A stretch of 34,423 nt of DNA, taken from Moraxella boevrei DSM 14165 (GTDB lineage: Bacteria > Pseudomonadota > Gammaproteobacteria > Pseudomonadales > Moraxellaceae). Numbering within the stretch: the first letter of the stretch is position 1; the number at the start of each line of letters is the position of its first letter. Made by a program: the position numbers and the translations under genes. The stretch covers positions 1 to 34,423 of the forward strand of contig NZ_KB903786.1 of assembly GCF_000379845.1 (NCBI RefSeq), written 5' to 3'. The notes beneath the pieces are model-generated. The model did not search any database. It was given only the letters and a program-made list of their open reading frames with translations, and was not told the origin of the DNA. Below are positions 1 through 34,423 of the stretch, piece by piece.

Positions 1-140
1 TAGTCTTTTGCTTCGCCACCGTTGTGTTTTGCTGCTACGGTTGCAATCGCTGCGGTTAATGTGGTTTTACCGTGGTCAACGTGTCCAATGGTACCTACGT
101 TGACGTGTGGTTTGGTACGTTCAAACTTGGCCTTTGCCAT
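1..140 (-). CDS. tuf: Elongation factor Tu, N-terminal part (runs off the window)
   Basis: This is the translation GTPase that delivers aminoacyl-tRNA to the ribosome. Only the first 46 codons are present; the rest lies left of the window. The reverse-strand translation starts [19 protein letters not shown] and carries the G1/P-loop GHVDHGKT at about residues 19-26, an essentially invariant EF-Tu N-terminus. The ATG at 138-140 is preceded by the ribosome binding site AGAGGA. No fusA, rps gene or tRNA lies upstream. This is therefore either a stand-alone second tuf copy or a rearranged locus. Identity is certain; copy number cannot be judged from here. Confidence 0.97.
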
Positions 141-273
141 AATTTAATCCTCTGGTAATTGTTAACTGTTCGCAATGCAATTTTTCTAATATCAAGTCTA
201 CGAAAGTAGCTCGCTTAGCTTGATTGATTAGTGACAGCATTACACCCAGTGTTGGGTTCTTTAAAGACAATAT

Positions 274-301
274 TTTATAAAAATACTATCTATGGTTTCA
301 A
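274..301 (-). promoter_or_regulatory. Candidate proximal sigma70 promoter of tuf
   Basis: Reading the minus strand, TTGAAA (296-301) is followed after 16 bases by TATAAA (274-279). Transcription would begin near 266, giving an untranslated leader of about 125 bases. Both hexamers are close to consensus, so this is the stronger of the two tuf candidates. Confidence 0.55.
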
Positions 302-390
302 AGTGCTAAATTTACCATAAAATGCAACCAATTGCTAGTGGTTGTATCTATTTTCGCTGAATATTTTTGTTAAAAATCTATTTTTGCAAA

Positions 391-419
391 ATTTTATCAA
401 ATTTTATTGTTTTTAACAA
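391..419 (-). promoter_or_regulatory. Candidate distal sigma70 promoter of tuf
   Basis: On the minus strand, TTGTTA (414-419) is separated by 17 bases from TAAAAT (391-396). If it is used, the leader would be about 245 bases long. The surroundings are very AT-rich, so a chance match is possible. Confidence 0.4.
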
Positions 420-461
420 AAAATTCATGATGATTTTGTAAAAAATTTGCCAAAAAATTGT

Positions 462-968
462 TTATTTTTCGGTTAAGTTGATTTCTTCCACAACCAATTC
501 TTCATGTCGCAAGGTAACAGGAATTTGCTCGGTTACGCTGTGTTCACTGGTGCTTAAAGCAATTTTTTCGGTAATGATCGTTTCTATGTTTACATTGGCA
601 ACTTGCTGATTTAACAAGATGTCTATCGGTTTTTCACTAAGATTTAAAGTTTCACCATTTAACAAAATCGTGGTATTAACAGGCTTTGCCGTTTCAACAT
701 TGACATTATTTTTTGGCAAATTTGGTAAAGCATCGTGTTCAATCACCAAAATTTCACGCTTTAAGGTAACTGGAATTTGTACGGTTTCGCTGATGATTTT
801 TTTGCTTAGGCGAATTTTGCTTGTTTTTATCAGTTCTACATCAACTTTGGCACGTTCTGCCAAGAGTTCTAGGGTATGGCTTTTTGCTTGGCTATCTAGT
901 TGGCTTTCGTGTAACACGTCGCTAGTTTTGACATCATCACTGAGTAAGGCTTTTTTATTACTGTTCAT
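462..968 (-). CDS. DUF2382-domain protein, short form
   Basis: This is a 168-residue hydrophilic protein without signal peptide or membrane segment. The chosen start is the ATG at 966-968, behind AAAGGAAA. A TTG six codons upstream is in frame but has no comparable ribosome binding site. Residues about 33-80 (LELLAERAKVDVEL ... VPVTLKRE-like) match the DUF2382 pattern of repeated charged beta-strands. A second, weaker copy closes the protein (QIPVTLRHEELVVEE). It lies downstream of a longer DUF2382 protein on the same strand and looks like a truncated paralogue without the PRC barrel. The family is linked to stress and desiccation tolerance in several bacteria, but its molecular role is unknown and none is claimed here. 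Confidence 0.8.
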   Translation of the reverse strand: MNSNKKALLSDDVKTSDVLHESQLDSQAKSHTLELLAERAKVDVELIKTSKIRLSKKIISETVQIPVTLKREILVIEHDALPNLPKNNVNVETAKPVNTTILLNGETLNLSEKPIDILLNQQVANVNIETIITEKIALSTSEHSVTEQIPVTLRHEELVVEEINLTEK

Positions 969-1051
969 TATTTTTCCTTTATCCAATCTTGATAAAAAAA
1001 TGAGAAGATTGTCTTTATTTTAAACATTGACTTTAAAAGAATTATAAAACA

Positions 1052-1087
1052 CCAAAAAAAGCAGATGATTACCACCTGCTTTTTTGG
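1052..1087 (-). terminator. Rho-independent terminator behind the PRC/DUF2382 gene
   Basis: An inverted repeat, CCAAAAAAGCAG-type arm against CTGCTTTTTTGG, sits 15 bases after the stop at 1103. On the minus strand it ends in a run of T. It separates the two DUF2382 genes, so the shorter one probably depends on read-through or its own promoter. Confidence 0.75.
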
Positions 1088-1102
1088 GTCATCGTGTGAT
1101 GA

Positions 1103-1879
1103 TTATTTTACACGTTCAACATTGTCAGTTTGCACGTCTAGCTCTTCGTGGCGAACGGTTTCAGTGATAGTCTCGGTATGTGTTTCTGCTACTTTACCAA
1201 CATTCACTTCTTCGGTTACAAAAGTTTCTTTGCCAACACGTGCACGCTCTGCTTCCAGTTCAACTTCTACGGTATGGCTTACGTCGTCACCAATTGTACG
1301 AGTTGTTGGGCGGTTGACAGCAGTACGTTGTACGTGGGCTTGTTCTTCAGTTAAGTCAACACTCACGGTACGGTCTTCTGATACCACGTGCTTACCAACT
1401 TTTAACAAACCTGCTACGATCTTGTCTTTGTTAACGGTTAGGCGTTCTTCCAATAGTTCAAGTACATTGTCAGATTTGTACGCATAGTCGTCGTCAGTCA
1501 ATTCAACTGGTGCAGGAGCTTTCACGAAAGCTTCGCGATCACGCACGGTTTGTTGCTCAATGCTGTAGTTGTAGTCTGGGTCGTATGCGTCCATACCTTC
1601 AACCACTTCTTTACTTAGGCTGTCAAAATAAACTTCATCGCCTGCAATGCGTGCTAAACCTGCTGGTACAAGCACTTCTTTTGAACTAAACCAACCACCC
1701 ACATCAACGATAAAGTAACGGATACGACCTGTCGTGTCGTCAACTAAAGCACCTTCAATTTTACCGACTTTATCACCACCGATGCCATAAGCATTTTTAT
1801 TGGTTGGGTCAAAGTAGTCACTACCTAAAAGGTCAGCGTGAGTCGTTTGGATATCACGTAAGCGAATTAAGTTAGCCAT
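1103..1879 (-). CDS. PRC-barrel and DUF2382 domain protein
   Basis: This is a 258-residue soluble protein. The ATG at 1877-1879 follows a clear AGGAG. Residues about 1-90 form a PRC-barrel domain (IRLRDIQTTHADLLG, then VGKIEGALVDDTTGRIRYFIVDVGG), a small beta-barrel found in ribosome-maturation and photosynthetic proteins. After an acidic linker, residues about 130-250 form a DUF2382 domain (LELLEERLTVNKDKI ... VSVDLTEEQAHVQRT, ending in ETVRHEELDVQ). This combination is an established stress-associated architecture, for example in Deinococcus and Acinetobacter relatives, but its biochemical role is unknown. A terminator follows it and the short DUF2382 paralogue lies further downstream. Confidence 0.88.
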   Translation of the reverse strand: MANLIRLRDIQTTHADLLGSDYFDPTNKNAYGIGGDKVGKIEGALVDDTTGRIRYFIVDVGGWFSSKEVLVPAGLARIAGDEVYFDSLSKEVVEGMDAYDPDYNYSIEQQTVRDREAFVKAPAPVELTDDDYAYKSDNVLELLEERLTVNKDKIVAGLLKVGKHVVSEDRTVSVDLTEEQAHVQRTAVNRPTTRTIGDDVSHTVEVELEAERARVGKETFVTEEVNVGKVAETHTETITETVRHEELDVQTDNVERVK

Positions 1880-2375
1880 GTTAAGCTCCTATTTTTCATT
1901 TCATTGTTTTGGTTTAATATAACATAAAAATTCAAGTCATTTAAACGATAGCTTTAGAAAAATTCAACCTCTCAAGGAATTCATTTTGATTGCTACGTTT
2001 GCCTGATGTGGGAAATTATAGAAAATAATTTTTGGATACAATAGTGTTGTTTGTAGAGTGTTATGTCAGCTTGGCGTAATCTAAAGTAAACTTAGGTAAA
2101 GCTGGTTACAAAAAAACTATAGTCAGCTACAGCAACAATATTGTGTGACCGTTTATGTAAAAAAATATTATCAAATAGGCGAAAAATGTTCGGATATCTT
2201 TTTGATTTTATTAAGAAAATTGGATATCTTTTTTTAAAAATAGCTAAAAAGTGGAGGTTTTTGGTAAAAATTGATTTTTATCGCTTTGCGTTGGTGAAAA
2301 AATTGGGTTTGTGTTAAGATTTTGAAGTTGTGATTTGTTTTTTGCCAAAATTTTAATTGGATTAAGGAAACTGTG
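1880..2375. other. Intergenic region between divergent genes
   Basis: This is about 490 bases of AT-rich sequence with no convincing gene. It contains two copies of GGATATCTTTTT 30 bases apart (2192-2203 and 2222-2233) and a TTTGCCAAA motif at 2341-2349. A weak promoter-like pair facing the WG gene is TTGGTG (2291-2296), an 18-base spacer and TAAGAT (2315-2320). Nothing else is recognisable. Confidence 0.5.
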
Positions 2376-2672
2376 ATGAAAAAATTGTTAGTTTCTACTA
2401 TACGGTTAACGATGCGTGGCACGTCTTTTGCGGATAATTGCGAAATACCGCCGAATTTGGGTGGTTATATCTATATAGCTTGCTTATCAGATGGTTTAGC
2501 TCCAGTTGGAATGAATAGCAAATATGGCTTTATTGATAAAACAGGTAAAGAAGTTGTTCCTTTAAAATATCACCGTATTGATGAGTTTTATAATGACTTG
2601 GCTTTGGCTAAACTTGACGGTAAAATGTTTTTTATCGACAAACAAGGCAACTATGTGAAAGATTTTGAATAA
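2376..2672 (+). CDS. Small WG-repeat protein, probably exported
   Basis: This is a 98-residue protein. The ATG at 2376 is chosen because AAGG lies 8 bases upstream; an in-frame GTG one codon earlier is less likely. Residues 48-60 (KYGFIDKTGKEVV) and about 83-93 (KMFFIDKQGNYVK) are two WG/KWG-like repeats, a beta-propeller-type motif of unclear function that often binds other proteins. The N-terminus (MKKLLVSTIRLTMRGTSFA) resembles a signal peptide with an Ala-x-Ala-like end. Two arginines break its hydrophobic core, so export is uncertain. Most WG proteins are far longer, so this is a minimal or eroded member. Confidence 0.6.
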   Translation: MKKLLVSTIRLTMRGTSFADNCEIPPNLGGYIYIACLSDGLAPVGMNSKYGFIDKTGKEVVPLKYHRIDEFYNDLALAKLDGKMFFIDKQGNYVKDFE

Positions 2673-2689
2673 ACGCTTTAAATAAACCC

Positions 2690-2720
2690 AAAAAGCAAAA
2701 GACTACTCCTTTCGCTTTTT
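2690..2720. terminator. Terminator between convergent genes
   Basis: The arms AAAAAGCAAAAG and CTTTCGCTTTTT pair with one A-C mismatch and end in T-rich sequence on both strands. The hairpin lies 18 bases after the WG gene stop and 23 bases after the stop of the opposing hydrolase, so it could serve both. Confidence 0.65.
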
Positions 2721-2742
2721 CTCATTTTTTGTCAAAATGACA

Positions 2743-3720
2743 TTAAATGATTTGCTGAGCAATCATCGCCAACACCAGTGTCGCCACCGAGCTAGGCTGT
2801 TCCAACGGAAACATATGACTGCCTTTGTGATATAACACATTTAAGCCTAAAACTTGCCCTGCCAGCGTATAACTGCCCATGTCGGTAAAATGGCTGACAT
2901 CGCCCACCACAAGGGTAATCGGCGTGTTGGTGGTCAGTTTTTTGTACCACGTCCAAGTCGGAATATTGTGAAAAATCGCCACTTCCGCCTCACGGCTAAT
3001 CGTCAGCGTCACTTGGTTAGGATTATCCGCAGTCGGTAAATCGGTCATGCCAAAATCAATATAGCCACGAAACGCCCGTTCATCAAAGCCTTTAAATAAC
3101 CCCTTATCCCGAAAATTGTCATACGCCTGCTCACGACTGTCAAACACAACACGGCGACGCTTAGAAAGTTTTGACGGTGAAATCGTATCCATCATGGCGT
3201 GATTATTGTTATTTTTATCAATCATTTTGGCAAGATACCACAGCAAGCTCGTGCGACCCATTAACAACGGCGGGTCAAGGGCGACGAGCTGACTGATATG
3301 GGGATTGTTCCGCAAGGTGGCTTGTAAACTCGTCATACCACCTACCGAATGCCCCACAGCGACAAGGCTTGGCACGCCATGCGTCTCGCACGCTTGGGCG
3401 ATGCTATCGCTGACTTCATCGGTTAAGCCTTGCCAATCATTGTTAATCGAATAATTGGGGTTCATGCCAAATCGCATTATCGCCACCACGGTAAAATATT
3501 TTTCCCAAATCTCAAACAGTGGTGTATAACACTCCCCGACAAAACCGTTGGCGTGGGCAAAGTGTAAAATGGGTTTATCCGTGAGTTTGGATTTTGGTAA
3601 GTTTTTAACCGCCACAAGCAAAGATTTTTCATCAAAATCATCGTGAAAATTGCTAATAACCTTAGTTGGATTGGGTCTGGCGGTGGATAATTGGGTGGGT
3701 GGGGTTGGGTGGCGGGGCAT
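2743..3720 (-). CDS. Alpha/beta hydrolase
   Basis: This is a 325-residue enzyme of the alpha/beta-hydrolase fold, probably a cytoplasmic esterase or lipase-like hydrolase; the substrate cannot be read from sequence. The nucleophile elbow is GHSVG (residues 123-127, Ser125). The oxyanion/cap entry motif is HFAHANGF (53-60). The likely acid is Asp274 in VVGDVSHF and the catalytic His is His302 in HKGSHMFPLEQP. The ATG at 3718-3720 is chosen for its AAGGAAAT binding site; a longer in-frame reading upstream lacks one and adds an unlikely leader. No signal peptide is seen. The gene is flanked by terminators, so it is probably transcribed alone. Confidence 0.85.
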   Translation of the reverse strand: MPRHPTPPTQLSTARPNPTKVISNFHDDFDEKSLLVAVKNLPKSKLTDKPILHFAHANGFVGECYTPLFEIWEKYFTVVAIMRFGMNPNYSINNDWQGLTDEVSDSIAQACETHGVPSLVAVGHSVGGMTSLQATLRNNPHISQLVALDPPLLMGRTSLLWYLAKMIDKNNNNHAMMDTISPSKLSKRRRVVFDSREQAYDNFRDKGLFKGFDERAFRGYIDFGMTDLPTADNPNQVTLTISREAEVAIFHNIPTWTWYKKLTTNTPITLVVGDVSHFTDMGSYTLAGQVLGLNVLYHKGSHMFPLEQPSSVATLVLAMIAQQII

Positions 3721-3799
3721 TTTTAATTTCCTTATTGTGATTGTGTGTTGAACTAATCCTACCAATTATATGAAAATGGTTTGGAAAAATAAAGCAAAT

Positions 3800-3833
3800 A
3801 AAAAACTGCTAAATAACTTTTTAGCAGTTTTTT
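3800..3833 (-). terminator. Strong terminator of sstT
   Basis: A perfect 14-bp inverted repeat, AAAAAACTGCTAAA and TTTAGCAGTTTTTT, has a 6-base loop and ends in Ts on the minus strand. It lies 24 bases beyond the sstT stop. Confidence 0.88.
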
Positions 3834-3857
3834 ATTGTGAAGTTTTTACAGTAAAAT

Positions 3858-5069
3858 TTAGCCTTTATACGCATACGCAGGGTCAGCAGCAGCGGTAAAT
3901 AGTACGTCGGTTGATGAGTTTAACGCCGTTTCTACCGAGTCTTGCACCACACCGATAATAAAGCCAATCGCCACCACTTGCATCGCAATGTCGTCAGGAA
4001 TGTTTAAAAAGCCACACGCCAACGGAATAAGAAGTAACGAACCGCCCGCCACACCTGACGCACCACACGCCCCCAAAGCCGCCAAAACAGACAACAATAA
4101 TGCCGACACAAAGTCCACTTGAATACCCAAGGTATGTGCTGCCGCAAGGGTCATGATATTAATGGTAATCGCCGCTCCTGCCATGTTAATTGTTGCCCCA
4201 AGCGGAATAGTTACCGAATAAGTGTCTTTGTGTAAACCAAGTTTTGCCGCCAAGTTCATATTTACAGGAATATTTGCCGCCGATGAACGGGTAAAAAATG
4301 CAGTAATCGCACTTTCACGCAAGCAGGTAAACACGAGTGGGTATGGATTTTTACGAGTTTTGAAAAATACAATTAACGGATTGACTACCAATGCGATAAA
4401 CAACATTGAGCCGACCAATACACCCAATAATTTACCATAGCTTAACAGACTTTCAATCCCTGTTTCAGCTACAGTTTGGGCGACCAAACCAAACACACCA
4501 AACGGTGCAAACCAAATCACCCATTTTACCACATTTGATACCGCTTCTGACACATCCGCTATCATTTGTTTGGTTTTTTCAGATGCCTGACGCAACGCCA
4601 GACCGAGCAACACCGCCCACGTTAGCACCCCCATATAGTTGGCTTCCACCAACGATTTTATTGGGTTACTTACCATATTGTTAAGCAATGTTGTTAATAC
4701 TTGTGCTAAACTCGACGGCGGAGTTTGACTAATTTCCCCTGTTACCAACACCAAATCAACTGGGAATAATTTACTTGCCACGACTGCGGTTAACGCCGCC
4801 AAAAACGTGCCGACCAAATATAACATCAAGGTTGGGCGTACGTTGGCTTGTGTGCCGACTTGGTGCTGTGCCAACGATGCGATGACCAATACAAATACCA
4901 ATAACGGTGCAATCGCTTTTAACGCACCGACAAATAACGAACCAAAAATACTGACAAAACCCAATCCACCATCAGGTATCACACTTCCAACAATCACACC
5001 GAGTACCAAGCCAATAATAATTAAAGGCACCAATCCCACACGTTGATATGCTTGCCACAGTCCTTTCAT
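3858..5069 (-). CDS. sstT: Serine/threonine sodium symporter SstT
   Basis: This is a 403-residue inner-membrane symporter of the dicarboxylate/amino acid:cation family, importing serine and threonine with sodium. It shows the hydrophobic N-terminal helices and the two diagnostic C-terminal blocks. One is [16 protein letters not shown] (substrate and sodium binding, the NMxG region). The other is [14 protein letters not shown] followed by [19 protein letters not shown], which is characteristic of SstT rather than glutamate transporters. The ATG at 5067-5069 is preferred over an in-frame GTG two codons upstream because GAGG lies 5 bases before it. It is a single-gene unit with its own terminator. 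Confidence 0.95.
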
Positions 5070-5238
5070 AATCACCTCAAATTGTGAAAATATACAAATG
5101 ATATTTGCAAAAATTTGCTAAAAAAAGCTTACTAAAAGTTTCATTTTCAGGCTTTACTGATAAATGAATATTTCGTAACACTTTTTAACACAATCAAAAC
5201 GATTTATCAAAGAAAAAATTGTAAATGAACGCAAAATT

Positions 5239-5709
5239 TTAGGTGATATGAAATGTTTTTAAGGTGATACTAGAAAGATGTTGCTGATGAAATGATTGGC
5301 TAACTTGTTGGATATATTGTTGATATTGGCGGTATTTTTGCCGACCCTGTTCGGTTTTGGCAGGATTTGGGTCAATGATTTCTAGTATTTTTTCAGCATG
5401 ACTATTTAACAACGCAGTCGCTGTCAGATTAATTACAATACCGTCAAATTTTTTGGCAAAATCATGATTATCGCTGATTAACACAGGAGAAATGGCGTAT
5501 TGGCTGTCGTTTTCGGTTTGATAAATTTCATGCGGAATAAAGGCGGTCGGCTCAAACGCCCACAACGCATCATCAATCGCCGTTAATTCGTGGCTATCTG
5601 CGACTATCAGCACGCTACTGTCAGTTTTAGCAAGTGCAGTTTGCACCAATTGACAAACAAAGGTCATCAATTGGTGGTGTTGCGATAAAATATAAAAATT
5701 GATTTGCAT
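5239..5709 (-). CDS. holC: DNA polymerase III chi subunit
   Basis: This 156-residue protein resembles HolC, the clamp-loader accessory subunit that binds single-strand-binding protein. Visible family marks are the N-terminal beta strand QINFYIL, then LWAFEPTAFIPHEI (residues about 50-63; chi has a conserved tryptophan and a FxPH step) and a C-terminal RQKYRQYQQ helix. Its position directly behind pepA, as in many gammaproteobacteria, strongly supports the call. The ATG at 5707-5709 starts 9 bases after the pepA stop. No good ribosome binding site is visible, so translation is probably coupled to pepA. Divergence from the E. coli protein is considerable. Confidence 0.85.
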   Translation of the reverse strand: MQINFYILSQHHQLMTFVCQLVQTALAKTDSSVLIVADSHELTAIDDALWAFEPTAFIPHEIYQTENDSQYAISPVLISDNHDFAKKFDGIVINLTATALLNSHAEKILEIIDPNPAKTEQGRQKYRQYQQYIQQVSQSFHQQHLSSITLKTFHIT

Positions 5710-5718
5710 AATTATCAA

Positions 5719-7224
5719 TTATTGTTGAGTTTTTCGATACAAATAAGTGAGCAATAACGGTACAGGACGTCCTGTACTTTCGGCTTTGCTACCTGATACC
5801 CATGCCGTACCTGCCACGTCTAAATGAGCCCATGGTACTTCTTTGACAAAGCGAGATAAGAAACACCCTGCAGTAATTGCCCCTGCAGGACGGCCGCCGA
5901 TATTTTGTACATCAGCAAAATGTGAATTTAGCTGTTCTTGATAATCATCATCTAATGGCAAATGCCAAACACGGTCATGGGCGTCTTCGCTGGCTTGTTC
6001 TAAGTCAAAAATCACATCTTCGTCATTACTAAATAGCCCTGTCCGCACACCGCCTAAGGCAATCACACACGCCCCTGTCAATGTCGCAACATCAATAATG
6101 ACGCTTGGGTCGTATTGTTGCACATAGGTAAGCGTGTCGCACAGCACCAGACGCCCTTCGGCATCAGTATTTAAGATTTCCACGGTTGTACCGTTCATGG
6201 CAGTGACGATGTCCCCAGGGCGAGTGGCATTGCCTGACGGCATATTTTCGGCACACGCCAACGCACCGACGACTTGCAGTGGCAAACGGGCTTCGCATAG
6301 GGCTTTCATCGCTCCTAGCACACTTGCTGATCCACCCATATCAAACTTCATTTCGCCCATCCCTTCGCTTGGTTTTAGGGAAATGCCCCCTGTATCAAAA
6401 GTAACCCCTTTACCGACAAATACAATGGGTTTTTCTAATTTTTCGGTGTTTGTGCTTTTGGTTTGTTTTGTCAAATGAGTGACACCATTGTACTCAAGTA
6501 ACACCAGCTGACCTTCTTTTTGGGAGCCACGAGACACTGCTAAAAAGCAGTTCATACCCAGTTTTTCCATGTCTTTTTCGCCCAGCACTTTTACCGTTAA
6601 TAAATCAGGATATTGTTTGGCAAGTTCTTGGGCTTGTTGTGCCATAAACGCAGGAAAACACACATTAGGTGGTTCATTCGCCACGTCTTTAGCGAACGAT
6701 TGTCCGACAAAAATCGCATTTTGCAAGGCTAATTGTTGCTCATAATTTGCCAAGTTTTCACCCACCACGACTAAATTGATTTGAGTCAGCACAGTGTTAT
6801 CGTCTTGTTTGGATTTATAAATGTCAAAACGATAGCTACTATTTAATAAAGCTAAACTAAACTGCCCAAATTGTATTTCATCTAAACAATCTTGTAAATA
6901 GATAGTCGCTACTGGATAGGTTTTTGCCAACGCTTGATAAATTTTTTTGGCAATTTTTTGTAAATGAGTGCCATTTAATTTATCCAGACTGCCCACACCA
7001 ACCAGCAAGATTGCCGTATCATTTTGTAAGTCAAAATGTAAAAATGTTTCGCCAACTTTACCACTGATTTGACTAACCTTTATCAAATTTTTTAATAAAT
7101 TTTGTGTCTTGTCATCATTTTGCAATAATTGTTTGCTATCATTGATGAAGTAAACTTGACAGCTATTTTTTTGGGGTGTTTTGTTGCTTAAACTTAGAGT
7201 AAGTTTTGGGGTTTGGCTTGTCAT
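5719..7224 (-). CDS. pepA: Leucyl aminopeptidase (M17)
   Basis: This is a 501-residue cytosolic metallopeptidase that removes N-terminal residues from peptides. All dimetal ligands of the M17 family are visible: Lys272 and Asp277 in GKGVTFDTGGISLKP, Asp295 in MKFDMGGSA, and Asp354 and Glu356 in the signature NTDAEGRLVL (352-361), with Arg358. Length matches the family. The ATG at 7222-7224 follows AAGGAAAA. holC follows 9 bases after the stop, so the two form an operon. In some bacteria PepA also binds DNA as a regulator; nothing here shows whether this one does. Confidence 0.97.
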   Translation of the reverse strand: MTSQTPKLTLSLSNKTPQKNSCQVYFINDSKQLLQNDDKTQNLLKNLIKVSQISGKVGETFLHFDLQNDTAILLVGVGSLDKLNGTHLQKIAKKIYQALAKTYPVATIYLQDCLDEIQFGQFSLALLNSSYRFDIYKSKQDDNTVLTQINLVVVGENLANYEQQLALQNAIFVGQSFAKDVANEPPNVCFPAFMAQQAQELAKQYPDLLTVKVLGEKDMEKLGMNCFLAVSRGSQKEGQLVLLEYNGVTHLTKQTKSTNTEKLEKPIVFVGKGVTFDTGGISLKPSEGMGEMKFDMGGSASVLGAMKALCEARLPLQVVGALACAENMPSGNATRPGDIVTAMNGTTVEILNTDAEGRLVLCDTLTYVQQYDPSVIIDVATLTGACVIALGGVRTGLFSNDEDVIFDLEQASEDAHDRVWHLPLDDDYQEQLNSHFADVQNIGGRPAGAITAGCFLSRFVKEVPWAHLDVAGTAWVSGSKAESTGRPVPLLLTYLYRKTQQ

Positions 7225-7387
7225 AATTTTTCCTTGAGCTTAGCTTTAAAAAAATAATTCTTATAAAAAGGCTTTAAAAAACCAATCATTATAAAAATCG
7301 GTTATGATTAATCGGTTAGTTTAACATATTTTTGCCAAATAAAGTGAATAATCCACCGACAATCTGCCTAACTTTGGGCAAAATCTA

Positions 7388-7396
7388 TGTTAAAAT
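7388..7396 (+). promoter_or_regulatory. Candidate extended -10 promoter of pitA
   Basis: TGTTAAAAT fits the TGn-TAAAAT extended -10 pattern. The best -35 hexamer at 16-17 bases distance (CTAACT) is poor. The leader would be about 50 bases. Confidence 0.35.
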
Positions 7397-7452
7397 AGCC
7401 ATTAAAATGGCAGGTTTTTTCTATTTTGCCAAATAAATTTGAGGATTAAACG

Positions 7453-9069
7453 ATGAATACCACTCAGCAAGGCGTGAATGGCGTACCGCCAAAACAAACG
7501 ACACCATTTGCAGGTAATCTCTTTTTTGCACTGATGATGGTGCTTTCTATGTTGTATTTTGTGTGGTGGGGGTACGATTATACCTTGCAACAGCAGGCGC
7601 TACTATTTTTGGTGGCGACTTTTTTTGGTGTGTTTATGGCGTTTAACATTGGCGGTAATGATGTGGCGAACTCATTCGGCACGTCAGTCGGTGCAGGGAC
7701 GTTGACAGTGACTCAAGCGTTGGTCGTGGCGGCGGTGTTTGAAGTGTCTGGGGCAATTTTGGCAGGGGCGGAAGTTACCAATACCATTCGTGGTGGGATT
7801 GTGGACTTAGACGGTTTACAGGTTACGCCTAACCAGTTTATTTATGTGATGTTGTCGGCTTTGATGGCGGCGGCGTTTTGGTTGTTATTTGCCACCAAAA
7901 AAGGTTTGCCTGTTTCTACCACACACGCCATTATCGGTGGTATTGTCGGTAGTTCTATCGTGCTTGGGGTTAATCTTGGCGGTACTGAATTGGCTTTTTC
8001 CACCATTAAATGGAGCGAAATCGGTGAAATTGCGATTTCTTGGGTGTTGTCACCGTTATTGGGCGGGGTGATTTCGTATCTGATTTATGGTCATGTGAAA
8101 AAATATATTTTATCCTATAACGACCACATGGAAGAAAAAGTACGTGTGGTAAAAGCCAAGAAAAGAGCGTTAAAACAACAACATAAAGAAGAATTAGAGG
8201 CGTTAAACGAACACGACAAACTCACCTACACCACCGCTTTATTGCAAGACCACGAACTGTTACAAGAAAAAGATTGCGACCGTGGCGAGCTTGTCACGCC
8301 ATATTATCAAGCCCTTTACGATATTGAAAAAGAACGTGATAGCCTAGATACCCTAAAAGCGTTAAAATTTTGGGTACCTTTGATGGCAGGGGCTGGCGGT
8401 ATGGTGATGACTGCCATGGTGGTGTTTAAAGGGTTAAAGCACACGCATTTGAACTTTAGCACGTTACAATCTGGTTTGATTATTGGCATGATTGGGGCGT
8501 TGATTTGGTTAACGGCGTTTGTTTATACCAAGACCATTCGTGGCAAACACAAAGAAGATTTGGCAAAAGCCACCTTTATCATGTTTAGCTGGATGCAAGT
8601 GTTTACCGCATCAGCGTTTGCCTTTAGTCATGGTTCAAATGACATTGCCAATGCCGTTGGTCCGTTTGTGGCGATTTTGGACGTTATCCGTAACAACGCC
8701 CTAGCCGCCGAAGCCAGCGTGCCTGCCCCTGTTATGGTGACTTTTGGCGTGGCGTTAATCGTTGGCTTGTGGTTTATCGGTAAAGAAGTTATTCAAACAG
8801 TTGGCACCAAACTTGCCGAAATGCACCCCGCATCGGGTTTTTCCGCAGAATTATCCGCAGCCGCAGTCGTTATGGGGGCATCGTCGCTAGGCTTGCCTGT
8901 ATCAAGTACTCATATTTTGGTGGGTGCGGTGCTAGGCATCGGTATGGTCAACAAAAATACCAATTGGGCGTTAATGAAACCAATCGGTCTAGCATGGGTG
9001 ATTACGTTGCCTGCATCAGCGATTATGGCATCCATTGCGTATGTGATTTTAAATAGCGTGTTTGGTTAA
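7453..9069 (+). CDS. pitA: Inorganic phosphate transporter, PiT family
   Basis: This is a 538-residue inner-membrane low-affinity phosphate (metal-phosphate) symporter. The two inverted PiT signatures are intact: GGNDVANSFG at residues 67-76 and HGSNDIANAVGP at about 393-404. LPVSTTHAIIGG (152-163) and its mirror LPVSSTHILVGA are also present. A charged cytoplasmic loop (about residues 222-305, rich in Lys/Glu) separates the halves, as in bacterial Pit proteins. The ATG at 7453 follows GAGG at 7441-7444. It stands between pepA-holC and lptFG as an independent unit with its own terminator. No PhoB-box-like operator was recognised. Confidence 0.95.
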   Translation: MNTTQQGVNGVPPKQTTPFAGNLFFALMMVLSMLYFVWWGYDYTLQQQALLFLVATFFGVFMAFNIGGNDVANSFGTSVGAGTLTVTQALVVAAVFEVSGAILAGAEVTNTIRGGIVDLDGLQVTPNQFIYVMLSALMAAAFWLLFATKKGLPVSTTHAIIGGIVGSSIVLGVNLGGTELAFSTIKWSEIGEIAISWVLSPLLGGVISYLIYGHVKKYILSYNDHMEEKVRVVKAKKRALKQQHKEELEALNEHDKLTYTTALLQDHELLQEKDCDRGELVTPYYQALYDIEKERDSLDTLKALKFWVPLMAGAGGMVMTAMVVFKGLKHTHLNFSTLQSGLIIGMIGALIWLTAFVYTKTIRGKHKEDLAKATFIMFSWMQVFTASAFAFSHGSNDIANAVGPFVAILDVIRNNALAAEASVPAPVMVTFGVALIVGLWFIGKEVIQTVGTKLAEMHPASGFSAELSAAAVVMGASSLGLPVSSTHILVGAVLGIGMVNKNTNWALMKPIGLAWVITLPASAIMASIAYVILNSVFG

Positions 9070-9094
9070 TTTGTTTAACAAACTTAACACTTTT

Positions 9095-9130
9095 AAAATA
9101 AGGCGTTTGCAAATTCGCCTTATTTTTTTT
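9095..9130 (+). terminator. Rho-independent terminator of pitA
   Basis: The perfect 11-bp arms AAAATAAGGCG and CGCCTTATTTT are separated by 10 bases and followed by a T run, 25 bases after the pitA stop. Confidence 0.9.
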
Positions 9131-9146
9131 GGTTTTGGCAAAATTA

Positions 9147-9155
9147 TGCTATAAT
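9147..9155 (+). promoter_or_regulatory. Extended -10 promoter of lptF-lptG
   Basis: TGCTATAAT is an exact TGn plus consensus -10 match. The -35 region is only T-rich, which is normal for extended -10 promoters. The predicted start near 9162 gives a leader of about 55 bases before lptF. Confidence 0.6.
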
Positions 9156-9217
9156 TTTCGTTGGTTTGCAGATTTTAAATCATTTTTCTAATTTTTGACA
9201 AAAATAGGCGGTATTAG

Positions 9218-10324
9218 TTGATTTTACGGCGTTATATGATGAGTCAAGTGGCGAGTACCACCACGATTGTGCTGTTATTTTTAATGGTACTAATGCTCGG
9301 TGGGCGTCTAATTCGCTACTTTGGCATGGTCGCTGAAGGTCGGCTAAACATGGGATTTTTGTTTAATCTGATTGGTTATAATTTGCCGAGTTTTTTGGAA
9401 TTGATTTTGCCTTTGTCATTTTTTGTGGCGTTGATGTTGGTACTTGGGCGGATGTACGTTGACCACGAGATGAGCGTACTGTTTTCGAGTGGGCAAAGTC
9501 GTGGGCGAATGACTCGTCTGATGTTGCCGTTGGTTTTGGCGTTATTCGTCATAGAAGCAGGCATCAGCCTATGGGCAAAACCATATGGCGTGGAAAAAAC
9601 TGAAAAAATTTGGCAAACCCAGTCGTTAAGCAGTGCTTTTGATCTGATAAAACCACAAACCTTTATCAGCAGTGGCAATTACCACATCTATGTCGGCTCT
9701 ATGGATAAAAACACCCGTACCTTAAACGACATTTACATCATCCAAAAATCAGAAAAAACCGCTACCAAAGACGTGATAATTACCGCCAAAAAGGCTGAAC
9801 AAACCGTCAGCCACGCAGATGAGCCATTTACCCGTTTGGTCTTATCATCAGGTAAACGTTACGAAATTGACACCGATAATCGTATTTATAACCAAACAAC
9901 ATTTGACAAATACCAAATCAGCATCGCCAAACCCAACAACCAAAATAATAAAACACAGAATATCACCGCCCAATCTAGCAACCAATTATTCACCAACTTA
10001 AAAGAGCCTGAAGTAAAGGCAGAGCTTGGCTACCGTTTGAGTTTGCCATTTTTGATTATCATCGCCAGTATGCTCGCTACCCCACTCGCCCAAGTGCAAC
10101 CACGGCAAGGGCGTTGGCTACGCTTGTTGCCTGCAATTTTGGTTTTTGTGGCGGTGGCGATAAGCATCATTTCACTCAAAACCAACATTAGCAAACAAAA
10201 GTTAAGTGTATGGGCATATGCGTGGTTTATTATGGCAGTGATGCTCATCTGTCTGTGGCTCAACTGGCAACAACGCATCAGACATCGCTTGCGTCATCGC
10301 ACGCCAACCATTGTGCAATCTTAG
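9218..10324 (+). CDS. lptF: LPS export ABC permease LptF
   Basis: This 368-residue inner-membrane protein of the LptBFGC complex extracts lipopolysaccharide and passes it to the periplasmic bridge. The TTG start at 9218 is preferred. It restores the family's MI(L/I)RRY N-terminus and has AGGCGG 6 bases upstream, while the next in-frame ATG would delete this conserved start. Helices cover roughly residues 12-34, 45-75 and 92-115. The periplasmic beta-jellyroll spans about 125-265, including the typical SSGNYHIYVG and LSSGKRYEID stretches. Three helices follow the RLSLPFLIIIASMLATPLA motif. lptG follows 12 bases later. Identity is clear from the pair and the fold layout. Confidence 0.93.
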   Translation: MILRRYMMSQVASTTTIVLLFLMVLMLGGRLIRYFGMVAEGRLNMGFLFNLIGYNLPSFLELILPLSFFVALMLVLGRMYVDHEMSVLFSSGQSRGRMTRLMLPLVLALFVIEAGISLWAKPYGVEKTEKIWQTQSLSSAFDLIKPQTFISSGNYHIYVGSMDKNTRTLNDIYIIQKSEKTATKDVIITAKKAEQTVSHADEPFTRLVLSSGKRYEIDTDNRIYNQTTFDKYQISIAKPNNQNNKTQNITAQSSNQLFTNLKEPEVKAELGYRLSLPFLIIIASMLATPLAQVQPRQGRWLRLLPAILVFVAVAISIISLKTNISKQKLSVWAYAWFIMAVMLICLWLNWQQRIRHRLRHRTPTIVQS

Positions 10325-10336
10325 GGGAAAAATCGG

Positions 10337-11428
10337 ATGTTTCAGCACCAAATTTTAAAAAACTATGTGCGTAAACAGGCTTTTTTTGCCATTTTAGGGG
10401 CGATCGTTGGCTTGACCTTGTTAAAATTTTTATTTGACTATTTAGCCCAACTTGAAGATGTTAAAGACAGTTACAGCTATTTGGACGCTTTTTATTACAT
10501 CGTGCTATCCACCCCACAAAGTCTGCAAGAATATATGCCGATTGGGGCGTTGGTCGGTGCGGTGATCGGATTGGGTTTGTTAGCAAATAACAGCGAACTT
10601 ACCGTCATTCAAGCATCGGGTTTAAGCCGTTTTCACATCGTGGCATGGGTGATACAGCCTGCGATGATTTTTGTGTTAATCGGACTGTTATTAAGCCAAT
10701 TTGTCATTCCCACTAGCAACCAACTCGCTCGCCAAATCAAAAGTCAACAACCGCTGATTGCTACTTCGTTAAACGGCTATTGGGAAAAAACCGACAACCA
10801 AATTATTCATATTGACTACGCAGATACGCAAGGTAAACTTAAAAATGTAAAAATTTGGCAATTATCAAATACAGGTAAATTGCAAAGTGTTATCCGTGCT
10901 GAGACAGGCAGTTTTTACAGCCCAAAACGCCCGACTACCACAAAACAAGCAGGTTGGTTCTTAAACGATGTCAAACAAATCAGCATCAACGCCAACGGCT
11001 CAAGCCAACTCACACAGCACGAGCAGTTGTCTGTCCAACTGCCGATTGAACCTAGCTCTATTTACCTGTTAACGCTCCGTCCTGACGATATGTCGCTCAG
11101 CGATTTAGCAGAGCATCAGCGTCTATTAGCAAAGGATAATCACCGCTCGCTACCGCATGAAGTGGCGTTTTGGCGAAAATCTCTATCGCCGTTTGCGGTT
11201 TTATCGCTAGTCTTAGTGGCGTGTTCGTTTGTGTTTGGCTCATTGCGTAGCCAAAGTTTGGGCTTTCGCTTGGTAATTGCGTTATTGTTAGGATTATTGT
11301 TTAGTTATGTGCAAGATTTGGTTGGATTTATTAGTTTATCTACAGAATTTTCACCGTTATTGATGGTGTTATTTCCGATTGTTTTAAGTGCAATTATCGG
11401 AATTTATTTAATCAAAACCAAAAATTAA
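10337..11428 (+). CDS. lptG: LPS export ABC permease LptG
   Basis: This 363-residue partner of LptF is the second transmembrane subunit of the LPS extractor. The ATG at 10337 follows AGGGGA, and only 12 bases separate it from lptF. It has the LptG order: a first helix after the N-terminal KNYVRKQAFFAILG, the coupling-helix region STPQSLQEYMPIGALVGA (about residues 55-72), a periplasmic jellyroll (about 130-250), then DDMSLSDLAEHQRLL and three C-terminal helices starting near EVAFWRKSLSPFAVLSLV. Length is normal. It is co-transcribed with lptF and may read through into msrA, 31 bases downstream. Confidence 0.94.
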   Translation: MFQHQILKNYVRKQAFFAILGAIVGLTLLKFLFDYLAQLEDVKDSYSYLDAFYYIVLSTPQSLQEYMPIGALVGAVIGLGLLANNSELTVIQASGLSRFHIVAWVIQPAMIFVLIGLLLSQFVIPTSNQLARQIKSQQPLIATSLNGYWEKTDNQIIHIDYADTQGKLKNVKIWQLSNTGKLQSVIRAETGSFYSPKRPTTTKQAGWFLNDVKQISINANGSSQLTQHEQLSVQLPIEPSSIYLLTLRPDDMSLSDLAEHQRLLAKDNHRSLPHEVAFWRKSLSPFAVLSLVLVACSFVFGSLRSQSLGFRLVIALLLGLLFSYVQDLVGFISLSTEFSPLLMVLFPIVLSAIIGIYLIKTKN

Positions 11429-11459
11429 ATTTATTTTTTTAACAAAAAAGGACAAAATA

Positions 11460-11981
11460 ATGCAAAAAATTGTACTCGGCGGTGGCTGTTTTTGGTGTAC
11501 CGAAGCGGTATTTTTACGAGTCAAAGGCGTGCAAAAAGTAACGTCAGGCTACATGGGTGGCTCTGCCGACACTGCCAATTATCAAGCAGTCTGTGGTGGT
11601 GATACAGGTCATGTGGAAGTGATTTTGGTGGAATTTGACGATAATGTGGTAGATTTGGACACGATTTTCGCCATCTTTTTTACCATTCACGACCCAACTA
11701 CGGTTGACCGTCAAGGCAACGACATCGGTAGCCAATATCGTTCGGCGATTTTTTATACCAATGAAAATCAAAAAATAATTGCCGAGACAATGATAACTTC
11801 ATTGAAAAACCAAGGCATTAACATCGTAACCCAGTTAAAACCCAGTGATATTTTTTATCCTGCGGAAGATTATCATCAAGATTTTTTTCATAAAAATCCG
11901 ACACAAGGCTACTGCAATTTTGCCATTCCACCAAAATTAATCAAATTACGCCAAAATTTTGCGGAAGTTTGGCAAGATTGA
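11460..11981 (+). CDS. msrA: Peptide methionine-S-sulfoxide reductase MsrA
   Basis: This 173-residue cytosolic repair enzyme reduces the S-epimer of methionine sulfoxide in proteins. The catalytic motif GGGCFWCTEA puts the nucleophilic cysteine at residue 10. The other family blocks are present: VTSGYMGG, GHVEVILVEFD, FFTIHDPTT, QGNDIGSQYRSAIFY and AEDYHQDF. It is a stand-alone MsrA without an MsrB fusion. The ATG at 11460 has AAGGA 8-12 bases upstream. It lies 31 bases after lptG on the same strand, so it may share that transcript. Confidence 0.96.
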   Translation: MQKIVLGGGCFWCTEAVFLRVKGVQKVTSGYMGGSADTANYQAVCGGDTGHVEVILVEFDDNVVDLDTIFAIFFTIHDPTTVDRQGNDIGSQYRSAIFYTNENQKIIAETMITSLKNQGINIVTQLKPSDIFYPAEDYHQDFFHKNPTQGYCNFAIPPKLIKLRQNFAEVWQD

Positions 11982-11998
11982 TGTTTTTTTGAAAACAT
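11981..11998. terminator. Weak AT-only hairpin between convergent genes
   Basis: ATGTTTT pairs with AAAACAT around a 4-base loop, starting in the msrA stop codon. The stem is AT-rich and the T tract is short, so termination is doubtful. It is the only hairpin found between msrA and the opposing gene. Confidence 0.3.
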
Positions 11999-12026
11999 TT
12001 AAAATTCATTCAAAAGTAGTTGCAAT

Positions 12027-13193
12027 TTAGGCTTGACAACCGACTAACCACAATGCAGAACGGCTATTTTTGGCAAGTTGGGGTGTGGTAAAGTTGAGCG
12101 TTTGCCCTTGCGGTAACTCGTTTAAGGTTAAGCCACCACTTGCGATAATTGCCGATAAAAGTTGATATTTGACCGCATAATTCATATTTTGGGCGTTGCT
12201 AATCGTATGGGTTACCATGCCCACCACCTCGCCTGTCGCTAACAGCAATGGGCTACCGCTAGAGCCTGCCTGAATAGGGGCGGTAAATTGAATAAAACGA
12301 ATATCACCGCCAATCCCACGCAACCCTGCAATGTTGCCTTGCGTAACTTGTAGCTGACTACTCAGCCCTGAGAGCGGAAATCCCAACGTGGTAATCTGCT
12401 CGCCAAGCAACTCAACGCCTGCCACCCGAATGGGCAAATAATGTGGTAACGGCTCTTTTACCTTTAATACCGCTGTATCACTGCCTTCATCGCTGATAAG
12501 CACTTGAGCTTCAATATCCGACAATCCTTCTTGGCGTAAGCCAATCAGATTTGCCCCATCAATCACATGATGACAGGTCAACAAATGATAAGGGTCAATG
12601 GCAAATGCCGTGCCTGTCCACGTTTCGCCTGATTGCGGACGGCGTTGGGCGGGCGATTGCTCGCTGTGTAAACCTTGATAGAAAGTTGGATGCCGTGCAT
12701 CTAAACTGATTTGCAGTTTTTGGGCAAAATTGCTCAAATGTTGTGTACTATTTTCTGCCAATGCACGTACTTTATATTGACCGTTACGCTCATAAATTTC
12801 TAGCAAAATGCTCGCCTTGACATGGCGTTCTTGGGCGTGGTATTGATAGCTAATCGTGTCATTAATTATCAGCTCAAAGGCGTTAATTTCCACCGCAGGC
12901 AAATTCATCTCAGCCGTGTCATAGGCATAGGCAATCAGTTGCACGGTTTTGGCGTGGTGCTTTTCAAACAGTTGATTAAGCTGTAATTGCCAAGTTTGTT
13001 TTTCAGCGTCAAAACTCGCCCAATCTTTATTTTCATGCAAATACGCAGGGCTAATTAACGCCTTTTTCTCGCTATCCATAACAAGCCACAACAAGCCAAT
13101 TTCTGTGCTAAGCCGTGCATTGGCAGATTTGATATGGATTTGACAAGTGGCATTGGCTAACACGGTATTTGCACCAAGGGGGAGATGTTGCAT
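12027..13193 (-). CDS. TerD-like domain fused to a trypsin-like serine protease
   Basis: This is a 388-residue protein with two parts. Residues about 1-165 resemble the TerD/TerA tellurium-resistance stress fold: the opening LPLGANT, VQLIAYAYD, and especially ASILLEIYERNGQYKVRAL (127-145) followed by an LSNFAQKL helix. Residues about 190-350 are a trypsin-like (S1/DegP-type) peptidase with a complete triad: His209 in LLTCHHVIDGA, Asp239 in EGSDTAVLKV and Ser312 in QAGSSGSPLL. No signal peptide is visible, so it is probably cytoplasmic, unlike DegP. There is no PDZ domain. The ATG follows AAGGAAAA. It lies 53 bases behind an ATP-grasp gene on the same strand. The substrate is unknown; the protease half is more certain than the TerD-like half. 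Confidence 0.82.
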   Translation of the reverse strand: MQHLPLGANTVLANATCQIHIKSANARLSTEIGLLWLVMDSEKKALISPAYLHENKDWASFDAEKQTWQLQLNQLFEKHHAKTVQLIAYAYDTAEMNLPAVEINAFELIINDTISYQYHAQERHVKASILLEIYERNGQYKVRALAENSTQHLSNFAQKLQISLDARHPTFYQGLHSEQSPAQRRPQSGETWTGTAFAIDPYHLLTCHHVIDGANLIGLRQEGLSDIEAQVLISDEGSDTAVLKVKEPLPHYLPIRVAGVELLGEQITTLGFPLSGLSSQLQVTQGNIAGLRGIGGDIRFIQFTAPIQAGSSGSPLLLATGEVVGMVTHTISNAQNMNYAVKYQLLSAIIASGGLTLNELPQGQTLNFTTPQLAKNSRSALWLVGCQA

Positions 13194-13246
13194 AGGTTTT
13201 TCCTTAAAATTTTCGCCCTATCTTAGCATATTTTTTATAAAAATAA

Positions 13247-14314
13247 TTAAATTCTCACACTCGTCATCAATGGTCTTACCGCACAAGGCTGGATTTTTTT
13301 GCGGATTTCTGTTAAGTTTGGCTTATCAATCAATCCTGAAAAATATAAAAACGCCAACTGGGTCAAATCCACCCCACTATGTACCGTATAACCAATGCCA
13401 CCAGACGGACGGCTATTGATTTCCAACACATGATGCTCGCCTGCTTCATCGGCTTTGGTCTGCACGCTCACAATCCCATCACAACCAAACGAGTGAATAA
13501 GCGGTAGCACCACTGCCATCACGTCGTTATCATAACCCAAATATTGGACACTGCCTTGTTTATAACGGGTAACCGCCCCCAGCACTTCGCCACGCTCACA
13601 CACCACATCAATCGAATACTCACGCCCTGACAAATAAGGCATTAGCAACATTGGAATGGGTTTTTCATGCACTTGCTGACTATGTTCATACGCATGGAGA
13701 AACTGGCTTATGCTGATATCTTTATTATCGGTCATGTACAAGTGCTCAAAACTATCCAAATTCTCATCATGATGTAATTTCCAAAAACCTTGGGCAAAAA
13801 TCCCCGAAACAGGTTTAACACATAACGGTATTTGCTGATATTGCTTTAATAAAATTTTTAATTCATCTACATTATTAAATTGCCAAGCGGTCGTCACTTT
13901 GATATTGTTTTGTTGGCAAAATTGGGTAAAATCAGATTTATTGTCAATTTTTGCTAACATATCGCTACTAGTCGCCCCTGTTAACAAGCGAATGCCTTGC
14001 TCGGCTAACATCGCTCGGTACGGTTCGTAATCTGCCGAGTTACGCCCTGTTAATAACACGTTGGCATGGTGTTGTTTGGCATGGTTAATAACAAATTCAC
14101 AACGTATTTTTGCCTGTTGGGATTTATTATGGCTTCCAAGCTCGGTATCGTAAGGTTCTTGATAAGCGATATCAGCACAGCTTAAAATTTCTGGACGCTC
14201 ATGGCGGTGTGATGCGATGATTTGTAACGGATATTGGGGTTTTAGGCGTTGCAAAGATTGGAGCATATCTCGTTGGCTAGATTGTCCTTCGGCGAGATAA
14301 ACGGCGATTGACAT
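13247..14314 (-). CDS. ATP-grasp domain enzyme
   Basis: This is a 355-residue soluble enzyme expected to use ATP to join a carboxylate to an amine or thiol through an acyl-phosphate. Residues 1-120 form a Rossmann-like pre-ATP-grasp domain. The ATP-grasp core shows Lys167 in LCVKPVSGIFAQGF, the YLSGREYSIDVV strand (228-239) and the metal-binding VLEINSRPSGGIG (296-308, with Glu298 and Asn300). It resembles the carbamoyl-phosphate-synthetase-like ATP-grasp proteins that accompany TerD genes in tellurium-resistance-type stress islands. The TerD-like protease gene directly follows. The substrate is unknown. The ATG at 14312-14314 follows AAAGGAAAA. A terminator-like hairpin lies just upstream. 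Confidence 0.85.
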   Translation of the reverse strand: MSIAVYLAEGQSSQRDMLQSLQRLKPQYPLQIIASHRHERPEILSCADIAYQEPYDTELGSHNKSQQAKIRCEFVINHAKQHHANVLLTGRNSADYEPYRAMLAEQGIRLLTGATSSDMLAKIDNKSDFTQFCQQNNIKVTTAWQFNNVDELKILLKQYQQIPLCVKPVSGIFAQGFWKLHHDENLDSFEHLYMTDNKDISISQFLHAYEHSQQVHEKPIPMLLMPYLSGREYSIDVVCERGEVLGAVTRYKQGSVQYLGYDNDVMAVVLPLIHSFGCDGIVSVQTKADEAGEHHVLEINSRPSGGIGYTVHSGVDLTQLAFLYFSGLIDKPNLTEIRKKIQPCAVRPLMTSVRI

Positions 14315-14337
14315 ACGATTTTCCTTTGATTTTTAAT

Positions 14338-14372
14338 AAAAAAATGGTAAATAAAACTTCATTTACCATTTT
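14338..14372 (-). terminator. Terminator-like hairpin between flotillin and ATP-grasp genes
   Basis: The arms AAAATGGTAAAT and ATTTACCATTTT match perfectly over 12 bp with an 8-base loop. On the minus strand they are followed by a T run. It begins 21 bases after the flotillin stop and ends about 24 bases before the ATP-grasp start. Confidence 0.75.
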
Positions 14373-14393
14373 AGTTTTTTTAACAATATTAAT

Positions 14394-16409
14394 TTATGAC
14401 GGTTGATTTTCCGAGTTATTCTCGGTACTTAGTAAGTTGTTTTTGGCATCACCATTTACCATTTTCGCCATTTTATCGGCAATCACATGGTTAATTAAAC
14501 CATTTAAAGTGCCTGATTTTTCTGCCAAACCGTCAATCGCCTTGCCAATGGATAAGGATTTGGCAAAGTTGTTAAAGAAGTGATCTTCACCACCCACAAT
14601 GTCAATTTTGGCACGTTCCAGAGCGGTCGCCAATACCACGGCATTTTCTTTAGCAATGTCTTTACCTGCTTCAATAGAAACAAGGGCTTCTTTTAGGGCG
14701 GTTTCTAACGCCATACGGTATTCTTCGTGTTCACGAGCCGAGTCGCTCATGCTACCCATGGCATTGAATTTGTCCACCAAGCCGTCCGCTTCTGCTTTAA
14801 AGTGTTCACGCGTGACTTCGGCTTTGGCAAGTCCGACTTCACGTTCTGCTTTGGCGTTAGATTCAGCACGAGCCGAGATAACTTCGGCATCTGCCATACC
14901 AATCTCACGCTCAGCAATCGCTTGAGCTTGTCCTGCTTTGAGTTTGGCGTCAGCTTCGGCTTCACCTGTAGCCTTGATGACGTTGGCTTTGGCAAGTCCT
15001 TCTTTCTCTAGTGCCACCGCTTTGGCTTCTTGCACCACAGCCTCTGCCACGCCATGAGCGGACTCTTCGGCTTTAATGCCTTCAGCCAATTTGATTTTTG
15101 CATCGGCTTCTTTTTGGGCTGAGTCCAGTTTTGCCTGTGCCAATGTGATGATTTCTTGGGCTTTAAATTTCGCCGATTGTTCTTCAGCTTCGGCTTGTTT
15201 CACTTGACGAACTTTGATTTCTTCGGCTTCGGCTTCGGCTAACAGCACACGTGTTTGTTTGGCTCGGTCAGCTTCGGACACTTCACGCACTTCTTTAATA
15301 CGTTCTTCTTCCATTGCCACCGTTTTATCTACCGCAATGCGTTCACGGATAACGTTGGCAATTTCTTTTTTCTCAAGTTCAATCGCACGGTCGGCTTCAA
15401 TTTTTTGTAACTCAACTTCACGTTCTCGAGCGACCACTTCCAGTGCACGAGCTTTGGCAACTTTTTCTTCTTCAATAGCCACCGCACGTTTGCGATTTTG
15501 TTCGGCAACTTCAATTTCACGTTGTTGGTTTTCTCGTTGCACCGCCAAATCTTGCTCCACCAAAATCGTGGAACTTTCGTATTTTTTGCGTTCTTCTTCT
15601 TGCACTTTTTTGGTTTCGGCTTCTTCACGAGCAATCACGGACGCAATCTCACGCTGTTGGCGAGCGGTGGCATCGGCTTGTTGGCGTTCTAATTCCAACA
15701 TGGCTTCGGCAGTTTCTACATTTTTCTTCTTTATTGCCAACTCTTCATCACGTTCCAGTTCATTGGTACGAATATTTTGACTGGCGGTAATTTCGGTAAT
15801 TTTGCGAATACCTTCGGAATCCAGAATATTGTTGGGGTCAAGCGAAGATTTTGGCGTTTGTTCAAGGTAATCAATCGCCACATCTTCTAGCACATAGCCA
15901 TTTAAATCATTGCCAATTTCACGGATAATGCGTTCACGAAATTCACTGCGATTTTCAAACAGTTTCACAAAATCAATCTGTTTGCCAACCGTTTTTAACG
16001 CTTCTGAAAATTTGGCATTAAACAACTCATTTACCGCTGATTTATCAGACGCACGCTCCACGCCCACCGCTTTGGCGACTTTTAACACATCTTCTTCGGT
16101 TTCATTGACCCGCAAATAAAACGCCACCGTGATATCGGCACGCATATTATCACGGCAAATCAAACCTTCCTTACCACGTCTATCCACTTCTAGGGTAATG
16201 AGCGAAATCCGCATGAGTTCCTTTTTGTTAATCACAGGCCAGACCAAACCGCCGTCAAACCGCACGGAAATCTTGTGCATGCCGTTGATAATCAACGCCG
16301 TTCCCTGTTCAACTTTATTATAAAAGGCTTTAAATAACAACAAGATAGCCATTAAAAACACAAAAACCAATACCACTATTGTGCCTATCATGATTAAGGT
16401 ACTTGCCAT
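14394..16409 (-). CDS. yqiK: Flotillin-like SPFH-domain protein (YqiK type)
   Basis: This is a 671-residue membrane-anchored scaffold protein. A single N-terminal helix (about residues 4-27) is followed by the SPFH/band-7 domain (about 28-200, with VEQGTALIINGMHKISVRFDGG-type strands read in pieces and the NNIL-containing end). A very long Glu/Lys/Ala coiled coil covers roughly 205-560, with repeated A-E-A-x-A segments. The tail (about 600-671) is less charged. This is the bacterial flotillin layout, forming oligomers in membrane microdomains. A yqiJ-like gene lies 87 bases upstream, the same pair as E. coli yqiJ-yqiK. The ATG follows AAGGAG. A terminator-like hairpin follows, and then the ATP-grasp/TerD pair. 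Confidence 0.92.
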   Translation of the reverse strand: MASTLIMIGTIVVLVFVFLMAILLLFKAFYNKVEQGTALIINGMHKISVRFDGGLVWPVINKKELMRISLITLEVDRRGKEGLICRDNMRADITVAFYLRVNETEEDVLKVAKAVGVERASDKSAVNELFNAKFSEALKTVGKQIDFVKLFENRSEFRERIIREIGNDLNGYVLEDVAIDYLEQTPKSSLDPNNILDSEGIRKITEITASQNIRTNELERDEELAIKKKNVETAEAMLELERQQADATARQQREIASVIAREEAETKKVQEEERKKYESSTILVEQDLAVQRENQQREIEVAEQNRKRAVAIEEEKVAKARALEVVAREREVELQKIEADRAIELEKKEIANVIRERIAVDKTVAMEEERIKEVREVSEADRAKQTRVLLAEAEAEEIKVRQVKQAEAEEQSAKFKAQEIITLAQAKLDSAQKEADAKIKLAEGIKAEESAHGVAEAVVQEAKAVALEKEGLAKANVIKATGEAEADAKLKAGQAQAIAEREIGMADAEVISARAESNAKAEREVGLAKAEVTREHFKAEADGLVDKFNAMGSMSDSAREHEEYRMALETALKEALVSIEAGKDIAKENAVVLATALERAKIDIVGGEDHFFNNFAKSLSIGKAIDGLAEKSGTLNGLINHVIADKMAKMVNGDAKNNLLSTENNSENQPS

Positions 16410-16496
16410 AAACCGCTCCTTTTTACCGTAAAATGGGCTTTAACCACCAAAAACCTAAAGCCTAGTTAAAAATATTGTTAAATTTTTTGTGAAAAA

Positions 16497-17123
16497 TCAC
16501 ACCAAAACCACTCGGTAAGCATTTTGCTCACTTAAATACGCAGTTAACCGCACCTTGTCACCCAACGCAAAGGTGCTATCCACCGCTCGCACTTTTAAAA
16601 TCAAGCCAGCTCCACCATCTTCCAAAATCGCTTCGCCATAATTTGCATCTACCACTGACGTTCGCACGGTGGCGATTTTACCAACCAACGAACTTGCTGT
16701 CGTAGTCGGATTGCTCAAGGCAACCTTGCGTATCGGACGTACCAATACATTGGTAAGCCATAAGCTTATCGCAACCGTGACTAATAAAACCAAAATATTT
16801 GCTAGAACATTGAAAATACTGGGAAAGTTTAACAAAAAATTAGCAGAAACTCCCATAAATATAAAGCTAATTAACCAACCTGCCAAAGCAAAAATCGTCA
16901 AAATCACCAAAATCGGCACGCCATTTAGACCAAATTTCATTAATAAGCCTGACAACACATCGCCATCACCCACATCAGCTCCGTCCAATTCAAACACGCC
17001 TAACAACACACTCAACCAATATAACATGACAAACAGCACCAAGGCAGTAAAAATCACGGTCGGAAACTGGCTAACGCCTTGCAAAAAATCTTGAAAAGCG
17101 GGGCTAAAAAATAGGGCGAACAT
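16497..17123 (-). CDS. yqiJ: YqiJ-like OB-fold inner-membrane protein
   Basis: This 208-residue protein of the YqiJ/NfeD-like group typically partners flotillins. Hydrophobic helices lie at about residues 20-42, 68-92 and 108-130. A C-terminal OB-fold-like beta domain (about 145-208: SLVGKIATVRTSVV, then YGEAILEDGG and LGDKVRLTAY) would face the cytoplasm or periplasm. The ATG follows GGGAG. An imperfect intergenic hairpin (GGCTTTA/TAAAGCC, 16436-16462) lies between it and the flotillin gene without a T run, so the two are probably co-transcribed. NfeD/YqiJ proteins are thought to act in membrane quality control or membrane order; the exact role is open. Confidence 0.88.
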   Translation of the reverse strand: MFALFFSPAFQDFLQGVSQFPTVIFTALVLFVMLYWLSVLLGVFELDGADVGDGDVLSGLLMKFGLNGVPILVILTIFALAGWLISFIFMGVSANFLLNFPSIFNVLANILVLLVTVAISLWLTNVLVRPIRKVALSNPTTTASSLVGKIATVRTSVVDANYGEAILEDGGAGLILKVRAVDSTFALGDKVRLTAYLSEQNAYRVVLV

Positions 17124-17213
17124 GACACACTCCCATTAAAAAAAACCAAATCAATACGTGATTTGTAACTTTATTTAACATGATAGTAACACACTATTTG
17201 ATAAAACACAATG

Positions 17214-17255
17214 AAAAAATACGCTAATTTTTTAATGTTTTTTAGCGTATTTTTT
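17214..17255. terminator. Orphan bidirectional terminator
   Basis: A perfect 14-bp inverted repeat, AAAAAATACGCTAA and TTAGCGTATTTTTT, has a 14-base loop and T runs on either strand. It is about 370 bases downstream of the exporter stop and about 90 bases upstream of the yqiJ start, so it probably shields yqiJ from upstream transcription. Confidence 0.75.
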
Positions 17256-17356
17256 CATATTTTATTAATAAGCGATAAAATATCTTACATAGTTGTAAAT
17301 TTATGATTTTTATTATTTTTGTTTATATTTAGAAAATTTAATTACCAACATGAAAA

Positions 17357-17425
17357 CCGTTGACACTGAGCCTATCAAAGTATCGGTTTCTGTTATGTTA
17401 CGACAAGCTCAACACAAACAGAAAC
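17357..17425. repeat. Decayed REP-like palindromic intergenic element
   Basis: The left arm contains CCGTTGACACTGAGCCTATC and the right arm CGACAAGCTCAACACAAACA. These are inverted relatives of the widespread extragenic repeat built on TTCGACA(A/G)GCTCA. Within it, GTTTCTGTT (17386-17394) and AACAGAAAC (17417-17425) pair perfectly. The arms carry several mismatches, so it looks old and immobile. Family membership is from memory of the motif, not a search. Confidence 0.5.
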
Positions 17426-17627
17426 ATATAATGTTTATGATTATTTTGCTAAACTTGGGGATTTTTCGCTGACAAAATAAGCATCAAACAAGCTAAAATA
17501 TTACGTGGTAAAGCGAAACTTTGGCGTTTCGTTAGGCTGTTTTTCATTATTTGCCGTTTCGCTTATAATCCCCCTTTTTTGTAAAATTTTAACAAATTTG
17601 AATATTCTTTTAATTTATTAAAAAAAA

Positions 17628-19337
17628 TTAATCATTTTCCAAATGTAAAATTGCATCTTCGCTAGCTTTTTGTCGTGCCTCGCCAACCAGTTCGGTGAGC
17701 TTACCGTGTCGCATTTCAAACAGTCTATCCGCCTTGTCAAAATAGCCGTCATCATGGCTAATCACGAACAAGGTTTTATCCATGCCTTGTAACATCGGAA
17801 TAATATCATGATAAAAAAATCGGCGAAATGCAGGGTCTTGGTCAGCAGCCCATTCATCGAGTAGTAAAATATCTTTGTCTTCCGCTACCGCTAACAACAA
17901 CGCCATCCGTTTTTTTTGCCCTTGCGACAGTTCGGTGTTGGTAATGGTTTGCCCCTCTAGATGCAGTTTTTCTTGCATTGCCAAAATATTGAGCCATTTT
18001 TCCACCAACGCAGGATTTGGGGTATCACCGTTTTTATCAAGCAAACGGTTAAACAAATAAAAATCGCTATAAATCGCCGAAAAAAGCTCCCGATATGCCC
18101 AATTTTCATCCGCCACCACCGCCACATCGTCCACAAAAATTTCGCCATGTGTCGGATGATGCAAGCCTGTAATGATTTTGGCAAGCGTGGATTTGCCCGA
18201 GCCGTTCGCACCGATTAAAAACAGCACTTCACCACGGTTTAAGGTTAAATTAACATCGGTTAAAGCAAAGTTTAAACGGTCGCTTTGTTGTGGATTTTTG
18301 GCATAATGATAGCCGATATTTTGCAAACGGATACATTGCCAATCGTATGCCAACGGCTGAATGTCAAAATCCGCTTGGTAATCGGCAAGGGTTAGACTTT
18401 GGATTTTTGCTAAGGCGATTTTGGCAGTTTGTAATACAGGATACGCCCCAACCGCCTTTAACAAGGGCGATTGGATAAATAAAATCGTCAAGCTAAACGT
18501 GGTCGCCACCGCCATATTCGCCAAGCCAAACAGTTGCGACAGCACCAAAATCAAGCCAATACAAGCGAACATCATGATATTGGAAAAACTCACCGCCGAT
18601 AGGTGAAAAGTATCGGCTTTGATAATCTGGCTTTGATAGTCATCGGCATTGGGTAAAAACTGGCGTTGGTATAAATCTTTGGCACGATTTCGGCTCAGCG
18701 ACAGCTCTTTTCGACCGTCAATCACCGCTTGATAATTGGCATAAATACGGTCGGTAATCACTCGCAAATTTTCCAAATGGGCATAAACGTGGTTAACCAA
18801 CACGCCACTGCCCCAAATTGTCAACGCAATCCACACGCTTACCACCACTAGCATCGGCACCGACAACCAACCCAAATAAATCCCTGCCCCCACGCAGATG
18901 ATCACGCCTTGCACCAGCTCAGGCAAACGCACAAACGCCATAGTAACCGACTGAATATCTTGCGATAAACTCGCCAACAGCTTGGCACTACCGACTTTGT
19001 CAATCTGTTCAAGTGGCGTGTCCAAAATCTGTTTTACCAAAGTAGTCCGCAGTTCAAACACAAAGCGATGCCCCATTTTTGTCAAAGCAAATTGCGAAAT
19101 AAAAGTGGTCATTAACAGTAACATAATCAACCCCAAAAACAACGGCAAAATATAACCTGTAATCGGCGTGGCGGTGTTGGTTAGTAGATATTTGTTGATA
19201 AATGCAATGGTGGCGACATTCACCAAGGCATTGAACAAATTTAACACAACGACTTGGCAAAAGGTCGCTTTGTGCTGTTGCCAAATTAATTGCCAAAAAT
19301 TGGTGCTAGCGGGTTTGGATTGAAGTTGATGCGTCAT
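17628..19337 (-). CDS. Cyclic-peptide/siderophore ABC exporter, PvdE/SyrD type
   Basis: This 569-residue half-transporter fuses about six membrane helices (roughly residues 20-310) to a C-terminal ATPase. The ATPase carries Walker A GANGSGKST (about 379-387), the unusual signature LSQGQKKRMALLLA in place of LSGGQ, Walker B ILLLDEWAADQDP and the H-loop FVISHDD. This DEWAADQDP form is typical of the PvdE/SyrD/YojI group, which exports cyclic peptides, pyoverdine precursors or microcin-like peptides. It is the last gene of the iron locus, 91 bases after the receptor, with a terminator-like hairpin between them. No strong ribosome binding site precedes its ATG. No peptide synthase is nearby, so its cargo is unknown. 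Confidence 0.88.
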   Translation of the reverse strand: MTHQLQSKPASTNFWQLIWQQHKATFCQVVVLNLFNALVNVATIAFINKYLLTNTATPITGYILPLFLGLIMLLLMTTFISQFALTKMGHRFVFELRTTLVKQILDTPLEQIDKVGSAKLLASLSQDIQSVTMAFVRLPELVQGVIICVGAGIYLGWLSVPMLVVVSVWIALTIWGSGVLVNHVYAHLENLRVITDRIYANYQAVIDGRKELSLSRNRAKDLYQRQFLPNADDYQSQIIKADTFHLSAVSFSNIMMFACIGLILVLSQLFGLANMAVATTFSLTILFIQSPLLKAVGAYPVLQTAKIALAKIQSLTLADYQADFDIQPLAYDWQCIRLQNIGYHYAKNPQQSDRLNFALTDVNLTLNRGEVLFLIGANGSGKSTLAKIITGLHHPTHGEIFVDDVAVVADENWAYRELFSAIYSDFYLFNRLLDKNGDTPNPALVEKWLNILAMQEKLHLEGQTITNTELSQGQKKRMALLLAVAEDKDILLLDEWAADQDPAFRRFFYHDIIPMLQGMDKTLFVISHDDGYFDKADRLFEMRHGKLTELVGEARQKASEDAILHLEND

Positions 19338-19378
19338 AAATTAAAAAAAATTGAAGAAATAGGTCAATTTAAAAAGGC

Positions 19379-19410
19379 AAAAACCAACCTTGCAAAACAA
19401 AGTTGGTTTT
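19379..19410 (-). terminator. Terminator behind the TonB-dependent receptor
   Basis: AAAACCAAC pairs with GTTGGTTTT, extended inward by CAA/TTG after a mismatch. On the minus strand it is followed by TTTTTGCCTTTTT. It begins 18 bases after the receptor stop and may reduce expression of the exporter gene. Confidence 0.7.
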
Positions 19411-19428
19411 GATAGTCACGATAAATAA

Positions 19429-21612
19429 TTAAAAATCAAAGGTCGCTGATAGCTTTAGCGTGCGTGGTTCGCCCACGGTCAAATAACCGTAACCTGGGTA
19501 ACCACCCACCGAACCCCAGTATTCTTTATCGGTCACATTGGCAACAACACCTTTAAAGGTCACGTCTTTGCCTGCCACTTGGGTTTTGTATCTTGCACCC
19601 AAGTCCAGCGTGGTGTAACCGTCAACTTTTAGGCTGTTGGTATCATTCACATAACGCTCGCCTGTGTGGATAACATCGCCTGTCAAAGTCAAACCATCAA
19701 AACGTGCTACGTCATATTCCACGCCAACGTTGGCTTGTAATTTTGGCACACCAATCACACGGTTGCTACGGATATCAAGACTTTTTACGTCTTTTTGTTC
19801 GGTGTCAAGATAACTTAAACCACCAATCAAACGCGTGTTGTGCGTTGGGCTACCGTATGCGGTCAACTCTAAACCTTGGTGGATGTCTTCGCCGTCTTCT
19901 ATCCCACCACGAACACGTGGTGATTTGGTATGAAATGCCGATAATGTACCGCCCATTAAGCCATTATCATATTTTACGCCAACTTCAGCTTGTTTTGATA
20001 CAAACGGTGTGGTAAATACCACGCCAACCACCTTACCTGCTGAGTCTTGTTGGTAAATAGTTGCCCCTTGTTTTAGGCTTTCGTTATAGTTGGCATACAA
20101 TGCAACTTCAGGTTTAATCGCATAACTCACGCCAAAACCAGGGCTAAATTTACTTTTTTCATAGTCAGTTTTACCATTGTCCACATAGCTGTAGCTGGTT
20201 GAGTCTAATTTTTGATAACGACCCGCCAAGGTGACTTTTAATTTGTCATCCATTAAACCAATGGTATCAGCCACGGCAACGCTTTGAAAATCTGATTCTT
20301 CCGTGACAGGTTTTGACATACCCCACGCCCAATGTTTAAAAGTTACCGCAGGTTTGCTACTGTCAACAGGGTTATAAATATTGCTGGTTACCCTATCGCC
20401 TTGACCCCAAGGGGCTTTTTCTTCGTTTTTGTACATATTGGCAGAAACTACCCAATCATGCGTCGCATTGGCGGTATTTACCAAGCCTTTTAAACCAATT
20501 TCAGCAGTATTCACCGTATTTTCACGGTCGGTTTCTAGATAATTTGCCGAGCTGTCACCGTTTAGGTTGCTAACGGTTGGGTTGGCAAATACATTGTATT
20601 CTTGACCTTTACGAAAACCGTACGCACCATACGCAGTCAAACTTGGATTGATATCGTATTCAGCACGCAACGTCCCAAATACATCTTCTGAGTTTGAATA
20701 CGCCCAGTTTTGTGAAAAGTTTTTATCATTGGCAGGAATTGCAGGAATGCCATTGGCAGTTGGGTTGCCTTGCCAATCTGTCACGTTAATTGCAGGACGG
20801 ATTTTTGCCAAATCATTTTTTTGATAACCCAAATCTGATGACACACGCAAATTATCCGCACGATAATCCAAACCTAAAGCGACCAAACCCAATTTTTTGT
20901 CTTCATCATCAATCACCGAACCGCCGTCTTGATAAGCAACATTGGCACGCACGCCATATTCTTGATTTGCCCCAAAACGCTGTCCCATATCCAAGGCAAT
21001 TTTGGCATTTTCGCCTTGCTCAGTGCTAACAGTTACACTACGCGTTGGAGTATTTTTGGCACGTTTTGGCAACAGGCTAATCGTACCGCCGATGTTACCA
21101 CCACCAGGGGCAGCTCCGTTAAACGCCGCACTCGCCCCACGTTGTACTTCCACACGCTCAAATAAATCGCTGGTGATAGATTGCCGTGGCAACACACCGT
21201 ACAAGCCGTTAAACATGGTTTGGTCAGAATAAGTTAAAAACCCACGCATAAAATAGGTTTCTTGGTAATTACCATAACCACGAGCCACACGAATGGTTGG
21301 GTCACTTTTTAGCAAATCGCCCACGGTTTCGGCTTGTTGGTTTTTGATGTATTCATTGGTATAAGCCACGGTTGAAAATGGCGTGTCCAACGTCTTTTTA
21401 TCCCCCAAAACTCCCACACGGCTACCCACCGCCACTTGATTGCCCGAAAACGCATTCATTAAGCCGTCTTTTGATGCTGATGCGGTCGCTTCAATCACAA
21501 TAGTATCAAGGGTTGCAGTTGGTTCTACTTCGGTTTGAGCATATGCTACATTAGTGATTAGACCACCGATAACCAACGTTTTCATCGCCAAACAAAGTTT
21601 GTTTAACTTCAT
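19429..21612 (-). CDS. TonB-dependent siderophore receptor
   Basis: This is a 727-residue outer-membrane receptor for an iron-siderophore complex. A signal peptide (residues 1-25, ending NVAYA) is followed by a TonB box-like DTIVIEA at about 36-42. The plug domain (about 75-185) contains TVGDLLKSDPTIRV, FMRGF, FERVEVQRGASAAFNG and PGGGNIGG. A 22-strand barrel follows and ends in the terminal phenylalanine (LSATFDF) expected for Bam-dependent insertion. It belongs to the hydroxamate/ferrichrome-type (FhuE/FhuA-like) group and lies beside fhuCDB genes. It has its own promoter with an overlapping Fur-box-like site. The ligand cannot be told from sequence. Confidence 0.93.
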   Translation of the reverse strand: MKLNKLCLAMKTLVIGGLITNVAYAQTEVEPTATLDTIVIEATASASKDGLMNAFSGNQVAVGSRVGVLGDKKTLDTPFSTVAYTNEYIKNQQAETVGDLLKSDPTIRVARGYGNYQETYFMRGFLTYSDQTMFNGLYGVLPRQSITSDLFERVEVQRGASAAFNGAAPGGGNIGGTISLLPKRAKNTPTRSVTVSTEQGENAKIALDMGQRFGANQEYGVRANVAYQDGGSVIDDEDKKLGLVALGLDYRADNLRVSSDLGYQKNDLAKIRPAINVTDWQGNPTANGIPAIPANDKNFSQNWAYSNSEDVFGTLRAEYDINPSLTAYGAYGFRKGQEYNVFANPTVSNLNGDSSANYLETDRENTVNTAEIGLKGLVNTANATHDWVVSANMYKNEEKAPWGQGDRVTSNIYNPVDSSKPAVTFKHWAWGMSKPVTEESDFQSVAVADTIGLMDDKLKVTLAGRYQKLDSTSYSYVDNGKTDYEKSKFSPGFGVSYAIKPEVALYANYNESLKQGATIYQQDSAGKVVGVVFTTPFVSKQAEVGVKYDNGLMGGTLSAFHTKSPRVRGGIEDGEDIHQGLELTAYGSPTHNTRLIGGLSYLDTEQKDVKSLDIRSNRVIGVPKLQANVGVEYDVARFDGLTLTGDVIHTGERYVNDTNSLKVDGYTTLDLGARYKTQVAGKDVTFKGVVANVTDKEYWGSVGGYPGYGYLTVGEPRTLKLSATFDF

Positions 21613-21658
21613 GCTTATCTCGCTTTTTGTGTTTAGGTTTAAATTTGTAAAAAATTTT

Positions 21659-21677
21659 GCAAATGATAATAATTTTC
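21659..21677. promoter_or_regulatory. Fur box of the siderophore receptor
   Basis: GCAAATGATAATAATTTTC matches the 19-bp Fur consensus at 15 positions by eye. It lies on top of the receptor's predicted -10 box, the classical position for iron-dependent repression. Confidence 0.7.
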
Positions 21678-21691
21678 ACAAAAATTAGCAA
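21663..21691 (-). promoter_or_regulatory. Promoter of the siderophore receptor
   Basis: On the minus strand, TTGCTA (21686-21691) and TATCAT (21663-21668) are separated by 17 bases. The -10 box lies inside the Fur box, which supports separate iron-regulated transcription of the receptor. Confidence 0.5.
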
Positions 21692-21711
21692 TTAAAATTT
21701 ACAACTTTTTT

Positions 21712-21741
21712 GTGATTTGTTAAATTTTCTTAACAAATCAC
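21712..21741. other. Hairpin directly after fhuB
   Basis: A perfect 12-bp inverted repeat, GTGATTTGTTAA and TTAACAAATCAC, with a 6-base loop starts 3 bases after the fhuB stop. It lacks a T run on the fhuB side, so it may stabilise or process the mRNA rather than terminate it. Confidence 0.5.
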
Positions 21742-21744
21742 CGA

Positions 21745-23745
21745 CTAATGTCGCATATTTTTCATCAAATACATAAAATAAGCACCACCAAGCACCGCGG
21801 AAATCGTGCCTGCAGGGATTTCGTACGGAAACATGGTATAACGTCCGATCCAGTCGGCAATCAGCATTAACATCGCCCCAAGTATCGCAGACAGTAACAG
21901 TTTTTGCGATAGGCGAGTCGCTCCGAGTGACGTTGCCAAATGCGGTGTCATCAAACCAACAAAGCTCAACGGACCGACCGCTAAAGTCGCACACACGCTT
22001 AACACGGCGATGAGCATCAGCACTGCCATTTCACATTTACCGTAAGCCACACCACGCCCAACCGCAATCATACGCCCCAAGCCCATTAAAGTGAGCGGTT
22101 TTATCAAGACCAGACTTGCCAACAGCCCAAGCACCGCCACCACACTTAAACCAATCGCAACGCTTAAAGTAATGCTATAAGTTGAGCCTGATAAAAAGCC
22201 CAGAATCGCCTGTAAGCGTGGATCGCCAATCAACTTTATCACATTCAATACGCCTACCATTAATGCCGAAATCGCCACACCAACCAATAACAAATGACTA
22301 CTCGGCACACGTTGCGACAGCCACAAAATCAACGCCAACACTGCCACCGCACCACCCAAGCCAAAACTGGCGAACATCCACATGGTCGGCGTTACGCCAA
22401 ACATCGGCAACAACATAAACGACAACACCACGCTCAACGCCACCGCCGAGCCAATACCAAGCACTTCAGGACTTGCCATGGGATTGCGTGTTAAGGTTTG
22501 TAATAACACACCTGCATTCGCTAACATCACACCCACCGCCATTGCCCCCAAACTGCGTGGCAAGCGAAAATCCCACACCAAATTTAACTGATTCATCTCC
22601 ACTACACCAAACTGCACGCTTGCCAACGCACCGTGTTGGCTTAAAGTTGGAGCAAAGAGCAACGCAAGAACTACCATTAGGGCTAAAGCGATGATATATT
22701 TTGGCAACTTTACCGCCTGCAATCTCACTGCCAACGGTGCATGATGTTCGTCTGTGACATGGGTTTTGTTAGTTAAGATTAACCAAATAATCAATGGGGT
22801 ACCAAAAAATGCCGTCATTGCCCCTGCAGGCAAATTCATGGTAGTAACGCTTGCCAAAATCGCACTGACATTGGACGTAATCCACAGCAACAACCCACCA
22901 ATGATAAAACTTAATACCAAACGCCCATACAATTTTTGCACGCCAAATACATTGACAAGGGTTGCCGATGCTAAGCCGATAAAACCAATCGCCCCAACAT
23001 GGCTAATCACTAACGCCACCGCCATTGCCACTAGCAAAACCACCGCCAACCGCACCGCATTCACAGGCACGCCAAGGCTTTTGGCTTGACGGTCGTCCAA
23101 ACTCATCAGCACCAACGGTTTGTAAATCAACGCCAAAATCAGCGCAACCGTTACCGTTATCAAGGCTAATTGCCACGATGCTTGCCAACTAGATTGGGTT
23201 AACACGCCACTGCCCCATGCCATAACCCCAAGTGCCAATTCGGAATAAAACAACAAAAACACGCCTGCAATTGCCGTTAACAAAATATTGACAATCAGAC
23301 CCGACAAAACCAACACCACGGGGTTCATTCCGCTTTGTTTAGCAAGCAAAAACACCAGTCCCATACTCGCCATTGCCCCAACGAACGCCACCCAAAAACT
23401 GCCGTACAAGCCAAAATTTGGCAAAAACAACGTGGTGATTAACAACGCCATTTGCGAACCGCTACCCACTGATAACGTGGTGTCCGATGCCAAATTATTT
23501 TTGACCAATTGTTGCAACAAAATACTGGCAAGCCCAAGCAATCCCCCTGCCAATACTGCAACGATCATAGTCGGCAACAGTTTTAACTGTAACGCCATAT
23601 CGGCAACGCTTAAATTTTGCGATGATTGAAACAGTTGCGAGATTGGTAATTGCCAACTATGTTCAATCAACCAACCGCCTGTTAACAATGCCACAAGGGT
23701 TAAGATTATCACGCTTATCAGCGGTTTTTTAGCCATAGTTTGCAT
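21745..23745 (-). CDS. fhuB: Fused double permease of an iron-siderophore ABC importer (FhuB type)
   Basis: This 666-residue inner-membrane protein consists of two BtuC/FecCD-type permease halves in one chain (about residues 1-330 and 345-666). Each half repeats the family pattern, for example LAGGLLGLASILLQ... and VMLANAGVLLQTLTRNPMASPEVLGIG, each followed by a gate loop (GFIGLASATLVN in the first half, LSFVGLMTPHLA in the second). A fused duplicate permease is the hallmark of FhuB, which takes up ferric hydroxamates. The ATG at 23743-23745, behind GGGGA, overlaps the end of fhuD by 17 bases, so translation is coupled. A second ATG three codons in is possible. Confidence 0.9.
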   Translation of the reverse strand: MQTMAKKPLISVIILTLVALLTGGWLIEHSWQLPISQLFQSSQNLSVADMALQLKLLPTMIVAVLAGGLLGLASILLQQLVKNNLASDTTLSVGSGSQMALLITTLFLPNFGLYGSFWVAFVGAMASMGLVFLLAKQSGMNPVVLVLSGLIVNILLTAIAGVFLLFYSELALGVMAWGSGVLTQSSWQASWQLALITVTVALILALIYKPLVLMSLDDRQAKSLGVPVNAVRLAVVLLVAMAVALVISHVGAIGFIGLASATLVNVFGVQKLYGRLVLSFIIGGLLLWITSNVSAILASVTTMNLPAGAMTAFFGTPLIIWLILTNKTHVTDEHHAPLAVRLQAVKLPKYIIALALMVVLALLFAPTLSQHGALASVQFGVVEMNQLNLVWDFRLPRSLGAMAVGVMLANAGVLLQTLTRNPMASPEVLGIGSAVALSVVLSFMLLPMFGVTPTMWMFASFGLGGAVAVLALILWLSQRVPSSHLLLVGVAISALMVGVLNVIKLIGDPRLQAILGFLSGSTYSITLSVAIGLSVVAVLGLLASLVLIKPLTLMGLGRMIAVGRGVAYGKCEMAVLMLIAVLSVCATLAVGPLSFVGLMTPHLATSLGATRLSQKLLLSAILGAMLMLIADWIGRYTMFPYEIPAGTISAVLGGAYFMYLMKNMRH

Positions 23746-24691
23746 GAGTTTCCCCTTGTTTCATTATTTGGGATTGATAAGGCTTGCTATTTGCCAAAAA
23801 TTCCGCAAATGCCAAAATTGACGGCACGCCACCAAACAACCAAATCGGCGGTAGCACTAGCAAACACCGCTTACCGTCCGCATAGCCCAACCGTTGCCAA
23901 AGGGCGTTATTTGCCAATTCCTGCTGTAACATCGGACTATACGGTTCAATCACTACCAAACAAGTGTCGGCAGGCACGCTCGCCAAATCCGCCAAGGTCA
24001 TATCCACATTGCCCCACATATTGCCTTCGCCATGCTCGTACATCCCCACGTTCATCGCATCCAACGCAGGTTTAAACAAACTGTTTGCTGTATAATTTCG
24101 CAAATGGTTGGCATTGGCAAACTGTACAATCGCCACTTTTTTCACGGTTGGATGATTATTGGCAAACTGTTGCCCAAAGGCTTTTAGTTGACGTTGGCTA
24201 TCGGCTAGATATTGCTTGGCTTCGGGTATTTTATTGACAAATTTGGCGATTTTATAGGTTTCATTTTCATAATCTTGCCACGTTTTTGCCACGCCCACTT
24301 TTGCCCCAGATTCAAAAGACAAAATCGGCTTATTGCCATAATTTCCTCGCAAATGTTGATAAAAATCATTGTCAATCACCACATCATACTCAAGCTGTGC
24401 CATAAGCTCAGGATTGGGCTGAAAACGAGCCCCCAAATCCACAGTGGTGCTTGGCAAGGCAGGTTTTAGCGACCATTGGGGATAGGTTCGCAAATCACCT
24501 GTCGCAATCGGTGGATTGCCAATCGCCATTAACACGCCTGCGATACTCCAATCAGGCGTTAACACAATCGGTTGTTTAGTTTCATTAACAATATTTTTAT
24601 CAAGATCGACTTTAACATTAGCATTAGAATTGTCATTATCACAACCGATTAAAACCATTACCACACCACACAAAAAAACAGCTTTTAACAT
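23729..24691 (-). CDS. fhuD: Siderophore-binding lipoprotein (FhuD type)
   Basis: This 320-residue periplasmic binding component hands ferric siderophore to FhuB. The lipobox VLIGC predicts lipidation at Cys17 after a short hydrophobic leader, so the protein is probably membrane-tethered; the E. coli FhuD is soluble. The mature part follows the helical-backbone binding-protein (class III) layout. It includes WSIAGVLMAIGNPPIATGDL near the N-terminus, DLGARFQPNPELMAQLEYDVVI and a long alpha-helical bridge around KIAKFVNKIPEAKQYL. The start ATG overlaps the fhuC stop by one base (TGATG). The neighbourhood supports the assignment more than the modest sequence conservation of this family. Confidence 0.85.
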   Translation of the reverse strand: MLKAVFLCGVVMVLIGCDNDNSNANVKVDLDKNIVNETKQPIVLTPDWSIAGVLMAIGNPPIATGDLRTYPQWSLKPALPSTTVDLGARFQPNPELMAQLEYDVVIDNDFYQHLRGNYGNKPILSFESGAKVGVAKTWQDYENETYKIAKFVNKIPEAKQYLADSQRQLKAFGQQFANNHPTVKKVAIVQFANANHLRNYTANSLFKPALDAMNVGMYEHGEGNMWGNVDMTLADLASVPADTCLVVIEPYSPMLQQELANNALWQRLGYADGKRCLLVLPPIWLFGGVPSILAFAEFLANSKPYQSQIMKQGETHANYG

Positions 24692-25455
24692 CAGACCACC
24701 GCCACTTTTTGTTTGGTAAGCGGATGTTCAAAAATCGTTAAATCAATACCAAAAATAGCTTTTAAAACATCGGCTTGCATGGTGCTTGCCACATCACCAA
24801 TATGACAAATTTCTCCCTGTTTTAATGCCACGATTTCATCACAAAATTGCGATGCCAAATTAATATCGTGAATAATAATCACAATCGCCATGTTATTTTT
24901 TTTGGCAAGTCGTTGAATTAACTTTAAAATTTCCACTTGATATACAATATCTAGCGGAGCGAGAGGCTCATCCAACAGCAAAACATCGGTTTGCTGAGCC
25001 AAGCACATCGCAAGCCATGCTCTCGCCTTTTCACCACCTGACAAAGTCGCCACGCTCTGCCCAGCAAACTGTGCCACGCCTGTCATCTGCATGCAGTCGC
25101 TGGCGATACGTTTGTCGGTGTCGCTCGGCTGTTGTAGCCAACTTTGATGCGGATAACGCCCAAGTAATACCAACTCATTTACACTAAAATCGGTCGCATC
25201 AGGCAGTTTTTGTGGTAAATAGGCGAGATTTTTCGCCAATTCTTTGGCAGAAAAACGGTGAATAACGTGTTCGTTTAAGATAATTTTACCTGATGTTGGT
25301 ATGATTTCCCCTGCCAATGCCTTGATTAACGTGGATTTGCCCGAACCGTTATGTCCAATCAGCCCGTAAACTTTGCCTTTTTCAATCTGAAAATTAATGT
25401 CATTTAACAACGTTTTTTGGTAGGCATGGATACTTAAATGACAAACGGTTAACAT
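24691..25455 (-). CDS. fhuC: ATPase of the siderophore importer (FhuC type)
   Basis: This 254-residue ABC ATPase powers the FhuB permease. It shows Walker A GHNGSGKST (about 34-42), Q-loop LAYLPQ, the signature LSGGEKARAWLAM, Walker B VLLLDEPLAPLD and the H-loop IIHDIN. The ATG at 25453-25455 is chosen because AAAAGG lies 5 bases upstream and the length then matches FhuC. A longer in-frame extension of 29 codons is AT-rich and covers the promoter and Fur box. It is the first gene of fhuC-fhuD-fhuB. It could in principle be a related FecE/BtuD-type ATPase, but the FhuB partner decides. Confidence 0.9.
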   Translation of the reverse strand: MLTVCHLSIHAYQKTLLNDINFQIEKGKVYGLIGHNGSGKSTLIKALAGEIIPTSGKIILNEHVIHRFSAKELAKNLAYLPQKLPDATDFSVNELVLLGRYPHQSWLQQPSDTDKRIASDCMQMTGVAQFAGQSVATLSGGEKARAWLAMCLAQQTDVLLLDEPLAPLDIVYQVEILKLIQRLAKKNNMAIVIIIHDINLASQFCDEIVALKQGEICHIGDVASTMQADVLKAIFGIDLTIFEHPLTKQKVAVV

Positions 25456-25513
25456 AAGAGCCTTTTTAATATGAAGTGGATATAAAAATTTAGATAAACT
25501 TAAAAAATGGCAA

Positions 25514-25542
25514 ATTTTAGCACAAATAAAAATAATTATCAT
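25514..25542 (-). promoter_or_regulatory. Promoter of fhuCDB
   Basis: On the minus strand, TGCTAAAAT (25514-25522) is an extended -10 element. The -35 region at about 25537-25542 is poor and lies within the Fur-box-like site. The predicted leader is about 50 bases. Confidence 0.45.
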
Positions 25543-25546
25543 TGTT
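25528..25546. promoter_or_regulatory. Fur box of fhuCDB
   Basis: AAAAATAATTATCATTGTT matches the 19-bp Fur consensus at 13 positions by eye. It lies over the spacer and -35 region of the fhuC promoter, about 75 bases before the start codon. Confidence 0.6.
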
Positions 25547-25572
25547 ATTTGTTTGGTTTTGGCAATATTTTC

Positions 25573-25609
25573 AAAAAAAGTGCAACGATTTTTTCAGCGT
25601 TGCACTTTT
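25573..25609 (-). terminator. Rho-independent terminator of nnrS
   Basis: A perfect 12-bp stem, AAAAGTGCAACG and CGTTGCACTTTT, is followed on the minus strand by a T run, 28 bases after the nnrS stop. It also insulates the fhu promoter from nnrS transcription. Confidence 0.9.
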
Positions 25610-25637
25610 ATTTTTTGTGAATATTTTTTTGTAAAAA

Positions 25638-26879
25638 TTAACCAAACAACCCATCGGTTCTCGGACTTAACAAAATTTTAGCATAACTCACCACAAACAG
25701 CAAAAACGCCACAACCCAAAATCCCTGTGCAATGCCAAGCGACACAAAATAATGCTCAGGCATTGTCCAACCAATCACCACCCTTGACAGCCACGCCAGC
25801 ACCATACACCCAAAAATCGTTCCAACAATTTTTGGTGGGTTATGCACACTTCGCCCCGTATGACCCAGCGACACACGGCACATCATCGCCAACGTCATCA
25901 GCCCAACCCCTGCCAGCGATACAGCGTGCATCGCAATACTATGACTGACAAAACCCCACGGATAAATCGCTAACAACAAAAACCCTAACGCCATGCCAAA
26001 AAACGACAACCACAACGACCACAATAATGGACGAGACCAAATTTGTGGTAAATGCCAATTTTTTAAACGTAACAAATTTGCGACCGCAACCAAAACCGCC
26101 GAGACACTAACCAAGCAACGAGACCAACTCAATTGTGCCAAAAACACATCGCAAATAAAAAATACAAAAAAACTCAACAGGCTTAATTTATCCAAAAAAT
26201 CTGAATTTTTTACCCGATATACCACATCACCCCCTTCGGCAATGCCTCGCTCAATAAACATTGGCATCACTCGCCGACCAATGGTAAACACCACGCCGAT
26301 AATCAAATAAAATCCTGCTAACAAACTGCCTTGCATTAATTCTAAATTTTTGTTCGCCATGGCATAATAAAACAGCAACTGCCCAATCAAAAGAAATAAT
26401 AACTTTGCCACGATACCCATTTGGCGTTTTTGACGCACTTGGTAAATCGGTTTTATCACAAAAAAAGCAGTAAGTAGCCAAAAACCAAGGTCAAAAAATC
26501 CTGCCATTACAGTTAAACCATTGATTTGAATACCATTTATTAAATGGATTACCCTTGCTAACGCCCAAGGCAAAAATATCGCCAACAGCTTGTAACCGTA
26601 TGGCATCGGCTGATTTGTCCATGTTTTGACTGCCGTGAGCAAAAACCCTGCTATCAACGCCAAGCCATAGCCATAAATCATCTCATGCCCATGCCAATAA
26701 AATGGCGTAATTTGGCTAAGTGGGTCAAACATAAATTTAGTGGCAAAGGTGATGTGCGACCATTTTAGCATCGTTAAAATGGCAAAAATACCTGCAGATA
26801 AAAAGAAAATACGAAAGCCTAGATTTAGCACAGGGTGCGGTGATGATGGCGGCTTGCTGGGTAACTTAATGGTTTGCAT
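25638..26879 (-). CDS. nnrS: NnrS family membrane protein (nitric oxide stress)
   Basis: This 413-residue protein has about 12 predicted membrane helices. The conserved opening is NLGFRIFFLSAGIFAIL, followed by FYWHGHEMIYGYGLALIAGFLLTA, in which the WHGHEM histidines are the family's heme/metal motif. Other blocks are GRRVMPMF, HAVSLAGVGLMTLAMMCRVSLGHTGR and the C-terminal FW helix. NnrS proteins carry heme and copper and relieve nitrosative stress in denitrifying and pathogenic bacteria. The ATG at 26877-26879 is chosen for AAAAGG 6 bases upstream; the in-frame extension before it has no binding site. It has its own terminator and is transcribed alone. No clear NsrR or FNR site could be assigned upstream. 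Confidence 0.92.
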   Translation of the reverse strand: MQTIKLPSKPPSSPHPVLNLGFRIFFLSAGIFAILTMLKWSHITFATKFMFDPLSQITPFYWHGHEMIYGYGLALIAGFLLTAVKTWTNQPMPYGYKLLAIFLPWALARVIHLINGIQINGLTVMAGFFDLGFWLLTAFFVIKPIYQVRQKRQMGIVAKLLFLLIGQLLFYYAMANKNLELMQGSLLAGFYLIIGVVFTIGRRVMPMFIERGIAEGGDVVYRVKNSDFLDKLSLLSFFVFFICDVFLAQLSWSRCLVSVSAVLVAVANLLRLKNWHLPQIWSRPLLWSLWLSFFGMALGFLLLAIYPWGFVSHSIAMHAVSLAGVGLMTLAMMCRVSLGHTGRSVHNPPKIVGTIFGCMVLAWLSRVVIGWTMPEHYFVSLGIAQGFWVVAFLLFVVSYAKILLSPRTDGLFG

Positions 26880-27003
26880 ATCATACCTTTTAAATATATG
26901 TTTTAAAATACAAGTGTCTGAATGTGTTATAAACAATATAGTTTAGCGAATTTTTGCTAAAATAAAATAATTCTTTTGGCTTAAATGTTTTGATAACAAT
27001 AAA

Positions 27004-27020
27004 GGCGTAATCACTACGCC
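27004..27020 (-). terminator. Short terminator of ribH-nusB
   Basis: GGCGTA pairs with TACGCC around a 5-base loop (one more G-C pair is possible). On the minus strand it is followed by TTTATTGTT. It lies 23 bases after the nusB stop. Confidence 0.55.
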
Positions 27021-27043
27021 CCTATTTCCAATCTTCTGTTTTT

Positions 27044-27574
27044 TTAACCTTCTGTTTTCTTTTGAGATTGTCTCAAATCTGTCTGTACTTCAGGGTCTCT
27101 TAGCTGTTTTGCCAACTTATCCATAACCACATGAATGAGTTTATGCCCATCGGTTGAACCAAAATGGGTATTTAACTGAATGGCTTCATCTATCACGACT
27201 TTGTAAGGAATTTCTAAACGATATTTTAACTCATACAAACCAACCAACAACACCGCTTGTTCCACTTTATCCAAACGACTCCAAGGACGGTCAAGATTTT
27301 CATCAATAAAATCAATCAGCTCTTCATTTTGTGCAATGATTTTACTCAACAATTCATGATAATAACCCAAATGCACGGTATGCATCGCATTTTGTGCCCG
27401 TGTGTAAGCTTCAATCTCGTGAGCCGAATTGTTACTCACAAGCCACTCATACAAGCCTTGCACGGTAAAACGACGAGCCTTGCGAATGGCAGTCAAACTG
27501 GTTTTATAATGCACTGCTTGTGGTTGATTTTCAGAATTTTGTTGGTTTTTTTGTGAACTTTCAACGTCTAACAT
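27044..27574 (-). CDS. nusB: Transcription antitermination factor NusB
   Basis: This 176-residue RNA-binding protein joins NusE at boxA RNA in antitermination of ribosomal RNA operons. The all-helical core shows the family marks: [15 protein letters not shown] near residues 33-47 (arginine-rich helix), [56 protein letters not shown]. The N-terminal 25 residues are an extra hydrophilic, Asn/Gln-rich tail. The ATG lies 3 bases after the ribH stop with only a weak binding site, so the genes are translationally coupled, as in many proteobacteria. Confidence 0.95.
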
Positions 27575-27577
27575 AGA

Positions 27578-28081
27578 TTACTCAACCGCAATTTGATTTA
27601 AAACATTAATCATTTCTAAAGCCGTCACTGCTGCTTCCGAGCCTTTGTTGCCCGCTTTTGTGCCAGAACGCTCAATAGCTTGCTCAATGCTGTCTGTCGT
27701 CAAAATCGCATTAATCACAGGAATATCATAATCTAAGCTCACCGCTCCCAAACCTTTTGCCGACTCGCCTGCAACAAAATCAAAATGTGGCGTGCTACCA
27801 CGAATAACCGCACCCAATCCGATAATCGCATCAAATTTATCACTTTCTGCCAAACGTGCAGCCGCCAAAGGCATCTCCCACGCCCCTGGAACACGCACCA
27901 CGGTAATGTTACGACCCGCCACACCATGACGAATCAGCGTGTCAATCGCCCCACCTACCAAGCTCTCTACCACAAAACTGTTAAAACGTGCGACCACCAA
28001 GCCGATACGAACGGTTTCATTTTGGTGTAAATCACCATTGATATGTTGGACTTGAGCCAATTCTACTTGAACATTTGCCAT
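27578..28081 (-). CDS. ribH: 6,7-dimethyl-8-ribityllumazine synthase
   Basis: This 167-residue enzyme of riboflavin synthesis condenses 5-amino-6-ribitylamino-uracil with 3,4-dihydroxybutanone phosphate to lumazine. The family blocks are intact: [19 protein letters not shown] (about 26-44), [32 protein letters not shown] with the catalytic histidine in TPHFD, and GNKGSEAA. It is the first gene of a ribH-nusB pair. The ATG at 28079-28081 follows AAGGTAACG. No FMN riboswitch-like structure was recognised in the 40 bases before it. Confidence 0.97.
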
Positions 28082-28121
28082 AATCGTTACCTTAATTTAT
28101 TTTGTCAAAAATTTATCCGCT

Positions 28122-28130
28122 ATTATACCA
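28122..28130 (-). promoter_or_regulatory. Extended -10 promoter of ribH-nusB
   Basis: TGGTATAAT on the minus strand is an exact extended -10 match. The -35 region is weak. The leader would be about 35 bases, too short for a riboswitch. Confidence 0.6.
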
Positions 28131-28212
28131 TTTTTTTGGCAAAAAATCTGAAAAAACTGCAATAAAACGATGAAAAAAAACAAAAAAGTCTTTATTTAAA
28201 TATTTTATTTAA

Positions 28213-28341
28213 ATATTTTGTTACAATTTAAGGATAAAAATAAAATTTAGTTGATTAATTTTAAAAAACTAGCAAAAAATTATACAAAAAAAATAAAATC
28301 TTAAAATTTGATTGAAAAATCAACATATTTTGTTACAATTT
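28213..28341. repeat. 17-bp direct repeat pair upstream of the EamA gene
   Basis: ATATTTTGTTACAATTT occurs at 28213-28229 and again at 28325-28341, 112 bases apart. Just before the first copy a 13-bp unit (TTTATTTAAATAT) is duplicated in tandem (28191-28216). The second 17-mer contains the -10 box of the predicted eamA promoter, so the first may be a duplicated promoter remnant. Confidence 0.6.
28312..28339 (+). promoter_or_regulatory. Promoter of the EamA transporter gene
   Basis: TTGAAA (28312-28317), a 16-base spacer and TACAAT (28334-28339) lie 35 bases before the start codon. Confidence 0.5.
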
Positions 28342-28374
28342 CACATTTAAAAAAAATTACTCAACAGGAAATCT

Positions 28375-29235
28375 ATGTTATACCTTTGCCTTGCCGTTTT
28401 TTGTAGCGTCAGTGTGTCACTATTGCTCAAATTTCTGCGACAACGTCAGCTTGATATGCGTCAAACCATTTTACTCGGCTACCCTACGGCGTGTTTTTTG
28501 ACGTTGCTTTTGTTAAAGCCTGACTTTAGCCAACTAAGCAATGTTTTGCAAAATCACTCCGTTAGTTTAACCATCATATTGACGTTGGGCGTATTGTTGC
28601 CAAGCGTTTTTGTGATTTTGGGTAAAGCGATTGAAACCTCTGGGGTGATTTTGACTGATGCTTGCCAACGTTTATCCTTGATTTTGCCGATTATTGCTAG
28701 CGTATTGATTTTTGGCGAAACCATTGGCGGACAAAAATCGCTTGGGATTGGTTTGGCTTTTTTAGCGTTAATCGCTCTTTTGTTCAAAAAATCAGACCAT
28801 TCAACCAAAAATTTTAACCATAAAAACAATTATTTATGGCTAGTCGGTGTTTGGCTTGGCTATGGCGTGATAGATATTTTGTTTAAACAAGTAGCAAAAC
28901 AAGGCAGTTCATTTCCTGTTACTTTGTTGGTGAGTTTTGGCTTGGCATTTGTTGGGTTACTCGTGTATTTAGTAGCAAAAAAAACAGCTTGGAAGGGTGA
29001 AAGTTTGGCTTGGGGCTTGCTACTAGGCGTGTTAAATATGGGCAATATTTATGCTTATATTAAGGCTCATCAAGCCTTATCTGAAACCCCCAGTTTGGTA
29101 TTTACAGGTATGAATGTGGGCGTAATAACGGTGGCGAGTTTAGCAGGTTTTGCCTTATTTGGCGAGCGGTTAAGCAAAATGAATGCGGTGGGCGTTGGCT
29201 TGGCGATTTTGAGTGTGATTGTTTTGTTTTTTTAA
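28375..29235 (+). CDS. EamA-type (drug/metabolite) transporter
   Basis: This 286-residue inner-membrane protein has about ten hydrophobic helices in two repeated halves of five, the EamA/DMT layout. Each half ends in an ALAFLALIALLF- or VGLAILSVIVLFF-type helix after a conserved FGE(T/R) turn (VLIFGETIGG at about 112-121; ALFGERLSKM at about 261-270). Such proteins export metabolites, amino acids or sugars, and the substrate cannot be predicted. The ATG at 28375 follows CAGGAA. It is transcribed alone and converges on the next gene with only 18 bases between the stops and no obvious terminator. Confidence 0.88.
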   Translation: MLYLCLAVFCSVSVSLLLKFLRQRQLDMRQTILLGYPTACFLTLLLLKPDFSQLSNVLQNHSVSLTIILTLGVLLPSVFVILGKAIETSGVILTDACQRLSLILPIIASVLIFGETIGGQKSLGIGLAFLALIALLFKKSDHSTKNFNHKNNYLWLVGVWLGYGVIDILFKQVAKQGSSFPVTLLVSFGLAFVGLLVYLVAKKTAWKGESLAWGLLLGVLNMGNIYAYIKAHQALSETPSLVFTGMNVGVITVASLAGFALFGERLSKMNAVGVGLAILSVIVLFF

Positions 29236-29253
29236 TCAATTATTTTAATAAAA

Positions 29254-30342
29254 TTATGAATTATTTTCCCGTTGCATATCCATTGCTTTGCCTTCTTGCA
29301 AACCTTCGGTAATCGTAGTGAGCGACTCAGCATGGTCGTCTGGTGTTGCTTCAGGTTCGGGTTGTTCGTGTTTGGTTTCGGGTTCGTATTGCAACGTTGT
29401 CAACACAGGAAAGTGATCAGAGCCAATATGTGGCATACGCTTCATCGCCACAAACGTAAAATAATTGCTATGAAAAACATGGTCTAACGCCCATCGCAAA
29501 AACGGTAAATCGGCATGAAAAGTATTAATAAAATGTCGCCCAATGCGTGGGTCTAGCAAGCCTGAAATTCGCTGAAACATCTTGGTGGTATGCGACCATG
29601 CCACATCATTTAAATCTCCTGCCACTATTACAGTATCTTGGACATCAATGTATCGCCCCAACATCAACAGCTCAGCATCACGGGTCACTGATTTGTCTGC
29701 TTCCGTCGGGCTTGGTGGCATGGGGTGCAAACAATATAGCCAAATTACCTTACCCATATCCAATCGCACTTGGGTGTGAATGGACGGAATATCGCCCACC
29801 ACCAAATAATGCACTTGCGGATTAATCAATTCCAGTTTGGAATATAAATGCATACCGTATAAATTATCCAACGGCACTTTGACTGTATACGGATAATCAG
29901 GCTCAATCTCGCTTAACGCCTGCTCCCAAGCGGTATCACTCTCAAGGGTAAGTAAAATATCTGGCTGATGTTGTTTGACCAAATTTATCAACGCTTGTTT
30001 GTTTTCATTGGGCGTTAGAACATTAGAAACCAGCAAAGTAATCCGATGGGCATCAGGTTTTTCTACCGCAGTTTGTACTTGTTTTTTCCACAAAAATGTA
30101 TAAGGCAACACCATGTACAACTGTAAACTTAATGCCAAACCCAAACCAACCGCCCAAGCAAACGTTGTCCAATCCTGCCAGTCTGCCAAAACAATTAATC
30201 CAAACAATACAAAAAATCCAATAAAAATCAACTGAATGCGGGGGAAATCAGCCACTCGCACCCACCAGTAAAAACTGGGGATAAACGACCACATCGTTGC
30301 AAATATCACCAAGCCTGCTAAAATTTCAACCAACAATAACAT
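29254..30342 (-). CDS. Membrane-anchored endonuclease/exonuclease/phosphatase-family protein
   Basis: This is a 362-residue protein. Three N-terminal helices (about residues 2-20, 38-57 and 63-84) anchor an EEP domain (about 100-325). Fold marks are VSNVL followed by LLTLESDTAWE (metal-binding Glu), HTQVRLDMGK, the GDLNDVAWS motif with catalytic Asp/Asn, LDHVFHSN and HIGSDHFPVL with the catalytic His near the end. The order (three N-terminal helices, then EEP) matches membrane-tethered hydrolases whose substrate could be nucleic acid, phospholipid or another phosphodiester. The C-terminal tail (about 328-362) is acidic and Pro/Glu-rich. Only a weak ribosome binding site (GGGTGA) precedes the ATG. 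Confidence 0.85.
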   Translation of the reverse strand: MLLLVEILAGLVIFATMWSFIPSFYWWVRVADFPRIQLIFIGFFVLFGLIVLADWQDWTTFAWAVGLGLALSLQLYMVLPYTFLWKKQVQTAVEKPDAHRITLLVSNVLTPNENKQALINLVKQHQPDILLTLESDTAWEQALSEIEPDYPYTVKVPLDNLYGMHLYSKLELINPQVHYLVVGDIPSIHTQVRLDMGKVIWLYCLHPMPPSPTEADKSVTRDAELLMLGRYIDVQDTVIVAGDLNDVAWSHTTKMFQRISGLLDPRIGRHFINTFHADLPFLRWALDHVFHSNYFTFVAMKRMPHIGSDHFPVLTTLQYEPETKHEQPEPEATPDDHAESLTTITEGLQEGKAMDMQRENNS

Positions 30343-30635
30343 TCAATTTTTTCACCCATTTTGCTAAGTTTTTTAAAGATTGTTTAAGAATTTTTTATCA
30401 ATTTTGGCACAATTTGCAAAATTGCTAATTAAATAATGCCAAAAAATATCATAATACGCCAGTTTTGCCAAAATTTACACCAAAAAATCGTGTCAAATTG
30501 TCATCAATAACCAATCATAACAATTTCAACGCTAATTACCAAAAAAATTTCACTTGCAAATTACACAAAAACAAGGCAAGCTACACAGTTGCTATTTTAT
30601 TTTTTCGATTTTATTAAAAAAATGAAGGTATCGTT

Positions 30636-31781
30636 ATGAGCAATGTTTTAAAAGACAATCCAACAGTAGGTTTAGTCGGTTGGCGTGGTATGGTCGGCTC
30701 TGTGTTAATGGAACGGATGTTGGCAGAAGGTGATTTTGATGGCATTACGCCTGTGTTTTTTTCAACCAGTAATGCAGGTGGCGATGCACCAACCTTTGAC
30801 AAACTGGGCAAAAGTGAGTTAAAAGATGCCAATGATATCCAAGAATTAGCAAAATGCGATGTGATTATCACCTGCCAAGGTGGCGACTATACCAAAGCGG
30901 TGCATCAGCCACTGCGTGATAGCGGTTGGACAGGTTATTGGATTGATGCAGCAAGCTCGCTACGAATGGCAGACCACAGTATTATCGTGCTAGACCCTGT
31001 CAATCGTGATGTGATTGATAAAGCCATCGCCAAAGGTCAAAAAGATTTTATCGGTGGTAATTGTACGGTGAGCTTAATGCTCATGGCGATTGGCGAATTA
31101 TTCCGCCGTGACTGGGTAGAATGGGTGTCTGCCATGACTTACCAAGCGGCTAGCGGTGCAGGGGCGAACAATATGCGTGAGCTTATCAAAGGCATGGGCT
31201 ATATCCATGATGGTGTGGCAGACGAGTTGAACAATCCCGCAGGGGCGATTTTAGACATTGACCGCAAGGTCGCCGAGTTACAACGCTCAGGCGAATTTCC
31301 AAAACAATATTTTGGAGCTCCACTGGCAGGTAGCTTAATTCCGTACATTGACGTGCAACTTGACAACGGTCAATCCAAAGAAGAATGGAAAGGTTTGGTT
31401 GAAACCAATAAAATTTTGGGCAATAGCGATGACAACCACGTGAAAATTGACGGTGTGTGCGTGCGTATCGGAGCAATGCGTTGCCATTCACAGGGTTTAA
31501 CAATTAAACTCAAGAAAAATATCCCATTAGAAGAAATTGAAAATGCGTTAAAAACAAGCGGTAATGAGTGGCTTGATGTCGTGGAAAACGAAAAATCTGC
31601 TTCCGTTGACCGTTTGACCCCTGTTGCCGTCACAGGCACGCTAAAAGTGGCTGTCGGTCGTTTGCGTAAAATGAATTTGGGTGATGAATATTTAACGGCC
31701 TTTACCGTTGGTGACCAACTTTTGTGGGGTGCAGCTGAGCCACTACGCAGAACACTTGCTATTTTGCGTGGTAAGTTATAA
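30636..31781 (+). CDS. asd: Aspartate-semialdehyde dehydrogenase
   Basis: This 381-residue NADP-dependent enzyme converts aspartyl phosphate to aspartate semialdehyde for lysine, threonine, methionine and diaminopimelate synthesis. Visible are the nucleotide loop GWRGMVGS (15-22), active-site Cys143 in [26 protein letters not shown], and Arg277/His284 in [13 protein letters not shown]. The sequence type and length are those of the gammaproteobacterial Asd. The ATG follows GAAGG. It is transcribed alone, with a strong terminator after it. A lysine riboswitch was looked for in the 290-base upstream gap and none was seen. Confidence 0.96.
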
Positions 31782-31823
31782 ACTATGACACAATTTTTTA
31801 GCATTTTGTAACCAAAGTGTAAA

Positions 31824-31850
31824 AAAACACGTCAAAATCTGACGTGTTTT
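31824..31850 (+). terminator. Rho-independent terminator of asd
   Basis: A perfect 11-bp stem, AAAACACGTCA and TGACGTGTTTT, with a 5-base loop ends in Ts, 42 bases after the asd stop. Confidence 0.9.
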
Positions 31851-31931
31851 GTCACGTTGTCAAAAAAATGTTGTTTTATCCGACAAAAGTGCCGTTATAA
31901 AACAATTATACTAGCAATTTATCGCAAATTT

Positions 31932-31940
31932 TGCTATAAA
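31932..31940 (+). promoter_or_regulatory. Candidate extended -10 promoter of fimV
   Basis: TGCTATAAA fits the extended -10 pattern; the -35 candidate TAGCAA is weak. The leader would be about 60 bases. Confidence 0.4.
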
Positions 31941-32006
31941 GGCACTTAATTTATAGATGACAGACACTTACTGTTACACATATTTACTTTCGGCAAGGAT
32001 TTTGTT

Positions 32007-33425
32007 ATGTCTTGGCAAAAACGCTCTATTAAACTTATTTTAGGTTTACCGCTTTCGTTACCGATTATTTCGTACGCGGTAAACATTGGTGACACCTATG
32101 TTCAATCGCAACAAAATCAGCCATTGAACGCGACGATTAATGTTACCGATGTTGACCCTGCTGACTTTTCGGTAAAAGTTGCCAATCCTGACACGTATCG
32201 TCAATTGGGTTTGTCAAAGGATACCGACATTAACGTGCGTTTTGAACCGACCAGTAGCAATGGTGGTAAAATCGTGATGACAACCACGCAACCTGTGGCA
32301 AGTCCGTTTACCGACGTGGTGTTGGATATTAACAATAAAGGCGATGTCAAAACTTTGCCAAAAACCTTGCTCATGCCAATTGACAATTCACAAGCCATTA
32401 TTACCCAATCAGAGACATCTCTTGTAGAAATTGAACCTGCTCCAATTGTAGTTGGACAAGACAATCAAGTGCAACTACCTAGCGTAAGTGCTGAGCCAAC
32501 CGTTGTTGAAGAGCCGATTATTACGGCAACTCCTAGCGTTGAGCAATTGGCGATAGATACCCCTGAAATCACGCCACCTATTCAAACAGCAACCGTTGAA
32601 CCATTGGTAGAAAAAACCTTAAACGCAGAACGTACCAACCATTTGGTAGTAGAAGAAAAACGTTTGGTCTATCCTGCAGGTGCAACCCCTGCTCCGCTCC
32701 CACCGTTAACAGAGCAACCGATAGCCCCACTACAAACTCAAGACAAACCAACGACAGCAGACGAAGTATCTGTTGCTACTACGACTGATAATACCGCCCA
32801 AACGGACGGCAGCACAGTGACTTACGTCATTCAGCGTAATGACAACCTTTGGACGATTGCCAATCAGCTTGCCAAACAAAACAACAAAAACGTCAACGAT
32901 GTGATGAAAGAAATCGTTGAAGCTAACCCAACGGCATTTAAAAATAATGACCCAAGCAAGTTGCAAGTTAACGCAGAACTTGAAATTCCAAAATACGAAG
33001 TGATGCCGTCACAACTCGGGGCAAAATTGGCAAATGAAGCTCGTCAAACTGCCAAAAAACAAACAACCGCTAAAAAATCTAGCAAAAAAGATAGTTACAA
33101 AGCGACTAAACCAAAACATACCACAACTACTGTCAAAAAACAGACGGTGAAAAAACCGACTACCCGTAAAAAGAGCGAAATGCAAATTATTGCACCAAGC
33201 CAAACAGCAGGCTCAGCCCAAGGTAGCAAAAAAGGCAGTAATCAAGGCTCAGGCACAGTCCCAGTGGTGAATCAAGTCCAACAAAAACGCCAAGCCACTG
33301 CCCAAAAAGCATCAAAGGTTAGCTCGCTTAACCAAAGTTTAATGGATGCAGAAAAACGCTTAAAAATGCAAAACGCAAAATTGGCACAACTTGAACAACG
33401 TTTAAAAGAATTGAACAAAAAATAA
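32007..33425 (+). CDS. fimV: FimV N-terminal half: secreted LysM protein
   Basis: This 472-residue protein of the FimV/HubP polar-landmark family organises type IV pili and the cell pole. A signal peptide (about 1-24, ending ISYA) is followed by the FimV N-terminal domain (25-128: VNIGDTYVQSQQNQPLNATI, then VRFEP and MPIDNS). A Pro/Thr/Glu-rich linker precedes a LysM peptidoglycan-binding domain (about 272-328, TYVIQRNDNLWTIANQL to LEIP). A lysine-rich stretch (about 345-390) and a short C-terminal coiled coil (about 440-472) end the chain. Classical FimV continues from here into a transmembrane helix and cytoplasmic domain. This protein stops without one, and the missing part is encoded by the next gene. 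The ATG follows AAGGA. Confidence 0.88.
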   Translation: MSWQKRSIKLILGLPLSLPIISYAVNIGDTYVQSQQNQPLNATINVTDVDPADFSVKVANPDTYRQLGLSKDTDINVRFEPTSSNGGKIVMTTTQPVASPFTDVVLDINNKGDVKTLPKTLLMPIDNSQAIITQSETSLVEIEPAPIVVGQDNQVQLPSVSAEPTVVEEPIITATPSVEQLAIDTPEITPPIQTATVEPLVEKTLNAERTNHLVVEEKRLVYPAGATPAPLPPLTEQPIAPLQTQDKPTTADEVSVATTTDNTAQTDGSTVTYVIQRNDNLWTIANQLAKQNNKNVNDVMKEIVEANPTAFKNNDPSKLQVNAELEIPKYEVMPSQLGAKLANEARQTAKKQTTAKKSSKKDSYKATKPKHTTTTVKKQTVKKPTTRKKSEMQIIAPSQTAGSAQGSKKGSNQGSGTVPVVNQVQQKRQATAQKASKVSSLNQSLMDAEKRLKMQNAKLAQLEQRLKELNKK

Positions 33426-33482
33426 ACGATTTTAAACTTTTATTTCATAATGATATAAAAAAATATAAATGAGGAGATAGGC

Positions 33483-34423
33483 ATGAGTCCAATGATGATG
33501 GGCATTATCGCTGTAATCATTCTGGTAATCGTCGCAGGTGTATTTTTCTTTTTGAAAAACCGTAATGGTTCTACCGATTCAGCACAGCCACAGGCGTTAA
33601 ACAACCGTCCAAAAACGTTGGCAGAGCAACAACTTGAGCTAGAACAACAACGCCTAAATCCACAGCCAACCCCTGCCCCTGTTTCTACGGCAGATGATGA
33701 TTTGTTAAAAGCACAAAATTTTATTAACCAACAAGATTTTAGCAGTGCTGGCAAAGTATTAAAACAGTCTATCAAAAATAACCCCACGCGTAGTGACGTT
33801 TATTTTATGCTGTTAAATACCTTTGCACTGTCAAAAGATTATGAAAGTTTTAACAAATTTTACCCAACGGTTGTCGGTTTAAACAACCCACTCACCACAT
33901 CACAAGCCCAAAATTTAAAACGCTTGGTAGATGAAGAGTTAGCATTTAGCCAAGGCGTCAGCCAACCTGCCCCAAGCGTTACCCCTGTCGTCAGTACACC
34001 TGCTCCTGCGGTTACCGAAACCGAAGATTTGGCATTTGACATGGGCTTTGATGAACCAACGCCTGTCAGCACACCCAAACCTGTTGCGTCTGCTCCTGCT
34101 GAAGATGTCAGCATGGATTTTGACTTTGACCTAGACAGCAACATAAACAGCACCCCTGCGACATCAACCCTTACTCCTGCAACAAAAGCTGAGCCTGTGC
34201 TTGAAGATGTGAGCATGGATTTTGATTTTGACCTAGACAGCAACATAAACAGCACTCCTACAACATCGACCGCTGCCCCCGTGGTTGATGAGCCTGTTGC
34301 AAGCGTTGAAGAAGAGGCGTTAGCGGAGTTTGACTTTGATTTACCAAGCGAAAAAGTCGAACCACCGGTTGCTCCTACACCTGTGATTGAAGAAGAGGCT
34401 TTAGCAGAATTTGACTTTGATTT
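33483..34423 (+). CDS. FimV C-terminal half: membrane-anchored acidic repeat protein (runs off the window)
   Basis: An open frame of 313 complete codons is cut by the window end. The ATG at 33483 has GAGGAG 6 bases upstream. A single helix (about residues 7-24) is followed by KNRN, so the positive-inside rule puts the rest in the cytoplasm. Residues about 72-135 form a TPR-like helical pair (LLKAQNFINQQDFSSAGKVL). From about 180 on, it is acidic and repeated: FDMGFDEP, two copies of DVSMDFDFDLDSNINS 34 residues apart and two of EEEALAEFDFD 27 residues apart. The frame equals that of the preceding gene, from which it is separated by stops at 33423 and 33456. It is read as the cytoplasmic half of FimV, for which TPR plus acidic motifs are typical. 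Confidence 0.8.
   Translation, partial: MSPMMMGIIAVIILVIVAGVFFFLKNRNGSTDSAQPQALNNRPKTLAEQQLELEQQRLNPQPTPAPVSTADDDLLKAQNFINQQDFSSAGKVLKQSIKNNPTRSDVYFMLLNTFALSKDYESFNKFYPTVVGLNNPLTTSQAQNLKRLVDEELAFSQGVSQPAPSVTPVVSTPAPAVTETEDLAFDMGFDEPTPVSTPKPVASAPAEDVSMDFDFDLDSNINSTPATSTLTPATKAEPVLEDVSMDFDFDLDSNINSTPTTSTAAPVVDEPVASVEEEALAEFDFDLPSEKVEPPVAPTPVIEEEALAEFDFD
34101..34423 (+). repeat. In-frame tandem repeats coding for acidic FDFD motifs
   Basis: A unit beginning GAAGATGT(C/G)AGCATGGA starts at 34101 and 34203, a period of 102 bases or 34 codons. A second unit beginning GAAGAAGAGGC starts at 34308 and 34389, a period of 81 bases or 27 codons. All periods are multiples of three, so copy-number change would keep the frame. 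The array continues past the window end. Confidence 0.8.

Follow-up and report, generated by a model that had tools for sequence, protein, structure and literature searches.

At positions 12027..13193 (minus strand) of the 34,423-nt stretch of Moraxella boevrei DSM 14165 DNA analysed here (the window), a single open reading frame with an ATG start encodes a 388-aa protein in which a TerD-like region seems to be joined to an S1 serine protease. This raises the questions of whether each half is what it resembles, whether the gene is a component of the Ter system, and what a protease might do there. The pairing as such is already published: a 2008 survey records a 'TerD-Tryp' architecture in one uncharacterised Pseudomonas syringae protein, YP_273108.1, with TerD N-terminal to the trypsin-like domain, as in the window fusion (PMC2605481). 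The accessible portion of that survey gives neither an operon, a residue analysis nor a function for this one protein, and the two are likened by architecture alone. Among the matches listed in our literature searches, the survey was the only source for a TerD-trypsin protein, and none of the matches listed, a set with few papers in full text and with Anantharaman et al. 2012 outside it, described the operon slot or the lost loop of the fusion reported below.

The TerD-like half and its acidic loop

As a single sequence, the window protein matches the Pfam TerD family (PF02342) over residues 83-159 at 18.1 bits (E 0.0019), below the 25.3-bit cut-off. This cut-off is exceeded in four of eight relatives scanned over the whole chain (L113 with 35.9, L012 with 34.7, L115 with 31.7 and L011 with 27.0 bits) and narrowly missed by L116 (24.8 bits) and, in a scan apart from these eight, by L042 (23.1 bits), with L010 at 15.8 bits; L006 and L073 gave no TerD match at E<=0.01 in the whole-chain scan of eight fusions. 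Taken as isolated N-domains, all 21 sequences gave a Pfam match to TerD at E<=1, the best being 2.2e-9. An hhalign query built as a profile of these 21 N-domains, 19 of them used, aligned with 15 canonical TerD rows with a probability of 96.2 (E 2.7e-9) and with seven closely alike TerA rows with a probability of 96.7 (E 4.3e-10), in the latter case from residue 2. In contrast, control alignments with AIM24 and ATP-grasp proteins from the same clusters yielded probabilities of 0.1 (E 0.61) and 0.3 (E 0.21), respectively. In a PDB search with a limit of E 10, the N-domain profile retrieved 2kxt/2kxv (E 6.6e-4) and 3ibz (E 4.9e-3), which are tellurite-resistance/TerD proteins, and nothing else.

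The core motif of the C-terminal part of TerD, E-x-Y-x-R/H...W/F/Y-K-x-RA, is present in the fusions, with E132, Y134, R136, K141, R143 and A144 invariant in 51/51 sequences. This core (E-x-Y-x-R...K-x-RA), the opening LxxGxN and the TerA-like start are shared with canonical TerD/TerA proteins (PF02342; 2kxt, 3ibz). The profiles give good support for reading residues 1-166 (12696..13193, minus strand) as a divergent TerD/TerA-like domain, a label chosen because the domain's C-terminal half gives the strongest match, the hhalign comparison with canonical TerD spans only profile columns 61-166, and the Pfam scores are mixed. The TerD/TerA-like N-terminal region proposed in the initial annotation is upheld by profile-profile comparison, the single window sequence itself falling short of the family cut-off.

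What sets the domain apart from canonical TerD, besides the attached peptidase and the sub-threshold Pfam score of the window protein, is the missing acidic loop. We aligned 51 fusion rows jointly with 15 canonical TerD rows (all Moraxellaceae loci), an alignment that is least certain in the half of the domain where this loop lies. The stretch HTGDNRTGxGDGDDE, which we take to be the Ca2+ site of TerD, is invariant or nearly so in all 15 canonical rows. Loop residues 75-81 (HTGDNRT) are gaps in every fusion row, and most fusions have other residues in the GDGDDE columns, D85 being kept in four and D87 in six. As for the two aspartates invariant in canonical TerD, Asp40 is replaced in the fusions (by Pro in 43), and position 42 carries D in 46 and N in five rows. 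The TerA rows are also devoid of most of the loop, which therefore marks canonical TerD and not the whole superfamily. The suggestion made earlier for this protein, that its TerD part senses calcium and switches the protease, draws on the TerD homology of the N-terminal half. However, because the canonical acidic loop is absent or replaced in 51/51 fusions, calcium sensing through the canonical site is unlikely, and a calcium switch as the working principle of the protein appears hardly credible to us. Loss of the loop would set an adaptor role of TerD apart from calcium binding.

The peptidase half and its likely activity

The S1 domain (residues ~190-350; 12144..12626, minus strand), delimited by Pfam and by alignment with HhoA, matches Trypsin_2 over residues 194-326 (E 1e-21) and also the Trypsin family (E 9.2e-7). 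In the alignment with PDB sequences, His209, Asp239 and Ser312 (codons at 12567..12569, 12477..12479 and 12258..12260, respectively, all on the minus strand) fall on the catalytic positions of HhoA. The intact triad noted in the initial annotation recurs, in order and with the GxSG-type motif GSSGS (within IQxGSSGSP), in each of the 51 distinct sequences of our protein alignment, which includes the window's own and many close kin; G310, S311, G313, S314, I307 and Q308 are likewise invariant. This alignment leaves out L075, whose frames are broken, and identical copies, and L117, which ends early (334 aa), is scored as a gap beyond residue ~323. Past the S1 domain, the C-terminal tail ALWLVGC (residues 380-386; 12036..12056, minus strand) is conserved among the same sequences, with Cys386 present in 47/51 (three Ala, one gap).

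Estimates of dN/dS from eight pairs, of which six were computable for each half, range from 0.018 to 0.058 in the S1 half and from 0.058 to 0.161 in the N-terminal half; since dS exceeds 1 in eight of the 12 computable values, they are rough, and it is in this rough sense that both halves appear to be under purifying selection. The fusion is likely an active protease, because it combines the Trypsin_2 match with an intact, conserved triad and low dN/dS. The residue ahead of the GSSGS loop presumably sets the P1 preference (an S1-pocket rule that we assume here), and because this residue is Ile307, a small aliphatic P1 as in DegP, not a basic one, would be expected.

Relatives of the peptidase half in the PDB are mostly HtrA-type, with HhoA the best (E 1.4e-14), and the NCBIfam model degP_htrA_DO is matched at E 1e-16. 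Such scores, obtained with HhoA/MucD/HtrA-type structures, would fit a cytoplasmic HtrA-like quality-control protease that is tethered through TerD and removes damaged proteins during metalloid or oxidative stress. Yet, the curated NCBIfam cut-offs of HtrA-type families are missed widely (best 60.9 vs 416 bits), and the PADLOC model RT-Protease_XI fits the S1 half about equally well (65.7 bits, E 9.6e-19). Moreover, while the fusion shares the S1 domain and triad with HtrA/Deg proteases, it differs from them in carrying a TerD domain and in showing neither a PDZ domain (none at E<=1 in Pfam for the window protein) nor a signal peptide (no hydrophobic N-terminus in the window protein by a Kyte-Doolittle scan, in which the best 19-residue mean, 1.09, lies at residue 339); both absences agree with what had been noted for this protein before. 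We regard a quality-control role as quite improbable. The fusion protein is probably cytoplasmic. In the relative L117, a Kyte-Doolittle value of 1.88 is found at residue 11, among additional residues that precede the conserved start.

The place of the fusion gene in Ter clusters

In the window, a ribosome-site-like AAGGA recognised by eye (13201..13205, minus strand) lies ahead of the fusion ATG, and 53 bases upstream, on the same strand, is the gene of ATPgrasp_Ter (13247..14314, minus strand; PF15632, E 6.1e-33), the ATP-grasp of the biosynthetic module of Ter, whose Pfam entry describes an ATP-grasp of a biosynthetic pathway associated with the Ter operon. Upstream of the ATP-grasp gene follow, by eye, a flotillin/YqiK-like gene (14394-16409, minus strand) and an NfeD-like gene (16497-17123, minus strand), the products of which have no Pfam match at E<=1. 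These two were considered as parts of the system and rejected as unsupported: the flotillin-like gene is present in one of the six genomes of the genus, and neither gene was matched at E<=1e-6 with more than 25% cover in the 50 other fusion loci searched, a set with many short loci that excludes L083-L085 and L113-L117. Promoter and terminator scans (17 hits vs 12.7 ± 3.6 in shuffles and 6 vs 7.2 ± 2.9, respectively) were not used as evidence. We also rejected an origin of the fusion by chance or artefact, because full-length homologues occur in seven of 57 other relative genomes, 43 fusion loci were matched in the genome contig database (L075, with broken frames, among them) and dN/dS is low, if rough.

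To describe the gene context we counted 53 distinct places, having dropped L006, L007 and L008 as the same places as L083, L035 and L045; the places are mostly from Psychrobacter and not independent, and several end at contig edges. PRTase_2 lies downstream of the fusion gene in 46/53, as the next recognised gene in 38 and after an NYN-TerD gene in eight. Upstream and on the same strand, the closest recognised gene is ATPgrasp_Ter in 39/53, with more than 500 bases of other sequence in between in 14. At least one Ter or module gene is found near the fusion in 52/53 places, which bears out the tie to the Ter system proposed earlier; at L010, there is no Ter gene within ~1.4 kb on either side. 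A full arrangement is seen in Psychrobacter (L042), where the order is TerD, AIM24, TerD, TerA (opposite strand), ATPgrasp_Ter, fusion, PRTase_2-TRSP, HAD, StiP-PELOTA and C-C bond lyase. The fusion thus has the same neighbours (ATPgrasp_Ter, PRTase_2, HAD, StiP-PELOTA, C-C bond lyase, TerD/A/B/C and AIM24) as the Ter operon with a biosynthetic module, a module reportedly defined by these genes by Anantharaman and colleagues in 2012; compared with that operon as citing papers present it, the fusion loci have a serine protease gene added. The genome of the window itself has the module dispersed among contigs with parts of it kept: ATP-grasp and fusion (C17), PRTase_2 (C7), StiP and lyase (C10), TerD/TerC (C8) and TerD/AIM24/TerD (C41).

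Distant genomes retain the association as well. Fusion-positive Pseudomonas megaplasmids account for eight of 72,556 plasmid records, and the two that were opened carry, on one strand, ATP-grasp, fusion, PRTase, HAD, StiP, lyase, HAD-IB, TerD, TerD, TerB, TerC and TerD; the N-domain of the megaplasmid fusion shows 29.6% identity. Further distant support comes from another family of the order (G228) and another family of the class (G489 and G718). In P. glacincola BNF20, the fusion gene, placed from our matches at LIQB01000002.1 189,803-191,047, forms, by coordinates, one edge of the ter cluster published for this strain (189,803-204,267; PMC5822837), and the accessible text of that paper does not name a protease product in the cluster. 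Judging by gene context, the fusion gene belongs with the Ter system, having a recurrent slot between the ATP-grasp and PRTase genes, and is accessory to the Ter module, because L122 holds a full Ter cluster and enzyme module without the fusion gene (L124 is alike, cut at its edge) and because the enzyme module of G003 and G028 (L127 and L128) is separate from the fusion.

Several other genes were noted at these loci. Some of the clusters encode a further fusion, which combines NYN, OST-HTH and TerD domains (L065:9288-10610); this nuclease-type protein resembles the protease fusion in joining TerD to an enzyme domain within a Ter cluster and differs in having TerD at the C-terminus instead of the N-terminus. 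NYN-TerD genes are the next recognised gene downstream of the protease fusion in 10/53 places, L065 by domain scan and L038, L052, L062, L067, L069, L076, L077, L009 and L068 by BLAST only. A predicted M48 metalloprotease gene lies directly upstream of the fusion at L068:5669-7957 (Peptidase_M48) and, by eye, at L009:2660-4108, and L068 also holds a LemA-like gene, again by eye. L082:6701-7657 (G000:C1) encodes 318 aa that end in a TerD domain (E 1e-12), while the N-terminal portion of this protein is unassigned.

The survey of homologues for the same fusion, which the initial annotation had called for, located full-length fusions in eight of 58 relative genomes, the window's included. TerD is present in all eight and in 11 of the 50 others (Fisher p 3.9e-5, kinship ignored; p 6e-4 within the family alone, kinship likewise ignored), and PRTase_2 is above cut-off in seven of the eight, the eighth, G020, being 68% complete. 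The window's genus has the fusion in three of six genomes. At the level of the order, eight of 390 genomes match the N-domain at E<=1e-6 with the whole domain covered and frames of at least 385 aa; G228 was opened (L115), and G266, G305, G339 and G407 are known from match and frame only. Five of 369 genomes match in the class, three with fusions (the window, G489 and G718) and two with TerA-like proteins (G428 and G609). Eleven of 398 match in the phylum, and the window's own is the only fusion among the eight opened, a set leaving out G813, G860, G930 and a second match in G1037. No fusion was found in the phage genome and viral contig collections.

Two side observations concern the genus. 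Among its six genomes, the fusion seems to exclude a long TerA-like protein and vice versa (G000, G003 and G004 vs G001 and G002), G005 having neither; both co-occur elsewhere in the family. In addition, the contig of L035 (BMPS01000063.1) bears the title Streptomyces cinereus JCM 3040, yet all 3547 bases compared agree with L007 of G003, a genome of the window's genus; the name of the record seems wrong or contaminated.

Possible roles of a Ter-associated protease

Published work raises the possibility that nucleotide-like signals are sensed or bound by TerD domains (PMC7824862, PMC7159879, accessible in part) and states that Ter proteins assemble into a complex at the inner membrane surface (accessible portion of PMC5822837). 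The reading that we consider most likely, and hold with about even confidence, is that of a probably cytoplasmic S1 protease of the Ter system in which the TerD half would dock or gate the enzyme and which would act as an accessory output or processing enzyme. The TerD half may anchor the protease at the TerD/TerA/TerC assembly beneath the membrane or, alternatively, may read a nucleoside-like product of the module; once the system is triggered, the protease would be brought or switched to a few protein targets.

The main rival places the protease inside the biosynthetic module, where it would trim a peptide or mature ATP-grasp, PRTase or StiP, the TerD half serving only to keep it in the complex. 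The usual gene slot within the enzyme block, between ATP-grasp and PRTase, points this way, as does StiP, a cysteine protease according to Pfam, which is usually the third module gene downstream. However, the fusions of L083 and L073 stand beside TerD genes without an enzyme block in the stretch examined, the same holds for L068, where 2.4 kb downstream was covered, and the L122 module looks complete without the fusion. We find such a role in the module rather unlikely.

Beyond the most likely reading, that of a Ter protease docked or gated by its TerD half, we can tentatively picture, as a possible if doubtful extension, TerD domains as adaptors of a plug-in kind, through which enzymes are brought to the Ter complex. 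A signal-gated protease arm, together with the TerD-tagged NYN nuclease of ten places, would then be the working output, switched by a nucleoside-like product and not by calcium.

Ter clusters turn up repeatedly among bacteria, and the way in which they confer protection is not yet established; the accessible part of one study likewise states that the mechanism remains to be elucidated (PMC5822837). Conserved, with its triad intact and in a slot that recurs among Ter clusters, the protease offers a concrete enzyme to assay, the substrate of which would reveal how the system acts.
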